A DNA stretch of 64,000 bases from a bacterium. GTDB taxonomy: Bacteria > Sysuimicrobiota > Sysuimicrobiia > Sysuimicrobiales > Segetimicrobiaceae. The notes below the pieces were generated by a model. The model saw nothing but the letters and a program-made list of their open reading frames with translations, did not search any database and was not told the origin of the DNA. Shown here in pieces: positions 1-64,000 of the stretch. The stretch spans positions 1 through 64,000 of the forward strand of contig DATGHU010000025.1 of NCBI GenBank assembly GCA_035307765.1, in the 5' to 3' direction. Every line of letters begins with the position of its first letter. Positions within the stretch are counted from its first letter, which is position 1. Made by a program: the position numbers and the translations under genes.

Positions 1-1
1 C

Positions 2-1795
2 CCGCTGACCGGAATCATCGATGGGCGGATCGAGTTCTCCGGCCCCCTGGACGATCCGTCCGCCCACTTGTCGCTCGCGCTTCAAGATTCGACCTTCGGC
101 GCCTATGCGATCGGCAGCGGGGTTGCCGATTTGACCATGACCCACCAGACGATCGATATCGATCGATTCGAGATCCACCCGGCGCAGGGCCAGGTGGCGG
201 CGAAGGGGCGGGTGGATCTCCGGGGGTCGAGCCAGGTCGAGGTCTCGGCCCAGGACCTCAATCCCGACTTCCTCAGGCCGTTCTTCCAGATCGACCGCCC
301 CCTTCAAGGAAAGCTGAACTTCACGGTCCAGCTGAGCGGCGAGACCCGGAACCCGACGGCCGGCCTCTCCCTGGAAGCGACCGACGCGGGGATCGCCGGG
401 GCGCTGGCCGACCGCATCGCCGGCCTCGCCTACTATCAGGCGGGGACCCTGCACATCGAGCAGGCGGTGATCTCCAAAGGCCCACACAAGGTCGTGGCGG
501 TGGGCACGCTGCCGGTCGACCAAAAGACGTTTGCCTTCGACCCCAACGCGCCGATGCAGCTGCAGCTTCGCCTCCAGGACGCGGACCTCAGCTTCTTGAC
601 CCTGCTCACCCCCCAGGTCACGGACGCCGCGGGAACGGTCGCCGGCGAGGTGGACGTCGCCGGTACGGTCGGCAGGCCCGAGATGAGCGGCTTCCTGCAC
701 TCCACGGGCGGCAAGTTGACCTACGCGGGGCTTCGCAAGCCGATCGACAAGATGAACGTCGACTTGGTCTTTTCTCAAAACGAGATCCTCGTCCGGGACC
801 TCTCCGCGGCGCTGGGGCAGGGTCAGGTCGCCATCGGCGGGACCGTCGGGGTGACGAATTTCCGGCTGGGGGACATCGGGCTGGCCCTCAAGGCGACCCA
901 CGCCGACATCGACGCCCCCGGCCTGTATACCGGATTGCTGGACGCGGACCTCCGGCTCAGCGGCCCGGCGCTCGAGCCCGTTCTGTCGGGAAGCGCGACG
1001 CTCTCGGAGGGGGTGCTCTCCCCGGCGGGAACGGGGGGCGGTCCCGGTGGAGGGGGACCGAGGTTGGGACTCGACGTCACCCTCGCGGTCGGCCACAACG
1101 TCGTCTTCTCGCTGGGGCCGATCCGGGCGGAGGTGGCGGGCTCCGTCCACGCCGCGGGCACGCTGGCCCACCCCCTGCTGTCGGGCCTGGTCACCTCACC
1201 GCAGGGGGAGGTGGCGTTCCTGGGATCGACGTTCAGGCTGACTGGCGGCCAGGCCGTATTCTCGGAGGCGTTGGGAGTGGAGCCCCAGATTTCGGCGCGG
1301 GCGCAGCAGGTGTACGGGGATACGATCGTCTTCCTCGACGTCAGGGGGCTGGCGTCGCACCCGGACCTGACGGTGACCTCGGATCCGCCCCTCACCCAGG
1401 CCGACATCTTGAACCTGGTGGCACGAAACGCGGGGATCTTCGGGGATCCGGGATCGATCCTCGGCCAGGGGCTGGGACGGTACCTACTGGGGTCGCTGCG
1501 CGAGGCGCTCGATCTGAACGAGTTCACCCTGACGTACAATCGGGAAAGCCCCGTCACCTTGCGGATCGGAAAGTTTCTGCTTCAGAACATCTACGTGACG
1601 GTGTCCGAGGTGTTTGCGGGACCGCAGGTCGCGACGATTCCGTTCCCCGGCACCTTCACCCGGCCCGTGCCCCCCGATGTGTCCTACACCGTCGCCGGGC
1701 TCGAGTATTTCCTGAGCCCCAACGTGCTGGCCACGCTCAACGTGGACACGCTGGGGGGCATGGGGGTGTTCCTGCTGACCCGGTTTCCGTTCTGA
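2..1795 (+). CDS. tamB: TamB-like translocation/assembly module protein, C-terminal part
   Basis: The reading frame is open from base 2 and its start lies before the window; 597 residues are visible. TamB is an inner-membrane-anchored periplasmic protein that bridges to the outer membrane and is implicated in phospholipid transport or outer-membrane protein assembly. The visible part is a long run of short beta strands with a glycine-rich linker near base 1040, then the conserved C-terminal DUF490 region with a LTQADILNLVA-type segment (near 1393) and a terminal phenylalanine, as in proteins that meet Omp85 partners. Full TamB proteins usually exceed 1000 residues, so roughly half is missing. 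It is the first visible gene of the outer-membrane cluster, with bamA 1.2 kb downstream. Family assignment is by fold pattern and context. Confidence 0.85.
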   Translation, partial: PLTGIIDGRIEFSGPLDDPSAHLSLALQDSTFGAYAIGSGVADLTMTHQTIDIDRFEIHPAQGQVAAKGRVDLRGSSQVEVSAQDLNPDFLRPFFQIDRPLQGKLNFTVQLSGETRNPTAGLSLEATDAGIAGALADRIAGLAYYQAGTLHIEQAVISKGPHKVVAVGTLPVDQKTFAFDPNAPMQLQLRLQDADLSFLTLLTPQVTDAAGTVAGEVDVAGTVGRPEMSGFLHSTGGKLTYAGLRKPIDKMNVDLVFSQNEILVRDLSAALGQGQVAIGGTVGVTNFRLGDIGLALKATHADIDAPGLYTGLLDADLRLSGPALEPVLSGSATLSEGVLSPAGTGGGPGGGGPRLGLDVTLAVGHNVVFSLGPIRAEVAGSVHAAGTLAHPLLSGLVTSPQGEVAFLGSTFRLTGGQAVFSEALGVEPQISARAQQVYGDTIVFLDVRGLASHPDLTVTSDPPLTQADILNLVARNAGIFGDPGSILGQGLGRYLLGSLREALDLNEFTLTYNRESPVTLRIGKFLLQNIYVTVSEVFAGPQVATIPFPGTFTRPVPPDVSYTVAGLEYFLSPNVLATLNVDTLGGMGVFLLTRFPF

Positions 1796-1852
1796 GATGG
1801 CGAGGAAGAGAGTGAGGGTCCGCGTCGATGGATACTCTACACGGGAGCGCCT

Positions 1853-2494
1853 ATGGTCCTAGCCGACTACGTCCGTGAGTTGCAACGGGTGGCCCTGCTG
1901 CGCCCGGAGGAGGAAGCCCGCCTGTGGCGGGCTTATAAGGGCCGCGCCGATGTCCGCAGCCGGACGCGGTTGATCGAGTCCTACCAACCGTTGGTGTTCA
2001 AGGTGGCGATGCACCTCCACCTGCGCGAGGCCATCGTCATGGACATGATCCAGGAGGGGACGGTGGGGCTGATCGAAGCGGTGGAGCGATTCGATCCGGC
2101 GCGGGGGGTCCGGTTCAGCACATTCGCCACCTACCGGATCCGGGGGCGCATGCTCAACGCCCTACATCGTGAGCGAACGGTGGGGATCATCGACGGCGGC
2201 GGGGAGTCCTCCGATGAGGCCCTGCTCGAGCGCGTCCAGGACCCGGAGGCCGCGGAGCGGCTGGCGCGCGTCGAGGACGGCGTGGTCGCGGAGCAGGTGG
2301 CGGCGGCGATTGACCGGCTGCCCACGCGCGAACGGCGCATCCTCCGGGCGATGTTCCTCAAGGAGGAGCCGAGGCGCATCGCCGGCGAACTGCGCATCAG
2401 CCTCTCGCACTTCTACCGCCTGCAGAAACAGGCCGTGCAGCGGATCCGAGCGAGCTTGACGCTGGTCCCGCCTGGCGCCCGGGCCCAGGAGTGA
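1853..2494 (+). CDS. RNA polymerase sigma-70 family factor (group 3-like)
   Basis: A 213-residue sigma factor. Region 2 lies at about residues 36-105 and includes the MIQEGTVGLIEAVERFDP core-binding segment and the RFSTFATYRIRGRM DNA-melting segment. Region 4 lies at about 150-203, with a helix-turn-helix at IAGELRISLSHFYRLQKQ. Region 1.1 is absent and region 3 is much reduced, so this is an alternative, not a housekeeping, sigma factor. The ATG at 1853 has GGGAG five bases upstream. It sits between tamB and bamA, and its stop codon overlaps the start region of a single-pass membrane protein, so it may direct expression of envelope genes. That role is inferred; the target promoters are unknown. 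Confidence 0.88.
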   Translation: MVLADYVRELQRVALLRPEEEARLWRAYKGRADVRSRTRLIESYQPLVFKVAMHLHLREAIVMDMIQEGTVGLIEAVERFDPARGVRFSTFATYRIRGRMLNALHRERTVGIIDGGGESSDEALLERVQDPEAAERLARVEDGVVAEQVAAAIDRLPTRERRILRAMFLKEEPRRIAGELRISLSHFYRLQKQAVQRIRASLTLVPPGARAQE

Positions 2495-3018
2495 GAGGTG
2501 TGACCGTGCCGTCCGGGATCCTCGACCACATCCGTCACGCCGAGAGATGGCTGCGGCGGGCCCGTGAGGACTGCGCGCGGGGCGATGCGCACCGCGTCGT
2601 GTTGCGATTGCTGCTGGCCGAGGCGGAGATCCGCAGGGCCCGCGAGTCAGGCGTGTCGGCGGGGGCCGAGGCGGCGCGCCTGCGGCCGAGCCGGCCCCGG
2701 TGGATGATTCTCGGCGCCGTCGCCGTCTCGGGCCTGCTCGTCCTGGCGGGGTACGCCATCGGCAGGTTCCAGTTGACCGAGCCGGCGGCCGACGCCCCTG
2801 CCGCGGTGCAGGCGGTTCCGGCCGCTCAGGGCCGAACCGGAATCGTCCGCTTCGAGAACGCTGGGGTGCTGCCGCTGGTCGGGTTCCCGGCGACGCGCCA
2901 AAGCGGGAGGTCCGCGCCGGTGAGCTTGTCGGGGTCCGACATCCTGCAGGGGGAAGATCCGCTGACCCTGCCGCCGCCCCTGGGCAGCGACGGGTCCGAT
3001 CCTGCAATCTCCAAATAG
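2491..3018 (+). CDS. Single-pass membrane protein next to sigma factor (putative anti-sigma or partner)
   Basis: I do not recognise the family. From the first GTG it has 175 residues: a basic, helical N-terminal part (1-70), one transmembrane helix at about 71-91 (WMILGAVAVSGLLVLAGYAI), and an extracytoplasmic tail of about 80 residues rich in Ala, Gly and Pro. The GTG at 2491 overlaps the sigma stop codon; GTG at 2500 is an alternative better spaced from AGGAG at 2487. A cytoplasmic helical domain, one membrane helix and an outside domain, translationally coupled to a sigma factor, is the layout of anti-sigma factors of the RseA type, but no zinc-binding HxxxCxxC motif is present. The function is inference from context only. 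Confidence 0.75.
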   Translation: MRGVTVPSGILDHIRHAERWLRRAREDCARGDAHRVVLRLLLAEAEIRRARESGVSAGAEAARLRPSRPRWMILGAVAVSGLLVLAGYAIGRFQLTEPAADAPAAVQAVPAAQGRTGIVRFENAGVLPLVGFPATRQSGRSAPVSLSGSDILQGEDPLTLPPPLGSDGSDPAISK

Positions 3019-3021
3019 GGA

Positions 3022-4947
3022 GTGATGATGACCAACCCGTGGATACGGACAGCGCGCCGGGTCGCCTGTGGTCTGGCGTGGGCGTTTCTGGTGGTGACGA
3101 CGGCCTCAACGAGCCTGTGGGCCCAGCCGTCCTCGCCTCCGCCGTCGTCTCCCGCCCCCGCCCAACAGCAGCAGCCGACTCCATCCCAACCGCCCGCGCC
3201 CCCAACCCCTCCCGCGCCGCCGTCCACCACGCCGCCGGCACAACCCCCCGCTCCGAGCCTCACCCCGCCGGGGCCGTTTGTGCCGCAACCGGGAGTCGCC
3301 CCGCAGATCATCCCGCCGAGCAAGGTGGTGGAGGTGGTCGTCCGCGGGAATGAGACGATTCCGACCGACGAGATCCTGGCGGTGGTGTCCACCAAGGTCA
3401 ACGATCCGCTGAACGAATCGGGGCTCCGAAACGACGTCCAGGCGATTCTCAACATCGGGGAGTTCGCGGACGCGGTCGTCCGGCTCGAGCCGGTGCCGGA
3501 CGGCGTTCGGGTCGTGTTCGTGGTGGTGGAGAACCCGATCGTCAAGGCGATCGACGTGAAGGGGAACACGATCGTCCCCACCTCTGAGGTCCAGAGCACG
3601 CTGGGGGTGGCGACCGGGAAAGTTCTGAACACCGTGACGATGCGCAGTGGGGTGCGGGCGGTCGAGAAGCTCTACGTGGACAAGGGGTACGTGCTGGCGC
3701 GGGTCGCCGACGTGTCCGTCAGCCCGGAGGGGACGCTTCAGGTGGTGGTCTCCGAGGGGCGGATCGACGCGATCAAGGTGGAGGGGCTGAAAAAAACCCA
3801 CGAGTACGTGGTCCTCCGCCAGCTCACCTTCAAGCCCGGCGACGTGTTCAACGTCAATCAGGTGAACGCCAGCCTGAAGAGGCTCTTTCAGCTGCAGTAC
3901 TTCTCCGACGTCAAGGCGACCCCCGGGCCGGGGGCCTCGCCCGACACGGTGGCGGTGACGATCTCGGTCACCGAGCAGAAGACCGCGACGCTGAGCTTCG
4001 GGCTCGGGTACAGCAACCAGACCGGGATCGAGGGGTTCATCGGCCTGCAGGATAAGGATTTCGGGGGAAACGGGCAGACCGTGTCGGTGCAGTATGCGAA
4101 CACGGTCAACTTCGGCACGAGTTACGCCATCGCGTTCCACGAACCGTACTTCCTCGGGTCCCCCACCGCGCTGGACACCCAGTTGTTCGACACGACGACG
4201 ATCCCCACCGATTATTCGCTGGGGCTCAACAACTCGTTCCAGTACGACATGACCCAGGTCGGGGGATTCCTCTCGTTCACGAAGCCGATCGATCCCATCG
4301 ACTCGTTGAACTACGGGATCAAGGCCGTCACCACGACCTTCGGGAACCCCCTCGTCGGGACGAACCCGCCGTCGAATTTCCAATTCACCCCGGGGCAGCT
4401 CACGGCGCTCGTCCTGGGCGCCAGCCGGGACACTCGAAATGACCCCAACGGGCCGACCAGTGGGGAGCACATCACCCTCACCGGCGAGTTCGCGTTTCAG
4501 GTGCTGGGCGGGAGCTTCACCTTCCAGAAGTACGAGGCGGACTATGCCCACTTCTTCCCGATCGGTCCCACCGGCACGCTGGTGGGGCACGTCCACGTGG
4601 GCTACTCGGCCGTGCCGCTGCCGATTCAGGAACAGCTCTATCTCGGCGGCCAGACCACGCTGCGGGGCTACGCCGCCGGCCGGTTCCGGGGCGACGAGAG
4701 CGCGCTCTTGCAGGTGGAATACAGGTTCCCGATCAGCTCGCTGCCGTTTCTCCATTCGTTTACGGGAATCACGGGTGTGGCGTTTGTCGATACCGGCGAC
4801 GCGGAGCCGACCGGGGGGTCGTTGACGCCCCACACCGACGTCGGGGTCGGGATCCAGGTGAAGACCGCCATCGGGCCGTTCCGCCTCGACTACGGGGTCA
4901 GCCCGGAGGGCGGTCAATTGTGGATCTCAACCGGGCTGGAGTTCTGA
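3022..4947 (+). CDS. bamA: Outer membrane protein assembly factor BamA (Omp85 family)
   Basis: BamA folds and inserts beta-barrel proteins into the outer membrane. The 641-residue product has a signal peptide (about 1-34, cleavage near LWA-QP) and a proline-rich linker of about 60 residues. Three POTRA domains follow at about 101-172, 173-246 and 247-320, and a C-terminal Omp85 barrel ends in Phe. The barrel has the GGQTTLRGYAAGRFRG segment, which carries the conserved RG(F/Y) motif of loop 6. Proteobacterial BamA has five POTRA domains; three is short, and the proline linker may span part of the periplasm instead. Possible starts are GTG 3022, ATG 3025 and ATG 3028 after GGGAG. The three chaperone genes downstream match its job. 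TamA is the main alternative, but it is less likely because of the skp-lpxD context. Confidence 0.93.
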   Translation: MMMTNPWIRTARRVACGLAWAFLVVTTASTSLWAQPSSPPPSSPAPAQQQQPTPSQPPAPPTPPAPPSTTPPAQPPAPSLTPPGPFVPQPGVAPQIIPPSKVVEVVVRGNETIPTDEILAVVSTKVNDPLNESGLRNDVQAILNIGEFADAVVRLEPVPDGVRVVFVVVENPIVKAIDVKGNTIVPTSEVQSTLGVATGKVLNTVTMRSGVRAVEKLYVDKGYVLARVADVSVSPEGTLQVVVSEGRIDAIKVEGLKKTHEYVVLRQLTFKPGDVFNVNQVNASLKRLFQLQYFSDVKATPGPGASPDTVAVTISVTEQKTATLSFGLGYSNQTGIEGFIGLQDKDFGGNGQTVSVQYANTVNFGTSYAIAFHEPYFLGSPTALDTQLFDTTTIPTDYSLGLNNSFQYDMTQVGGFLSFTKPIDPIDSLNYGIKAVTTTFGNPLVGTNPPSNFQFTPGQLTALVLGASRDTRNDPNGPTSGEHITLTGEFAFQVLGGSFTFQKYEADYAHFFPIGPTGTLVGHVHVGYSAVPLPIQEQLYLGGQTTLRGYAAGRFRGDESALLQVEYRFPISSLPFLHSFTGITGVAFVDTGDAEPTGGSLTPHTDVGVGIQVKTAIGPFRLDYGVSPEGGQLWISTGLEF

Positions 4948-4981
4948 GCACGCGGAGATCGCGCGGGGAGGGACCAATGCG

Positions 4982-5431
4982 ATGAAGTGGAGCGCAAAAA
5001 CCATCAGCGTGGCCTTGGCGGCGATCATCGTCCTCGGCGCCGCCGGGTTCATCATCGCCCGATCGGGCCCGGTCCTCGGGCAGTCCTTCACGATCGGGTA
5101 CGTCGACATGGCCAGGGCGATCGACGCGCACCCGCGGAAGGCGAGCGCGGAGGGGGCGCTGCGGGACTACGCCCAATCCCAGATCGCCGACGCCCAGACC
5201 CGGATGAAGGGTATGCCCGCGGCGCAGCAGCAGGACGTCCAGCGCCAGGTGCAGGCGGACATCCTCAAGAAGCGCCAAGAGCTGATCGGCGGCCTGGAAA
5301 AAGACATCCGGGCCGCCGTCGAGAAGATCGCCAAGCAGCAGGGCGTGACGATCGTGCTGAGCCGCGAGGTCGTCCTGTACGGCGGCGTGGACCTCACCGA
5401 CCAGGTGATCAAGGCGGTGAGCGGCAAGTGA
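4982..5431 (+). CDS. Skp/OmpH family periplasmic chaperone, copy 1
   Basis: A 149-residue protein with an N-terminal hydrophobic segment (residues 7-27) that acts as a signal peptide or anchor. An IGYVDMARAIDAHP strand-helix follows, then a charged helical hairpin and a C-terminal strand element (VTIVLSREVVLYGGVDLTDQV), the pattern of Skp/OmpH. Skp trimers hold unfolded outer-membrane proteins between the Sec translocon and BamA. The ATG at 4982 has a purine-rich GGGGAGGG about ten bases upstream. The gene follows bamA by 34 bases, as in many Gram-negative genomes. It is the most canonical of three adjacent Skp-like genes. Confidence 0.88.
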   Translation: MKWSAKTISVALAAIIVLGAAGFIIARSGPVLGQSFTIGYVDMARAIDAHPRKASAEGALRDYAQSQIADAQTRMKGMPAAQQQDVQRQVQADILKKRQELIGGLEKDIRAAVEKIAKQQGVTIVLSREVVLYGGVDLTDQVIKAVSGK

Positions 5432-5441
5432 GCGGGGCCTG

Positions 5442-6608
5442 ATGATCCGCCCGTTCGCCTGGGCGGCCCTGGCCGTCCTGCTCGCCGGGTGCGCCGGCCA
5501 TCCCGCGGCGCGGCCGGCGGCCCCTCTCGCTGCGCCCGAGGCGCCGGCGGCCCGCGCCCCGCGGATCGTCGTGGTGGACTTGATGCGGGTGGCCCGGGTC
5601 CACCCGCGGTGGCCCGAGATCCTCGCCTTCGACCGGCAGATCGCCGACCTTCAGGCCATGCTGGCCGTGGCGTCGGCGGCCCCGGGGCCGCCGGTGAGCG
5701 TCGACATCCCCAAGGTCGACCTGACGCCGGAGATGAAGGCCGCCATAGAGAAGATGCGCCCCGAGTTCCAGCAGCAGGTGGAGGCGATCAAAGAGGCGGC
5801 CCGCCAGGAGCTCGATGCCTACGTCGCCCAACTGCGCGCGGACGAGCAGAGTCAGATGGAGGCCAAGCGTTCCGAACTGGAGGCACAGCTGACCAAGGCC
5901 GCCCAGGACAAGCACGACGCGCTCAGCAAAGATTTCGATCAGTACCAGCAGCAGATGCTGGCGCAGTACCGGTTGCCCCTCCTCAACCTGAAGCTGAAGC
6001 TCGAAGATGTGCAGCAGTCGAGCCGCGATCAGGCGGACCAGCTGACCGCGCAGGTGCAAGCCCTCACCAAGGAACGCGACGACAAGATCGCCGCGCACGA
6101 GAAGGCGAACCAGCAGGAGCTGCAGGATTTCCAGAAACAGCAGATCCAGCAGGTGAACGCTCAGCTCGAGGCGTTCCAGAAGCAGCTGAGCGCGCAGGGG
6201 CAGCAGCAGGTCAACGACCGGGCGGCGCAGGTCACCGCGCGTGTCCGCACGCAGATCGAGGCGAAGCAGGCGGAATTCAACCAACGCCTGCGGGGACAGG
6301 AGCAGGCCATCGTCACCTCCGCGCGGCAGGCCCAAACCCGCGAGGTCGTCCAGGCGCGGACGCAGGCCGAAAAGCAGATCCAGACCCGGGCACAGTCCGA
6401 GGTGAGCCGATTCCGCGCCCTGCAGCAGCAGCTCCAAGCCGTCCAGCGCGCCCGGGCGACACTGTACGCGGCGATCGTGTCGGACGTGCGCGTGGAGGCG
6501 GCGGCGCTGGCGCAGGGAAAGGGGTGGGACGTCGTGCTCACCCAGTCCATCGCCGCGCCCGGCGCGGTGGATGGAACCGACGAGCTGATCGCCCGCATCA
6601 GGCGGTGA
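5442..6608 (+). CDS. Skp/OmpH-like lipoprotein with long coiled coil, copy 2
   Basis: The 388-residue product has a lipoprotein signal (LLAGC, modified Cys at 17) and an Ala/Pro-rich linker. An OmpH-type strand (RIVVVDLMRVARVHP) follows, then about 200 residues (roughly 100-310) of Gln/Lys/Glu-rich coiled coil, and a C-terminal segment ending like the family (WDVVLTQSI...). It is more than twice the length of Skp, because the helical arms are extended. The ATG lies ten bases after the copy 1 stop. Membrane anchoring and long arms suggest a tethered version of the chaperone, or a spacer between membranes. The OmpH relation is visible at both ends; the altered role is inferred. Confidence 0.82.
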   Translation: MIRPFAWAALAVLLAGCAGHPAARPAAPLAAPEAPAARAPRIVVVDLMRVARVHPRWPEILAFDRQIADLQAMLAVASAAPGPPVSVDIPKVDLTPEMKAAIEKMRPEFQQQVEAIKEAARQELDAYVAQLRADEQSQMEAKRSELEAQLTKAAQDKHDALSKDFDQYQQQMLAQYRLPLLNLKLKLEDVQQSSRDQADQLTAQVQALTKERDDKIAAHEKANQQELQDFQKQQIQQVNAQLEAFQKQLSAQGQQQVNDRAAQVTARVRTQIEAKQAEFNQRLRGQEQAIVTSARQAQTREVVQARTQAEKQIQTRAQSEVSRFRALQQQLQAVQRARATLYAAIVSDVRVEAAALAQGKGWDVVLTQSIAAPGAVDGTDELIARIRR

Positions 6609-6618
6609 GGGGAAGGGG

Positions 6619-7023
6619 ATGACGAAGCTGCTGGTCGGGGTGTTCGTCCTTGGCGCCGCCCTGTTCGCCGGCGGATGCGGCGGGTCATCCGTGGGGGTGG
6701 TCGATACCCAGCGGGTGCTCAACGAGAGCGTCAAAGGGCTGCAGCTGCAGAAGCAACTCGACGACCGTGAGAAGCAGATGGTCGCCGAGCTCGCCGCGAT
6801 CGCCCCGCAGGTGAGCAAGACCGATCTGACCGCCCGCCGCGCCCGCTTCCTCACCGAGCTCGGGCAGATCCGTCGGGATTACGAAGCCCAGCTCACCCAG
6901 CAGTTGAGCCAGATCGTGGGCGAGGTCGCCCGCGAGGATCATCTGCGGGTGGTGCTCGTCAAGGCTCCGGTCTGGATCGGCGGCCGGGACATCACCCAGC
7001 AGATCATCGATCGGCTGAAGTAA
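6619..7023 (+). CDS. Skp/OmpH-like small lipoprotein, copy 3
   Basis: A 134-residue protein with a hydrophobic leader ending in FAGGC (Cys 20, a loose lipobox), then SVGVVDTQRVLNES, the typical first strand and helix of OmpH proteins. A helical region and a C-terminal VVLVKAPVWIGGRDITQQII element follow, which closely parallels the end of copy 1. It starts ten bases after copy 2 and is followed by lpxD after 117 bases. The likely role is a membrane-anchored chaperone for outer-membrane proteins. The three copies differ strongly in arm length and anchoring and so look specialised rather than redundant. Confidence 0.85.
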   Translation: MTKLLVGVFVLGAALFAGGCGGSSVGVVDTQRVLNESVKGLQLQKQLDDREKQMVAELAAIAPQVSKTDLTARRARFLTELGQIRRDYEAQLTQQLSQIVGEVAREDHLRVVLVKAPVWIGGRDITQQIIDRLK

Positions 7024-7140
7024 CTCCGTGCCCCCCCACCCGTTCTTCCGAGCCGGCCAGGTGCTGGGGACCCCAATCCTTCCCCCCGCCGCCGGGCGCC
7101 CGCCGATGCGCCCGAGCGGGATGCCGGCCTAGGGCCTTCC

Positions 7141-8157
7141 ATGCGGCTGGATCGACTCGCCGAACGGATCGGCGGAACGCTGGCGGGGGATCCGGCACTG
7201 GAAGTAGATCGGGTGGTGCCGGTGGAGGAGGCCCGGGCCGGGGCCGTTGTGGTCCTGGCCGATCCACGGCGCCTCGCAGGCGTCGAGGCCACGGGCGCGG
7301 CGGTGATCCTGGCCCACGGCGCACCGTCGACCCACCTGCCCGCGATCCGCGTCGAGAACGTCCGGCTGGCGTTTGCCCTGGCCCTGCGCGCGCTCGTCCC
7401 GCCCGAGCCCCCACCCGCCGGCATCCACCCCACCTGTGTCCTGGGGGCGCGGGTGCAGGTGGGGGCAGCGGTGTCGCTGGGACCCTATGTTGTGGTCGGC
7501 GACGGGGTGACCTTGGGCGACCGGGTGCAGCTGCACGCCCACGTGGTGGTCGAAGGTGGCGTGCGGATCGGCCCCGACACCATCCTCCACCCCGGGGTGA
7601 CGGTCCGACACGGCTGCCGGGTGGGCGCGCGGGTGATCATTCAGGGGGGGACGGTCATCGGCAGCGACGGCTTCGGGTACGCGCAGGATGCGCAGCGCCG
7701 GTTTGTCCTGATTCCCCAGGTCGGGGTGGTCGTCATCGAGGACGACGTGGAGATCGGGGCCAACGTCACGGTGGACCGCGCGACGCTCGGGGCGACGCGG
7801 ATCGGTCGCGGCACGAAGCTCGACAACCTCATCCACATCGCGCACAATGTCCAGATCGGTGAGGATTCGGCGCTGGCGGCTGCGGTCCACATCGCGGGGA
7901 GCAGCAGGATCGGCAACCGGGTGATGATCGGCGGGTTGGTCGCGATCAGAGACCACGTCGCGATCGGGGACGATGCGATCGTGCAGGGAGCCTCGACCGT
8001 CGCGCACAACATCCCGCCGGGGGAAATCTGGTCCGGGCAGCCCAGCCAGCCGGCCAGAATGGAGCGGCAGGCCGAGGCGGCTTACCGGCGCCTGCCGCAG
8101 ATGGTTCGCGGGCTGCGGGACCTCGAACGCCGCCTCCGGCGTCTCGAGGGCGGGTAG
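7141..8157 (+). CDS. lpxD: UDP-3-O-(3-hydroxyacyl)glucosamine N-acyltransferase LpxD
   Basis: The third lipid A step transfers a hydroxyacyl chain from ACP to the 2-amino group of UDP-3-O-acyl-glucosamine in the cytoplasm. The product has 338 residues: an N-terminal uridine-binding domain (about 1-95) and a left-handed beta-helix of hexapeptide repeats (about 100-300) with the IHIAHNVQIG active-site segment (His 235, matching His 239 of E. coli). A C-terminal helix follows. Length is normal for the family. The 117-base gap before it is the largest in the early cluster. The gene order lpxD-lpxC-fabZ-lpxA follows. Confidence 0.96.
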   Translation: MRLDRLAERIGGTLAGDPALEVDRVVPVEEARAGAVVVLADPRRLAGVEATGAAVILAHGAPSTHLPAIRVENVRLAFALALRALVPPEPPPAGIHPTCVLGARVQVGAAVSLGPYVVVGDGVTLGDRVQLHAHVVVEGGVRIGPDTILHPGVTVRHGCRVGARVIIQGGTVIGSDGFGYAQDAQRRFVLIPQVGVVVIEDDVEIGANVTVDRATLGATRIGRGTKLDNLIHIAHNVQIGEDSALAAAVHIAGSSRIGNRVMIGGLVAIRDHVAIGDDAIVQGASTVAHNIPPGEIWSGQPSQPARMERQAEAAYRRLPQMVRGLRDLERRLRRLEGG

Positions 8158-8164
8158 CGCGCAC

Positions 8165-8986
8165 GTGCAGGCCCGCCGCCAGGGGACGATCGCCGTCCCC
8201 GTGCGCCTTGAGGGGATCGGGCTCCACACCGGTGAGTTCCGCCGGATGACGCTGCGCCCCGCGCCTCCCGACACGGGCGTGGTGTTTCGTCGGTCCGGCG
8301 GCGAGGCGGTGCCGGCCACCCTCGCCGCGGTCAGCGGCACCTCCGGGTGCATCGCCCTCGGCGGCGAGCGCGGCGTCCAGACCGTGGAGCACCTGCTCTC
8401 CGCGGCGTGGGCGCTGGGGGTAGACAACTTGCAGGTCGACCTCGACGGCCGCGAGGTCCCGGGGTTGGACGGGAGCGCGCTGCCGATCGTGCGGGCGCTC
8501 GCCGAGGCGGGTCGGGAACCGCAGGCGGCGGCGCGGCCGATCCTCGAGATCCGCGAGCCGGTTTGGGTGGGCGCGGGCGGGGCGTGGGTGGTGGCGCTGC
8601 CCGCGCCGCAGTTCGGTGTGGCCTGCCTCGTGACGCTCGAGGCCCCGCGGTCGGAGGAGCAGGGCGCGACCTTCGACCCCGCCCGGGACCGCTACGAGGA
8701 AGTGATCGCCCCGGCGCGAACGTGGGGGTACGAAAGGGATGCGGACGCGCTGCACCGCCGCGGCCTGGCGCTCGGGGCGTCGCTCCAGAACACCCTGGTG
8801 ATCGGGGGGGATGGGTTCCTCAACCCACCGCGATTCCCCAACGAGGCGGCGCGGCACAAGGTGCTCGACCTGCTGGGAGATCTGGCGCTCGTGGGGAGCG
8901 AGATTCGAGGGTACGTGATCGCGGTGCGCGCCGGGCACGGCCTGCACGTGGCCCTGGCCAAGGCGCTCCGCGGACGGGAGGGATGA
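8165..8986 (+). CDS. lpxC: UDP-3-O-acyl-N-acetylglucosamine deacetylase LpxC
   Basis: LpxC is the zinc hydrolase that commits UDP-acyl-GlcNAc to lipid A. The GTG at 8165 gives 273 residues beginning QARRQGTIAVPVRLEGIGLH, the normal N-terminus; upstream in-frame codons overlap lpxD and do not resemble the family. Zinc ligands are visible: His 76 in TVEHLLSA, and His 231 and Asp 235 in ARHKVLDLLGDL. The catalytic-region His 258 is in RAGHGLHVAL. The protein is slightly shorter than the E. coli enzyme. Its stop overlaps the fabZ start (ATGA), so the two are translationally coupled. Confidence 0.95.
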   Translation: MQARRQGTIAVPVRLEGIGLHTGEFRRMTLRPAPPDTGVVFRRSGGEAVPATLAAVSGTSGCIALGGERGVQTVEHLLSAAWALGVDNLQVDLDGREVPGLDGSALPIVRALAEAGREPQAAARPILEIREPVWVGAGGAWVVALPAPQFGVACLVTLEAPRSEEQGATFDPARDRYEEVIAPARTWGYERDADALHRRGLALGASLQNTLVIGGDGFLNPPRFPNEAARHKVLDLLGDLALVGSEIRGYVIAVRAGHGLHVALAKALRGREG

Positions 8987-9507
8987 GCGTGGCCGACCGG
9001 CACCCGGGGCGGATGGATCTCCTGGAGATCATGAGCCACATCCCCCACCGCTACCCATTCCTGCTCGTGGATCGGATCCTGGAGATCGATCCGGGGCGGA
9101 GGATCGTGGGGCTGAAGAACGTCTCGGGCAACGAGCCGTTCTTCGACGGGCACTTTCCGGGCCTTCCGGTGATGCCGGGGGTGTTGATCGCGGAAGCGAT
9201 GGCCCAGGTCGGCGGGGTGCTCGCCTCGATGCTCCCGGGGGCGGAACACAAGCTGGCCTATTTTGCGGCGATCGAGCGGTGCCGGTTCCGGCGGCCGGTC
9301 CGGCCTGGCGACCAACTGATCATCGAGGTGATCGTGCTGCGCCTGCGGGACCGGGTGGGCAAGATGCAGGTTGCGGCCCGGGTGGATGGGGAGTTGGTCG
9401 CGGACGGCGTGTTCACCTACTGGGTGATGGATCTCCAGGACCTGAATAAGGAAGTGGTCGGCGGGCGGATCGTCGCCGCCGCGGAGACGCGGGATGGCTC
9501 GGTCTGA
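8983..9507 (+). CDS. fabZ: 3-hydroxyacyl-ACP dehydratase FabZ
   Basis: FabZ dehydrates 3-hydroxyacyl-ACP in fatty-acid elongation and competes with LpxA and LpxD for the same substrate, which explains its place here. The ATG at 8983 overlaps the lpxC stop and follows GGGAGG. The 174-residue product is a hotdog fold with the [13 protein letters not shown] opening and the active-site segment [20 protein letters not shown] (His 57, Glu 71). Its end overlaps lpxA by 14 bases. A C-terminal extension of about 20 residues beyond the usual family end carries that overlap. Confidence 0.95.
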
Positions 9508-10336
9508 TCGAACCGCGTCGCGGCGGCCGGTGGCCCGCGAGCTAGCGTCCGCGGCGCCTCGGGTGGACCGGACGGCCTCGGTCGATCCGGGGGCACAGCT
9601 CGGGCCGGGGGTGGAGGTCGGGCCCCACGCGGTGATCGAGGATCATGTCACGGTCGGGGCGGGGACGTGGATCGGCCCCCACGCCGTGATCGAGGAATGG
9701 ACGACGCTGGGGGCGGACTGCCGGGTGCACCCCGGCGCCGTCCTGGGCGGTCCTCCGCAGGACCGGCACTTCGCCGGCGAGCGCAGCTACCTCCGGGTCG
9801 GCGACCGGGTGACGTTCCGCGAGCACGTCACCGTCAGCCGGGCCACGGGAGAGGGCGCGGAGACGGTGATCGGTGACGACACCCAGATGCTCGCCTACTC
9901 GCACGCCGGCCACAATTGTCAGGTCGGCCGCCAGGTGATCATCACCAACTTCACCCAGCTGTCCGGGCACGTCGTCGTCGAGGACCGCGTGGTCTTCAGC
10001 GGCATGGCCGGGGTCATCCAGTTCGCCCGGATCGGGACGCTGGCGATGGTGACGGGGCTAACGCGGATCCTGAAGGATGTGCCGCCGTACATGCTGGTCG
10101 AAGGTGACCCGCTCCGCATCGTCGCCCCCAACCGGGTCGGCCTGCAGCGCGCGGGGATCTCCCCCGAGATTCAACTGCAGCTCCGGCGCGCCCACCGACT
10201 CCTCATCCGCTCGGGGCTCGACGTCTCGCACGCCCTCGAGCGGATCGAGCGAGAACTCGGGGACTCGGAAGAGGTGCGGCATTTCGTTCACTTCATTCGC
10301 GACAGCCAAGCCCGCGGCATGGGGATCGGCCGGTGA
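9494..10336 (+). CDS. lpxA: UDP-N-acetylglucosamine O-acyltransferase LpxA
   Basis: LpxA starts lipid A synthesis by putting a hydroxyacyl chain on O-3 of UDP-GlcNAc. The 280-residue product has about 20 residues of basic leader, a hexapeptide left-handed beta-helix, and the GGPPQDRHF segment typical of LpxA. The catalytic SHAGHN segment (His 140, matching His 125 of E. coli) and a C-terminal helical bundle (from about 220) follow. The long leader may mean the true start is a later codon, but ATG 9494 is the only ATG before the conserved region. It overlaps fabZ by 14 bases and lpxI by 4. Confidence 0.95.
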   Translation: MARSDRTASRRPVARELASAAPRVDRTASVDPGAQLGPGVEVGPHAVIEDHVTVGAGTWIGPHAVIEEWTTLGADCRVHPGAVLGGPPQDRHFAGERSYLRVGDRVTFREHVTVSRATGEGAETVIGDDTQMLAYSHAGHNCQVGRQVIITNFTQLSGHVVVEDRVVFSGMAGVIQFARIGTLAMVTGLTRILKDVPPYMLVEGDPLRIVAPNRVGLQRAGISPEIQLQLRRAHRLLIRSGLDVSHALERIERELGDSEEVRHFVHFIRDSQARGMGIGR

Positions 10337-11151
10337 GCGGCACCGACGCGCCGGTTGGGTTGATCGCCGGCCGGGGCGCGCTTCCGATCGAGGTGGCGCG
10401 GGAAGCCCGCCGGCAGGGGCGGCAGGTGATCTGCGTGGACGTCTTCGACGGTGACCCAGGCCTGCCGGCGGCCGCCGACGCCTACTACGCGGTCGCCCTG
10501 GGAAACGTGGGGGGGATCCTCGAGGCGTTCCGCCGCCACGGGGTGCGGGAGGTGCTGCTGGCCGGGAAGGTCGACAAGTTGCCCGCGGTCAGGCGCGCCC
10601 AGCTCGACGCCGAGGGCGCCCGGTTCGCGGGGACGGTGCGGGATCACCGCGACACCAGCATCATGAACGCCTTTCTCGCCCTGCTGGAGCGGTCCGGCTT
10701 TGAGATCGGGAACCAGACCCGATACTTGGCGGATTGTCTCCCCTCCCCGGGGGTCCTCGGCCAGCGTCCGCCGTCCGACGCCGAGGCCCGCGATCTCCGG
10801 GTCGGCTTCGCCATCGCCGCCCGCGTCGCCGCCCTCGATATCGGCCAGTCGGTCGCCGTCCGCAACGGGACGGTGGTGGCGGTCGAGGCGGCCGAGGGGA
10901 CGGACGAGATGATTCGGCGCGCCGGCGCGCTGACCCCCGGCATCGTGGTGGCCAAGGTCAGCCGGCCCCAGCAGGATCCGCGCTACGACCTCCCCGTCGT
11001 CGGCCCCGAGACCGTGGCGGCGCTCGCCGAGGCCCGTGGGACGGCGCTGGGGGTCGAGGCCGGGCGGACCATTCTCCTCGATCGCGACCGAATCATCGCC
11101 GCCGCGTCGGCGGCCGGCATCGCGGTCGTCGCCGCCCCGGCGGAGCCGTAG
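10333..11151 (+). CDS. lpxI: UDP-2,3-diacylglucosamine pyrophosphatase LpxI
   Basis: LpxI (DUF1009) hydrolyses UDP-2,3-diacylglucosamine to lipid X, the step done by LpxH in E. coli. The GTG at 10333 overlaps the lpxA stop. The 272 residues show the N-terminal Rossmann-like domain (PVGLIAGRGALPIEVAREA) and the LLAGKVDK segment. The C-terminal domain carries QSVAVRNGTVVAVEAAEGTD and the GIVVAKVSRPQQDPRYDLP motif typical of LpxI. The position between lpxA and lpxB is as in many LpxI-using bacteria. LpxH is not seen in this window. Confidence 0.94.
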   Translation: MSGTDAPVGLIAGRGALPIEVAREARRQGRQVICVDVFDGDPGLPAAADAYYAVALGNVGGILEAFRRHGVREVLLAGKVDKLPAVRRAQLDAEGARFAGTVRDHRDTSIMNAFLALLERSGFEIGNQTRYLADCLPSPGVLGQRPPSDAEARDLRVGFAIAARVAALDIGQSVAVRNGTVVAVEAAEGTDEMIRRAGALTPGIVVAKVSRPQQDPRYDLPVVGPETVAALAEARGTALGVEAGRTILLDRDRIIAAASAAGIAVVAAPAEP

Positions 11152-11262
11152 CGATGTGGCGGGTATGGAGCCGCGCCATTTCCGGCGTCTGAGACGCGCG
11201 ACCGACATCCCGCCTCAACCTTCGCCAAGGAGCTGCGCATCTCTCGCCCCACGCCTCAGGTC

Positions 11263-12414
11263 TTGATCGTGGCGGGCGAGGTGTCCGGCGATCACCAGGG
11301 CGCCCTGCTCACCGCGGCGCTCCGGCGTCAGCGGCCGGCGCTCGCGATCTCGGGGGTGGGGGGCGCCGAGATGCGCGCCGCCGGCGTGGACGTGCTGGTG
11401 GAGAGCCTGCGCTGGGGTGTGATCGGGTACCTCGAGGCCTACGCCCGCCTGCCGATCTTCGCCGCGCGGTTCTGGCGGCTGGTGCGGCTGATCGAGCGGG
11501 GCCGGCCGGATCTGCTGATCCTGGTGGACTTCCCGGGAATCAACCGCGAGCTGGTTCGCCACTTCTCCGGACGGATGCCGATGGTGTACTACTTCCCGCC
11601 CCAGACCTACGGCCGGCGGGGCCGGTCGGCGGAGCGGATGGCCAGGGCCGCGGTGCGGCTGCTGGCGGTGTTCCCCTTCGAGGCGGAGGCGTATCGGCGC
11701 GCCGGCGCCGATGTCGTCTGCGTCGGGCATCCCGCCGTGGACGAGGCGGCGCAAGCTGCCGCTTCTTCCCCCGCGCTCCGTGCGGAGTGGGGCCTGGGGG
11801 CGGAGCCGCTCGTCGGCCTCCTCCCCGGCAGCCGCGCGCAGGAGATCCGCGGATACCTTCCTCCGATGCTGGACGCCGCCCGCGGGTTGCGGGCGAGCCT
11901 GCCGGTCCGGTTCGTTCTCCCGATCGCCTCCCCGTTCCTCGAGCCGGCGATCCGGAGGCTGGTAGAGCGGGCGGGAGTGCCGGTCCGCCTGGTGGGGGGG
12001 CGCGCGCTCGACGCGATGCGGGTCTCGGACACGATCGTGGTCGCGGCCGGGACCGCTGCGGTGGAGGCGGCCTGCGTCGGGACTCCGATGGTCGCCGTCG
12101 GGCGTGTCTCGCCGCTCACCTACTGGATCGCCCGGCGGTGGGTCTTGACGCCGGAGTTCGACCGGCTGGGGTTTGCGGTCCCCAACGCGGTGATGGATCG
12201 CCGGATCATCCCGGAACTCGGTCAGCATGACGTCACCGGGCCGCGGATCCACGTTGAGGTGGAGCGCCTGCTCGCGGATGCGGCGTCGCGTGAGCGGATG
12301 CGCCACGACTTGGCGGAGGTGCGGCGTCGCCTCGGGCCCCCGGGGGTGCTTGACCGCGCCGCCCGAGAAGCGCTGCGCGTGCTGGACAGCCCCGGGCCGG
12401 GCACGCTACGATAG
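11263..12414 (+). CDS. lpxB: Lipid A disaccharide synthase LpxB
   Basis: LpxB is a GT-B (family GT19) glycosyltransferase that joins UDP-diacylglucosamine and lipid X. From TTG 11263 there are 383 residues beginning IVAGEVSGDHQGA, the family signature. The middle has the DFPGINRELVRHF and PQTYGRRGR segments, and the C-terminal donor domain has LLPGSRAQEIRGYLP and ATAGTAAVEAACVGTPM-like motifs. Homologues usually have a few residues before IVAGE, and the frame is open upstream to before 11180, so the true start could be a rarer codon upstream. The 111-base gap after lpxI would then shrink. Confidence 0.93.
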   Translation: MIVAGEVSGDHQGALLTAALRRQRPALAISGVGGAEMRAAGVDVLVESLRWGVIGYLEAYARLPIFAARFWRLVRLIERGRPDLLILVDFPGINRELVRHFSGRMPMVYYFPPQTYGRRGRSAERMARAAVRLLAVFPFEAEAYRRAGADVVCVGHPAVDEAAQAAASSPALRAEWGLGAEPLVGLLPGSRAQEIRGYLPPMLDAARGLRASLPVRFVLPIASPFLEPAIRRLVERAGVPVRLVGGRALDAMRVSDTIVVAAGTAAVEAACVGTPMVAVGRVSPLTYWIARRWVLTPEFDRLGFAVPNAVMDRRIIPELGQHDVTGPRIHVEVERLLADAASRERMRHDLAEVRRRLGPPGVLDRAAREALRVLDSPGPGTLR

Positions 12415-12418
12415 GATC

Positions 12419-13066
12419 GTGAACACGGCGCACACCCTCTGGTCCGCCGCCCTCCGCGCGCTTCTCTGGGCGATTCCCATTGCCCTGATGGGGGTGTTGG
12501 TGTGGACGCTTCCGCCGCCACGTCGGGCGGCGCCGGCGCCGCCGGCCCCCGCCGTGTCGGCCCCCGCCGTGTCGGTCCCCGCCCCGCGGTCGGGCACGAC
12601 CGGTGGGATCTCCCAGGCTCCGTCATCTCCTTCGCCTGCCCCACGTCCCTACGCGCAGATTCGCCAGGGCGATCTGGTGGGGACCGACGAGGCCGGACAT
12701 CAACGGTGGCGGGTGGTCGCGGACGACGTGACGGTCGTGCAGGACAAGCAGATGGTGCTCCTGCGGCACGTGCGGGCGACGTTCTACCAGCAGGACGGTA
12801 CCATCGCCGTGACCGGGCAGGCGGGCCGGTACAATACCCAAACCCGGGAGATTGAGATCACCGGCAACGTCCACGGCGAGAGCAGCAACGGCCGCCAGCT
12901 CTTCGCCGACCGCCTGCACTGGGCGCCCACCTCCGAGACGATCACCGGGTCCGGCCACATCCGGCTCGTGGAAGACCGCGTCGTGATGTACGCGGATCGC
13001 ATGGTCAGCAACGTGACACTGGGCCAGACTCAGTTCTTCGGCCACGTGCACGCCGCCGATCGGTAA
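12419..13066 (+). CDS. lptC: LPS export protein LptC
   Basis: LptC is the membrane-anchored periplasmic part of the LPS transporter, receiving LPS from LptBFG and passing it to LptA. GTG 12419 starts four bases after the lpxB stop and gives 215 residues: one transmembrane helix (about 13-29), a Pro/Ala linker, and a beta-jellyroll domain from about 75 with QMVLLRHVRATFYQQDG and GNVHGESSNGRQLFADRLHW. That domain is the OstA/LptC-type repeat. Similarity outside the repeat pattern is low, as is usual for LptC. The neighbours lptA and lptB settle the assignment. Confidence 0.88.
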   Translation: MNTAHTLWSAALRALLWAIPIALMGVLVWTLPPPRRAAPAPPAPAVSAPAVSVPAPRSGTTGGISQAPSSPSPAPRPYAQIRQGDLVGTDEAGHQRWRVVADDVTVVQDKQMVLLRHVRATFYQQDGTIAVTGQAGRYNTQTREIEITGNVHGESSNGRQLFADRLHWAPTSETITGSGHIRLVEDRVVMYADRMVSNVTLGQTQFFGHVHAADR

Positions 13067-13075
13067 GCAGGCGAG

Positions 13076-13957
13076 ATGCGGAACCCGCCACTTGCCACGA
13101 CGATCCTGACGGTGCTCGCGCTGGGGACCTTGGCGGGCGCACCGCGCCCGGTCGCCGCCGCTCCCACGCCGGCCGTGTCCCCGATCCAGGTCAGCGGAGC
13201 CACCCGGGCCGAGTACGATGATGCGGCGCAGGAGTGGGTCTTTCGCGGTCCGCAGGTGGTGGTCGTCCGGGGGACGCTTCGGATCGCCGCCCCGCTGATC
13301 CGCTACAACGCCGCGGCGCACCTCCTCGAGGTGGCGGCGCGGGGCACGGTGACGACACCGACGCTCGAGGTCGCTGCGGACCGGATGACCGCGTCCCTCG
13401 CCACCCGGCACGTCACGGCCGTGGGGAGCGTCGCCGGCCGGTTCGAGGACGGGTCGGCCGCCGCGGCGCCGGGGGGGGCCGACTGGACCACGTTCTCCGC
13501 GGACGCGGTCGAGCTCGACGACCGCCCGGAGGCGCGCCAGTTCGTCGCGACGGGGCACGTCGTCGTGGTCCGGCGAGACCAGGAGCTCCGAGGCGATCGG
13601 GTGGCCTACAACCGGATCGCCGAGCAGGGGGCGATCGACGGGCACGCGGAGGTGATCCGGGGCACGAGCCGGTTGCTCGCCGATCACGTGCGCACGGATC
13701 AGGGCCGCGGGACCGCTCAGGCGGACGACCACGTGGTGCTGGAGCAGGAGGGGATGCGCGGGGTGGCCGATCACGCCACCTACGCCCGGGATACCCAGAC
13801 CGCCGTCCTCCTCGGCCACGTCACCGTGACCCGGGGCCGCGACGTCCTCACGGCGGATCGGGCGACGGTGCGCCTCGATCAACACACCGCGCTCGCCGAG
13901 GGCGATCCGGCGAGGATCGTGGTCAACGCCGCGACTCCCGAGGCACCGACTCCTTGA
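13076..13957 (+). CDS. lptA: LPS transport periplasmic protein LptA (OstA-like)
   Basis: The 293-residue product has a signal peptide (about 1-29, AAA cleavage region), then repeated OstA beta-jellyroll units such as DRMTASLATRHVTAVGSVAG and DRVAYNRIAEQGAIDGHAEV. LptA polymerises into the periplasmic bridge that carries LPS from LptC to LptD. It is longer than the E. coli protein (about 185 residues), which suggests extra repeat turns per protomer. It starts nine bases after lptC and overlaps lptB. No LptD gene is seen in the window. Confidence 0.88.
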   Translation: MRNPPLATTILTVLALGTLAGAPRPVAAAPTPAVSPIQVSGATRAEYDDAAQEWVFRGPQVVVVRGTLRIAAPLIRYNAAAHLLEVAARGTVTTPTLEVAADRMTASLATRHVTAVGSVAGRFEDGSAAAAPGGADWTTFSADAVELDDRPEARQFVATGHVVVVRRDQELRGDRVAYNRIAEQGAIDGHAEVIRGTSRLLADHVRTDQGRGTAQADDHVVLEQEGMRGVADHATYARDTQTAVLLGHVTVTRGRDVLTADRATVRLDQHTALAEGDPARIVVNAATPEAPTP

Positions 13958-14706
13958 CCCGGGTCGTGCGGATCGCGCCTCCGCGCGGAGTGCTGCGCGC
14001 CCAAGGGCTGGTCAAGCAGTACGGGGCGCGGAAGGTCGTGAACGAGGTCTCGGTCGAGGTGGGCGCCCGGGAGATCGTCGGCCTCCTCGGCCACAACGGC
14101 GCCGGGAAGACGACGACGTTCTACATGATCGTGGGGTTGGTGCGGCCGGACGCCGGCGATGTGTGGATCGGCAGCCGCCGCGTAACCGAAGCCCCGGTGG
14201 ACGTGCGCGTCCACGCCGGGTTGGGCTATCTCGCCCAGGAGGCCTCGGTCTTTCGCCGGCTCACCGTGGAGGAGAACATCCTGCTCGTGCTCGAGCGTGC
14301 CAAGCTCCCGCCCGAGGTCCGGCAGCAGCGGACGGACCGGCTGCTCGAGGAGTTTAAACTCACCGCGGTGCGGCGCCAGCCCGCCTGGACGCTGTCGGGG
14401 GGCGAGCGGCGGCGCGTGGAGATCGCCCGGGCCCTCGCGCTGGAGCCGGCCTTTCTGCTACTCGACGAGCCCTTCACCGGGATCGACCCGCGGTCGGTGC
14501 AGGAGCTGCAGCAGACGGTCCGCTACCTGAGGGAGCGCGGCCTGGGGGTGGTGATCACCGACCACAACGTCAGGGACACGCTGGCGATCACCGATCGGGT
14601 GGAGATCATCCACGAGGGGCGCATCCTCCTCAGCGGCAAGCCGCGGGAATTGCTGGCGAACCCGGAGGCGCGCCGCCTCTATCTGGGCGAGGGGTTCCGG
14701 CTGTGA
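13954..14706 (+). CDS. lptB: LPS export ABC transporter ATPase LptB
   Basis: A cytoplasmic ATPase that powers LPS extraction with LptF/G. TTG 13954 overlaps the lptA stop (TTGA) and gives 250 residues; GTG 13966 is an alternative start. Walker A is GHNGAGKTTT, the Q-loop region is LGYLAQEASVFRRLTVEEN, the signature is LSGGERRRVEIARAL, and Walker B is FLLLDEPFTGIDP; the H-loop is ITDHNVRDTL. These sequences are those of LptB rather than of general transporters. Its end overlaps the permease gene by four bases. Confidence 0.96.
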   Translation: MTRVVRIAPPRGVLRAQGLVKQYGARKVVNEVSVEVGAREIVGLLGHNGAGKTTTFYMIVGLVRPDAGDVWIGSRRVTEAPVDVRVHAGLGYLAQEASVFRRLTVEENILLVLERAKLPPEVRQQRTDRLLEEFKLTAVRRQPAWTLSGGERRRVEIARALALEPAFLLLDEPFTGIDPRSVQELQQTVRYLRERGLGVVITDHNVRDTLAITDRVEIIHEGRILLSGKPRELLANPEARRLYLGEGFRL

Positions 14707-15827
14707 CGCTGGCCTGGGCGGAGCGTCGTCGCGGGCTTCCGCTCCCCACGCTGTCCCTCCTCGACCGCCTCTTGGCGACGGAGATCGGGCTGTCTTTTGG
14801 GTTCGGGTTGGCGTTCTTCACGACGCTTCTGGTGATGAATCACATCTTCTACCTGGCCCGCCTGGCGATCAATCAGGGGCTGCCGTTTGGGACGGCGCTG
14901 GAGCTGTTCGCCTACAAGGTGCCGTACCTGGTGGCCTTCAGCGCCCCGATGGGGGTGCTGCTCGCCACGGTGCTGGGGATCGGGCGGCTGACCGACAACC
15001 ACGAGATCGCGGCGCTGCGGGTGTGCGGGACCAGCCTGTACCGCATCGCCGCCACCGTCGTCGCGTTGGGCTGCGTCGCCGCCGCCGGCAACTTCGTGTT
15101 CTCCGAGGGGGTCGTCAGCGTCGCCAACGATCGATACCGAAAGGTCCTCAACGACTTCACCTCCAAGGCGCCCGACCTGCAGCCCGTCCCGAACATCTTC
15201 TTCCAGGGCCCCAGCCCCGAGGGCGACGCGCTCTACCACGCGCAGCGCTACAACCCCGGGACGCAGACGCTGGAGGGGGTGACCGTCGTCTACATCAAGA
15301 AAGATCAGGCCCTCCGCATCATCCGGGCCCGCACCGCGAGCTACCGTCAGGGCGGGTCCTGGACGTTCCACGACGGGACGATCTTCGTGTTCGGGGAGGA
15401 CGTGGTGACGACGAAGTTCGGGGCGATGGACCTCAACGTGCCCCGGTCCCCGCAGGACCTCACCCTTCCCCCCAAGGATCCGGCGGACATGAGCCTGCGG
15501 GAGCTGTCGGCGCAGGCCGCGGCGTCGCGGCGCCGCGGCGGGGACCCCCGGGCGCTCGTCACCGAGTTCCAGAATCGGCTGGCCGGGATCGCCAGCAGCA
15601 TCGTGTTCGCGCTCGTGGCCCTCCCCCTCAGCCTCCGGCCCCACCGCTCCGGCCCCAGCATCGGCATGGGGCTGAGCATCCTCGTCCTGTTTGCCTACTA
15701 CGCCGTCGCCATTCCCGCCCAGCTCGCCTCCGAAGGGCGGGTGCTCGCCCCCGCGCTCGGCGCGTGGCTCCCCAACGCGATGGTGGGGATCCTGGGCGCG
15801 GTGCTGCTCATTCGGGCGGCCCGATGA
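14703..15827 (+). CDS. LPS export permease, LptF/LptG (YjgP/YjgQ) family
   Basis: A 374-residue inner-membrane protein with the family layout. N-terminal helices (about 25-125, including NHIFYLARLAINQG and FSAPMGVLLATVLGIGRL) come first, then a periplasmic beta-jellyroll domain (about 130-280) and C-terminal helices (about 295-374). GTG 14703 overlaps the lptB stop. E. coli uses an LptF-LptG heterodimer; only one such gene is present here, so it either homodimerises or its partner is elsewhere. I cannot tell LptF from LptG, so no symbol is given. Confidence 0.92.
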   Translation: MTLAWAERRRGLPLPTLSLLDRLLATEIGLSFGFGLAFFTTLLVMNHIFYLARLAINQGLPFGTALELFAYKVPYLVAFSAPMGVLLATVLGIGRLTDNHEIAALRVCGTSLYRIAATVVALGCVAAAGNFVFSEGVVSVANDRYRKVLNDFTSKAPDLQPVPNIFFQGPSPEGDALYHAQRYNPGTQTLEGVTVVYIKKDQALRIIRARTASYRQGGSWTFHDGTIFVFGEDVVTTKFGAMDLNVPRSPQDLTLPPKDPADMSLRELSAQAAASRRRGGDPRALVTEFQNRLAGIASSIVFALVALPLSLRPHRSGPSIGMGLSILVLFAYYAVAIPAQLASEGRVLAPALGAWLPNAMVGILGAVLLIRAAR

Positions 15828-16723
15828 ACGCGGCGGTCATCCTCATCCCCACGCTCATCCTGGTGAGCGGGCTGGTCGCGTTCGTCGGCAACCAGGTCGG
15901 GCGCAGCATCGGGCGCCGGCGGCTGGTGGCGTTGGGGCTCCGCCCGCGCTACACCGCGCAGCTGATCACGGTCATCACCGGGATGCTCATCACCGTCGTC
16001 ACCCTCGCGGTCGTGCTCCTGGTGAGCAACGACGCCCGGCAGGCGCTGTTTCACCTGCAGGAGATCCGCCAGCAGATCGCGCAGCAGGAGGGGCAGCTGC
16101 GGGCGCTCCAGGTGCGGGACATCGTCTACCTGCACGACCAGGAGATCCTCCGCACCGTGATCGACGGAGGCGAGGATCCCACCGTCGTCCACAACCGAGT
16201 GCAGGCGTTCTTCGATCTGGGGACCCAGGCCGCGCGGCAGCGGGGGGCGGCGCCGGATGTGACGGGGGCGGTCGTGCAGATGTCCCCACCGGGACTGACC
16301 GCCAACGACGTCGCCCAGGACGTCGTGGAGCGTCATCAGCCGATGGTCGTGCGGATGATCGCCACCCAAAACTCCGTCCGGGGGGAGCCGGTGCAGGCGA
16401 CCGTCATCGGGTTCCCCAACACGCTGGTGTTCAGGGGCAACGAGACGATCGCCACCAAGCGGCTCGATGGCGGGGCGTCTCGCCAGCAGATCGAGTCCGG
16501 GCTGCTGGAGCTCTCCGCGCAGGTCGCCACCACCGCAAAGCAGCGGGGCGTCATCTCGCCGCCGTTCGCGCTGGCCACCAGCCCCCCCGACATCCGCCTG
16601 GATCCGGCGGTGCTGCTCACGACGCTCGACCGCGTGCAGGCCCGCCGAGCCCCGGTGGACGTCAGTGTGGTCACGCTCGCCGACACCTATACGATCGGTC
16701 CGGTCACGCTGACGTTTCGGTGA
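15824..16723 (+). CDS. DUF3084 membrane protein
   Basis: A 299-residue protein overlapping the permease gene by ATGA. The N-terminus has two membrane helices (about 4-22 and 44-67) around the conserved NQVGRSIGRRRLVALGLRPR loop. A coiled-coil stretch rich in Gln follows (about 75-100), then a cytosolic or periplasmic alpha/beta domain. This is the DUF3084 pattern seen in cyanobacteria and in outer-membrane clusters of diderm Firmicutes. The function is not established. Its tight coupling to lptF/G and to the RuvC-like gene suggests a link to envelope biogenesis, which is inference. Confidence 0.85.
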   Translation: MNAAVILIPTLILVSGLVAFVGNQVGRSIGRRRLVALGLRPRYTAQLITVITGMLITVVTLAVVLLVSNDARQALFHLQEIRQQIAQQEGQLRALQVRDIVYLHDQEILRTVIDGGEDPTVVHNRVQAFFDLGTQAARQRGAAPDVTGAVVQMSPPGLTANDVAQDVVERHQPMVVRMIATQNSVRGEPVQATVIGFPNTLVFRGNETIATKRLDGGASRQQIESGLLELSAQVATTAKQRGVISPPFALATSPPDIRLDPAVLLTTLDRVQARRAPVDVSVVTLADTYTIGPVTLTFR

Positions 16724-17130
16724 AGGTGCTGGCGGTCGACCCCGGCCGCGGGAAGAGCGGGGTGGCGGTCTGCGGCCCGGATGGGGTGGTTGCGAGACGG
16801 GTGGTTCCCCTCGCCGACCTGGTCGACCTGGTAAGGCGTTGGGTAGCGGCGTACCAGGTCGACGTCGTGCTTATCGGAGATCAAACTGGATACAAACAAG
16901 TGTTCGATATGTTGGCGGGCCTTTCGGTCCCCGTGAGGTCTGCGGCGGAGCGGGGGAGCACGCTCCTGGCCAGGAGGCGGTATTTCCAGGACCATCCCCC
17001 ACGGGGATGGCGGCGTTTCATCCCTCTGGGCCTTCAGCTTCCACCGGAGCCCTACGACGACTACGCTGCGGTGGTCCTGGCGGAAGGCTATCTTCGAAAA
17101 GGCTTGACACTTCCCGGAAAAGACGGGTAA
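16720..17130 (+). CDS. RuvC/YqgF-like RNase H-fold protein
   Basis: GTG 16720 overlaps the DUF3084 stop; the product has 136 residues. It starts with the RNase H-fold strand VKVLAVDPGRGKSGVAVC (first acidic residue), has a second strand ending VDVVLIGDQT, and ends with EPYDDYAAVVLAEGYL, placing acids where RuvC/YqgF nucleases hold metal. It is shorter than RuvC and does not look like canonical RuvX (YqgF). A resolvase-like or RNA-processing nuclease activity is possible, but the substrate is unknown. It is the last gene of the outer-membrane cluster; a strong promoter for the next gene overlaps its stop codon. Confidence 0.82.
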   Translation: MKVLAVDPGRGKSGVAVCGPDGVVARRVVPLADLVDLVRRWVAAYQVDVVLIGDQTGYKQVFDMLAGLSVPVRSAAERGSTLLARRRYFQDHPPRGWRRFIPLGLQLPPEPYDDYAAVVLAEGYLRKGLTLPGKDG

Positions 17131-17133
17131 AAT
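17104..17133 (+). promoter_or_regulatory. Sigma-70 promoter for the SLH porin gene
   Basis: TTGACA at 17104-17109, an 18-base spacer, then TAAAAT at 17128-17133. The -10 covers the stop codon of the upstream gene. Transcription would start near 17140 and leave an untranslated leader of about 390 bases before the porin ATG. Confidence 0.75.
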
Positions 17134-17528
17134 GACTGCGTGTTGGGCCAGGGAGCATACGCGAGCAAGTCATCGTAAAGTCAAGCATTCCGAAGAGCGG
17201 ACGCATAAATCAGGTCAGCGCCCGATCGATTCGCCAAGGTCGTTCTGAGTATCATCTTTAAAGGGACGGCTCGTCGGCATCCTCAGGTATGGAAGAGGAA
17301 GGCAACACCTCTTAACGTTTGGCTTTCAACGTTTACCGCTCCGACGGCCGAAGCGGCCGTAGTCGGGAGCTCGCCCGGAGAGGAGGGGAGGCAGGACAGG
17401 GTGGGGCCCGGGGGAGGGGTGTTACGCGGGTGCAAATGGGGACCGCTGGGGCAGAGAAAACACGGACACTCGCGCGCCGGCCCCCCAGAACGCGCCCGAC
17501 ATCACGCACGCAAGGGGGAATTGACCAC
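17131..17528 (+). promoter_or_regulatory. Long 5' leader of the SLH porin gene
   Basis: About 390 bases without a convincing gene, less GC-rich in its first 200 bases than the flanks. An imperfect hairpin is visible at about 17338-17366 (GGCCG/CGGCC core with a CCGAC/GTCGG extension and a small bulge). A frame in phase with the porin is open from 17319, but its composition is not protein-like and the signal peptide begins only at 17529. The stretch may stabilise the message or regulate translation, as long leaders of abundant surface-layer messages do; I recognise no known riboswitch class. Confidence 0.5.
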
Positions 17529-19250
17529 ATGAGACAGTTCGCGATGGCAGTCGCGGCCGTACTCGTGTTCGCGTTGGTCTCCCCCGCTTTCGCGCAGCCG
17601 TTCGCGGATACGCCGACCAATCACTGGGCGTACGACGCGATCGCTGAGCTGGCGGCGAAGGGCCTCATCGAGGGGTATCCCGATGGGACCTTCAAGGGCG
17701 ATCGGGCCATGACGCGGTACGAGATGGCGATGGTGGTTGCGCGGTTGCTGGCGAGGATCGAGAGCATTCAGATCCCCGCCCCGACACCGCCGCCCCCACC
17801 CGAAGTGACCAAGGCGGATATCGACACGATTATGCGTTTGGTGAACGAGTTCCGGGCCGAACTGGCCGCGAAGAACGTACGGTTGACCGCGGTCGAGGAA
17901 GAGCTGAACGCGATCAAGGCTAGACTCGACAACGTCCGGGTCACCGGCGGCCTGCGGTTCCGGGAAGACCTGAACCAGCTCGAGGCCGGCAAGACGGCCA
18001 CGGGCCTGAACGGCAACCCCAACACGGGGACCGTTTCCGCCTCGAACAGCCAACGGGGGAACCGGCCGCGATACGAGTTCAAGCTCGGGTTCGACGGCAG
18101 CGTCGCGCCCGATCTCCACTTCATCACCGCGCTGGAAAGCACCGGCGGCTACAACTTCTTCAACAGCTCCGCCTCCTTCCTCGGCGGGGCGGGCAACGGG
18201 TCGTTCGGCAGCGTCGACAGCGCGTTTCTCGATTGGAAGCCGATGTGGGCCGGCGGGACCACGGAAATCTGGTTCGGCCGATTCGGCTGCGACACCCCCT
18301 CCGGTGGCGGGTGCTACCCCGTGCAGTTCGGCCCCTTCGGGCTTCTCCTGAACGACACGGGCGACACCTGGGGCGACTCCACGGGTGAAAGCGCCACGGC
18401 GATCATGGACGGCCTGCGCGTCGCGTTCCATCTGGCCAGCGTGGCGGACCTCCAGGTCCAGGGCGTGTGGGCCCGGATCATCGGCAACACCGGTTCGATC
18501 AGCTATCCGAGCGGCGAGGATATGTACGGCATCGACGCGAACGTCCAGCTGTTCCCGGGCCTGAGGCTCGGGGCGGACTACGTCGCGAACACCATCGGCA
18601 ACTTCGGCTCGAGCGGATTTACCCAGCCGGCCGGTGCGCCGAACATCTTCTACCACGTCTACGGTCCGGGGAACGGTTCGCTCAACCCGGCCACGGCGCG
18701 CTGCCTCACGGTCGCCGGCGGGATTACCTGCCCGGCGCAGGGCAACGGCTGGGGCGCCTACGTGCAGTGGGACGCCTTCCCTGGGATCCACCTCGACGTC
18801 GAGGCGGCCCAGTGGTCTGACAGCACGGCGGGCGGCGGGACGGACAACGGTTACAACGCGGTCGTGACGTGGAACCTGAACCAGCTCTTCGGGATTCTGC
18901 CGGGCCACAACTTCATCGTGACCACCGGCTACAACTACTACGGCACGAACTTCTACACGCCGTACGGTGCGGCCGAGTCGGACATCTTCGGGTGGGACGC
19001 GCTGTACCCAGGGAACGGCCAGGGGCTCACGGCGACGGTCAGCTATCAGATCCTGCAGCCGTTGACCGTGTACCTGGACTTCCTGACGGGCAACAGCGTT
19101 TCCAACAGCCAGCCGTTCCAGGAGTGGGAAGGCGGCATCGCCTACTCGTTCTCCGCGAATGCGAAGATCACGCTCAAGTATCGTGATCTGACCATGAACG
19201 GCGTCGACCAGCAGAACGTCTACCGGGCGCAGATCGACTACAGCTTCTAG
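17529..19250 (+). CDS. SLH-domain outer membrane porin
   Basis: ATG 17529 has AAGGGGGAA upstream and starts a clear signal peptide (MRQFAMAVAAVLVFALVSPAFA). The mature part of the 573-residue protein opens with one SLH domain (FADTPTNHWAYDAIAELAAK, then GYPDGTFKGDRAMTRYEMA), which binds peptidoglycan or its secondary polymers. A proline stretch and coiled coil (about 80-145) come next, then a barrel of alternating beta strands to the end, with a terminal Phe. This is the architecture of OmpM of Negativicutes, SlpA of Deinococcus-Thermus and cyanobacterial SLH porins: a channel that also tethers the outer membrane to the cell wall. It has its own promoter and terminator, consistent with a major envelope protein. 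Confidence 0.93.
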   Translation: MRQFAMAVAAVLVFALVSPAFAQPFADTPTNHWAYDAIAELAAKGLIEGYPDGTFKGDRAMTRYEMAMVVARLLARIESIQIPAPTPPPPPEVTKADIDTIMRLVNEFRAELAAKNVRLTAVEEELNAIKARLDNVRVTGGLRFREDLNQLEAGKTATGLNGNPNTGTVSASNSQRGNRPRYEFKLGFDGSVAPDLHFITALESTGGYNFFNSSASFLGGAGNGSFGSVDSAFLDWKPMWAGGTTEIWFGRFGCDTPSGGGCYPVQFGPFGLLLNDTGDTWGDSTGESATAIMDGLRVAFHLASVADLQVQGVWARIIGNTGSISYPSGEDMYGIDANVQLFPGLRLGADYVANTIGNFGSSGFTQPAGAPNIFYHVYGPGNGSLNPATARCLTVAGGITCPAQGNGWGAYVQWDAFPGIHLDVEAAQWSDSTAGGGTDNGYNAVVTWNLNQLFGILPGHNFIVTTGYNYYGTNFYTPYGAAESDIFGWDALYPGNGQGLTATVSYQILQPLTVYLDFLTGNSVSNSQPFQEWEGGIAYSFSANAKITLKYRDLTMNGVDQQNVYRAQIDYSF

Positions 19251-19273
19251 CCGCTGCGGCGTTCGAATATCGC

Positions 19274-19306
19274 GGAGCGGCCCCCCGGGTTCCGGGGGGC
19301 CGCTCC
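19274..19306. terminator. Strong hairpin terminator between convergent genes
   Basis: A perfect 15-bp stem (arms 19274-19288 and 19292-19306) with a three-base loop, located 23 bases after the porin stop and followed by GATTTCG. It also lies downstream of the minus-strand gene ending at 19366, so it can serve both directions. The T tract is weak, as is common in high-GC genomes. Confidence 0.8.
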
Positions 19307-19365
19307 GATTTCGTCCGCCTGCGGGATGCCTTTTCCTCTGTCTGATCCGGAGTCCGGTGAAGCGG

Positions 19366-19653
19366 TCAGGGGGTGGAGGCGGGTGTGACGCCTTGGGCCG
19401 TCTTCACGATTTCCCACTCCCTGCCCGTGAACCTGACCGTGTCGCCCAGCCCGACGGAGTTCCAGAAGCCCTGCGGGACGCTGTACGCTTCGCCGTTGAC
19501 CGCGAGCACGAAGTCGCCGCTGTCCTGGCCGTTTCGAAACTTCTGCGTCACCGGCCCGTAGACGTACCCTTGGCCGCATCCTACGGTGTAATCGGCAGCG
19601 AACAGCGAAAGCACCAAAACGAACAAGAGTACCCGAACGGTCCCGATCCGCAT
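19366..19653 (-). CDS. Small secreted protein of unknown function
   Basis: The 95-residue minus-strand gene has a good ribosome site (GAGGAGGTG, about ten bases upstream) and its own promoter. The N-terminus is a signal peptide (RVLLFVLVLSLFAADYTVG). A compact, probably beta-rich domain follows (VYGPVTQKFRNGQDSGDFVL... GLGDTVRFTGREWEIVKTA). I do not recognise the family. The segment GDTVRFTGREWEIVK resembles an OB- or SH3-like strand pair, which is only an impression. It converges on the porin gene and shares its terminator. Confidence 0.8.
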   Translation of the reverse strand: MRIGTVRVLLFVLVLSLFAADYTVGCGQGYVYGPVTQKFRNGQDSGDFVLAVNGEAYSVPQGFWNSVGLGDTVRFTGREWEIVKTAQGVTPASTP

Positions 19654-19682
19654 CCGTGCACACCTCCTCGGGTTGCCACCTA

Positions 19683-19712
19683 AGTATATCCGCGATCACC
19701 TCCGCCGCGCAA
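19683..19712 (-). promoter_or_regulatory. Promoter of the small secreted protein gene
   Basis: On the minus strand, TTGCGC (19712-19707), an 18-base spacer, and TATACT (19688-19683). Predicted transcription starts about 23 bases before the ATG at 19653, leaving room for the GAGGAGG site. Confidence 0.6.
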
Positions 19713-19732
19713 CCGGCGCGAACGACGCCGCG

Positions 19733-19762
19733 TTGACAGCGTTTCCCCGCCCATGCTAGCCT
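19733..19762 (+). promoter_or_regulatory. Promoter of pyrF
   Basis: TTGACA at 19733-19738, an 18-base spacer ending TGC, and TAGCCT at 19757-19762. The -10 is weak but the TGn element and perfect -35 support it. It is divergent from the promoter at 19683-19712. AAGGAG at 19791 precedes the pyrF GTG. Confidence 0.55.
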
Positions 19763-19806
19763 GGGCCAAAGCGTAACCGCCCAACCCCTCAAGGAGTGGT
19801 GCCCTG

Positions 19807-20532
19807 GTGGAGCCCCGGGACCGGCTGATCGTGGCGCTCGATGCAGGCTCGCTCGGTGAAGCCGAGGCGACCGCGGAACGTCTGCGCGGGACGGTCCGCT
19901 GGTTCAAGATCGGCTCCGGGTTGTACACCGCCGCCGGCCCGGCGGCGGTGCAGTCGCTCCTTCCCCACGGCCGCATCTTCTTGGATCTCAAGTTCCATGA
20001 CATCCCGGCGCAGGTCGCGGGGGCCGTGGCCGCGGCGACCCGTCTGGGGGTCGATCTGATCAACGTGCACGCGGCGGGGGGAAGCGCGATGCTGCGCGCG
20101 GCCGCCGCGGCGGGGGAGGAGGCCGCGGCGGCGATGGGACGGCGCGCGCCGACGCTCCTCGGGGTGACGTTGCTCACCAGCGGAGACGCGGCGCTGGTGG
20201 AGGAGGTGGGCCTGGTCGGCACGCCCGCGGAGCTGGCGGTGCGCCTGGCACGGCTGGCCCGCGCTGCGGGCCTGGGCGGGGTGATCGCTTCGCCGCAGGA
20301 CGCCGCGGCGATCCGGACGGCGTGCGGGCCGGACTTCCTGATCGTGTGCCCCGGGATCCGCCCCGCGGGAGCCGCGGTCGACGATCAGCGGCGCGTGCTC
20401 ACCCCCGGCGAGGCGGTACGCGCCGGTGCCGACATGCTCGTCGTGGGCCGGCCGGTCACCCGGGCCGTCGATCCGCGCCGAGCGGCGGAGGCGGTGGTGC
20501 GGGAAATCGCCGATCTCGCGGGGACGCGTTGA
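19807..20532 (+). CDS. pyrF: Orotidine-5'-phosphate decarboxylase PyrF
   Basis: Catalyses OMP to UMP, the last step of de novo pyrimidine nucleotide synthesis. GTG 19807 is ten bases after AAGGAG. The 241-residue TIM barrel has LIVALDAGSLGEA (substrate-binding Asp), FKIGSGLY, and the catalytic DLKFHDIP tetrad segment (Asp 60, Lys 62, Asp 65). The phosphate-binding end is VCPGIRPAG ... GADMLVVGRPVTRA. Other pyr genes are not adjacent; it stands with purine salvage and GMP genes. Confidence 0.95.
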   Translation: MEPRDRLIVALDAGSLGEAEATAERLRGTVRWFKIGSGLYTAAGPAAVQSLLPHGRIFLDLKFHDIPAQVAGAVAAATRLGVDLINVHAAGGSAMLRAAAAAGEEAAAAMGRRAPTLLGVTLLTSGDAALVEEVGLVGTPAELAVRLARLARAAGLGGVIASPQDAAAIRTACGPDFLIVCPGIRPAGAAVDDQRRVLTPGEAVRAGADMLVVGRPVTRAVDPRRAAEAVVREIADLAGTR

Positions 20533-20557
20533 CACCCGGGGGAGCCCGTACTATAAT
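20529..20557 (+). promoter_or_regulatory. Consensus sigma-70 promoter of hpt
   Basis: TTGACA at 20529-20534, a 17-base spacer, TATAAT at 20552-20557: both hexamers and the spacing match consensus exactly. It starts on the pyrF stop codon. Transcription from about 20564 gives a leader of about 50 bases before the hpt GTG at 20615. Confidence 0.88.
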
Positions 20558-20614
20558 GCGTTCAATTACCTGGAGCGCATCTGGCGCCGGGTACCTCTGG
20601 AGGGCCCATATCGG

Positions 20615-21157
20615 GTGGGGTTGCTGGACGACGTTTCCGAAGTGTTGATCCGCGAGGACGAGCTTCGGGCTCGCGTCGCGGATCTCGGTCGACAGATCAG
20701 CAAGGACTACGACAGCAAGACACCGCTCCTCGTCGGCATCCTGAAAGGCGCTTCGATCTTCCTCTCCGACTTGATCCGGCAGGTCACGATCCCATGCCTG
20801 ATGGATTTCATAGCCACCAGCTCGTACGACGGAGGTACGGAGAGCTCCGGCATCGTGCGGATCCTCAAGGATTTGGATCAGACGATCGAGGGCCGGCACG
20901 TGCTCATCGTCGACGACATCATCGACACCGGGTACACGATGGACTACCTGCGGGAGACGCTCAGAGCGCGGTACCCGGCGAGCCTTCGGATCTGCGCGCT
21001 GCTCGACAAGACCAGTCGACGGCGGCGCCACGTCCCCATCGACTACCGCGGGTTTGAGATCCCCGACAAATTTGTCGTCGGCTACGGCCTGGACTACGGG
21101 GGCATCTACCGGAACCTGCCGTTCATCTGCGTGCTGAAGCCCGAAGCGTACACGTGA
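20615..21157 (+). CDS. hpt: Hypoxanthine phosphoribosyltransferase
   Basis: Salvages hypoxanthine or guanine to IMP or GMP using PRPP. GTG 20615 with GGAGGG at 20599 gives 180 residues, the usual Hpt length; more upstream codons would fall before the predicted transcription start. Visible motifs are LLVGILKGASIFLSDLIRQV (pyrophosphate loop), the acidic PRPP-binding loop VLIVDDIIDTGYTM (about 97-110), and the C-terminal DKFVVGYGLDYGGIYRNLP segment. It precedes guaB3 and guaA, so this is a small purine block under one strong promoter. Confidence 0.95.
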   Translation: MGLLDDVSEVLIREDELRARVADLGRQISKDYDSKTPLLVGILKGASIFLSDLIRQVTIPCLMDFIATSSYDGGTESSGIVRILKDLDQTIEGRHVLIVDDIIDTGYTMDYLRETLRARYPASLRICALLDKTSRRRRHVPIDYRGFEIPDKFVVGYGLDYGGIYRNLPFICVLKPEAYT

Positions 21158-21211
21158 CGGGGCAAGGGGTACGGCTGCCGGACCGGCGCGATAGTAGGGA
21201 GGTGGGTGAGG

Positions 21212-22369
21212 ATGGAGTTCATCGGTAAGGGTCGGGCGGCGCGGCGCACGTACGGGTTTGACGAGATCGCGCTGGTGCCGGCATCGGCGACCGTGGATCC
21301 GAGCGACGTCGACGTCTCCTGGCGGGTCGCGGACCGGACATTCCCCCTGCCGATCGTGGCCTCGGCGATGGACAGCGTCGTGGACGTCCCGCTCGCCGTC
21401 GCCCTCTCGCGCCTCGGCGGCATGGCGGTGTTGAACCTGGAGGGGGTGCAGACCCGGTACGCGGATCCGAGGGACGTGCTCGACCGGTTGGCCGCCTCCC
21501 CGGCCGAGAAGGTCATCGACCTGATGCAGGAGGTCTACCGCGAGCCGATCAAGGACGACTTGGTCGCGCGCCGCATCGAGGAGATCCGGGACGGCGGAGG
21601 GGTCGCGGTCGTCTCCACCACCCCCGTGCAGGCCGGCCGGTTGGGGCCGCTCGCGGCGGAGGCGGGCGCGGCCACCCTGCTCGTGCAGTCGACCGTCATC
21701 ACCGAGCAGCACCGCAGCGACCGCGGGGGCGCACTCTCGCTCCGCGAACTCACCGCGTCCATCGACATTCCCGTGATGGCGGGTAACTGCGTCTCCTACG
21801 AGGCGGCGCTGCAGTTGCTCGAGGCCGGGGTTGCCGCCCTGTTCGTCGGGGTGGGACCGGGCGCGGCGTGCACCAGCCGGAAGGTCTTAGGGGTCGGCGT
21901 GCCGCAGGCGACGGCGGTGGTCGATGTGGCGGCGGCGCGCGCCGAGTTCGAGCGGAGGACCGGCCGGCACGTGCCCATCGTTGCCGACGGCGGGATCGCG
22001 GTGGGGGGGGACGTGGCGAAGGCGGTGGCGTGCGGTGCGGACGCAGTGATGCTGGGGAGCCTGCTGGCCAGGGCCGAGGAGGCCCCGGGGCGTGGGTTCC
22101 ATTGGGGAATGGCGACGCCCCACGCGGCACTGCCGCGCGGGACGCGCATCCGGGTGGGGACGACCGGAACCGTGAGCGATATCCTCTTCGGCCCGGCACG
22201 GGTCGACGACGGTTCGCAGAACCTCGTGGAGGCGCTGCGCACGGCGATGGGCATGTGCGGCGCCCGCACGCTCCGGCAGATGCAGCAGGCGGAGATCATC
22301 ATCGCCCCGGCACTGTCGACGGAAGGCAAAACGCTGCAGATCGCCCAGCGCGTCGGGCAGGGGCGCTAG
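21212..22369 (+). CDS. guaB3: GuaB3-family IMP dehydrogenase-related protein
   Basis: ATG 21212 follows GGGAGGTG and gives 385 residues starting [22 protein letters not shown], which is the GuaB3 opening rather than that of classic GuaB. No CBS domains are present. The TIM barrel keeps a cysteine loop ([11 protein letters not shown], Cys 220), the phosphate-binding [19 protein letters not shown], and [12 protein letters not shown]. GuaB3 proteins are found in actinobacteria and cyanobacteria, and cyanobacterial members have been reported to have IMP dehydrogenase activity. Lying four bases before guaA, it is the likely source of XMP here. GMP reductase activity is the alternative. Confidence 0.88.
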
Positions 22370-22373
22370 CGGG

Positions 22374-23987
22374 ATGAGCCGCACGCTCAAAGAAGGGCGG
22401 CCCGCCGGCGGGCAACGCGAGTCGGGCGCGGCGCAGATCCCCCGGTCGGTCCAGGACTTGGTCGTCGTCCTGGATTTCGGGGCGCAGTACAGCCAACTGA
22501 TCGCCCGCCGGGTCCGCGAACTGCGCGTGTACAGCCTCATCCTGCCCTTCGACACCCCGCTCGAGGAGCTGAGGGACCTCCGACCGCGGGGGCTGATCCT
22601 GTCCGGCGGGCCGGCCAGCGTCTACGATCCTGGCGCCCCCCGGTGCGATCCCGCGTTGTTCGCCTGCGGGATCCCGACCCTCGGGATCTGCTACGGCATG
22701 CAGTTGATGGCGCACAGCCTGGGAGGGCGCACGGGGCCGGCGGGCCGGCGGGAGTACGGGCGCACCCGGTTGTTCGTGGACGAGTCGGAAGGTTCGGACA
22801 GAATCTTTCACGGCCTGGAGCGGCGCCTGCTCTGCTGGATGAGCCACGGGGACACGGTCCACGCGCTGCCGGCGGGGTTCGAGACCCTCGCCCACTCCGA
22901 CCACAGCCCCCACGCCGCGATCGCCGATCGCGTCCGGCGGCTGTACGGCCTGCAGTTTCACCCGGAGGTCTCCCACACCCCCTGGGGTACCGACGTCCTG
23001 CGGAACTTCCTCTACGAGGTCTGCGGGTGCGCCGCGTCGTGGTCGATGACCTCGTTTACCGAGCGCGCCGTGGAGGAGATCCGCGACCAGATCACGACCG
23101 GGCGCGCGATCTGTGCCCTCTCCGGCGGGGTAGATTCGGCCGCGGCCGCCGGGCTCGCCTTCCGCGCCATCGGCGACCGGCTGACCTGTGTCTTCGTCGA
23201 CCACGGTCTCTTGCGCCGGGGTGAGGCCGCGCAGGTCGTCGAGGTCTTCCGCGACCACTTCGGGGTCCATCTCGTCCACGTGGACGCGCGCGCCCGCTTT
23301 TTGGCGCGGCTGACGGACGTCGCCGATCCGGAACGGAAGCGCACCCTGATCGGCAACGAGTTCATCACGGTCTTTGCCGAGGAGGCCGTCCGGATCGGGC
23401 GGCCGGAGTTTCTCGTGCAGGGGACCCTCTACCCCGATGTCATCGAGAGCGGCACCCGCACCGCCGCCCGGATCAAGACCCACCACAACGTCGGCGGGCT
23501 GCCCGCCGAGATGCCGTTCCGGCTGGTCGAGCCGCTGCGCACCCTGTTCAAGGACGAGGTGCGCCTGGTCGCCCGCTCGCTGGGGCTGCCCGAGGAGATG
23601 GTGTGGCGCCACCCGTTTCCGGGACCGGGGCTCGCCATCCGGGTGCTCGGCGAGGTGACCGAGGATCGGCTGGCGATCCTCCGGGAGGCGGACGCGATCG
23701 TCACCGAGGAGATCGGCCGGAGCGGATTGGGGCGGGAGCTGTGGCAGGCCTTCGCCGTCCTCCTGCCCGTCCACTCCGTGGGCGTGGCCGGGGACGCCCG
23801 GACCTACGGGCACGTCGTCGCGGTCCGGGCGGTAACCAGTCAGGATGGGATGACGGCGGACTGGGCCCGGCTGCCCGCCGACCTGCTGGAGACGATCAGC
23901 AACCGCATCACGGGAGAGGTTCGAGGGTGTAGCCGCGTCGTCTACGACATCAGCAGCAAACCGCCTGCTACAATAGAATGGGAATGA
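22374..23987 (+). CDS. guaA: GMP synthase (glutamine-hydrolysing)
   Basis: Converts XMP to GMP with glutamine and ATP. The 537-residue product has an N-terminal class I amidotransferase domain (about 28-220) with nucleophile Cys 106 in [10 protein letters not shown] and His 198/Glu 200 in [10 protein letters not shown]. The ATP-pyrophosphatase domain has the P-loop LSGGVDS (251-257), and the C-terminal dimerisation domain ends [19 protein letters not shown]. The first 25 residues are an unconserved leader. It follows guaB3 by four bases and overlaps the possible upstream start of the helicase gene. Confidence 0.97.
23944..23974 (+). promoter_or_regulatory. Internal promoter for the helicase gene
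   Basis: An extended -10, TGC-TACAAT (23966-23974), inside the end of guaA, with a partial -35 (ACGACA, 23944-23949, 19-base spacer). Transcription would start near 23981, before the ribosome site at 23991. Confidence 0.5.
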
Positions 23988-24004
23988 TCTCGAGAGGAGG
24001 GGCC

Positions 24005-26203
24005 GTGGATTCATTCACGAGGCCCGCTCCCGATTTTGATGCCCTGCTCAACCCCGCGCAGCGCGAAGCGGTCGGGCACGGGGACGGACCGCTGCTCATC
24101 CTCGCCGGGGCCGGCTCCGGGAAGACCCGCGTCCTGACATACCGGATCGCCGCCCTGATCCGAGACCGCGGCGTTCCGCCGCAGCGGATCCTGGCGGTGA
24201 CGTTTACCAACAAAGCCGCCGGCGAGATGCGCGAGCGGGTGGAGCGGTTGGTCGGGCTGCCGATTGCCCGCGCGGTGTGGATGGGGACGTTTCATGCGAT
24301 CTGCAGCCGGATCCTCCGCCGCTCGGGGGCTCCCGTGGGGGTGGACCCCCGGTTTACCATCTACGACACCGATGACCAGCGGGCGATGATGCGCGAGGTG
24401 ATCCGGACACTCGACGTCGACGACCGCCAGTTTCCTCCGGCCGCGGTCTTGGCGGCGGTGGGCCGCGCGAAGAACGAGCTCGTGGACCACGTCGCTTTCG
24501 CCAGGCGGGCGGAGACCACTCGCGACGAGGTGCTCGGCAAACTCTACGCCGCCTACCAGCGGCGGCTGGATGAGTGCCACGCCCTCGACTTCGACGATCT
24601 CCTCGTCCGGACGGTGCAGCTGCTGCGCGAGCACCCGGCGACGCTGGCGGAGTACCAAGGACGCTTTCGGCACCTCCTGGTGGACGAGTACCAGGATACC
24701 AACCATGCCCAGTACCTGTTCCTCAGCCTGCTGGCGCAGGCGCACCGGAACGTCTGCGTCGTCGGGGACGACGATCAGGCGATCTACCGGTGGCGGGGGG
24801 CGGATGTCCGCAACATCCTCGAGTTCGAACGGGACTACCCGGATGCCCGCGTCATCAAGCTGGAACAGAACTACCGGTCGACCGGCCACATCCTCGCCGC
24901 CGCGGCGGCGGTGATCCGCCACAACCCGCACCGGCACACCAAGGCCTTGTGGACCGAGAACGGGGAGGGGGACCCCGTCGTACTCTACGAGGCGTTCGAC
25001 GGGTACGACGAGGCGCGGTACGTGGGGGATCTCATCCGGGCGCACCGGACGGCGGGGGGACAGGCCGGCGAGATCGCGATCCTCTACCGGACGAACGCGC
25101 AGTCCCGCCAGTTCGAGGAGACGTTCCTGCGGCTCGGCATCCCGTATCAGATCGTCGGCGGCCTCCGGTTCTACGAGCGCGCCGAGGTCAAGGATCTCCT
25201 CGCCTATCTTCGGCTCGCGTACAATCAGGCGGACGAGGCCAGCCTGCGGCGGGTGATCAACGTGCCGCGGCGGGGGATCGGCGAGGGGACGGTGCGCCGG
25301 CTGGAGACGTGGGCCCGGGCCGAGGGGCGCTCGCTGTGGGAGGCCCTGCGCGCCGGGGAGGCGGGGCTCGCTCCCCACCTCCACCGCGCCGCCGCCGAGT
25401 TCGCCGCCCTGATCGACGGATTGAGCCGGTACGCCGCCGAGCATTCCGCCCGCGATGTGCTGGTGCATGCCGTCGACGCGACCGGCTACCGCCGGATGCT
25501 GGAGGCCGAAGGGACGGACGAGGCCTACGCCCGGCTGGAGAACCTCGACGAGTTGGCGGCGGTGGCGGAGGAGGTCGAGGTGACGATCGGGGAGCCGACG
25601 CTGGAGGCGTTTCTCCAGCACCTCGCGCTGATCACCGACGTCGATGCGCTGCAGGACCGCACGGACCGCGTGACCCTGATGACCCTGCACAGCGCGAAGG
25701 GGCTGGAATTCCCGGTGGTGGTGCTGGCGGGGATGGAAGAGGGGCTCTTCCCCCACGTCCGTTCGCTGGAGGAAGAGGCGAGCCTGGAGGAGGAGCGGCG
25801 CCTGTGCTATGTGGGCATGACACGCGCCCGCCGACGGCTGATCCTGACCTACGCCCACCAGCGGGCGGCGTTCGGCCCGGCCCGGCCCGGGCTGCCCTCG
25901 CGGTTTCTGGCTGAGGTTCCCGCGGAATTGCTCACGCGCGCCGCGACCCCCCGTACGCCGACCGGCGACTGGCCCGATGAAGATCGGCCGGTCCCCGAGG
26001 TGGCGGTGGGCGATGTCGTCCGGCACAAGACCTTCGGCACCGGCCGCGTGCTCGAGGTCGACGGCGAGGGCCCCCGGGCGATCATCACCGTTCGGTTCGA
26101 TGAGGTCGGCACGAAGCGCCTCGCCCTGGGCTACGCCCCGTTGCAGGTCACGGGCGGCGGGCGGGAATCATCCGCCGACCAGGCGAATATTCGGAATACC
26201 TGA
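24005..26203 (+). CDS. UvrD/PcrA-type ATP-dependent DNA helicase
   Basis: A superfamily 1A 3'-5' helicase for repair and replication. GTG 24005 has GAGAGGAGG just upstream and gives 732 residues; ATG 23978 is in frame but lies before that site. Motifs in order are the Q-motif LLNPAQREAV, Walker A AGAGSGKT (about 34-41), AVTFTNKAAGEM, DEYQDTN (Walker B), VGDDDQAIYRWRGA, LEQNYRST, VTLMTLHSAKGLEFPVVV and VGMTRARRRL. The C-terminus carries a VGDVVRHKTFGTGRVLEV domain that binds polymerase or repair partners in PcrA. PcrA and UvrD cannot be told apart by sequence alone. Confidence 0.95.
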   Translation: MDSFTRPAPDFDALLNPAQREAVGHGDGPLLILAGAGSGKTRVLTYRIAALIRDRGVPPQRILAVTFTNKAAGEMRERVERLVGLPIARAVWMGTFHAICSRILRRSGAPVGVDPRFTIYDTDDQRAMMREVIRTLDVDDRQFPPAAVLAAVGRAKNELVDHVAFARRAETTRDEVLGKLYAAYQRRLDECHALDFDDLLVRTVQLLREHPATLAEYQGRFRHLLVDEYQDTNHAQYLFLSLLAQAHRNVCVVGDDDQAIYRWRGADVRNILEFERDYPDARVIKLEQNYRSTGHILAAAAAVIRHNPHRHTKALWTENGEGDPVVLYEAFDGYDEARYVGDLIRAHRTAGGQAGEIAILYRTNAQSRQFEETFLRLGIPYQIVGGLRFYERAEVKDLLAYLRLAYNQADEASLRRVINVPRRGIGEGTVRRLETWARAEGRSLWEALRAGEAGLAPHLHRAAAEFAALIDGLSRYAAEHSARDVLVHAVDATGYRRMLEAEGTDEAYARLENLDELAAVAEEVEVTIGEPTLEAFLQHLALITDVDALQDRTDRVTLMTLHSAKGLEFPVVVLAGMEEGLFPHVRSLEEEASLEEERRLCYVGMTRARRRLILTYAHQRAAFGPARPGLPSRFLAEVPAELLTRAATPRTPTGDWPDEDRPVPEVAVGDVVRHKTFGTGRVLEVDGEGPRAIITVRFDEVGTKRLALGYAPLQVTGGGRESSADQANIRNT

Positions 26204-26281
26204 AGATGCGGATGACCTCGCGTGCGGCGGCGTGATCCCGAGCGAGCCCAGCAGCCGCGCACCAGGAAGGAGCCCCTCGAC

Positions 26282-28009
26282 GTGAGAGCCCTCGCCATCT
26301 TTTGCCTCCTGGCGGCAACCGTTGCCATCCCCCCAGTGGTTGGTGCTGCGCCGCCGTCGCTGGGGCTTCCGGGGCTGCCGCACCCCAAGGTGATGGTGGG
26401 CGAGCCCGGGCGTTTCGGGGGGACGTTCCTCGACGCCCAGGTCAGCGACCCGCGAACCTTCAACCCCATCCTTGTTCAGGAATCCACCTCATCCGGACCG
26501 ATCGGGAACCTGTTCGAGGGGTTGGTCGAGGACAACGGGGAAACGACCGAGACCGAGCCCGCCCTGGCCGAGTCCTGGACGACCAGCAAGGACGGCCGTA
26601 CGTGGACGTTCGTGCTGCGCAAGGGGATCGAGTGGACCGATGGGGTGCCGTTCACGGCGGACGACGTGGCGTTTACGTTTCAGGTCATCTACGACAAACA
26701 GATCCCCAACAGCCTGAAGGACGTCCTGAGCGTAGAAGGCAGGCCGATCCAGGTCGACAAAGTCGATGCGTGGACCGTGCGCTTCCGCACCGCCGTTCCC
26801 TTCGGCCCCTTCCTGCGGCAGATCGGCGTCCCGATCATTCCGAAGCACAAGCTGCTGGCGGCCTACACGGCGGGGAAGTTCAACCAGACCTGGGGGGTGA
26901 ATACACCGCCGCGCGACCTGGTCGGTACCGGTCCGTACATCATGACCGAGTACAAGCCGGCGCAGCGCTTCTTCTATACGCGAAACCCGCACTACTGGCG
27001 GGTCGATCAGGCCGGGCACCGCCTGCCCTACATCGACAAGGTCGTCCTGACGATCGTGCCGGACGCCAACGCCAGCCGGCTGCTGTTCCAGCAGGGAGGC
27101 ACCGACGAGTACGGGATCCGGCCGCGGGAGTACGCCGAGTTCAAGCGGGGCGAGCGCGCCGGCCACTACACCGTGTACGACGGCGGGCCGACGTTCGGCA
27201 CCGAGTTCCTGACCTTCAACGAGAACCCCCAAGGCGGCCTGGCCGACTACAAGCTGAAGTGGTTCCAGAACCAGAAGTTCCGCCAGGGGGTGGCCTACGC
27301 GATCGACCGGCAGGCGATCATCGCCCAAGTCTACGCCGGCCACGCCATCCCCCAGTACGGGCCGGAGAGCCCGGCCGACAAGTTCTTCTTCGACCCCCAC
27401 GTGATGTCGTACCCCTACGACCTCGACCGGGCGGCGGCGACCCTGGCGGAGGCCGGGCTGAAGAAAGGGCCGGACGGTGTCCTCCGCGACGCGGAGGGCC
27501 ATGCGGTGCAGTTTATCATCAGCACGAACTCCGACAACCCCGACCGCGTGGCGATCGGCAACATCATCCGCCAGGACCTCGAGCGCCTGGGGATGCAGGT
27601 GACGCTGGCGCCGGAGGCGTTCAACACGTTGGTGAACAAGCTGGTGGAGTCGTACAAGTGGGAAGCGATGGTGATGGGCCTCACCGGCGGCATCGAACCC
27701 CACAGCGGGCAGAACGTCTGGAAGTCGTCGGGCACCCTGCACATGTGGTATCCGAAGGAGCCCAAACCGGCGACGCCGTGGGAGGCGCAGGTGGACCGGT
27801 ACTTCGACCTCGCCGCCACCACGGTGAACCAGAACCTGCGCAAGGACGATTACGACAAGTACCAGGCGATCGTGGCCGAGCAGGTTCCGTTCATCTACAC
27901 CGCGATTCCGAACGCGTACATCGCGGTGCGCAATCGGTTCGGGAACATCAGGTACACCGCGTTTGGCGGTCCCTTCTGGAACTTCCCGGTGATCTACATC
28001 AAGCCCTGA
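26282..28009 (+). CDS. Peptide-type ABC transporter substrate-binding protein 1 (SBP family 5)
   Basis: The GTG at 26282 follows GGAAGGAG and starts a signal peptide (RALAIFCLLAATVAIPPVVGA). The 575-residue protein shows the family 5 pattern: DPRTFNPIL, LAESWTTSKDGRTWTFVLRK, GVPFTADDVAFTFQVIY, LVGTGPYIMTEYKP and the central KFRQGVAYAIDRQAII. Cluster-C proteins of this type bind oligopeptides, sugars or nickel; the ligand cannot be read from sequence. No lipobox is seen, so it is probably free in the periplasm. It is the first gene of the transport locus. A GC-rich palindrome follows at 28069. Confidence 0.93.
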   Translation: MRALAIFCLLAATVAIPPVVGAAPPSLGLPGLPHPKVMVGEPGRFGGTFLDAQVSDPRTFNPILVQESTSSGPIGNLFEGLVEDNGETTETEPALAESWTTSKDGRTWTFVLRKGIEWTDGVPFTADDVAFTFQVIYDKQIPNSLKDVLSVEGRPIQVDKVDAWTVRFRTAVPFGPFLRQIGVPIIPKHKLLAAYTAGKFNQTWGVNTPPRDLVGTGPYIMTEYKPAQRFFYTRNPHYWRVDQAGHRLPYIDKVVLTIVPDANASRLLFQQGGTDEYGIRPREYAEFKRGERAGHYTVYDGGPTFGTEFLTFNENPQGGLADYKLKWFQNQKFRQGVAYAIDRQAIIAQVYAGHAIPQYGPESPADKFFFDPHVMSYPYDLDRAAATLAEAGLKKGPDGVLRDAEGHAVQFIISTNSDNPDRVAIGNIIRQDLERLGMQVTLAPEAFNTLVNKLVESYKWEAMVMGLTGGIEPHSGQNVWKSSGTLHMWYPKEPKPATPWEAQVDRYFDLAATTVNQNLRKDDYDKYQAIVAEQVPFIYTAIPNAYIAVRNRFGNIRYTAFGGPFWNFPVIYIKP

Positions 28010-28068
28010 TGCGGCATCGTGGCGGTCGGGCACGGCGCAACGGCGTGAGCGCGGGAGAGGGTGGGGGA

Positions 28069-28084
28069 GGCGGGCCGGCCCGCC
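28069..28084. repeat. GC palindrome between binding protein and permease genes
   Basis: A perfect 16-base inverted repeat centred on CGGGCC|GGCCCG in the 116-base gap after the first binding-protein gene. Hairpins here often protect or attenuate the message so that binding protein is made in excess of permease. The same core recurs at 34873-34901. Confidence 0.6.
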
Positions 28085-28125
28085 CGTCCCGACGGCGGCC
28101 CTAGGGCGGGTCCTCCCCCTCGACC

Positions 28126-29100
28126 ATGATTCGGTACATCATCCGCCGGGTGATCCTGCTGGGCCCCCTGCTCGTGGGGATCACCTTCGTGTCCTGGGCG
28201 GCGATCCAGCTAGCCAAAGGCTCGGGAGACTATTTCCAGGCGCTCGTCCTCCAGTACCCGCAGATCAGCCCGGCCACGATCGCCGGGCTCCGCGCCCGCT
28301 TCGGGATGGATCAGCCGCCCTGGATTCAGTACCTGCGGTGGCTCTGGAACATCCTCCATCTGGATTTCGGACTGTCCTTTGCCTACCAGGTGCCGGTGAC
28401 CTGGCTGATCGCGAGCCGGGCGCTCAACACCCTGCTCCTCTCCATTACCTCGCTCGTCGTCGCCTGGTCGATCGCCATCCCGGTCGGCATCTACTCGGCC
28501 GTGCACCAGTACTCGATCGCGGATGGGGTGTTCAGCGCCGCCGCGTTCATCGCCATCTCCATCCCGAGCTTCTTCAGTGCGCTGCTGCTGCTGTACGCGG
28601 CGTTTTGGACGCACCTCGTGCCGCTGCAGGGGCTCACCAGCGTCTACTACGACGGCCTCCCCTGGTACGGCAAGATGCTCGACATCGCCTGGCACCTCAT
28701 CCTGCCGACGATCGCCCTCGGCGTCTTCTCCGTCGGTGGGTTGATGCGGTACATGCGCACCAATCTGCTCGACGTCCTGAGGGCCGATTACGTGAAGACC
28801 GCCCGGGCCAAGGGCGTCCCCGAGCGCCGGGTTATTTTCCGCCACGCCGTCCGGAACGCCATCAATCCGCTGGTGACCCTCTTCGGATTTGAGCTGGGCG
28901 GCCTGCTGAGCGGCGCCGCGTTTGTGGAGAACATCCTGGGATACCCGGGGCTTGGCCGGCTCATTCTGGAGGCCCTCCTGAAGAAGGACATCTTTGTGGT
29001 GATGGGGAGCCTGCTGCTCGGCAGCGTCCTGCTGATCCTCGGCAATCTCACCGCGGACATCCTGCTCGCCTACGTGGATCCGCGGATCCGGTATGATTGA
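28126..29100 (+). CDS. Peptide-type ABC transporter permease (DppB/OppB family) 1
   Basis: A 324-residue inner-membrane protein with about six helices. It opens with the family start MIRYIIRRVILLGPLLVGITFVSW shortened around the first helix, followed by the periplasmic segment that includes LRARFGMDQPPWIQYLRWL. The EAA loop that docks with the ATPase is visible at RADYVKTARAKGVPERRV ... HAVRNAINPLVT, and the end is the usual YVDPRIRYD. It forms a pair with the next gene, which starts 12 bases later. Confidence 0.94.
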   Translation: MIRYIIRRVILLGPLLVGITFVSWAAIQLAKGSGDYFQALVLQYPQISPATIAGLRARFGMDQPPWIQYLRWLWNILHLDFGLSFAYQVPVTWLIASRALNTLLLSITSLVVAWSIAIPVGIYSAVHQYSIADGVFSAAAFIAISIPSFFSALLLLYAAFWTHLVPLQGLTSVYYDGLPWYGKMLDIAWHLILPTIALGVFSVGGLMRYMRTNLLDVLRADYVKTARAKGVPERRVIFRHAVRNAINPLVTLFGFELGGLLSGAAFVENILGYPGLGRLILEALLKKDIFVVMGSLLLGSVLLILGNLTADILLAYVDPRIRYD

Positions 29101-29112
29101 GCGGACCCGCTA

Positions 29113-30243
29113 GTGGCGCGAGACCTGGCCGCCGCGCGATCGGCCGCGCAGCAGCAGCGGGAGGCGGCGCGCGCCCGCACACCGCTGCAGTTGGCCTGGC
29201 GGCAGCTGCGGCGCCACAGGCTGGCCCTGCTCAGCGGGGCGGCGCTGGTCGTCATCTACGCCGTCATGGTGTTCGCCGAGTTCCTGGCCCCCTACGCCCT
29301 CGACTTCTCCGATCGGACCCTGTTCTACGCGCCCCCGGTGGGGGTGCACCTCGTCGATGCGCGGGGGCGGTGGCACGCGCGCCCGTTCGTCTACGCCTAC
29401 CGCCTGGTCGATCCGGATCTCCGCCTCTACGGGCCCGACACCTCGCGCACCTACGACATCCACTTCTTCGTCCGGGGGTTCCGCTACCGGCTGCTCTGGG
29501 TCGTCCCGACCGACGTCCACCTGATGGGCGTCGACGACCCGGCGCGGCTCTTCCTCTTCGGCAGCGATCAGTTCGGCCGGGACCTGCTCTCCCGGATGCT
29601 CTCCGGCAGCCGGGTCTCGCTGATGATCGGCCTGTTGGTGGTCCTGATCACCTTTCCGATCGGGCTGATCCTCGGGGGGATCGCCGGCTTCTACGGCGGA
29701 TGGATCGACAACGTCATCATGCGGTCGGTCGAAGTGCTGGCCTCGTTTCCGACCTTCTATCTCCTGCTCACCCTGGCGACGGTGCTGCCGGCGACCCTCA
29801 GCAGTGCGGCCCGGCTGTTCATGATCGCCGCGGTGTTCAGCCTGGTGGGCTGGGGGGGGCTCGCCCGCATCATCAGGGGATTGGTGCTCAGCATCCGGGA
29901 GCTGGAGTTCGTGCTCGCCGCCCGGGCCGGGGGGTTGAACGATTTGCGCGTGATCACCCGGCACATCCTCCCCAGCACGTCCTCCTACGTCATCGTCGCC
30001 GCGACGCTGACGATTCCGGGGGTGATCCTGGGGGAGAGCGGGCTCTCCTATCTCGGCATCGGCGTCCAGGAGCCCAGCACCAGCTGGGGCCTCCTGCTCG
30101 CCCAGGCCCAGAGCATCGACGTCCTCACGCAGTTCCCCTGGCTGCTCCTGCCGGGGCTCGCCATCGTGCTGGTGATCCTCTTCTATAACTTTTTCGGGGA
30201 TGGTGTTCGAGATGCCCTCGACCCACGGCAGCGCTCCTCGTAA
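29113..30243 (+). CDS. Peptide-type ABC transporter permease (DppC/OppC family) 1, with N-terminal insert
   Basis: The 376-residue protein begins at GTG 29113. It has an OppC-type N-terminal helix (about 40-62), then an unusually long extracytoplasmic segment (about 63-160, FSDRTLFYAPPVGVHLVDARG onward) before the conserved LFGSDQFGRDLLSRMLSG. Five further helices follow, and the EAA loop is at ELEFVLAARAGGLNDLRVITRHILP. Typical OppC proteins are near 300 residues, so about 70 extra residues face the periplasm and may contact a particular binding protein. Its end overlaps the next gene by 44 bases. Confidence 0.92.
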   Translation: MARDLAAARSAAQQQREAARARTPLQLAWRQLRRHRLALLSGAALVVIYAVMVFAEFLAPYALDFSDRTLFYAPPVGVHLVDARGRWHARPFVYAYRLVDPDLRLYGPDTSRTYDIHFFVRGFRYRLLWVVPTDVHLMGVDDPARLFLFGSDQFGRDLLSRMLSGSRVSLMIGLLVVLITFPIGLILGGIAGFYGGWIDNVIMRSVEVLASFPTFYLLLTLATVLPATLSSAARLFMIAAVFSLVGWGGLARIIRGLVLSIRELEFVLAARAGGLNDLRVITRHILPSTSSYVIVAATLTIPGVILGESGLSYLGIGVQEPSTSWGLLLAQAQSIDVLTQFPWLLLPGLAIVLVILFYNFFGDGVRDALDPRQRSS

Positions 30244-30721
30244 GACGGCGACCCGCCCCCGGCGGGGGCTCCCCCTCGTCCCCGCCGCGATCGCCCTGGT
30301 CTTGGTCATCGTGGGCGGGGTCGTCGTCTGGAATCGGATCGCTCGGGTCCAGGAGGGGGTGGTGGTGCCTCCGGTGCCGCAGGGGGTCACCAGGGATCCG
30401 GCCACCCGAGCGCGCGGGGCCGTGGTCAGCATCTCGGGGGAGGAAAGCCATCCGCGCGCCACCTACGATCCGGCGGCGGGGACGGTGACCGTGCGCTTTC
30501 AGTCCAAGTACTACGACCCCAAGCACACCGCGGCGCTCAACCGGCAGTACCTGGCGACGGAGGGCCGGCTGGTCGTCCAGTTGATCCTGTACAACGACCC
30601 CGAGATCGGCCGGGCCGTCGTCGACCTGTACCAGGGCCGGCGGCTGCTGGCCACCGTGGGGGGGGGCCCGGCGAATTCCTACAACGACTATACGGTTCAG
30701 TATCCGAAGGATCTCCCCTGA
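30200..30721 (+). CDS. Single-pass membrane-anchored protein of unknown function
   Basis: A 173-residue frame starting inside the permease gene (ATG 30200; ATG 30212 is an alternative). It has a basic cytoplasmic leader, one transmembrane helix (about 25-44, LVPAAIALVLVIVGGVVVW), and a compact outside domain with alternating strands (AVVSISGEESHPRATYDPAAG ... VVDLYQGRRLLATVGGG). I do not recognise the domain. It is co-oriented and coupled with the permease, and the transporter ATPases follow after 167 bases, so an accessory role in this transporter is possible. The composition is protein-like and fits the local codon pattern. Confidence 0.72.
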   Translation: MVFEMPSTHGSAPRKTATRPRRGLPLVPAAIALVLVIVGGVVVWNRIARVQEGVVVPPVPQGVTRDPATRARGAVVSISGEESHPRATYDPAAGTVTVRFQSKYYDPKHTAALNRQYLATEGRLVVQLILYNDPEIGRAVVDLYQGRRLLATVGGGPANSYNDYTVQYPKDLP

Positions 30722-30888
30722 GGCCCTTCGGGCGGCGTCCGGGGGAGGCTCCCGTGACGCAAGCGGAGCGCTCCCCGGGCCCACAGGCCAGCGGCGGCGG
30801 GGAGAGGATTTGAGAGGAGCCTAATGGAATGGTGCCGTGTTGATGGGTGATGCATAACACCGGCACAAGGCCCGGGGAGGGGTGACGG

Positions 30889-31929
30889 GTGGCCGACCCG
30901 CTGCTTTCAGTCCGAAACCTGAAGACCTACTTCTATACCGACGAAGGGGTCGTTCGGGCGGTCGATGGCCTCAGCTACGACCTGCAACGCGGGGAGACGC
31001 TGGGCATCGTCGGGGAGTCGGGGTGCGGCAAGAGCGTCCACGCCCTGTCCGTGATGCGGCTGATCCCGACGCCGCCAGGCAAGATCGTGGACGGGCAGAT
31101 CTTCTTCGAGGGTCGGGATCTGCTGAAGTTGTCCGACGAAGAGATGCGGAAGATCCGCGGCAACCGGATCGCGATGGTCTTTCAGGAACCGATGACCTCG
31201 CTCAATCCCGTGCTCACGATCGGCGAGCAGATCGCCGAGGCGGTGATGCTTCACCAGCGGCTCGACAAAAGGGCCGCCTGGGGGCGCGCCGCCGAGATGC
31301 TCGATCGCGTGAAGATCCCCTTGGCCAAGCAGCGGGTGAAGGACTACCCCCACCAGTTCTCCGGAGGGATGCGCCAGCGCGTCATGATCGCGATGGCGCT
31401 CTCCTGCAACCCTTCCGTGCTCCTGGCCGACGAGCCGACGACCGCGCTGGACGTGACGATTCAGGCGCAGATCATCGAGTTGATGCGCGAGCTGCAGCGG
31501 GACTTCGGGACGTCGATCATCATGATCACCCACAACCTCGGGGTGGTCGCGGAGATGTGCGACAACGTCGTCGTGATGTACGCCGGCCGGCCGGTCGAAC
31601 ACACCGACATCAAACGGACCTTTAAGGAACCCAAACACCCGTACACCTGGGGCCTGCTGCACTCCGTCCCGAAGCTGTACGTACGGCAGGAGCGGCTGGT
31701 CCCGATCGAGGGACAACCCCCGAGCCTGATCGACCTGCCGCCGGGGTGTTCGTTCGCCCCGCGGTGCCCGTTCGCCATGGAGGTCTGCGTGCAGGTCGAT
31801 CCGCCTGACCTGACCGTGTCCCCCGGGCACACGGCGAAGTGCTGGCTGTACTCGGACAAGGCGACGGAGAAGGAGAAGGAAGCCGCCGCGGCGGCGGGCC
31901 TGGCGGCGTCGTTGAGCTCGTCCACGTAG
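30889..31929 (+). CDS. Peptide-type ABC transporter ATPase, DppD/OppD family
   Basis: A 346-residue ATPase; GTG 30889 follows GGGGAGGGG. Walker A is [12 protein letters not shown], the Q-loop region is [12 protein letters not shown], the signature is [17 protein letters not shown] and Walker B is [14 protein letters not shown]. The C-terminal oligopeptide-binding extension has the cysteine cluster [14 protein letters not shown] ... AKCW that holds an iron-sulfur cluster in some homologues. It pairs with the next gene. The only ATPase pair in the locus, it probably serves both permease pairs. Confidence 0.95.
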
Positions 31930-31959
31930 TTCGCATCCCGGACGGGGTGGGGGGGACGG

Positions 31960-32994
31960 ATGGCAGCGAACAGCGAGATTCTCCTGGAGGTCAAGAACCT
32001 CCGCAAGTACTACCCGGTGACGAAGGGGTTCATCTTCCAGCGCCAGGTGGGGGCCGTCAAAGCGGTCGACGATATCAGCTTCTTCATCCGGAAGGGCGAG
32101 ACCCTCGGGCTGGTGGGGGAGTCCGGGTGCGGCAAGACCACCACGGGCCGGGTGATCCTCCGGCTCCAGGAGCCGACCCAAGGGGAAGCGCTCTTCGAGG
32201 GACGGGACATCTTCAAGCTCCGGAAGGAAGAGCTCCGCCGGCTCCGTCGGGACATGCAGATCATCTTCCAGGATCCGTACTCCTCGCTCAACCCGCGGAT
32301 GACCGTCGGGGACATCATCGGCGAGCCGCTGGAGATCCACAAACTCGCCCGCGGGAAGGAAAAGGTCCGGCGCGTTCAGGAGCTGCTCGAGGTCGTCGGC
32401 CTCTCCCCGTACCATGCCAACCGCTACCCCCACGAGTTCAGCGGCGGCCAGCGGCAGCGGATCGGGATCGCCCGGGCGCTCGCGGTCAACCCCAAGCTGA
32501 TCATCGCCGATGAGCCGGTCTCCGCGCTCGACGTCAGCATCCAGGCGCAGGTGCTCAACCTCCTGGAGGAGCTGCAGAAAGAGTTCGGGCTGACCTACCT
32601 GTTCATCGCGCACGACCTCTCGGTGGTGAAGCACATCAGCGACCGGATCGCCGTGATGTACCTCGGGAAGATCGTGGAGCTGGCCGCGACCGAGGACCTG
32701 TTCAGCACCCCCCAGCATCCCTACACCGAGGCGCTGCTCTCCGCGGTGCCGATCCCGAACCCGGAACTGCGCCGGGAGCGCATCATTCTGCCGGGGGACG
32801 TGCCGAGCCCCATCAACCCGCCCTCGGGGTGCCGGTTCCACACCCGGTGCCTGTACGCCGAGCCGAGGTGCAAGGTGGACGAGCCGGAGTTCCTTGACGA
32901 CGGCCGCGGGCACTTTACCGCCTGCCACGTCATGCCGTTCAAGACCCAGCGCAGCAAGGCCGCGGTGCTGCCCCGGCAGGCGGTGAACCCCTAA
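31960..32994 (+). CDS. Peptide-type ABC transporter ATPase, DppF/OppF family
   Basis: A 344-residue ATPase starting 30 bases after the OppD-type gene. Walker A is [12 protein letters not shown], the Q-loop region is [16 protein letters not shown], the signature is [17 protein letters not shown] and Walker B is [14 protein letters not shown]. The C-terminal extension has [14 protein letters not shown] and a final Cys (TACH), like its partner. [19 protein letters not shown] is the usual OppF opening. A short hairpin follows the gene (32998-33014). Confidence 0.95.
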
Positions 32995-32997
32995 GTG

Positions 32998-33014
32998 AAC
33001 CTCCCGCGGGGGTT
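32998..33014. terminator. Weak hairpin after the ATPase genes
   Basis: A 7-bp stem (AACCTCC/GGGGGTT with one G-T pair) around a CGC loop, just after the OppF-type stop codon. With no T tract it may only attenuate transcription before the second binding-protein gene. Confidence 0.35.
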
Positions 33015-33102
33015 CTCCGTATTCTCGGGGACCAATCGATGTCGCTTTTGCTTCGGGTTGGGGCATGTCTAGGATACGCATCACTTCGGGGGGCGGAGAC
33101 CG

Positions 33103-34863
33103 ATGAGGAGCCAGCGGCTGGGGGCGTTGTGTCTGGTCGGCGTATTGTTCGTGCTGACCCTGGGCACCGGTGCGCGCGGGGCCAGCGAACCCGTCAAGAA
33201 TCCGGATACGTTCGTCACGCTGCGGTACGGGGATCCCGAAAGCCTCGACCCGGCCTGGGCCTACGACACGGCGAGCACCGAGATCGTCTACCCCAACGTC
33301 TACGAGGCGCTGATCGGCTACGACGGCACCGTCCTCTCGCACTACGTGCCGATGCTCGCCACGGCGGTCCCCTCGCTGGCCAACCATCTGGTCAGCGCCG
33401 ACGGGCTGACGTACACCTTCCCGATCCGGACGGGCGTGAAGTTCCACGACGGCACGACGATGACGCCCGAGGACGTGCGGTACTCGATGCTCCGGTTCAT
33501 GCTGCAGGATCGGGACGGCGGGCCGTCCTGGCTGCTGCTGACCCCGCTGCTCGGGGTGGCCAGCACCCGCGACTCCGCGGGAAAGATCGTCGTCACCTAC
33601 GAGCAGGCGGCCAAGGCCGTGGCCGTGCAGGGGGACAACGTGGTCTTCCACCTGGCGCATCCCTATGGGGCGTTCTTGAGCATTATGGCGGCGTGGTCGT
33701 TCGTGCTGCCCAAAGCCTGGGCGGCGGCGCACGGCGATTGGGACGGCAACCCGGCCACCTGGCAGAAGTACAACAACCCCAAGCTGCAGGACCGCTACGA
33801 GTTCGACCACATGAACGGCACCGGGCCGTTCACGCTGGAGTCGTGGGACCGGCAGTCGAAGCAGATCCTCCTCACCCGAAACGCCGCGTACTGGAGAAAG
33901 CCGGCCCGCCTGGCCCGGGTGGTGATCCGCAACGTCTCGGAGTTCACCACCCGGCGGCTGGCGCTCCAGCAGGGAGACGCCGACCTCGTCGCGGTGGACC
34001 GGTCGGACCAGAGCAAAGTGGAGGGGCTGCCCGGGGTGAAAATTGAGGACAACCTGCCATTGCTCGTCCTCCAGGTGCTGCAGTTCAACTGGAAGATCGA
34101 CGCCACCGGCAATCCCGATGTGGGCAGCGGGAAGCTCGACGGGAACGGGATCCCGCCGGATTTCTTCAGCGACGTCCACGTCCGCCGCGCCTTCGCCTAC
34201 GCCTTCGACTACGGGACCTTCATCCGGGATGCGTACCGGGGAAAGGCCATCCAGCCAAACGGTCCGATCATCCAGGGGCTCCTCGGGTACACCCCAACCG
34301 CCCCAGTGGTCGCGTTCGATATCGCCAAGGCGACCCAGGAGTTCAAGGAAGCCTGGGGAGGGAAGCTCTGGGACGCCGGGTTCAAGTTTACGCTGACGTA
34401 CAACACGGGGAACTCGGCACGCCAGATCGCCTCCGAGATCATCAAGGACAAGGTGCAGGCCATCAACCCGAAATTCAAGATCGACGTCCGGAACATCCAG
34501 TGGTCGACGTTCCTCGGGGCCACCCGGGCGCACAAGGGGACCCTCTACGCGCTGGGGTGGGCGGTCGACTATCCCGACCCCGACGATTTCGCGGCGCCGT
34601 TCATGGACAGCCGGGGGACCTACCCCCCGGAAAACAGCTATAGCAACCCCGAAGCCGACAAACTGGTGAAGGAAGGCGCCGAGGCCACCGATCCCGCAAA
34701 GCGGAAGGCGATCTACGAGCAGCTGACCAAGGTGTCTTCCAATGACGTCCCCTACATCTACGAGGCGCAGCCGACTGGTTTTGCGGTGATGCGGTCGTGG
34801 GTGCGGGGATGGTACTACAACGCCGTGATCATCCAAGACTACTACCCATTGTTCAAGCAGTAG
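33103..34863 (+). CDS. Peptide-type ABC transporter substrate-binding protein 2 (SBP family 5)
   Basis: The 586-residue protein has a signal peptide (about 1-26, GTGARGA region), then PDTFVTLRYGDPESLDPAWAY and the family landmarks VPSLANHLVSADGLTYTFPI, VKFHDGTTMTPEDVRYSMLR and MNGTGPFTLESWDRQ. HVRRAFAYAFDYGTFIRDAY and a C-terminal domain follow. It is a close paralogue of binding protein 3 (36983) along its whole length but clearly different from binding protein 1. A perfect 11-bp hairpin separates it from the second permease pair. Periplasmic and probably peptide-binding; the ligand is not inferable. Confidence 0.94.
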   Translation: MRSQRLGALCLVGVLFVLTLGTGARGASEPVKNPDTFVTLRYGDPESLDPAWAYDTASTEIVYPNVYEALIGYDGTVLSHYVPMLATAVPSLANHLVSADGLTYTFPIRTGVKFHDGTTMTPEDVRYSMLRFMLQDRDGGPSWLLLTPLLGVASTRDSAGKIVVTYEQAAKAVAVQGDNVVFHLAHPYGAFLSIMAAWSFVLPKAWAAAHGDWDGNPATWQKYNNPKLQDRYEFDHMNGTGPFTLESWDRQSKQILLTRNAAYWRKPARLARVVIRNVSEFTTRRLALQQGDADLVAVDRSDQSKVEGLPGVKIEDNLPLLVLQVLQFNWKIDATGNPDVGSGKLDGNGIPPDFFSDVHVRRAFAYAFDYGTFIRDAYRGKAIQPNGPIIQGLLGYTPTAPVVAFDIAKATQEFKEAWGGKLWDAGFKFTLTYNTGNSARQIASEIIKDKVQAINPKFKIDVRNIQWSTFLGATRAHKGTLYALGWAVDYPDPDDFAAPFMDSRGTYPPENSYSNPEADKLVKEGAEATDPAKRKAIYEQLTKVSSNDVPYIYEAQPTGFAVMRSWVRGWYYNAVIIQDYYPLFKQ

Positions 34864-34872
34864 CACACGTCG

Positions 34873-34901
34873 GCGGGCCGGCCCCGGGTGGGCCGGCCCG
34901 C
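34873..34901. repeat. Hairpin between binding protein 2 and its permease
   Basis: A perfect 11-bp stem (34873-34883 with 34891-34901) and a seven-base loop, ten bases after the binding-protein stop. It shares the GCGGGCCGGCC core with the palindrome at 28069, in the equivalent position after binding protein 1. A role as message-end protector or attenuator is likely. Confidence 0.65.
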
Positions 34902-34908
34902 ACCGCCG

Positions 34909-35934
34909 ATGATCGCCTTCATATTTCGCCGGCTGCTCCTCCTCCCATTCGTCGCCCTGGGCGTGTCGCTGCTGATCTTTTCCCTGACGCAGTTCCTGAC
35001 CCCGGCGATGCGGGCCAGCCTCTACATCCACGACCCAAAACAGCTGGCGGCGCTGCCGGAGATCATCCGGAAATACCACCTCGATCAACCCGTCTACGTC
35101 CAGTACGGAGGGTGGCTCGCCCAGATCGCGCACGGGGATCTCGGCTGGAGCGAGACGGCGCGGGAGCCCGTCGCCGACGCGATCCGCGGCTACTTCCCCG
35201 CGACCTTTGAGCTCGGCCTCTACTCGTTCCTCTGCATCCTCGGGTTCGGCATCTGGCTGGGGACCCAATCGGCGGTGCACAAGGACCGGATCATCGATCA
35301 CCTCAGCCGGTTCACGTCGATCAGCGGGGCCTCGCTGCCGACGTTCGTCTGGGGCCTGCTGCTGCTGATGGTGTTCTACGGCCACTTCGGCTGGTTTGCG
35401 CCGGGGCGGCTCTCGCTCGACGCCGACCTGTTCGTGCACAGCCCCCGATTTCACGCATTTACCGGCCTCATGACCATCGACGCGGTGCTGAACGGCCAGT
35501 GGTGGGTGTTCTGGGATGCGGTGCGCCACCTGGTGCTGCCGGTGGCGACGCTGACCTACTACCTCACGGCCGTGCTCGTCCGGATCACCCGCTCCTCGAT
35601 GCTGGAGACCTTGGCCGCCGACTACGTCCGCACCGCCCGGGCGAAGGGGCTGGCGCAGCACGTGGTCGTCGACAAGCACGCCCGCCGGAACGCCCTCATC
35701 CCGGTGATCACCCTCGCCGGGCTCCTCTTCGTGGGGCTGCTGAGCGGGGTGGTGATCACGGAGACCGTCTTCAATTTCCCGGGGATCGGCCGCTGGGGCG
35801 TGGGGGCCAGCCAGCAGCTCGACATCCCCGCGGTGACCGGGTTTGCGCTGATCTTCGCCGGCCTCCTCGTGCTGGGAAACCTCTGCGCGGACGTCCTCTA
35901 CGCCGTGGTGGACCCGCGGATCCGACTGCATTGA
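34909..35934 (+). CDS. Peptide-type ABC transporter permease (DppB/OppB family) 2
   Basis: The 341-residue protein starts at ATG 34909 (MIAFIFRRLLLLPFVALGVS), the normal opening; the frame extends upstream through the hairpin, which is not coding. Six helices are evident, with the periplasmic segment LPEIIRKYHLDQPVYVQYGGW. The EAA loop is LAADYVRTARAKGLAQHVVV, followed by HARRNALIPVITLAG, and the end is VVDPRIRLH. Its stop overlaps a TTG start of the next gene. Confidence 0.93.
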   Translation: MIAFIFRRLLLLPFVALGVSLLIFSLTQFLTPAMRASLYIHDPKQLAALPEIIRKYHLDQPVYVQYGGWLAQIAHGDLGWSETAREPVADAIRGYFPATFELGLYSFLCILGFGIWLGTQSAVHKDRIIDHLSRFTSISGASLPTFVWGLLLLMVFYGHFGWFAPGRLSLDADLFVHSPRFHAFTGLMTIDAVLNGQWWVFWDAVRHLVLPVATLTYYLTAVLVRITRSSMLETLAADYVRTARAKGLAQHVVVDKHARRNALIPVITLAGLLFVGLLSGVVITETVFNFPGIGRWGVGASQQLDIPAVTGFALIFAGLLVLGNLCADVLYAVVDPRIRLH

Positions 35935-36881
35935 GCGCGGTACGCTCCGCCCCAGCCCTCCCCCTCTCGCGGGCGTCCGGCGTGCCGCGGCGGGTGGAGA
36001 CCGGGTGGCACCGCACGGTGCGCCGGTTTCGGAAGAACCCGCTGTCCGTGCTCGGCGGGCTGATCGTGGTGCTTTTTGCGCTGGTCGCCCTGCTGGCCCC
36101 GGTCCTGGCGCACCCGACCGAGCGGAATCCCTACATGATCCCCCACTCCGGGTACTCCAGCGATCCGCGCCCGCCCGGGCCGGGACACCCCTTCGGCACC
36201 ACCGAGGAGCAGTTCGACCTGTACTACGGGGTGATCTGGGGGGCGCGCACCGCGTTCGTCGTCGCGCTGACGGTGGTGGCGACGGCCGTGGTCACGGCGC
36301 TGATCCTGGGCAGCGTCAGCGGGTACTACGGCGGGCCCGCGGACGAGCTGGTGATGCGGATTACCGACATCTTCCTGGCATTCCCCGGGCTGATCCTGGC
36401 CGTGGTGATCGTGGCGGTGCTGGGGCAGAGCGTCCGGAACGCGGTCATCGCCATCGCCGTGGTGGAGTGGCCGACCTACACCCGCCTCCTGCGGGGCGAG
36501 TTTCTCCGGGTGCGCGACATCGAATACGTGCAGGCCGCCCAGGCCCTGGGGGGTGGCGACTTCCACATCATCACCCGCCACGTGATTCCCAACACCATCT
36601 ATCCGATGTTGATCCTGGCCTCGTTGAACATGGGGGGCATCGTCATCACCTTCGCCGCCCTCTCCTTCTTGGGCCTCGGCGCGCCCCCCGGCTACGCCGA
36701 CTGGGGGCAGCTGATCAACCTGTCCCACAACTGGATCGCGGGAACGGCCGGCGACCCCTTCACGTACTGGTACACCCTCATCGTCCCGGGGACCGCGATC
36801 TTCCTGTTCGTCCTGGGATGGAACCTCCTCGGGGACGCCTTCCGCGACATTTTCGATCCCCACCTTCAGGGGAGCCGGTAG
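35931..36881 (+). CDS. Peptide-type ABC transporter permease (DppC/OppC family) 2
   Basis: A 316-residue protein from TTG 35931, which overlaps the preceding stop; GTG 35982 is an alternative that trims a variable leader. The N-terminal helix is LSVLGGLIVVLFALVALLAPV, then HPFGTTEEQFDLYYGVIWGAR replaces the usual GTDxxGRD box. The EAA loop is VRDIEYVQAAQALGGGDFHI. The end is NLLGDAFRDIFDPHLQG, the family end. Without the long insert seen in the first OppC-type gene, it has ordinary length. Confidence 0.92.
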   Translation: MSAVRSAPALPLSRASGVPRRVETGWHRTVRRFRKNPLSVLGGLIVVLFALVALLAPVLAHPTERNPYMIPHSGYSSDPRPPGPGHPFGTTEEQFDLYYGVIWGARTAFVVALTVVATAVVTALILGSVSGYYGGPADELVMRITDIFLAFPGLILAVVIVAVLGQSVRNAVIAIAVVEWPTYTRLLRGEFLRVRDIEYVQAAQALGGGDFHIITRHVIPNTIYPMLILASLNMGGIVITFAALSFLGLGAPPGYADWGQLINLSHNWIAGTAGDPFTYWYTLIVPGTAIFLFVLGWNLLGDAFRDIFDPHLQGSR

Positions 36882-36928
36882 CCGCCCATCCAGGGAACCC
36901 GTTCCTCCTGACCGAACACGGTCTCCAT

Positions 36929-36955
36929 GGGCGAGGCCCGTCCGCGGGCTCGCCC
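36929..36955. repeat. Hairpin before binding protein 3
   Basis: An 11-bp stem with one bulged G and a TCCG tetraloop (36929-36940 with 36945-36955), in the 101-base gap between permease 2 and binding protein 3. It is a third GC hairpin at a binding-protein boundary in this locus. Confidence 0.5.
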
Positions 36956-36982
36956 GTCCATCTGCCAGAGGAGGGGGAGGAG

Positions 36983-38756
36983 ATGCACACGGTACCATGG
37001 ATCCGGCGCACGACCGCCGTGGCCGCCGCGGTGCTCCTGATCGGCGCACTGAGCGTGGTCACCGTTCGCGGCGCGGGGGAGCCGGTGAAAAATCCGGGGA
37101 CGTTCGTCGAGCTGCAGTTTGGGGATGTGAGCAGCCTCGATCCCGATCTCGCCTACGACATCTACTCCGCCGAACCGATCTGGCCCAACGTCTACGAGAC
37201 GCTGATCACGTACAGCGGGTCGTCGCTCGACAAGTTTCAACCGATGCTGGCGACCGAAGTGCCGAGCCTGGCCAACCACCTGATCAGCCCGGACGGGCTC
37301 ACCTACACCTTTCCGATCCGGAAGGGCGTCCACTTTCACGACGGGTCGGTGATGACCCCCGATGACGTCGTCTACTCGATCCGGCGGTTTCTGCTCCAGG
37401 ACAGGCCGGCGGACCGGCGTGGCTCCTGCTCAGCCCGCTCTTGGGGATCGACAGCACCCGCGACGACAAGGGGAAGATCCAGGTGGCCTTCGCCGACGTC
37501 GCGCGGGCGGTGAGCGCCAAGGGCGACGACGTCGTCATCCACCTGAAGAAGCCCTTCGCGCCGTTCCTGACGATCATCGCCGCCTGGGGAGGCGTGATGC
37601 CGCGCGCCTGGGCGGCGGCGCACGGGGATTGGGACGGCAGCGCGGGGACGTGGCAGAAGTACAACAACCCCAAGACCGAGGACCGCTACGCCTTCGACCA
37701 CATGGACGGCACGGGGCCCTTCAAGCTCGATCACTGGGACCGCCAGGCCAAAGAAGTCCTCCTCGTCCGGAACGACAGCTACTGGCGACTCCCGCCGCGC
37801 TCGAGCGGGTCGTGATCCAGTCGGTGGCGGAGTTCACCGCCCGGCGCCTGCAGCTGCAGCAGGGCGACGCCGACCTGGTCGTCGCCTCGCTGAACCAGGA
37901 GAACCAGCTGCGCGGCCTGCCGGGCACGGTGATCGAAGACAACCTCCCCCAGATCGCCGTCCAGACGCTGCAGTTCAACGTCAAGATCAACACCGAGGCC
38001 AACCCGGACGCGGGCAGCGGCCGCCTGGACGGCGCGGGGATCCCGCCGGACTTCTTCGCCGACATCCACGTGCGGCGGGGATTCGCCTATGCCTTCGACT
38101 ACGCCGCGAACCTGAACGGGGCCTACGCCGGCAAGGGCGTCCTGCCCCACGGCCCGATCGTGCAGGGGCTGCTGGGGTTCGACCCCACGATCCCGGTGTA
38201 CACGACGAGCCGCGAGAAGGCCGTCGCCGAGTTCAAGGAGGCGATGGGGGGCAAGGTCTGGGACACCGGGTTCAAGCTCACGATCCCGTACACCGCCGGG
38301 AACACCGCGCGGCAGGTGGGGGCGCAGATCGTCAAGGACACGGCCGAGGCGATCAACCCCAAGTTCCAGATCGCGTCCCGGCCGGTGCCGTCCAGCGCCC
38401 TGACTGACCTCCTCTTCAGCCACAAGGGGACGATGTACTTCCTGGGCTGGTTCGCCGATTATCCGGACCCGCACGACTTCGCGCAGCCGTTTCTGTCGGC
38501 GAACGGGTACTTCCCGGTCCGGGGTGGGTACCGGAATCCCGAGGCGGACCGGCTGATCGACCAGGCCGTCGGCACCGCCGACCCGGAGAAGCGAAAGGCC
38601 CTCTACAAGCAGCTCTCCATGATCGCCTACAACGATGTTCCGTACCTGTTCCTCGTCCAGCCCGTCACCTACTACGCGATGCGCTCGTGGGTGCACGGCT
38701 GGTACTACAACCCGATCTACCCGGGGCAGTACTTCTACACGATCAGCAAGCGCTGA
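36983..38756 (+). pseudogene. Peptide-type substrate-binding protein 3, two frameshifts
   Basis: ATG 36983 after GGGGGAGG starts a signal peptide and a family 5 binding protein that follows binding protein 2 throughout. Near 37403 the frame slips (after LLQD, one base is missing before GPAWLLLSPLLG), and near 37789 it slips again (between NDSYWR and TPAALERVV). Both look like single-base deletions. Apart from these, all landmarks remain, including MDGTGPFKLDHWDRQ and HVRRGFAYAFDYAANL, and no internal stops occur in the joined frame of about 590 codons. Either the gene is very recently broken or the assembly has indel errors; the clean rest of the frame favours the latter or a young lesion. 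If intact it would be a periplasmic peptide-binding protein. Confidence 0.85.
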
Positions 38757-38780
38757 CCCGCCGGGCGTTCTCCGATGAGT

Positions 38781-38815
38781 CCGCGGGGCGGCCCGATGCT
38801 TGAGCCGCCCCGCGG
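38781..38815. terminator. Terminator-like hairpin ending the transport locus
   Basis: A perfect 12-bp stem (38781-38792 with 38804-38815) and an 11-base loop, 24 bases after the binding protein 3 stop. There is no T tract. The right arm overlaps the -35 of the gatC promoter. Confidence 0.65.
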
Positions 38816-38829
38816 CGCTGTGCTACGAT
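38800..38829 (+). promoter_or_regulatory. Promoter of gatCAB
   Basis: TTGAGC at 38800-38805, an 18-base spacer ending TGC, and TACGAT at 38824-38829. The same hexamers and TGC occur in the tRNA-Leu promoter. Transcription would start about 28 bases before the gatC ATG. Confidence 0.65.
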
Positions 38830-38863
38830 GACACCGGATGGACGATTGGGGGGCATCGCAGCG

Positions 38864-39154
38864 ATGATCGATGATCGGACCGTGGCGCGTGTCGCCCGAC
38901 TCAGCCGGCTGGAGCTCTCCGCGGAGGAACGCGATCGGTTTCGCGCGCAGCTCGGGCAGATCCTCGAGTACGTGCAGTCGCTCGACGCCCTCGATGTGAG
39001 AAACGTCCCGCCGACCGCGCACGTGCAGGCGGCGGTCAACGTCCTGCGCGATGACGTCGCCGCTCCCTCCCTCGATCAACGCGCGGCGCTCGCGAACGCC
39101 CCCGCCGAGGAGGACGGCTACTTCGTCGTTCCGCCGGTGATCACCGAGGAATGA
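38864..39154 (+). CDS. gatC: Asp-tRNA(Asn)/Glu-tRNA(Gln) amidotransferase subunit C
   Basis: ATG 38864 gives 96 residues beginning [18 protein letters not shown], the usual GatC opening; the in-frame ATG at 38828 would start before the likely transcript. The helical hairpin ([20 protein letters not shown]) and the C-terminal belt ([20 protein letters not shown] ... GYFVVPPVI) that wraps GatA and GatB are present. GatCAB amidates mischarged Glu-tRNA(Gln) and Asp-tRNA(Asn). Its stop overlaps the gatA start by four bases. Confidence 0.95.
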
Positions 39155-40638
39155 GCACAGCGCCCGGTCTCGCCGACCGGTCGGCCTGGGAGCTGCGCGA
39201 CCTGTACCGGCGGCGGGAAACCTCCCCGACGGAGGTGGTGCGCGCCCTCCTCGACCGCATCGCCGCGGAGGAGCCGCGCCTGCATGCCTATCTGTCCGTG
39301 GACCGCGAGACCTCGCTGGCCGATGCCGCGCGGTGGGACGCCGCCGCCGGCGCGGAGGACGCGCCGCCGCTGGCCGGGATCCCGGTGGCGATCAAGGACA
39401 ACATCTGTACGCGCGGCTGGCCGACGACCTGCGCCTCGCGCACGCTGGAGCGGTTCCGGCCCCCCTACGACGCGACCGTTGTGGCGCGGCTGCGCCGGGC
39501 CGGCGCGATCCTGGTGGGGAAGGTCAACCTCGACGAGTTCGCGATGGGCAGCAGCACCGAGTACTCCGCCTTCGGGCCGACCCGCAATCCCTGGGATCCC
39601 ACTCGGGTCCCGGGGGGCACGAGCGGGGGCCCGGCGGCGGCGGTGGCGGCGGGGGAGGCCACGCTGGCGCTCGGGTCGGACACCGGCGGGAGCATCCGCC
39701 AGCCCGCGGCGTTCTGCGGCGTGGTCGGGCTCAAACCGACCTACGGCCGGGTCTCGCGGTACGGGCTGGTCGCGTTCGCGTCGTCCCTCGATCAGATCGG
39801 TCCGCTTGCCCGCGATGTGCGCGACGCCGCGCTCCTGCTTCAGGTGATCGCGGGGCACGATCCGGCCGACGCCACCTCCGCCCGGGTCGAGGTGACACCC
39901 TACCTGGAGCGGCTGACCGGGGAGATCCGCGGGAAGCGCCTGGGCGTGGTGCGCGAGTTCTTCGCCGAGGGCCTCGATCCGGCGGTCGGCGCAACCGTCC
40001 GCGAGGCGATCGCGACCTGCCGCCGCCTCGGCGCGGTGTGCGAAGACGTCTCGCTGCGCCTCGCCGCCTCCGCGCTGCCGGCCTACTACATCATCGCGCC
40101 CGCCGAGGCGAGCAGCAACCTGGCGCGGTACGCCGGCGTTCACTACGGGCACCGGTCGGCGGAGGCCCGCGATCTCGAGACGCTCTATTCGCGGACCCGG
40201 CGGGAGGGGTTCGGCGCGGAAGTCAAACGGCGGATCATGCTTGGCACCTACGCGCTCTCCGCCGGGTACTACGAGGCGTTCTACCTCCGCGCCCAGCGCG
40301 TCCGGACGCTGATCCGCCAGGACTTCGAGGCGGCCTTCGCCCGGTTCGACGCGCTGATCGGCCCGGTCGCGCCCACCACGGCGTTCCGGCTGGGGGAGAA
40401 GGTCGACGATCCGCTGCAGATGTACCTGTCCGACATCTACACCGTGCCGCTGAATCTCGCCGGGATCCCGGGGATCTCGGTGCCCTGCGGGTTCGTCGGC
40501 GGGCTCCCGGTGGGGCTGCAGGTGATCGGCCGACCCTTCGACGAGGAGACGATCCTGAACGTGGCCTACGCCTTCGAGCGGGCCACGCCGTTTCACACCG
40601 CGCGGCCCCCACAGGCCGGCGGCCAGTCTCGGTCATGA
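39151..40638 (+). CDS. gatA: Glu-tRNA(Gln) amidotransferase subunit A
   Basis: The glutaminase subunit, which releases ammonia for transfer to the tRNA-bound amino acid. The 495-residue product has the amidase triad Lys 82 (VAIKDNIC), cis-Ser 158 (PGGTSGG) and nucleophile Ser 181 ([11 protein letters not shown]). The usual serine after TSGG is a proline here (TSGGPAAAV). The rest follows the family through [18 protein letters not shown]-like and [19 protein letters not shown] segments. It is coupled to gatC by ATGA. An 81-base gap, with a ribosome site, leads to gatB. Confidence 0.96.
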
Positions 40639-40719
40639 CTCCCCGGTCAACGCCGCCCGCCGGCGGGTGGCGGCGCGTCGGGTGGGCCCTCGCCCCGATG
40701 CCCGGGAGGCGGTAGCGGC

Positions 40720-42162
40720 ATGGGCGCGAGGTACGAGACGGTCATCGGCCTGGAAGTGCACGTCCAGCTCAGCACGGCCAGCAAGATGTTCTGCGCCTGC
40801 GCCGTGGCGTTCGGCGGGCCGCCGAACACGCTGACCTGCCCCGTATGCCTCGGTCTCCCCGGATCGCTCCCCGTCCTGAACCGCCGCGCCGTCGAGTTCG
40901 GGATCCGGACGGCGCTGGCGCTGGGGTGCGCCATCCACCCGGAGAGCCAGTTCCACCGCAAAAACTACTACTATCCGGACCTGCCGAAAAACTATCAGAT
41001 CTCGCAGTACGAATACAAGGACCATCCGCCGCTCGCGACCGGGGGGGTGCTCCGCGTCTCCGCGGGGGGAGACACCCGGACGGTCGGCATCCGGCGCGTG
41101 CACCTTGAGGAGGACACGGGCAAGCTCGTGCACGCCGAGGGGCGCAGCCTCGTGGACTACAACCGGTCGGGGACCCCGCTGATGGAGGTCGTCACCGAGC
41201 CCGATCTCCGCTCCCCCGACGAGGCGCGGTCCTTTCTCGGCCACCTGCGGGCGACGCTGCAGTTCGCCGAGGTGACGAGCGGACGCCTGGAGGAGGGCAC
41301 ATTTCGCTGCGACGCCAACCTCTCGCTCCGCCTTCCGGACGGCCCGCACGGAACCCGGACGGAGGTCAAGAACATGAACTCTCTCCGCTCCGTGGAACGG
41401 GCCCTGCGGTTCGAGGAGGCGCGGCAGCGGCAGGTACTGGAGCAGGGGGGATCGATCACTCAGGAAACGCGCCACTGGGACGAGGACCGGGAGATCACCT
41501 TCGCCTCTCGCGAAAAGGAAGAGGCGCAGGACTACCGGTACTTCCCGGAGCCGGACCTGGTCCCCCTCCGCGTCGACGCGGCGTGGGTGGATCGCGTCCG
41601 CGCCGAGCTTCCCGAACTCCCCGAGGCACGCCGCCGCCGCTACGTCGACGTCCTCGGCCTGCCGGAGCACGATGCCACGGTGCTCACCGCGACCCGGGCG
41701 ATGGCCGAGTTCTTTGAGCGCACCGCCGAGGCGTTTCCGCACCCGAAGGTGGTGAGCAACTGGCTGATCGGCGACGTGGCCGCCTACCTCAACGTCGTGG
41801 GGCGCGAGATCGACGAGGTCCCGATCCGCCCCGAGTCGCTCGCCGGGTTGCTGGCGCTGATGGACGCCGGCACGGTGAGCGGACGGTCGGCGAAAGAGGT
41901 GCTGGAAGAGATGCTGCGCACCGGCCGCCCCGCGGACGCCATCGTCGCCGAACGGGGGCTGGTGCAGATCAGCGATGAAGCGATGCTGGCCCGGGTCGTG
42001 CAGGACGTGATCGCCGAGCACCCGGGACCGGTGGCCGATGTCCGCGCGGGCAAGGTGCAGGCGCTGACCTTTCTGGTGGGACAGGTCATGAAGAAGACCC
42101 GCGGCCGGGCCAACCCCTCGCTGGCCAACCGGCTGATCCGGGAGCAGTTGCGTGCCGGGTAG
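40720..42162 (+). CDS. gatB: Asp/Glu-tRNA amidotransferase subunit B
   Basis: The kinase and tRNA-binding subunit of GatCAB. The 480 residues open with YETVIGLEVHVQL and the zinc site CACAVAFGGPPNTLTCPVC (Cys 25, 27, 40, 43). NYYYPDLPKNYQISQYEY and HLEEDTGKLVH form the active site. The C-terminal GatB/YqeY tail domain (about 335-480) binds tRNA. Length and order are normal. The end overlaps the next start by 11 bases. Confidence 0.97.
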   Translation: MGARYETVIGLEVHVQLSTASKMFCACAVAFGGPPNTLTCPVCLGLPGSLPVLNRRAVEFGIRTALALGCAIHPESQFHRKNYYYPDLPKNYQISQYEYKDHPPLATGGVLRVSAGGDTRTVGIRRVHLEEDTGKLVHAEGRSLVDYNRSGTPLMEVVTEPDLRSPDEARSFLGHLRATLQFAEVTSGRLEEGTFRCDANLSLRLPDGPHGTRTEVKNMNSLRSVERALRFEEARQRQVLEQGGSITQETRHWDEDREITFASREKEEAQDYRYFPEPDLVPLRVDAAWVDRVRAELPELPEARRRRYVDVLGLPEHDATVLTATRAMAEFFERTAEAFPHPKVVSNWLIGDVAAYLNVVGREIDEVPIRPESLAGLLALMDAGTVSGRSAKEVLEEMLRTGRPADAIVAERGLVQISDEAMLARVVQDVIAEHPGPVADVRAGKVQALTFLVGQVMKKTRGRANPSLANRLIREQLRAG

Positions 42163-43552
42163 CCCGGGCGTACCTCGGAGCCCTCGACCGCCGCGGCGTC
42201 CACCTCGGCGTCGCCGGCGGTCGCGCGCCGGCCCCCGCCTGGCCAGGGGTGAGAAGCTCGTGGTTCGGTTCACGCGGATGGGCCCCGACGGCGAGGCGAT
42301 TGCGAACGTCTCGGGGCGCGACCTCGCCGTTCCCTATGCCGCGCCCGGTGAAGAGGCCCGCGTCCGGGTTCAGAGCGTCCGGCGCGGCCAGGCGCGGGGG
42401 CAACTCATCGCCCTGCGGGTGGTCTCCCCCCGCGTGGTGCCTCCGCGATGCCCCCACTTCGGCCGCTGCGGCGGCTGCCAGTGGCAGCACCTCGAGTACC
42501 GCGCGCAGCTGGAGCAGAAGGCCGCGCTCGTGCGCGCCGCGCTCGGGCGCACCGGCGTGCCGCCCCACCTCGTCTCCCCGGCGATCGGATGGGAGCCCCC
42601 CTGGGCGTTTCGTACCCACCTCGAGGCCGCCGTCGGCACGCGCGAGACCAAGCCGGTGCTCGGGTTCTCGAGCTGGGGCGGGGGCCGGATCATCGAAATC
42701 CAGCAGTGCCCGGTGCAGCACCCGGGGAACGTCTCCGCCCTCCATGCCCTGCGGGAGGCCTGGGAGCCGCTCCACCCGCTGGCGGGCGTCCTCCGCGGTC
42801 TGCTCAGCCGGACGGGCGCCGCCACGGGGGAGGTCCTGGCCGGGGTCTCCGCGGTCCGGCGGCTGTCGCCGGCCGAGCGCCTCCTGATCGTGCGGGCGCT
42901 GCTCGACCGGATCCCGCACTTGGTGGGGCTGATGGAAGTGAGGGCCCCGCGCGGCCACCTCCTGGCAGGCCGGCGGGCCGACCTCCTCTGGGGGCGGCCG
43001 TACGTGGCGGACGAGGTGGCCGGTGTGCGGTTCCACATCCCCCTGCTGGCGGAGTTTCCGGTGAACGCCCTGAGTCTGCCCGGGGTGATCGAGCTGGTCC
43101 TGGCTGAACTCGACGCTTCGTCCGCCGACACCGTGGTGGAGCCGGACGCCGGGATCGGCGCCTACACGTGTCACCTGGCGCTGGCCGCGGGGCGCGTCGT
43201 CGCGGTGACCGAAGCGGCGCAGCTGGATGCCGCGTGGGCGAACGCCCGCCTGAACCGCCTGACGAACTGCTATTTTTATACGCGCGATCCGGCGCGGGCG
43301 CTCGGAAAGCTGGCCGGCGCGCACCTGGCCTTTCTTCATCCCACGGGCGGTGGGATCGCCCCGGGGCTTCTCCGCGCGCTGAGGGCGGCGGGGGTGCGAC
43401 GCGTCGTCTACCTGGGACGGGCCCTCCGCGCGCTGGAGCGCGACGTTGCGGCGCTGGCGCGCGATGGCTACCGGGTTCTCGCCGTGCGGCCGATCGATCT
43501 CAGCCCGCACACGAGCCGCGTCCACGCGCTGGTCACGGCGTCTGCGGCATGA
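42152..43552 (+). CDS. RlmD/TrmA-like TRAM and Fe-S protein lacking catalytic residues
   Basis: The 466-residue protein has the layout of class I RNA 5-methyluridine methyltransferases: a basic N-terminal tail, a TRAM RNA-binding domain (about 34-92), a four-cysteine iron-sulfur site (Cys 100, 106, 109, 186), a central domain, and a Rossmann methyltransferase domain (about 325-466). The catalytic parts are altered. The Cys of the VSCNP motif is replaced (VVYLGRALRALERD, Arg 423), and the DPPR box reads HPTGGG (396-401). The FxQxN motif reads EFPVN, and the C-terminal base Glu of HVE is His 458. The frame is intact and the flanking pattern (RVLAVRPIDLSPHT) is conserved, so this is a maintained protein that probably binds RNA without methylating it. 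Confidence 0.85.
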   Translation: MPGSPGVPRSPRPPRRPPRRRRRSRAGPRLARGEKLVVRFTRMGPDGEAIANVSGRDLAVPYAAPGEEARVRVQSVRRGQARGQLIALRVVSPRVVPPRCPHFGRCGGCQWQHLEYRAQLEQKAALVRAALGRTGVPPHLVSPAIGWEPPWAFRTHLEAAVGTRETKPVLGFSSWGGGRIIEIQQCPVQHPGNVSALHALREAWEPLHPLAGVLRGLLSRTGAATGEVLAGVSAVRRLSPAERLLIVRALLDRIPHLVGLMEVRAPRGHLLAGRRADLLWGRPYVADEVAGVRFHIPLLAEFPVNALSLPGVIELVLAELDASSADTVVEPDAGIGAYTCHLALAAGRVVAVTEAAQLDAAWANARLNRLTNCYFYTRDPARALGKLAGAHLAFLHPTGGGIAPGLLRALRAAGVRRVVYLGRALRALERDVAALARDGYRVLAVRPIDLSPHTSRVHALVTASAA

Positions 43553-43635
43553 TCCGCGCCCGCTCTCGAACGCAGGACTTGCCCTCCAGGGATCGAACCC
43601 CCTAGGGGTCGTAAGGCGCCGGAGGCACCGTCTGC

Positions 43636-46600
43636 ATGCCCGCTGAGTTCGTCCACTGCCACCTCCACAGCGAATACTCCCTGCTCGATGGTGAAAGTCG
43701 GATCGCTGCCCTGATGCAGCGGGCCCAGGAGTTGGGGATCCCCGCGCTGGCGCTGACGGATCACGGCGCGATGTACGGGGCGATCGAGTTCTACCAAGAG
43801 GCCAGGGCGCACGACATCACCCCGATCATCGGGGTCGAAGCGTACGTCGCTCCCCGGCGGATGATCGACCGCGACCCCAAGCTCGACGCGTCGGCCTTCC
43901 ACCTCGTGCTGCTGGCGGCGAACCTCGAAGGGTACCGGAACCTGCTCAAGCTCACGACCGCCGCCCACCTCGACGGCTTTTACTACAAGCCGCGCATCGA
44001 CCGGGAGCTGCTGAGCCGCTACGCTGGCGGGCTGATCGGCCTGTCGGGATGCCTCCAGGGGGAGGTGCCGCGGGCCCTGCTGCGCGGCGACGGCGCGGCG
44101 GCGGCCGAGATCGCGGCGACCTACCGCGATATCTTCGGTCCCGGAAACTTTTACCTGGAGGTCCAGGACCACGGGCTCCCCGACCAGCGGACGCTGATCC
44201 ACGGCATCACGCCGCTCGCCCGCGACCTCGGCCTGCCCCTGGTGGCGACCAATGACGTCCACTACGTCACGCGGGACGAGGCGGACGCCCAGGACGTCCT
44301 GATGTGCATTCAGATGGGGCTGGCGCTCGATCAGAAGGACAAGCCCCGGATGGGGGAGACCCCCGAGTTTTACCTGAAGAGCCCCGCGGAGATGGCGGCG
44401 CGGTTTGCCGAGCTGCCCGAGGCGCTCGCGAACACGCTGGCGATCGCGGAGCGCTGCCGGCTGGAGATCGAGACCGGCCAACTGAAGCTGCCGCTCTTCC
44501 CCGTGCCGGAGGGCGAGACGGCGGACTCCTATCTGCGCCGGCTCTGCGAGGCCGGGATCCGGCGGATCTACGGTCAGCTCACCCCGACGCTCGGGGAGCG
44601 GCTGGACTACGAGCTGGGCATCATCGCCAAGATGGGCTACGCCGCCTACTTCCTCATCGTGCAGGACTTCGTCAACTTTGCCCGCCGCGGCGGCATCTTC
44701 ACCACGGTGCGGGGGTCCGCCGCCGGGAGCCTGGTCCTGTATGCCTGCGGCGTCACCGATGTCGACCCGATCGCCTACCGGCTGCCCTTCGACCGCTTCC
44801 TCAACCTGGAGCGGTACACGATGCCGGACATCGACGTCGATTTCATGGACAGCCGCCGCGACGAGGTGATCAAGTATGTGATGGACAAGTACGGCGCCGA
44901 CCGCGTGGCGCAGATCATCACCTTCGGGACGATGGGCGCCCGCGCCGCCATCCGGGACGTCGGCCGGGTGATGGGGCTGCCCTACGGAGACGTCGACCGC
45001 ATCGCCAAGCTGATCCCGGGCCCCTTCGTGACGCTGAAGGAGGCGCTGGAGGCGGAGCCGGAGCTGCGGGCGGCCGCGCAGGACAACGCCCAGGTCCGCC
45101 GGTTGCTGGACCTGGCCCAAAAGCTCGAAGGCGTCGCCCGCCACGCCAGCACCCACGCCGCCGGGGTGATCATCTCCCGCGATCCCCTCATCGACCAGGT
45201 CCCGCTGCAGCGCGCGACCAAAGGGGACCTCGTGATGACGCAGTTCGACATGAACAGCGTCGCCGCGATCGGCCTGCTGAAAATGGATTTCCTCGGGCTG
45301 ACGAACCTGACGATCCTCGATAGCGCCATCCGGATCATCCGCGAGACCCGGGGGGTGGAGATCGACCTTCAGCAGGTCGCGCTCGACGACCAGCCCACCT
45401 ATGCGCTGCTGTCCTCGGGCGAGACGACCGGCATCTTCCAGCTGGAGGGTCGCGGCATTCGGCGGTACCTCAAGGACCTGCGGCCGGACCGGATCGAGGA
45501 CGTGATGGCGATGGTCGCGCTCTTCCGCCCCGGCCCGATGGCGAACATCCCGTCGTACATCCGGCGGAAGCACGGCCAGGAACCGGTGACCTACCTCCAC
45601 CCGCTGCTCGAGCCGGTGCTCAAGGATACCTACGGGGTGATGGTCTATCAGGAAGATATCATGACCGTCGCCCAGGCGGTGGCGGGCTACACGCTGGCCG
45701 AAGCCGATGTGCTCTGCTATGCCATCCGCAAGAAGATCAAGGATCGCCTGCTCGCCCAGCGGGAGAAGTTCGTCCGCGGCGCCCGGCAGAAAGGGGTGCC
45801 CGCGAGGATCGTCGACCAGATCTTCGAGCAGTTCGAGCCGTTCGCCCGCTACGGGTTCAACCGCGCGCACGCCGCCTGCTACGGGCTGATCGCCTACTAC
45901 ACGGCTTATCTCAAGGCGCACTACTCGGCCGAGTACATGACCGCGGTGATGACCAGCGACGCCGGCAACACGGAAAAGGTGGCGGAGGCCGTCGCGGAGT
46001 GCCACCGCATGGGCATCCGCATCCTCCCCCCCGACGTGAACACCAGCGCGGCGTCGTTTACGGTCGAGGGCGACGCGATCCGGTTCGGGCTGGCCGCGGT
46101 CCGCAACGTCGGCCTCGGCGCCGTGGAGTCGATGATCGCCGCGCGGACCTCTGAGCGGTTCGCCAGCCTGACCGATTTCTGCTCGCGGGTCGACACGCGG
46201 CAGGTCAACCAGCGGGTCGTCGCCAGCCTGGTCAAGGCGGGTGCGCTGGATTCGCTGGGGACCTCGCGGGCCCAGATGCTGCAGACGCTCGACGACACGA
46301 TGGACCAGGCCCAGCGTGCCCAACGGGTCCGGCTGCAGGGTCAGACCGGGCTGTTCGACCTCGGGGTGGGGGAGGCTCCCGCCCCGCCGGGGCCGGAGGC
46401 CGGGGAGGAGTTCAGCCGGGACGAGCTGCTGACGATGGAAAAGGAGATGCTCGGCCTCTACATCTCCGATCATCCGCTCACCCGCTGGCAGCCGGTGCTG
46501 GACCAGCGGGTCACCGTCCAGCTGGGGCAGCTGCTCGACCTCCCCGATCACAAAGAGGTCGTCGTGGGCGGGCTGGTCAGCGTGATGAAGCGGACGATCA

Positions 46601-47154
46601 CCCGGTCGGGGTCGGCGATGGCCTTCCTCACGCTGGAGGATCTCACCGGCAGCGTCGAGGTGATCGTCTTCCCCCGGGTCTACGAGCAGCAGGGGTTCGC
46701 GCTCAAGCGGGACGCCGTGCTCCTGATGCGGGGCAAGGTCGATATCGAGGAGCAGACCGCCAAGATCCTGTGCGAGGAAATCCTCGAGCTGCCCGCCTCC
46801 CCCGACGCGGTCGCGCAGGCGCCGCGGACGGGGGGAGGGGTGCTCGCGGGCGGCGCGGTGGGGAGCGACAACGGACGCGGCTCCGGCAACGGGAACGGCG
46901 CGCGGGGCGGCGATCCGAGGCCCGCGGATCCCATTCGGCCGCCGCTCCGCATCCGGGTGAGCACGCGCGAGGAAATCGAGCAGCTGGAGCGGTACCTGCT
47001 CGAGCATCCCGGCGACCGGCAGGTCTGCGTGCACGTGGTCACCGATCAGGGAGACGAGCACATCGTTCCGGCCCGCAGCCGCCTCCAGGACGTCGAGGGC
47101 CTGCACCAGGAGCTTGAGCAGTTGTTCGGGGAGGGAAACGTCTGGGAAGAGTAG
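43636..47154 (+). CDS. dnaE: DNA polymerase III alpha subunit DnaE
   Basis: The replicative polymerase subunit, 1172 residues. It has a PHP domain (about 3-280; HCHLHSEYSLLDG, ALTDHGAMYGA) and a polymerase core with catalytic Asp 400 and Asp 402 (PDIDVDF) and Asp 551 (KMDFLGL). Thumb, fingers and tandem helix-hairpin-helix regions follow, then an OB fold (about 970-1050, VVVGGLVSVMKRTITRSG) and a C-terminal tail after a Gly/Asn-rich linker. The PHP metal residues look present, so a PHP proofreading activity is possible. There is no intein. ATG 43636 follows an 83-base gap with no clear promoter. Confidence 0.97.
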   Translation: MPAEFVHCHLHSEYSLLDGESRIAALMQRAQELGIPALALTDHGAMYGAIEFYQEARAHDITPIIGVEAYVAPRRMIDRDPKLDASAFHLVLLAANLEGYRNLLKLTTAAHLDGFYYKPRIDRELLSRYAGGLIGLSGCLQGEVPRALLRGDGAAAAEIAATYRDIFGPGNFYLEVQDHGLPDQRTLIHGITPLARDLGLPLVATNDVHYVTRDEADAQDVLMCIQMGLALDQKDKPRMGETPEFYLKSPAEMAARFAELPEALANTLAIAERCRLEIETGQLKLPLFPVPEGETADSYLRRLCEAGIRRIYGQLTPTLGERLDYELGIIAKMGYAAYFLIVQDFVNFARRGGIFTTVRGSAAGSLVLYACGVTDVDPIAYRLPFDRFLNLERYTMPDIDVDFMDSRRDEVIKYVMDKYGADRVAQIITFGTMGARAAIRDVGRVMGLPYGDVDRIAKLIPGPFVTLKEALEAEPELRAAAQDNAQVRRLLDLAQKLEGVARHASTHAAGVIISRDPLIDQVPLQRATKGDLVMTQFDMNSVAAIGLLKMDFLGLTNLTILDSAIRIIRETRGVEIDLQQVALDDQPTYALLSSGETTGIFQLEGRGIRRYLKDLRPDRIEDVMAMVALFRPGPMANIPSYIRRKHGQEPVTYLHPLLEPVLKDTYGVMVYQEDIMTVAQAVAGYTLAEADVLCYAIRKKIKDRLLAQREKFVRGARQKGVPARIVDQIFEQFEPFARYGFNRAHAACYGLIAYYTAYLKAHYSAEYMTAVMTSDAGNTEKVAEAVAECHRMGIRILPPDVNTSAASFTVEGDAIRFGLAAVRNVGLGAVESMIAARTSERFASLTDFCSRVDTRQVNQRVVASLVKAGALDSLGTSRAQMLQTLDDTMDQAQRAQRVRLQGQTGLFDLGVGEAPAPPGPEAGEEFSRDELLTMEKEMLGLYISDHPLTRWQPVLDQRVTVQLGQLLDLPDHKEVVVGGLVSVMKRTITRSGSAMAFLTLEDLTGSVEVIVFPRVYEQQGFALKRDAVLLMRGKVDIEEQTAKILCEEILELPASPDAVAQAPRTGGGVLAGGAVGSDNGRGSGNGNGARGGDPRPADPIRPPLRIRVSTREEIEQLERYLLEHPGDRQVCVHVVTDQGDEHIVPARSRLQDVEGLHQELEQLFGEGNVWEE

Positions 47155-47171
47155 CGGGATCCTCGTCCGAC

Positions 47172-48233
47172 GTGGTGATCGCCGGTGCCTCGTTCGCCGG
47201 TTTGGCGGTCGCGCGCGAGATCGGGGGCCGGGCCCTTCTGGTGGATCCCCAGCCGGTGGGCGAGGGGCAGACTTCGGCGTGCGGGGCGCCGGTGAGCGTG
47301 ATCGAGGCGTTGGGGGCGCGCGACTCGATCCAGCAGCGGCACGATGTCCTCGTCCTGCACACCGTGGATCGAGAGGTGCGCTGGCCGCTCCCCGAGCCGT
47401 TCTGCACGTTTGACTACCGGGAGTGCTGCCGTGCCGCGTTGGGGGGGACGGGCGCGCGGGTCCTTCGCGCCCGCATCCAGGGGCGGCGGGGGCAGACCGC
47501 GCTCACCTCCGCCGGCGAGCTGGCGGGGCGCATCCTGGTGGACTGCACCGGATGGCGGGCCGCCCTGGCGGAAGGGAGGGACGTCGACGGGGAGGGGCGC
47601 GGCGGCCATAGGCCGCGCTGCCTCGGCTTCGGCCTGGAAGCGGAGGTGGACGCCGAATTCCCGCCCGGCCTGCATTTTTATTTCTGGCCCGAGATCGTCC
47701 GGGACGGGTACGCCTGGGCGTTTCCGGCGGGGCGCACGACCCGGATCGGGGTGCTCAGTTACCGTGGACGGACCCGACTCGGCCACGCCCTCAACGAGTT
47801 CCTGAAGCGACTGGACATGCCGCGCGGTCCGCTGCACGGGGGGTTCCTTCGCGCCGACCTGCACCCGCCGGTCGTGGATGGGGTGTTTGTGGTCGGCGAT
47901 GCGGGGGGGCAGTGTCTCCCGCTCACCGGTGAGGGGATTCGGACGGCGGCGTGGGCGGGGGCGGCCTGCGGCCGAGTGGTCCGGGGTGTCCTCGACGGCG
48001 GCCTGACGCGCGACGAGGCCGAGGCCGACTACCGGAGGCTCGTGGCGCGTCAGCGGCGGCGGTACCGAACGCTGCTCTGGGCGACGCTGGCGGTGCTCGC
48101 CCTTCCCGCGGGGGCGCTGGGCCCGCTGGCCGCGTGGGTTGCCCACCCGAGCCGGCTGGACTGGGCGATGCGGCACTACCTCCGGATCTTCTCGGAGCGC
48201 TCGGCTCCCGAGCTCTCCGCGGAATCGGCGTGA
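47172..48233 (+). CDS. FAD-dependent oxidoreductase, geranylgeranyl reductase-like
   Basis: A 353-residue flavoprotein. The N-terminal dinucleotide fold is VVIAGASFAGLAVARE with the acidic end of strand 2 at LLVDP. The family's second FAD motif is GVFVVGDAGGQCLPLTGEGIRTA, and the CGAP segment near residue 37 matches geranylgeranyl reductase and related enzymes. A C-terminal hydrophobic stretch (about 305-325) may touch the membrane. GTG 47172 or 47175 are possible starts; family members usually have one or two residues before VVIAG, and the frame is open further upstream. It lies 17 bases after dnaE. Reduction of an isoprenoid or quinone side chain is plausible but unproven. Confidence 0.85.
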   Translation: MVIAGASFAGLAVAREIGGRALLVDPQPVGEGQTSACGAPVSVIEALGARDSIQQRHDVLVLHTVDREVRWPLPEPFCTFDYRECCRAALGGTGARVLRARIQGRRGQTALTSAGELAGRILVDCTGWRAALAEGRDVDGEGRGGHRPRCLGFGLEAEVDAEFPPGLHFYFWPEIVRDGYAWAFPAGRTTRIGVLSYRGRTRLGHALNEFLKRLDMPRGPLHGGFLRADLHPPVVDGVFVVGDAGGQCLPLTGEGIRTAAWAGAACGRVVRGVLDGGLTRDEAEADYRRLVARQRRRYRTLLWATLAVLALPAGALGPLAAWVAHPSRLDWAMRHYLRIFSERSAPELSAESA

Positions 48234-48301
48234 GGGGAGAACCCCCCGGGGCACCGCCGGACATGGCCGGGGAGAGACCCGGGCGGGCGGAGGAGAGGAT
48301 C

Positions 48302-48946
48302 GTGGAGCACGTTGGGCCGTGGAGCGTCGGCATCCTGATCTTCGATGGGGTCGAAGTCCTCGACTTCGCGGGGCCGTTTGAGGTGTTCTCGCGCACCCGC
48401 CTGGTGCCGGGGCTGGCGTCGCGCCGCTCGGAGGAGAGCGCGCCGTTTCGGGTTTTCACCGTGGCGAAGTCCGCCGCCGCGATCACGACGACGGGAGGGC
48501 TGCGGGTCCTCCCGCACCACGCGTGGGCCGATGCGCCCAAGATCGATCTGCTCGTGCTGCCCGGAGGGGTCGGGACCCGATCGCTGCTCGACGATCCCGA
48601 GACCCTGGACTGGATCCGGCGCACCGCGGCCGGCGCGCGCCGGGTGACCTCGGTGTGCACGGGGTCGCTGCTGCTGGCGAAGGCCGGGCTGCTGCGCGGC
48701 CGTCGGGCCACGACGCATTGGGGGGCGCTGGATCTGTTGGCGTCGCTCGACGCCGGCACCACGGTGGAGCGGACCCTCCGGGTCGTCGACGACGGGATCA
48801 TTAGTTCGGCCGGCGTGGCGTCCGGGATCGACATGGCGTTCTACGTCGTCGAGCGCCTCTGCGGCCGCGAGGTCGCGGACGAGACCGCGAGATACATTGA
48901 ATACCGCCGCGAGGGATCGCCCGCCCTCGGCGCCCCCGACCGGTAG
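48302..48946 (+). CDS. DJ-1/PfpI (GATase1-like) family protein
   Basis: GTG 48302 has GGAGGAGAGG just upstream and gives 214 residues; ATG 48263 would add an Arg/Glu-rich leader. The alpha/beta fold shows VGILIFDGVEVLDFAGPFEV, LLVLPGGVGTRSL, and the nucleophile elbow TSVCTGSLLLAKAGLLRG with ATTHWG after it. This is the subgroup that includes isonitrile hydratase and the sensor half of GlxA-type AraC regulators; no helix-turn-helix is attached here. Its substrate is unknown. It is co-oriented with its neighbours, and the next gene starts 12 bases on. Confidence 0.9.
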   Translation: MEHVGPWSVGILIFDGVEVLDFAGPFEVFSRTRLVPGLASRRSEESAPFRVFTVAKSAAAITTTGGLRVLPHHAWADAPKIDLLVLPGGVGTRSLLDDPETLDWIRRTAAGARRVTSVCTGSLLLAKAGLLRGRRATTHWGALDLLASLDAGTTVERTLRVVDDGIISSAGVASGIDMAFYVVERLCGREVADETARYIEYRREGSPALGAPDR

Positions 48947-48957
48947 CGGGAGCGCCC

Positions 48958-49824
48958 GTGGCCAGATTTGTCTGCGTGACGTGCGGGACGCAGTATCCCG
49001 AGGCGGAGCGCGCGCCGGCCGCCTGCCCGATCTGCGAGGATGAGCGGCAGTTTGTCGGTTGGGAGGGGCAGCGGTGGACGACGCTCGAGGCGATGCGGGC
49101 CGACGGCCGCCGCAACGTGCTCGCGGAGGAGGAGCCCGGCCTCACCGGCCTCCTCACCGTTCCCCGGTTCGCGATCGGCCAGCGGGCGCTGCTCGTCCGC
49201 ACCCCCGGCGGGAACCTGCTGTGGGACTGCCTCACGTTCCTCGATCGGTCGACGATCGAGGCGCTGCGCGCGCTCGGCGGCATCGCCGCCATCGCGATTT
49301 CCCATCCGCACTACTACGCGGCGATGGTCGAGTGGAGCGAAGCGTTCGGCGGGGCCCCGGTCTACGTGCACGCCGCCGATCGCCGTTGGGTGATGCACCC
49401 GTCGCCGCGTCTCGTGTTCTGGACCGGGGAGGCGGCGCGCCCGCTTCCCGGCGTCGAGTTGATCAATTTGGGGGGGCACTTCGATGGGGGCGCGGTTCTC
49501 CACTGGCCCGCGGGCGCGGGGGGTCGCGGGGTGCTGCTCTCCGGCGACATCATCCAGGTCGTCCAAGACCGCCGATCCGTGAGCTTCATGTACAGCTACC
49601 CCAACCTCATCCCGCTGGGAGGCGATGACGTCGCGCGCATCGCCGCGGCGGTCCGGCGCTACCGGTTCGACCGGATCTACGGCGCGTTCGACGGCCGGCA
49701 GATCCCGACCGGGGCGGCGGACGCGGTGGAGCGGTCCGCGAGGCGTTACCTCGGGCGGCTGGCGGGGCCGCCCGGAGGGGCGGCGGCGCGGCGGTCCGGG
49801 CCGTTGGCCCCGGAGGGAGGATGA
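48958..49824 (+). CDS. Zinc-ribbon plus metallo-beta-lactamase-fold protein
   Basis: A 288-residue protein from GTG 48958. A rubredoxin-like zinc ribbon (CVTCGTQYPEAE ... CPIC) opens it, followed by a metallo-beta-lactamase fold with AIAISHPHYYAAMVEW in place of the usual HxHxDH, then LINLGGHFDGGAVLHW and LLSGDIIQVVQD. The second half of the first metal motif (DH) is missing (HPHYYAAM), so metal binding may be reduced. Homologues are annotated as MBL-fold hydrolases of unknown substrate. The C-terminal 25 residues are a disordered Ala/Gly/Arg tail. Confidence 0.87.
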   Translation: MARFVCVTCGTQYPEAERAPAACPICEDERQFVGWEGQRWTTLEAMRADGRRNVLAEEEPGLTGLLTVPRFAIGQRALLVRTPGGNLLWDCLTFLDRSTIEALRALGGIAAIAISHPHYYAAMVEWSEAFGGAPVYVHAADRRWVMHPSPRLVFWTGEAARPLPGVELINLGGHFDGGAVLHWPAGAGGRGVLLSGDIIQVVQDRRSVSFMYSYPNLIPLGGDDVARIAAAVRRYRFDRIYGAFDGRQIPTGAADAVERSARRYLGRLAGPPGGAAARRSGPLAPEGG

Positions 49825-49900
49825 CCCCCAGCCGTCGCCGCACGTTAGGAGGAGGCGGGATCGGGGAAAATATAGGAGGGGCGTGGGGTGGAGCTGACCG

Positions 49901-50269
49901 ATGGAGCAATGGAGCGACCTACGCAACTTCTCACCGCGCGCGGTCCGCTGGATCGCGCTGGGCGCCGCGGCGTTCTTCGCGCTGGTGGTCCTGGTGTCGT
50001 TCCTCGACGCGTCGGCGTACTTGAAGCGGGCGGCGGCGAAGCACGCATCGCTAGGCCGGCACTTCGCCCCGCCTTCGCGATCCGACCCGTCCGGCGCCCC
50101 GCTCCCGGTCGCGGATTCCCCCACGCCCCTGGCGGCCCCGATGGACCCCGCCGCAGCACCGCCGGGGGCCTCTCCTCATTCCTTCCGGAAGAGCGTGTGG
50201 GTCTCGACGCGGGCCGGTGGACCGCCGGCCCCCTACTTCCAGCAGCGCCAAGATAACTTCGGTCACTAG
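49901..50269 (+). CDS. Small single-pass membrane protein of unknown function
   Basis: A 122-residue frame from ATG 49901. Residues 1-15 are cytoplasmic, residues 17-36 form one helix (IALGAAAFFALVVLVSFLDA), and a Pro/Ala/Ser-rich tail follows that ends in a more ordered KSVWVSTRAGGPPAPYFQQR segment. No family is recognised. A purine stretch (AGGAGGGGCG) lies about 30 bases upstream rather than close by, so the start is uncertain. The hydrophobic helix and codon pattern support coding. Confidence 0.6.
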   Translation: MEQWSDLRNFSPRAVRWIALGAAAFFALVVLVSFLDASAYLKRAAAKHASLGRHFAPPSRSDPSGAPLPVADSPTPLAAPMDPAAAPPGASPHSFRKSVWVSTRAGGPPAPYFQQRQDNFGH

Positions 50270-50406
50270 CCGGGCGCGGGGCCGTCGACTGCGGGAGGGC
50301 GCCCGCGGTGGGCGCGTCTTCCGCCGGCCGGCGATGTCGCGGGGCCCGCGGCGTCTTGCGGCGAAGATCAGGGCCATCACGGAGACCGCCCGCGGGGGGG
50401 AAGCGC

Positions 50407-51183
50407 ATGGGGGCCCGGACGAGAGCGTACGGGTGGATCAGCGATCTGCCGGATCACCGCGACCACCGGTACCCGATCCCCCGGCAGGTCGCGCAGCGGC
50501 TCCCGCGCCGCGTCGACCTCCGTACGTCGTTCCCCCGAGTCTACAGCCAAGGACAGCTGCAGAGCTGCACCGCAAACGCCGTGGCGTCCGCCGTGCAGTT
50601 CGCCCGCAGAACGGAAGGGCTGCGGCCGGACTTTCAGCCCTCGCGGCTCTTCATCTATTACAACGCGCGGGCCCTCAGGGCCGACACCCGCTGCGACACC
50701 GGGGCGCAGATCCGAGATGCGATCAAGTGCGTCGCGGCGCGGGGAGCGTGTTCGGAGGATCTCTGGCCCTACCGGGTGCCGCGTTTTGAGATCAAGCCGT
50801 CACCGCGCTGCTACCGCACGGCGATCTCGCACCGGGCCGTCCGCTACCAGCGGGTGCGGCGGGACCCCCGGCTCGTCGCGTTGAGGGCCTGTCTCGCCTC
50901 CGGACATCCCTTCGTCTTCGGGATGGCCGTGTACGCGGGCTTTGAGAGCGTGCGGGTGGAGCGGTCGGGGGTGGTGCCCATGCCGGGGCGCGGGGAGCGG
51001 CATATCGGGCACGGCCACGCGGTGCTCGCGGTGGGGTACGATGATGCCGCCCGTCGGTTCATCGTGCGGAACTCGTGGGGGGAGGCGTGGGGACAGCATG
51101 GGTACTTCACGCTGCCGTACGCGTACCTGGCCGAACCGGGCCTCTCGGACGACTTCTGGACGATCCGCGCGGTGAATGCCTAG
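50407..51183 (+). CDS. Papain-like (C1 family) cysteine peptidase without signal peptide
   Basis: The 258-residue protein begins at ATG 50407 with the segment YGWISDLPDHRDHRYPIP found at the start of bacterial C1A-like peptidases. The catalytic set is visible: Gln 48 and Cys 54 (SQGQLQSCTANAVA), His 204 (GHGHAVLAVGYDD) and Asn 222 (VRNSWGEAWGQHGYFTLPY). The usual propeptide is absent and there is no signal peptide, so the enzyme should be cytoplasmic and active as made unless inhibited by a partner. Neighbouring genes give no obvious substrate. Confidence 0.9.
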   Translation: MGARTRAYGWISDLPDHRDHRYPIPRQVAQRLPRRVDLRTSFPRVYSQGQLQSCTANAVASAVQFARRTEGLRPDFQPSRLFIYYNARALRADTRCDTGAQIRDAIKCVAARGACSEDLWPYRVPRFEIKPSPRCYRTAISHRAVRYQRVRRDPRLVALRACLASGHPFVFGMAVYAGFESVRVERSGVVPMPGRGERHIGHGHAVLAVGYDDAARRFIVRNSWGEAWGQHGYFTLPYAYLAEPGLSDDFWTIRAVNA

Positions 51184-51276
51184 CCCCCCCACGGGCTCCT
51201 CCGGCAGGAGTTCCCGCCTGTTCCGCGAACACGCCCCCGCAGTCGGCACGCGCAGGCCCCTCTGAGGCGACGGTTC

Positions 51277-53967
51277 ATGCCACCTCCGCCGATCGGCACC
51301 GTAACGTTCCTGTTCACCGACATCGCAGGGTCGACGGCGCTGCTCCAGCGCTTGGGCGACACCCCGTACGCCGATGTCCTCGCCGAGCACAGGCGCATCC
51401 TCCGCGCCGTCTTCACCGCGCAGGGCGGCCAGCGGATCGATACGGCGGGGGATGCGACGCTGGTCGTGTTTCCGAGCGCGAGGGACGCGGTGGGGGCGGC
51501 GGTGGCGGCGCAACGTGCGCTGCGGGCGCATCGCTGGCCGGAAGATGCCCGGCTGCAGGTTCGCATGGGGATGCACACCGGAGAACCCGTCGCCGTCGCC
51601 GACGAGTACATCGGTCTGGACCTGCATCGGGCCGCGCGGATCTGTGGGGCCGGCCACGGAGGCCAGATCCTTCTGTCGGGCGCGACGGCCGGCTTGACCG
51701 AGGAGCGGCTGCCCGACGGGGCCAGCCTGCGCGATCTGGGGATGCACCGCCTGAAGGACCTCCGCAGTCCGGAGCGCCTCTTCCAGGTCGTGCACCCCGA
51801 CCTCCAGGCAGAATTTCCCCCGCTGGCGTCATCCGGGATCTTCGCGCACAACCTGCCCCACCCGGTGTCGAGTTTCGTCGGCCGCGATCGGGAAATCGTG
51901 GAGGTGACCCGCCTCATCTCCACCTCGCGCCTGGTGACGCTCACGGGCGCGGGGGGATGCGGCAAGACGCGACTCGCCCTCAAGGTCGCGGCGGCGGCGT
52001 TGGAGGCGTACCCGGATGGGGTGTGGCTCGTCGAGCTGGCGGCGCTGACCGATCCCGCGCTGGTGCTGCAGACCGTGGCCTCTGCGGTCGGCGTGCGCGA
52101 GGTCCCCGGCCATCCGCTGCCGGCGACCGTGGCCGACCATCTCCTCGCCAAGAAGCTCCTCTTGGTGGTCGACAACTGCGAGCATCTCGTCGAAGCATGC
52201 GCGCAGGTGGTGCGGACGCTGCTGAGCGCCTGCGAGGAGCTCCGGGTGCTGGCCACCAGCCAGGAGGTGTTGGGGATCCCCGGGGAGGTCGCCTGGAGGG
52301 TGCCGTCCCTCTCGCTGCCGGCCGCCCGCGCCGCGCCGGACGTCGGCGCGCTGGCGGAATGCGAGGCGGTCCGTCTGTTCGTGGAACGCGCGGCGGCCGT
52401 GCAGCCGTCGTTTGCCCTCACCGCGCAGAGCGCCGCCGCGGTCGCCGACGTGTGCCGGCACCTCGATGGGATCCCGCTGGCGATCGAGCTGGCGGCGGCG
52501 CGGGTGGCCGCGCTGCCGGTCGAGGAGATCGCGGCGCGGTTGAACGATCGCTTTGCCCTTCTCACCCAGGGGGAGCGGGCGGCCCTGCCGCGGCACCGGA
52601 CGCTGCAGGCGGCGATGGACTGGAGCTACCGCCTCCTGCCGGACGCCGAGCAGGCGCTGCTCCGCCGGTTGGCGGTGTTCGCCGGAGGGTGGACGCTCGA
52701 AGCGGCGGAGGCCGTGGGGGCGGTGGATGACGGCGCGGGGTTTTACGTGCTGAATCTGCTGACGCAACTGGTCCTCAAGTCGCTCGCGGTGATCGACCAG
52801 CAGCAGGCCCCCGCGCGCTATCGGTTCCTCGAGACCGTCCGGCAGTACGGCTTGGTGCAGCTGGCGGCGGCGGGGGAGGTTGCGCGCGTGCGGGACGCGC
52901 ACCTGGACTGGTATCTGGCGCTGGCGGAGCGGGCGGCTCCGGAGCTGGTGGGCGCCGCCCAGTCGGCGTGGTTCGACCGTTTCGAGGTCGAGTACGACAA
53001 CCTCCGCGCCGCCCTGGAATGGTCGCTGCAGGGCGGACGCGCCGAGCGGGGACTGCGGCTGGTCGGGGCCGTGTGGCGTTTTTGGTTCGTCCGCGGGCAC
53101 TTCGGCGAGGGGCGCGGTTGGGTGGAGGCCCTCCTGCGCGTCGGCGGCACCGCGCCGGGGGCGGTTCGGGCGGAGGCGCTCAAGGCCGCCGGCAATCTCG
53201 CCGTCTGGGGCCAGGGCGACTACGCGGCGGGGCGCGTCTTCTACGCGGAGAGCTTGGCGCTGTGGCGGGAGATCGGGGACACGCGCGGCGTGGCGACGGT
53301 CCTCGGCAACATGGCGTTTGTCGCCGCCGGCGAGGGGGACCTTGCGGCGGAGCGTGCCCTGCTCGAGGAGAGTCTGACGCTGCGGCGCGCGGTGAATGAT
53401 CGGTGGGGGATCGCGCTGGCGTTGCACAACCTCGGCCGGATGGCGTTCCGCCAGGGAGACGATGCGAAGGCGCTCGCGCTGCTGAGCGAGAGCCTGCCGA
53501 TCTGGCTCGAACTTCGGGACGCGCAGCACATCGCGATGGGATTGAGCAACCTGGGGCTGGTGGCCATCAGGCAGGGAGACTACGCTCGGGCTCGTCAGCT
53601 GCTGCTGGAGAGTCTGGACATCCGGCGCGAGCTGGGGGACCAATCCGGGATCGCCTACCAGCTGGAGGGGTTTGCCAGCCTCGCGGCGGCGCAGCAGCAG
53701 GTCGAGCGGGCGGCGCGGTTGTTTGGGGCGGCGGCCGCGCTGCGCGAGGCCATCGGCGTGCCCCTCCTGTCCTCCGACCGCCCCGACTACGACCGGGCCG
53801 TCGCCGCGGCGCGCGCGGGGCTGGGCGAGGAGGCGTTCGCCGCCGCGTCATCCGCGGGGCGGGCGATGACGCTCGAGGAGGCGGTGGCCGACGCCCGAAG
53901 GGGCGAGGAGGAGAACGGTCCCGCCCGGGGAAACACCGAAGCAGCGCACGTGGAAGACCCGCCGTAG
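51277..53967 (+). CDS. Class III cyclase-like / STAND ATPase / TPR regulator
   Basis: An 896-residue signalling protein. A class III nucleotide cyclase domain (about 5-175) has metal-binding Asp 15 (FTDIAGST) and Asp 59 (TAGDATLVVF). The transition-state Asn is replaced (GLDLHRAARI, His 117, Arg 121 kept), and the purine-selecting Lys is not evident. A STAND-type ATPase (about 190-560) follows, with Walker A TGAGGCGKTRL and Walker B LLLVVDNCEH. Winged-helix and TPR repeats (about 600-840) carry the recurring A-x-GDYAxAR pattern. Such fusions, common in Actinobacteria and Chloroflexi, usually end in LuxR helix-turn-helix; none is seen here. cAMP production is doubtful. The ligand for the TPR sensor is unknown. 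Confidence 0.9.
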   Translation: MPPPPIGTVTFLFTDIAGSTALLQRLGDTPYADVLAEHRRILRAVFTAQGGQRIDTAGDATLVVFPSARDAVGAAVAAQRALRAHRWPEDARLQVRMGMHTGEPVAVADEYIGLDLHRAARICGAGHGGQILLSGATAGLTEERLPDGASLRDLGMHRLKDLRSPERLFQVVHPDLQAEFPPLASSGIFAHNLPHPVSSFVGRDREIVEVTRLISTSRLVTLTGAGGCGKTRLALKVAAAALEAYPDGVWLVELAALTDPALVLQTVASAVGVREVPGHPLPATVADHLLAKKLLLVVDNCEHLVEACAQVVRTLLSACEELRVLATSQEVLGIPGEVAWRVPSLSLPAARAAPDVGALAECEAVRLFVERAAAVQPSFALTAQSAAAVADVCRHLDGIPLAIELAAARVAALPVEEIAARLNDRFALLTQGERAALPRHRTLQAAMDWSYRLLPDAEQALLRRLAVFAGGWTLEAAEAVGAVDDGAGFYVLNLLTQLVLKSLAVIDQQQAPARYRFLETVRQYGLVQLAAAGEVARVRDAHLDWYLALAERAAPELVGAAQSAWFDRFEVEYDNLRAALEWSLQGGRAERGLRLVGAVWRFWFVRGHFGEGRGWVEALLRVGGTAPGAVRAEALKAAGNLAVWGQGDYAAGRVFYAESLALWREIGDTRGVATVLGNMAFVAAGEGDLAAERALLEESLTLRRAVNDRWGIALALHNLGRMAFRQGDDAKALALLSESLPIWLELRDAQHIAMGLSNLGLVAIRQGDYARARQLLLESLDIRRELGDQSGIAYQLEGFASLAAAQQQVERAARLFGAAAALREAIGVPLLSSDRPDYDRAVAAARAGLGEEAFAAASSAGRAMTLEEAVADARRGEEENGPARGNTEAAHVEDPP

Positions 53968-53989
53968 GTGATGGACCGGGAGGGAACGC

Positions 53990-54118
53990 ATGGGGAACAA
54001 CGGAGCCGGAGCGGCCAAGCCGGGCAAACCGAAGAGGAAGCCAAAAGTCGCCGGCCGGAAGCGCACCGCACGCGGCGGCGCCTCCAGGCGCGTCGCCAAG
54101 GGGCGGAAGCGGCGCTAG
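53990..54118 (+). CDS. 42-residue highly basic microprotein
   Basis: ATG 53990 follows GGAGGG by six bases, a good ribosome site. The product has 42 residues, 17 of them Lys or Arg, with Pro/Gly/Ala between (AKPGKPKRKPKVAGRKRTAR and a C-terminal KGRKRR). This looks like the tails of histone H1-like and other nucleic-acid-compacting proteins, or a disordered RNA-binding peptide. It starts 22 bases after the cyclase-STAND-TPR gene and may be co-transcribed with it. The function is inferred from composition only. Confidence 0.6.
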   Translation: MGNNGAGAAKPGKPKRKPKVAGRKRTARGGASRRVAKGRKRR

Positions 54119-54584
54119 AGGCCCGCACAACGGCGATCGAGATCTTGTTCGTCGTGTAAGGGAGGGCCACCTCGAGAGATCCCGACCCCGGAGGCAGAGG
54201 AAGTCGCCCCCGGTCCTGAGCGTCCCCGAAAAGCATCTACCCGGTCGACCTTCGCGGACGTCGTCGTCGGACATACCCCCACGGCGATGGCGGGCCCTGG
54301 CGGTTTCGCGCGCGACCCCAACCTAGCCACGTCATCCGCTCTTGATTTCAGATCCCCGCGCCCGACGGAACGTCCGTTTCCTCGACCGCGGCCGAACCAC
54401 GCCGCTCGAGGTCGGCGGCCCCCACCATCCGAGCCGGGCCCCCCACCAATCCGCGCAGGCGAGGAGTGCGAAGAGGGCGGTGGGAGCAGAGATAGGGGAA
54501 GGGGGGGTGGCGACGTCAAGGCGGGTCGAGGGCCGCATCTGATCGGAGGTAGGGTGACCATACTTTGAGCTGAGGTGAGACGCG
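54119..54584. other. Non-coding stretch, nothing recognised
   Basis: About 470 bases with no frame of protein-like composition on either strand and no RNA gene I can identify. The end contains GAGGTGAG, the ribosome site of the next gene. A promoter for that gene is expected here but no good hexamer pair is visible. Confidence 0.4.
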
Positions 54585-54932
54585 ATGAAGATGCCCTGGA
54601 AAGTGGTCGTGGTGTTGGTGATCGCCATGCTCGTCGTCGGACAGGTCATGACGCTTCGAGCGCTCGCTTCGATGAGCGAGAATTTGGAAGGGGCGCACAC
54701 CGCCCTGGCGGCCGCACAGGCCGCGCTGGACAAGGCGGGCAAGGATTATCAGACGATGGCCTCCCACTGGAACGCGATGGGCAAGATGTCGGGGATGACC
54801 GCGGCCGACAAGGAGATGTGGAAGCTGGTCGGCGAGTCGGCGGCCACCCAAAAAGCGATGTGGGACTCGAGCGCAAGCGCGCTCAAGTCCATCGAGGGGA
54901 TCTGGAAGCAGGCGGCCAACCAGAACAAGTAA
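54585..54932 (+). CDS. Small membrane-anchored or secreted helical protein
   Basis: The 115-residue product starts at ATG 54585 eight bases after GAGGTGAG. An N-terminal hydrophobic helix (about 5-23, WKVVVVLVIAMLVVGQVM) acts as an anchor or signal. An Ala-rich, probably coiled-coil domain (LEGAHTALAAAQAALDKAG ...) and a Met/Trp-containing helical end follow. No family is recognised. A GC hairpin follows the gene. It is probably periplasmic, tethered to the inner membrane. Confidence 0.75.
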   Translation: MKMPWKVVVVLVIAMLVVGQVMTLRALASMSENLEGAHTALAAAQAALDKAGKDYQTMASHWNAMGKMSGMTAADKEMWKLVGESAATQKAMWDSSASALKSIEGIWKQAANQNK

Positions 54933-54953
54933 CCGGGGATCCCCCCCCCGACC

Positions 54954-54986
54954 GCGGCCGGCTCTCCCATCGGGGGGGCCGGCCGT
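54954..54986. terminator. GC hairpin after the small helical protein gene
   Basis: A 9-bp stem (54954-54962 with 54978-54986, one G-T pair), enclosed by C and G runs that could pair in an alternative fold. It starts 22 bases after the stop codon and has no T tract. Confidence 0.5.
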
Positions 54987-55391
54987 CGGCGCGTCGGGAG
55001 GTCGCGAATTTGTCCCGCGGCCCCGACGAGGATCGGACGGGCGGGCAGGGGTTTCTGTTCCCGCTCAGGTCGATCCTATGGCCCAGCCGGGCCGGCCTTC
55101 GGATGTGGCGGGGATAGCCCAACACACGCGCGGGTGCATCGCGATCGGGGTCAATCGCGATGCCAGGAGCCGAACGGTGTCGTGCTGCCTTTCGGACGGG
55201 TGTGTGGCGGGCGCAAAGGGCCGCGCCTCTAGGCGTTGAGAGTGGATGAGGAAACATAGACTGCGGGTGTGATCAGCGAAGGCAGCGCGCCCAGCAAGTC
55301 GGGACTCTCAGAGTGAGGCCGGGAGGGACGACCCAGTTTCCAGCCAGTCGTGCGTATCGTCGCCTCGCATGCGCTAGGTTGCCTTCCCGGA
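54987..55391. other. Non-coding stretch before vapBC
   Basis: About 400 bases without a convincing gene or RNA. The frames present have irregular composition and no ribosome sites. It ends at the vapBC promoter. Confidence 0.4.
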
Positions 55392-55420
55392 TTGACAATG
55401 AGGCTTCTTGAGGCTACATT
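55392..55420 (+). promoter_or_regulatory. Promoter of vapBC, probably giving a leaderless message
   Basis: TTGACA at 55392-55397, a 17-base spacer, TACATT at 55415-55420. The expected transcription start, about seven bases on, coincides with the GTG start codon at 55427. No ribosome site fits between, so translation is probably leaderless. Confidence 0.7.
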
Positions 55421-55426
55421 TAGGGT

Positions 55427-55720
55427 GTGAAAACCGTTGGGCTGCGGGAGCTGAAGAATCGTCTGAGCCTGTACATCCGCCATGTGCGCGGGGGGCATGC
55501 CGTGGTGGTGACGGATCGCGGCCACGTGGTCGCGGAACTGCAACCCCCGGGCCAGTTACCGCTCGGGTCCCGGGTCGATCCTGCCCTCGCTCGGCTGGCG
55601 AACCGTGACCTCCTCGTTGTGGGGGCGCCGAATGGCGCGGACGTCTACCCGCGCTTGCGCCCCTTGCTCCGGTCGACCTCTGCGCAGCAGCTGCTCGATG
55701 CCGATCGAGGTGTCCGTTGA
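55427..55720 (+). CDS. vapB: Phd/YefM-family antitoxin
   Basis: The 97-residue product has the classic Phd opening: VGLRELKNRLSLYIRHV, then a beta-hairpin GHAVVVTDRGHVVAELQPP, the N-terminal DNA-binding fold that autorepresses the operon. The C-terminal part (VYPRLRPLLRSTSAQQLLD) is the toxin-neutralising tail. GTG 55427 sits at the predicted transcription start. Its stop overlaps the toxin start (TTGA), so synthesis is coupled. The symbol follows the partner toxin type. Confidence 0.9.
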   Translation: MKTVGLRELKNRLSLYIRHVRGGHAVVVTDRGHVVAELQPPGQLPLGSRVDPALARLANRDLLVVGAPNGADVYPRLRPLLRSTSAQQLLDADRGVR

Positions 55721-56154
55721 GGATCTACGCGGAGTCGAGCGCGATTTTGGCGTGGCTCCTGGGCGAAGCGGTCGGAGAGGTCGCCCGGCACCATTTGTCA
55801 GGTGCAGAATCGGTCTTCACGTCGGTTCTGACCCTCGTTGAGTGTGAGCGGGCGCTCATTCGAGCGCGAACACTTGAGGAGGTCGCGGAGGTGGAACTGG
55901 CCGATCGCCGCCGCATTCTGGCGAAGGCCAGCGCGCACTGGCACCGCGTTCCGCTTCGCGACGAGATCCTTGACCGCGCCAAGCGGCCATTTCCGATCGA
56001 GCCGGTGAGGACGCTGGACGCCATCCACCTGGCCAGTGCCCTCGTGGCCCGGTCGGCAGTACCTGACGTGGTCCTCCTCACGCTGGATCGACGAATTCGT
56101 GAAGCCAGCGGTGGGCTCGGCTTCCAGGTCGTGCCGTCCGGAGTCGGGACGTAG
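55717..56154 (+). CDS. vapC: PIN-domain toxin VapC
   Basis: A PIN-domain ribonuclease of a type II toxin-antitoxin pair, 145 residues from TTG 55717. The metal-site acids are Glu 6 (RIYAESSAIL, where most VapC proteins have Asp), Glu 42 (VECERAL), Asp 101 (RTLDAIHLASAL) and Asp 124 (LLTLDRRI). VapC proteins cut tRNA or rRNA. The Asp-to-Glu change at the first acid is seen in some family members, so activity may be kept. It is coupled to the antitoxin gene. Confidence 0.9.
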   Translation: MRIYAESSAILAWLLGEAVGEVARHHLSGAESVFTSVLTLVECERALIRARTLEEVAEVELADRRRILAKASAHWHRVPLRDEILDRAKRPFPIEPVRTLDAIHLASALVARSAVPDVVLLTLDRRIREASGGLGFQVVPSGVGT

Positions 56155-56703
56155 GAGCCGAAACCGGAAGAAAACTTCGTCGTCCCTTTCACCTGGCCTT
56201 GGCATTGTGCCGGAGGAGCGCACCCCCCTTCAATCGGTATGGCCGGTCGTAAAAGTCAGGGTTGCCTAGCGCGACACCGCGAGCTACCTTACCCAGGAGA
56301 CCGAAATCTGCGACGGACCCGGCAGCGAGTCATGCGGCCGCTGTTGCAAGCGTGCTGCTGGAGAAGGCCGCAGGCGAGGGCTTTGAGCGTTTCCGCGCCC
56401 CTCTCAAACCGCTTCGCTTCCGGATCGAGGCACCCCCTGTGCCTGCCATCGTTCCGCGCCAGATCGGCGCGCCGCCCTCCTGGTCGCTTCATGAATCCCC
56501 GGCGGAGGCCCTCGGCGCTGCGTATGAAGCGGGAGGCACCTTCGCCCGGCGCCTGGGCGCGCGCCTGTGACGGGTAGCCCATCATAACATCTAAACATCT
56601 GTGATGCCGGAGGAGCGACACCCCCATCTGCCGGCGGCGGCCGCGGCGGGGGGCCTCTTGGCGTGCGGTGGGGGCCACGGGCGGCGTTGACGAATAGTTC
56701 GTT
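56155..56703. other. Non-coding stretch with two degenerate tRNA-Leu 3'-end-like repeats
   Basis: About 550 bases without a firm gene. Two similar segments, 56206-56228 and 56604-56626, share TGCCGGAGGAGCG followed by (A)CACCCCC. Both resemble the tRNA-Leu 3' end at 61334-61362 (TGCCGGAGGAGGGAC...ACCCCCA), the second as if CGAA-region bases had been lost. A frame at 56262-56570 (plus strand) has a partly protein-like end (LLEKAAGEGFERFRAPLK) and may be a gene remnant. Confidence 0.45.
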
Positions 56704-58614
56704 ATGACCATCGAGCGCTTCAAGCGGCTTCCGCGACGGTCCGACGATGAGTGGCAGGGGGGCATCGCCCAGGTCCTGACCTGGATCGAGCGGGGTCCTG
56801 ACGGTAGACCGTATCGCCCATGGGCGGGGATCTGGGTCAGCCAGAAGAGCGGATTCGTCCATCTCAAGATGGAGTCGGAGCCGGGTGCGCACGACTGGAC
56901 CCTGGCGGTGGATGCGCTCGTTGAGTTCGGGCTGAAGCGGCAGCTCGCCGGCTACCGGCCGGGAAGACTGCAGGTTAGGGACAAGGATCTGGGCGTCCGC
57001 CTGCTCAACGCGATCGGGGACAGTGATCTTGCGCTCACGGTCTTGCCCGACCTTCCCGCGGTGCGAGACGTGCTTACCAATATGGCCGAGCGTATAGCCG
57101 GCGCGCCCCTGCCGCCGAACGCCCTCGACGCGGCCGACGTGACCGTAGATCGGATGCGCGCCTTTGCGGAGGCGGCGAGGCGCTTCTACGAAGCCGCGCT
57201 CTGGCGCTATCTTTCGGACGAGGACCTGATCCTTGTGGAGTCTCCCGCAGTGGTACACGGCCTCAGTCACGTGACCGTCCTCGGTGCCGCAGGGCAGACC
57301 TTCGGGCTCGGCTTCTTCGAATCGGCCGCCGACCACACCGAGGTGCAAGAGTCGCCTGGGCCTGAGCACTTCATGGCGCGGGCACGGTGGTCGCTCTTCT
57401 ACGGTCCAATCTCACATTTGCCGTTCGGCGACGCGGATCTCTGGCAGGAGCATGGCCTCCCGGTCGCTGGAGACGACGCGTATCCCATCGCAATCCAATT
57501 CAAGCCCGGCGGGACCCCGCGCCGGCCGGATGTCGGCGTGCTCTCCTATCTGGAGGGCTTGCTTCGGGCACTTGCCGAGACCACCGAGACTGAGATAGAT
57601 CGGGGACGCTGGACTCGTCGGCTGGAGACCTATGAAGGACCGGCGACCTACCGGCTATGCATTCCCGATCTGCTCAAGCCACTCGACGCGCCGGTCGGGC
57701 GGCAGGTCGGCCTGCACGACCGGAGAGCGATGGAGCGCGTCATGTTGGAGATGGAACGGTTCATGGCGGCCTCGGAGTTCGAAGACATTGAGCAGGCGAA
57801 CGAGGCGATTCGGCGGCGCTTCAGGGGGCCTATGGATGCCGTCCCTTCAACCGGCTCGACGCCGATCGAAAAGGCGCAGGAGATGGCCTACCGGGCGTTC
57901 CAGGCCCGCGGGCGGCGCCGGATCCAACTGGTCCGGAGGGCGCTCGAACTATCCGGAGACTGCGCGGATGCCTATGTGATCCTGGCGGAACAGAGCGAGG
58001 ACGTTGCGAAGGCAGTTGATCTTTACGCGCAAGGCGTCGCCGCCGGCGAGCGCGCGCTCGGACCCGGGACGTTCGCTCAGAACGCCGGGCGCTTCTGGGA
58101 ACTGATTGCCACCCGGCCCTACATGCGCTCCCGCATGGGGCTCGCGCAGTGCTTGGAGGAACTTGGCCGACGGGGCGAGGCAATCGGCCATTACCGGGAG
58201 CTCCTCCGCTTGAATCCGCATGACAACCAGGGTGTCCGTTTCAGCCTCCTCCCCGCTCTGCTCATCTCCGGGCTCGATGGCGAAGCTGGAGCGCTCCTCG
58301 AGCAGTTCCGGGGCGATCCAACCGCCGTGTTGTTGTACGGCCGGTCGCTCTTGATGTTCCGCCGCGAAGGCGACAGCCCGGCTGCGCGCGCGGGTCTGCG
58401 CCGGGCGCTGGGAGCCAACCATCGTGTTCGGAAGTACCTGACAGGCACAGCGGAGTTGCCGGCTACCGATCCGCCCTCATACGCGCTCGGCAGCGACGAG
58501 GAGGCGGTGATCTGCGCCCGAGCGCTGGCGGACGTTTGGCAGACCACGCCGGGCGCCGCGGAGTGGTTGCGAACAGAGGCGCGCGCGAAGAAGTCGCGCA
58601 AGCGGAGGTTCTAA
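56704..58614 (+). CDS. TPR-containing protein resembling ST7-like bacterial proteins
   Basis: A 636-residue cytoplasmic protein. The N-terminal two thirds hold two to three unassigned alpha/beta segments. The C-terminal part (about 395-610) has TPR-like helices with the recognisable series DCADAYVILAEQSEDVAKAVDLY, GVAAGERALGPGTF, RPYMRSRMGLAQCLEELGRR and LRLNPHDNQGVRFSLL, which I associate with the bacterial ST7-like TPR family. The function of that family is not known to me. There is no clear ribosome site at ATG 56704. It lies in the accessory segment between the tRNA-like repeats and tRNA-Leu, so it may be cargo of an old element. Confidence 0.78.
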   Translation: MTIERFKRLPRRSDDEWQGGIAQVLTWIERGPDGRPYRPWAGIWVSQKSGFVHLKMESEPGAHDWTLAVDALVEFGLKRQLAGYRPGRLQVRDKDLGVRLLNAIGDSDLALTVLPDLPAVRDVLTNMAERIAGAPLPPNALDAADVTVDRMRAFAEAARRFYEAALWRYLSDEDLILVESPAVVHGLSHVTVLGAAGQTFGLGFFESAADHTEVQESPGPEHFMARARWSLFYGPISHLPFGDADLWQEHGLPVAGDDAYPIAIQFKPGGTPRRPDVGVLSYLEGLLRALAETTETEIDRGRWTRRLETYEGPATYRLCIPDLLKPLDAPVGRQVGLHDRRAMERVMLEMERFMAASEFEDIEQANEAIRRRFRGPMDAVPSTGSTPIEKAQEMAYRAFQARGRRRIQLVRRALELSGDCADAYVILAEQSEDVAKAVDLYAQGVAAGERALGPGTFAQNAGRFWELIATRPYMRSRMGLAQCLEELGRRGEAIGHYRELLRLNPHDNQGVRFSLLPALLISGLDGEAGALLEQFRGDPTAVLLYGRSLLMFRREGDSPAARAGLRRALGANHRVRKYLTGTAELPATDPPSYALGSDEEAVICARALADVWQTTPGAAEWLRTEARAKKSRKRRF

Positions 58615-59363
58615 TCTCTGAACTCGCGGCGGAGGACCGGCACGGGATCCCCCGTCCATCGAGGGATGGAAGAGATTGTTGACTAGGAGTCCTCCCCGCC
58701 GATTGGAAGGCCCTTAGGATTTCCGGCCGCGCCCCCGCATAGCTACGCAGGAATCGGTTGGTGTGGAGGAGACCCACTACCTCGTCCGTCGAATCACACG
58801 GTTCAAGGGAATACGAAGGGAAAGGGATACCAGAAGTGACGGTACAAACACCCTGGCCATTCGCCTGGTTTCCTGGTAAACCATGCTTCGCGTCCCCTCG
58901 GTGTTCGACGTTTTCCGTACCCATAGGACAGAAGGGGAGGACAGGACCGTTCGCCGGGTCCCTTCGCTGCTCCAGCATAAGCGCGGGCCGTAGCTCTCAG
59001 AATAGTGCCTGTGATAGGCCGCGTTTTCTCGTGGCCGTGGGGAAAATCGGAATTGACGTTTTAGGTGGCGATTGCAGGGTATTGCCCATGCCGTTGGGAG
59101 CACAGCAGTCACGAACTTTGATGTATCAACAGTTTCGATTTCAGCCGCAATGGACGTGGGATATGCCCAAGGCCCTGGGTTCCCGCCGGGTTCGAACCGA
59201 GCAGGGTCTATGGCCGCCGTTCCCGGGCTAAACGAGGTGAACTGACTGTCTACATGTTCACAGAAGTGCCTCAAAGGTGCCAAATATCATTTACCCTTGC
59301 TGACTTGCTACTGGATTAGACGGACACTTACGGCCCGGCGTCGGTTGGTTGTATCGATGCTGG
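58615..59363. other. Long non-coding stretch, visibly lower GC
   Basis: About 750 bases with no protein-like frame and no RNA gene I can identify. The base composition is more AT-rich than the core genome around it, consistent with acquired or decaying DNA. A palindromic GGTTCGAACC at 59189-59198 resembles a tRNA T-loop but no cloverleaf forms around it. Confidence 0.4.
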
Positions 59364-60698
59364 CTACCGCCGCTCAGGGTAGTACACCATCACAAAATAT
59401 TTCAATGCGTATAAGTCGGTTGATTGGATTCCGTAGCCAAACGTGAAGTCGTAGTTCAGCTGGCGGCCGGCTCTCCCCGGAGGAGCATTCCCCGCTTCAC
59501 AGTCCGGCGAGGTACCTCCAGTTCCGTTCAGATTAGGCACACACTCCTCCCAATAGAAGAATGGCTGGAGATTCTGGAACGGTCCGGCCTTCCCTTGCAT
59601 CATCAGTCGGGCATCGCCGGAACTGAGCTTTAGGTTTTCGAATAGCGTTCTCAGATCGTCCGGCGAATCAGGCAACCCCCAATGCTTGGTTTGCAGATAC
59701 TGCACTTCGTTCATCGCCTCGACCCAGCGGTTTGCGGTCTGCCACAGCATGGCGCCTCCACTGATGAGTGGAGCTTTGATCCGAGTCGGGTGTCCAGGGC
59801 GGGGATAGGGGCGCCTCTCCTCGATCTCCACATTGCCGGTGACTCTGAAGGCATTCGAGGCCGCCAAATTCGCATCCGTCGGCCACGAGTTCCCAGTACT
59901 GCAGTCATAAACGGCCTTGTCCTTGGCCGGACCCTGAGTGTAGAGGACCACGTGCGGTCCGAGACCAACTGGGCAGTGCGGCGCCTCACCCCCGATCGGG
60001 CCATATTCCTTCGGGACCATCGGCAATACGTAGTAGTAGGAGTCAAAGATTGTAGTGGCATCTGCCGAGCCCGAAGCGAACGAAAAAATTACCTTTCCGT
60101 GCAGACCTCCATCCGCGGCGGTCCAGTAATACGACAGCTGCGTGTTCTCAAAGGGAGCGACTGTGGCGCCGAAACTCGGCGCGACGTTGTCCGGGAGCAT
60201 CCGATTCAGTCCCACGTAGTAAAGGTTCCCCAGCGGGTTGCCCTGGCATAGCCCGCCAAACGACGCTCCCTGCGGCCCCAGAGCTCCGCAACTTGCGTCT
60301 TTCATCGGCGAGGCGGGAAGTTGCCAGTTGTCATGTCCCAGCCAACCACCTTTGTAGCGGTTCAGCGCTTTCACCCATTGCTGCGCGGTCGGGTAATCCA
60401 TGGTGCCGTTCGGACCAATTCCGCTGATTCCCATCTCGCGCGCGATCTTCTGTCCGTCTGCGCTGGCAGCGAAGTCGGCATCAGCCAGCCAGTAGACCTT
60501 ATTGTTGGCGTCGTACACGACCTGGCCGCCGTTTTGGGCCGTCAGCCCCCGACTCATGAGAGGCGTCGACTGACCGCGCGCCCAGCCGATGAAAACACCT
60601 GCCAGCACAAGACAGACCGCCAGACAAAAGCTCGATGCGCGCACTCGCTTGGCGGGTTCGCCCAACCGCTTGGCCCTCGTTTCGGGCATGATCCTCAT
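59364..60698 (-). CDS. Secreted protein with two DUF1566-like repeats
   Basis: The 444-residue minus-strand gene has AAGGAG eight bases before its ATG (60698). A signal peptide spans about 21-42 (ASSFCLAVCLVLAGVFIGWA). The first repeat has VVYDANNKVYWLADADFA, YPTAQQWVKALNRYKGGWLG and DNWQLP, and a second, more diverged copy starts near AVYDCSTGNSWPTDANLAA and ends near KHWGLPDSP. This W-L-A-D-A-N/W-R-L-P pattern belongs to DUF1566/Lcl C-terminal-like domains, known from secreted adhesion-related proteins. Paired cysteines suggest disulfides. It is the only long minus-strand gene in the window and lies in the tRNA-flanked accessory segment. Confidence 0.8.
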   Translation of the reverse strand: MRIMPETRAKRLGEPAKRVRASSFCLAVCLVLAGVFIGWARGQSTPLMSRGLTAQNGGQVVYDANNKVYWLADADFAASADGQKIAREMGISGIGPNGTMDYPTAQQWVKALNRYKGGWLGHDNWQLPASPMKDASCGALGPQGASFGGLCQGNPLGNLYYVGLNRMLPDNVAPSFGATVAPFENTQLSYYWTAADGGLHGKVIFSFASGSADATTIFDSYYYVLPMVPKEYGPIGGEAPHCPVGLGPHVVLYTQGPAKDKAVYDCSTGNSWPTDANLAASNAFRVTGNVEIEERRPYPRPGHPTRIKAPLISGGAMLWQTANRWVEAMNEVQYLQTKHWGLPDSPDDLRTLFENLKLSSGDARLMMQGKAGPFQNLQPFFYWEECVPNLNGTGGTSPDCEAGNAPPGRAGRQLNYDFTFGYGIQSTDLYALKYFVMVYYPERR

Positions 60699-60984
60699 AC
60701 CCCACGCTCCTTAACGGGTATCTCCTACATCCTGTGCCAGGAAGACCGCGCTGCGCTTTCCCAGGAAGCCCAGGTGAAGCTGGAGCCGGAGGACAAACCA
60801 TCACGTAGAACGCGGAATTTCAATTTTGCTCCCTGAACTCCTTCCACCGGAGCAACCTGCCCGACCTCCGACCTGGCAGTCCCCACGAAGGCCGTTCGCG
60901 TTCTCATGGGATCTCCCGCATCCGACATGGCCGCGTTGGCAGCCGATTTCTCGGACACCGTCTCCCCCCCCCTGTGGCTGACGA
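60699..60984. other. Stretch upstream of the recombinase remnant
   Basis: About 290 bases without a supported gene. It may contain further decayed recombinase or promoter sequence of the minus-strand gene, but nothing is recognisable. Confidence 0.35.
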
Positions 60985-61387
60985 CTTTTGCAGCATCGAG
61001 GCGAAGAGGAAACTCGGCAATATCAAATCCGCGATTGAGCAAGCCCGACGCCGACAACCAAAGCCATCCTCGAATCCGAGCGCAAGGTCTCCGAGTGTGA
61101 CGCCGCGCTCCGATCGCAGGGCCAGCGGAAGGTTGTGTATCTCCCGGCGTCGTTGAGGCTTGCCTTCGTGACCTGAAGGGATCGCTTGAGGAGGACCCTG
61201 ACTACGCCAGGGATCTACTGGCAAAACTTTTGGGCGACATCACGCTCCGCAGGAGGGGAAGCGCCTCTACGCGGATATGCGGGGGAATCTCCCCGGCCCG
61301 TTGGATCTCGGGGACGAGGATTTGCGACAAACGTGGTGCCGGAGGAGGGACTCGAACCCCCACGGGCGTGAGCCCAGGCGATTTTGA
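60985..61387 (+). pseudogene. Decayed C-terminal fragment of a serine site-specific recombinase
   Basis: Four segments in changing frames together read like the coiled-coil and C-terminal end of a large serine recombinase: IEAKRKLGNIKSAIEQ (from 60995), ILESERKVSECDAALRS (from 61066), VEACLRDLKGSLEEDPDYA then RDLLAKLLGDITLRR (from 61152), and GKRLYADMRGNL ... DLGDEDLRQTW (from 61258). At least three frameshifts separate them and the N-terminal catalytic domain is absent. The last frame runs on into the tRNA-Leu gene and stops at 61385-61387, the usual layout for integrases whose element entered at a tRNA 3' end. The gene is dead but marks an old integrative element. Confidence 0.7.
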
Positions 61388-61420
61388 GTCGCCATCGTCT
61401 GCCGATTCCGACACTCCGGC
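61334..61420 (-). tRNA. tRNA-Leu (anticodon CAA)
   Basis: Read on the minus strand, GCCGGAG (5' acceptor) pairs with CTCCGGC, followed by discriminator A and an encoded CCA (61336-61334). The anticodon stem GGCGA/TCGCC encloses the loop CTCAAAA, giving anticodon CAA for UUG codons. A long variable arm (GGGCTCACGCCC) and the T arm GGGGGTTCGAGTCCC-type sequence mark a class II tRNA. The 87-base length fits tRNA-Leu. Its 3' side abuts the recombinase remnant. Confidence 0.95.
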
Positions 61421-61436
61421 ACGCCGTGTCGTCAGT

Positions 61437-61465
61437 ATCGTAGCACCTGCGGTCGGGGCGCTCAA
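61437..61465 (-). promoter_or_regulatory. Promoter of tRNA-Leu
   Basis: On the minus strand, TTGAGC (61465-61460), a 17-base spacer ending TGC, and TACGAT (61442-61437), followed by the tRNA 17 bases on. The elements equal those of the gatC promoter. Confidence 0.75.
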
Positions 61466-61512
61466 GGGCGGCGCCCACGGATCCGGGGGGCGCCGGACGC
61501 CCGCGGTGCGCA

Positions 61513-61521
61513 TGCTATAAT
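61513..61521 (+). promoter_or_regulatory. Extended -10 promoter of polA
   Basis: TGC-TATAAT at 61513-61521, with no good -35 (CCGGAC at 61493). Transcription would begin near 61528, only about three bases before the polA ATG at 61531, so the message is near-leaderless; no ribosome site precedes the ATG. Confidence 0.65.
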
Positions 61522-61530
61522 CGTCCCGAG

Positions 61531-64000
61531 ATGTTTTCATCCCCCCGCCAGCCCCTCCTCGTGCTGATCGATGCGAACGGGCTCGTCTACCGGGCGTTTT
61601 TTGCCCTTCCGTACTTCACGACCAGCGACGGTCAGCCGACCAACGCCGTCTACGGCTTCACCACGATGCTGCTGAAAGTGCTCGAGGAGAAGTCCCCCGA
61701 GTACGTCGCCGTCGCGTTCGACAAGCCCGGCCCCACCTTCCGCCACGAGGCGTATGCGGAGTACAAGGCGACCCGGCGGAAGATGCCCGATGACCTGCGC
61801 CCGCAGATCGGGATGGCCAAAGAGGTTGTCGAGGCGCTCCAGTTGCCGATCTTCGAAGTGGCCGGATTCGAAGCCGATGACGTCATCGGGGCGCTCGCCC
61901 GGCAGGCAGAGGCGCAGGGGATCGATGTCCTGATTGTCACCGGGGATCTCGACGCCCTGCAGCTGGTCTCCCCCCACACGCAAGTCATGATGACCGCCCG
62001 GGGCATCACCGAGACCACGGTGTACGATGAGGCAGCGGTCCAAGAGCGATTTGGGATCGCCCCCCGTCAGATTCCGGATCTCAAAAGCCTGAAGGGCGAC
62101 CCGACCGACAACATCCCCGGCGTGCCCGGAGTGGGGGAGAAGACCGCGAGCCGTCTGCTGAGACAGTATCCGACCGTCGAGGCACTGCTGGACGCCGTGG
62201 GCGACATCCGCGAGGCGAAGCTTCGGGAGCGGCTCCAGGAGCACCGGGAGCAAATTCTGCAAAGCAAACACCTGGCGACGATCGTCACCGAACTCGACAA
62301 CGTTCGGCTCGACCCCGAGTTCCTCCGGCGGCGGCCGCCCGATGCCGAGCAGATCAAAGTCCTCTTCACCAGCTTGGAGTTTAAGACGCTGCTGGAGCGG
62401 CTGGGGGTGGGGGCGCCGACTCCCCAGAAGAGCGGCGCCTACGAGATCGTGGACCGCAACGGCCTCCCGCGGGTGCTGGCCCATGCCACCCGGCTCGCGA
62501 TCTCCCCCGTCGCCGATGCCGGACATCCCCTCCTCTCGGCGATGCGGGGGATCGCGGTGTCGACCAAGGCGGGGGAGGCGGCGTACATCGCGATTGAGGG
62601 CGCCGTTCCGGTAGCGCTCGCCGAGATCCTGGAGCGGGCGGACCTGCCGAAGCTCTGCGAGGACGCCAAACGCGATCGCCTCCTCCTCGAGGGGGCCGGG
62701 GTCCACCCCCGGGGGTGCGCGTTCGACATTTCGCTGGCCTCCTACCTCCTGGATCCCGGCAAGCGCACCCACACGCTCCAGAGCGCGGCCTGGCAGTACC
62801 TGGGATGGCGGCTCGGGGGCGCGGCGGGCACGGACGCCCTCCCCCTCGGGCAGACCTCGGACGAACTCGCCGCTGAGCAGGCGGACATGATCGGCCGGCT
62901 GAGCGAGGTGCTCGAGGCGCGCCTCCGGGAACGTGAGCTCCTCGCGCTCTACCGGGAGATCGAGTTTCCGCTGGTCGAGGTGCTGGCGCGGATGGAGACG
63001 GTCGGGGTCGCGATCGATGCCGAGGCGCTCGCGGCCCTGTCCACGACCCTGCGCGGGCGGATCGCGGCGTTGACCGAGGAGATCTACCGGCTCGCGGGGA
63101 CCGAGTTCAACATCGGGTCGCCGAAGCAGCTGGCGTTCGTGCTGTTCGAGAAGCTGCAGCTCCCGGCGCTCAAGCGCACCAAGACGGGGTACTCCACCGA
63201 CGCCGAGGTGCTCGAGCAGTTGGCCCCCCAGCACGAGGTCGTGGCCCGGATCCTCGAGTACCGGGAGCTGAGCAAGTTGCTCAGCACCTACGTGGACGTG
63301 CTGCCGGGGTTGATCAACCCGCGCACCGGGCGCCTGCATACGACCTTCAACCAGACCGTTGCCAGCACCGGGCGCGTGATCACCACCGACCCCAATCTCC
63401 AGAACATCCCGATCCGGACCGACGCCGGCCAGCAGATCCGGCGGGCATTCGTCCCGGGTCGGCCCGGCTGCGCCCTGCTCTCGGCGGACTACGACCAGAT
63501 CGAGCTCCGGGTGCTCGCGCACATCACCGGCGATTCCGGGCTGCTCGAGGCCTTTCGACGCGGCGACGACATCCACGCGGTCACCGCGGCGGAGGTCTTT
63601 GGCGGGACCGCCGACGGGGTCAGCGCGGACCAGCGGCGGCTGGCCAAGGTCTTCAACTACGGTATCGCCTACGGCATCAGCGACTTCGGGCTCGCCTCTC
63701 AGCTGGGCATCGGCCGGGCCGAGGCGCAACAGTTTATGGACACCTACTTCGCCCGATACCCCAAGGTGGCGGAGTACATGCGGACGACCGTCGAGCTGGC
63801 GCGCCGCCAAGGGTACGTTACCACCCTCCTCAACCGGCGCCGCTACCTTCCCGACATCCTGAGCCGGAACCGCGTGATCCGCGAGGCGGCGGAACGGATT
63901 GCGATCAACGCCCCGATCCAGGGGACGGCCGCGGACATCATCAAGATCGCGATGCTGCGGGTGCACCGCGACCTCCTTCCCGAGGCCGCGGGCCTCGAGA
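61531..64000 (+). CDS. polA: DNA polymerase I, 5' part (gene runs past the window)
   Basis: 823 codons are visible from ATG 61531 with no stop. The 5'-3' exonuclease domain (about 1-290) has LLVLIDANGLVYRAFFALP, FEADDVIGALA, VTGDLDALQLV and LKGDPTDNIPGVPGVGEKTA. The middle domain (about 310-480) lacks the D-x-E of proofreading exonuclease at the expected place (DAGHPLLSAMRGIAVS), so proofreading is probably lost, as in Taq polymerase. The polymerase domain shows TSTGRV-like ASTGRVITTDPNLQNIPIRT, motif A LSADYDQIELRVLAHI (Asp 653) and motif B RRLAKVFNYGIAYG. Motif C lies beyond the window. It fills Okazaki gaps and acts in repair. Confidence 0.96.
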   Translation, partial: MFSSPRQPLLVLIDANGLVYRAFFALPYFTTSDGQPTNAVYGFTTMLLKVLEEKSPEYVAVAFDKPGPTFRHEAYAEYKATRRKMPDDLRPQIGMAKEVVEALQLPIFEVAGFEADDVIGALARQAEAQGIDVLIVTGDLDALQLVSPHTQVMMTARGITETTVYDEAAVQERFGIAPRQIPDLKSLKGDPTDNIPGVPGVGEKTASRLLRQYPTVEALLDAVGDIREAKLRERLQEHREQILQSKHLATIVTELDNVRLDPEFLRRRPPDAEQIKVLFTSLEFKTLLERLGVGAPTPQKSGAYEIVDRNGLPRVLAHATRLAISPVADAGHPLLSAMRGIAVSTKAGEAAYIAIEGAVPVALAEILERADLPKLCEDAKRDRLLLEGAGVHPRGCAFDISLASYLLDPGKRTHTLQSAAWQYLGWRLGGAAGTDALPLGQTSDELAAEQADMIGRLSEVLEARLRERELLALYREIEFPLVEVLARMETVGVAIDAEALAALSTTLRGRIAALTEEIYRLAGTEFNIGSPKQLAFVLFEKLQLPALKRTKTGYSTDAEVLEQLAPQHEVVARILEYRELSKLLSTYVDVLPGLINPRTGRLHTTFNQTVASTGRVITTDPNLQNIPIRTDAGQQIRRAFVPGRPGCALLSADYDQIELRVLAHITGDSGLLEAFRRGDDIHAVTAAEVFGGTADGVSADQRRLAKVFNYGIAYGISDFGLASQLGIGRAEAQQFMDTYFARYPKVAEYMRTTVELARRQGYVTTLLNRRRYLPDILSRNRVIREAAERIAINAPIQGTAADIIKIAMLRVHRDLLPEAAGLE

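Follow-up and report, generated by a model that had tools for sequence, protein, structure and literature searches.

The question raised by this locus is why a gene with the architecture of a 23S rRNA uridine methyltransferase, stripped of every residue by which such an enzyme would methylate, should be kept as an open frame between gatB and dnaE in a bacterium of the phylum Sysuimicrobiota. It bears on a broader question, already raised by TrmA and TruB: does selection preserve an RNA-modifying enzyme for the reaction it catalyses or for its grip on the RNA? E. coli cannot do without TrmA but can do without its activity, and the protein acts as a tRNA chaperone (PMC7912444). The Sysuimicrobiota gene product, in which the putative grip and the Fe-S ligands are kept, the chemistry is apparently gone and an intact paralogue is present, offers a natural test of chemistry against grip, and it also raises the purpose of the RlmD Fe-S cluster, whose ligands here outlast catalysis. 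Within the window, by which we mean the whole 64,000-nucleotide stretch of DNA that was analysed, the gene is set as follows:

38828-39154, plus strand: gatC
39151-40638, plus strand: gatA
40720-42162, plus strand: gatB
42152-43552, plus strand: RlmD-like pseudoenzyme frame of 466 aa, with GTG at 42152 and stop at 43550-43552 (the dead copy)
43636-47154, plus strand: dnaE, the downstream neighbour

As the preliminary description had stated, the frame between gatB and dnaE is long and undamaged, with no internal stop across its 466 codons. Direct reading of the window shows that its GTG overlaps the gatB stop by 11 nt and that a Shine-Dalgarno-like GGGAG lies 7 nt upstream of that GTG. The parts of the product, with residues mapped by alignment to E. 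coli RlmD (1UWV) and relatives, are these:

42152-42244, plus strand: N-terminal Arg/Pro-rich tail, residues 1-31, weakly conserved (residues 1-25 at pLDDT < 50, disordered in the model)
42245-42430, plus strand: TRAM (OB-fold) RNA-binding domain, residues 32-93 (Pfam PF01938, E 1.5e-6)
42449-42478, plus strand: Fe-S cluster loop with Cys100, Cys106 and Cys109 (C-x5-C-G-G-C), invariant in 28/28 complete orthologues
42707-42709, plus strand: Cys186, the fourth Fe-S ligand, in the central domain (30/30 orthologues)
43022-43549, plus strand: Rossmann methyltransferase-like domain, residues 291-466 (AlphaFold pLDDT 88; Foldseek 5xj1, 1uwv, 2bh2)
43058-43060, plus strand: Pro303, replacing Gln265 of FxQxN (P in 29/32 orthologues)
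43283-43285, plus strand: Arg378, basic and specific to the pseudoenzyme clade, close to the old SAM site (R in 27/28; mostly G in active copies)
43337-43348, plus strand: HPTG (396-399), replacing DPPR (Gly399 for Arg366: G in 28/31)
43418-43420, plus strand: Arg423, replacing the nucleophilic Cys389 (R in 20/31, H in 6/31, other residues in 5/31)
43523-43525, plus strand: His458, replacing the general base Glu424 (H in 20/30)

The dead copy matches the NCBIfam RlmD model TIGR00479 at 204 bits against a curated cut-off of 183.55, so automatic annotation would name it an active methyltransferase; present family models would label all of these proteins active 23S rRNA methyltransferases. The TRAM, central and Rossmann architecture is indeed there, as are the four Fe-S cysteines (E. 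coli C81, C87, C90 and C162, here C100, C106, C109 and C186), but every RlmD catalytic feature tested is absent. C389 has become R423 and E424 has become H458; D363 and R366 are H396 and G399, so that the DPPR box reads HPTG; and Q265 and F263 are P303 and E301, turning FxQxN into EFPVN. Alignment to 1UWV thus bears out the original claim that all catalytic motifs are lost while the TRAM domain and the four cysteines are kept, and it adds a loss beyond that description: E315, the acid expected, as in class I methyltransferases generally, to hold the SAM ribose, is T353 in the window copy. The GxG of motif I is still present in the window copy and is degraded in other families, being broken in f2 and f6. 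Since the defining catalytic features fail, the dead copy is homologous to RlmD and would not be an RlmD enzyme by function.

The RlmD fold is nonetheless predicted to be kept. Given an alignment of the dead clade, AlphaFold2 returned a model with pLDDT 88 and pTM 0.85 in which only residues 1-25 are disordered, and Foldseek matched this model first to RlmCD (5xj1; E 2.6e-42, TM 0.86/0.89) and also to RumA (1uwv and 2bh2; TM 0.78-0.90). Relative to RlmD/RumA of E. coli (1UWV/2BH2, TIGR00479), the dead copy therefore has the same domain architecture, the same four Fe-S cysteines and the same predicted fold (TM about 0.8-0.9) but is without C389, E424, D363, R366, Q265, F263 and the putative SAM-ribose acid E315. 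The tRNA m5U54 methyltransferase TrmA (3BT7) shares the family fold, is a weaker structural match (rank 13) and is catalytically intact, which the dead copy is not; TrmA has neither a TRAM domain nor an Fe-S cluster. A mirror image is offered by the best match itself, RlmCD of S. pneumoniae (SP_1029, 5XJ1), which is grouped with B. subtilis YefA. RlmCD keeps catalysis without an Fe-S cluster (PMC5614603), whereas the window protein is the opposite, with the Fe-S ligands kept and the catalytic residues gone, and the two traits are thus separable in both directions.

A search across the phylum, comprising 43 Sysuimicrobiota genomes of the single order in the collection, found the dead type in 31, spread over five families (f1, 12 genomes; f2, 8; f6, 9; f5 and f7, one each); it was not found in any of the seven f4 genomes, in the sole f3 genome or in four others that are 77-89% complete. 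The Segetimicrobium orthologue shares 69% identity with the window protein. The dead proteins form a single clade, with support of 100/100 in two careful trees and agreement from a quick one, and within it the f1/g3 branch is long. In the best trees this clade falls outside that of the phylum's active copies, which leaves a recent origin by duplication of the resident RlmD unsupported. As joining the two clades is not rejected (AU test, p = 0.281), an old duplication and a transfer are both possible origins.

Counted over those orthologues that have a letter at a given site, so that denominators vary, the loss of catalytic residues extends through the clade. Cys at the position of Cys389 is found in 0/31 close and distant same-phylum relatives (the five that are neither R nor H being T 2, Q 1, S 1 and G 1), Gln265 in 0/32, Asp363 in 0/27 and Arg366 in 1/31. 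Glu aligns at the Glu424 site in 2/30, although no member of the clade has the nucleophilic Cys. The SAM-ribose acid is likewise kept in 0/31, T, A, V or I standing in its place in 31/31. By comparison, the active paralogues of the same phylum have each catalytic residue in 37-38/37-38 and E or D as the SAM acid in 38/38, and homologues from other phyla have the catalytic residues in 45-46/46, with one Asp-to-Asn change; the 40 strong matches from outside the phylum that were inspected singly (those with E up to 1e-70) were all intact. The Fe-S cysteines, in contrast, stand at 28/28, 28/28, 28/28 and 30/30 in the dead clade, and G108 of the Fe-S loop, equivalent to RumA Gly89, is invariant. 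In RumA this glycine contacts RNA (PMC5614603). The methylation chemistry is thus, as judged from its residues, lost across the clade, and the putative RNA-gripping parts, namely the TRAM domain and the Fe-S loop with its RNA-contacting Gly, are retained. There is a parallel in the TrmFO-like proteins of Mollicutes, an m5U methylase paralogue with its catalytic cysteines replaced clade-wide (PMC7226160), although these belong to an unrelated flavin/folate family and have kept their cofactor sites, which are largely lost in the dead copy. A search for an inactive RlmD or COG2265 family in the searchable literature, to which most subscription journals do not belong, found no description, and these proteins are a real, conserved and, as far as that literature shows, undescribed family of predicted pseudoenzymes.

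What such a protein might do is best approached through what it has kept and gained. We give a probability of roughly 0.5 to its being a non-catalytic, RNA-binding pseudoenzyme of the RlmD family (COG2265) that acts as a folding or assembly factor for rRNA or tRNA. It would use the cleft of active RlmD to grip a structured loop of RNA without methylating it, the putative grip being made of the TRAM domain, the Fe-S loop, the central domain and the now-basic former active site, and would in this way help 23S rRNA or tRNA to fold or assemble; the model is E. coli TrmA, which is needed for something besides its methyltransferase activity. The place of the gene behind gatB and the conserved replacement residues, both described below, also count for this reading, and the lack of the gene in family f4 counts against it. 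Constraint is uneven. The former catalytic domain varies more among dead than among active copies (mean site entropy 1.77 bits versus 1.03), which likewise counts against, as this domain may be largely scaffold. The central domain is, in its second half, equally constrained in both (1.55 in dead, 1.56 in active), and in the TRAM domain and Fe-S loop the dead copies show only a moderate loosening. The charge counts in favour: mean pI is 10.6 in dead and 8.4 in intact copies, mean net charge is +6.4 versus -0.6 in the catalytic domain and +4.9 versus +1.3 in the central domain, and Arg makes up 11.7% of residues versus 10.1%, with Asp plus Glu at 8.5% versus 10.6%. The gain in Arg, taken by itself, may partly be GC-driven drift, and the basic shift is supportive and not decisive. 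Among the functions on offer, we infer that RNA binding is favoured, and the clade-wide loss of SAM-binding residues disfavours a shared SAM-dependent chemistry; most of these data would also suit a role in regulation or in a heteromer, or a new ligand in the old SAM pocket. A more specific form of the idea, to be taken as possible and tentative, is that of a phylum-specific Fe-S pseudoenzyme in which the SAM/uridine site of a 23S rRNA methyltransferase has been turned into a basic pocket that holds either a loop of RNA or some anionic ligand, the protein being co-produced with GatCAB as an rRNA or tRNA folding factor or a tRNA-delivery factor.

The presence of two homologues in one genome invites another explanation. 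METTL14 and Trm6 have a methyltransferase fold without catalysis that serves RNA binding, and the dead copy could similarly be a regulatory or structural partner of active RlmD, a pseudo-subunit that binds RlmD or competes with it for the 23S rRNA site. The genome of the window does carry a second homologue, 33% identical to the dead copy and with every motif intact (FFQPN, DLYCGGG, DPPR, SCNP and HVE); most of the 43 genomes have this two-copy state of dead copy plus intact RlmD, and nearly every genome with a dead copy also has an intact RlmD, as a partnership would predict. However, the genome of the window shows no linkage between the two genes, only the intact copy occurs in six f4 genomes of more than 90% completeness, and in one genome with a dead copy (G020, 97% complete) an intact RlmD was not found, although the gene may sit in an assembly gap. 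METTL14 and Trm6 are, moreover, eukaryotic proteins that depend on pairing with an active paralogue and have neither Fe-S cluster nor TRAM domain, whereas in one genome the dead copy seems to occur without its active counterpart. Descriptions of RlmD-type enzymes as monomers also speak against a pseudo-subunit, and TrmA is monomeric (PMC7912444). We consider such a partnership unlikely.

The residues that now occupy the former active site could also be read as marking a SAM/uridine pocket that binds some other anionic ligand or carries out a different reaction, in which the Fe-S cluster might take part. When the conservation of the replacement residues was checked, P303, G399 and R378 fell among the most conserved 8% of sites in the dead domain, with L425 in the top 11% and S424 in the top 19%, so that the former active site appears partly re-specified and not merely eroded. 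Such conservation of R378 (27/28), P303, G399 and the Ser-Leu that follows Arg or His 423, all of them different from the active enzymes, counts for a new ligand or reaction as well as for the folding or assembly factor, and the acid of motif I, kept as D or E in 32/32, also counts for the former. The candidate catalytic residues, on the other hand, differ between families: position 423 is R, H or T, R423 and H458 are intermediate in conservation (37th and 56th percentile), and H396 is free to vary and among the least conserved sites. The break in SAM motif I in f2 and f6 further argues against any shared SAM chemistry, and a new ligand or activity seems improbable next to the folding or assembly factor proposed here.

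Genomic context brings in a third possibility, that the protein is a tRNA factor working with GatCAB, for example by presenting mischarged Glu/Asp-tRNA or stabilising a transamidosome, and not a general RNA chaperone. The order gatC-gatA-gatB-dead gene holds, as far as contigs reach, in 22/22 other gatB-flanked loci drawn from f1, f2, f5, f6 and f7, and dnaE follows in most loci that extend far enough. A candidate start codon overlaps or abuts the gatB stop (-13 to 0) in 20/23 loci, and the dead gene is thus placed for probable co-translation with gatCAB. Several relatives have a TACAAT box between the dead gene and dnaE, which suggests that dnaE has its own promoter and, by inference, that the dead gene closes the gat transcription unit. 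This location is not simply inherited, as gatB-rlmD linkage is rare in other phyla (within about 10 kb on the same contig in 2/27 genomes with a gatB match, G168 and G277). The stretch just before dnaE also contains part of a T-arm-like sequence, which was not found in the relatives checked and was set aside. TrmFO was found in 0/43 genomes of the phylum by a search that was positive in 7/14 control genomes, and no genome has more than two full-length COG2265 proteins; each genome would thus apparently have a single intact COG2265-type RNA m5U methyltransferase, and a separate TrmA-type protein for the tRNA arm appears to be absent, which counts for a tRNA role. Against this, operon neighbours need not interact, the diverged f1/g3 copies have moved away from gatB, and f3 and f4 run gatCAB without the dead gene. 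In f3 (G013) gatB and dnaE are 53 bp apart with nothing between them, and most of the f4 genomes examined have between the two an ORF that, judged by eye, is aminotransferase-like; remnants of the dead gene were looked for at this position in f4 and none were found. A dedicated GatCAB role is, on balance, also improbable.

The preliminary description had supposed that the gene is selected for something other than methylation, and the substitution rates support this. By the Nei-Gojobori method, for pairs with unsaturated synonymous sites, dN/dS is 0.13-0.37 for the dead copy (0.29-0.37 on the f1/g3 branch, which has moved) and overlaps that of the intact copy, at 0.13-0.25. Genome pairs with a measurement for each copy give similar values, the f1/g3 branch excepted, which indicates that the dead copy is under purifying selection. 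With orthologues across the phylum lacking Cys or DPPR, this is not one decaying copy, and with an open frame in about 22 independent assemblies, indels that hide intact motifs are not the cause. A decaying gene or an assembly artefact, for which the faster evolution of the dead domain and the long f1/g3 branch might be cited, is accordingly rejected as very improbable, being contradicted by these dN/dS values, by frames that stay open in about 22 assemblies spanning five families, and by replacement residues that are shared and Fe-S ligands that are invariant.

Most full-length copies of the pseudoenzyme that lacks the catalytic residues exceed the curated cut-off of NCBIfam TIGR00479, the RlmD equivalog model, and annotation pipelines would therefore call them active methyltransferases. 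Neither TrmFO nor a third full-length COG2265 protein was found in any of the 43 genomes of the phylum, so that neither would be available as the tRNA m5U54 enzyme, if that modification occurs in this phylum. In one genus-level group (f1/g3; loci L051, L063 and L066) the dead copy is highly divergent, with a branch of 1.69, and is no longer beside gatB; in one genome, G006, another ORF fills its former site in the interval between gatB and dnaE.

A T-arm-like sequence lies at 43585-43602 (reverse complement GGGGGTTCGATCCCTGGA), in the interval that separates the pseudoenzyme from dnaE. ARAGORN does not call it as a tRNA and it is absent from the relatives checked; it is perhaps a remnant of a tRNA 3' end. 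Small ORFs occupy this interval in two genomes, G001 (L081, 5090-5577) and G002 (L082, 6965-7697); by eye they look like toxin-antitoxin pairs, RelBE-like and MazEF-like, and their presence suggests an insertion hot spot.

A family-5 solute-binding protein gene (36900-38756) adjoins the gat operon and is apparently spread across three reading frames, which would point to frameshifts or assembly indels in the gene:

N-terminal part, in the frame of the ORF at 36005-37513
Middle part, in the frame of 37441-37815
C-terminal part, in the frame of 37362-38756

At 47172-48233 lies a 353-aa ORF that by eye resembles an FAD-dependent oxidoreductase; a Pfam search with it gave no match at E 0.001. Many genomes of the phylum (seen in G014, G025, G028, G031, G013, G006 and G009) carry a second DnaE homologue of ~1,050-1,100 aa, ~34% identical.
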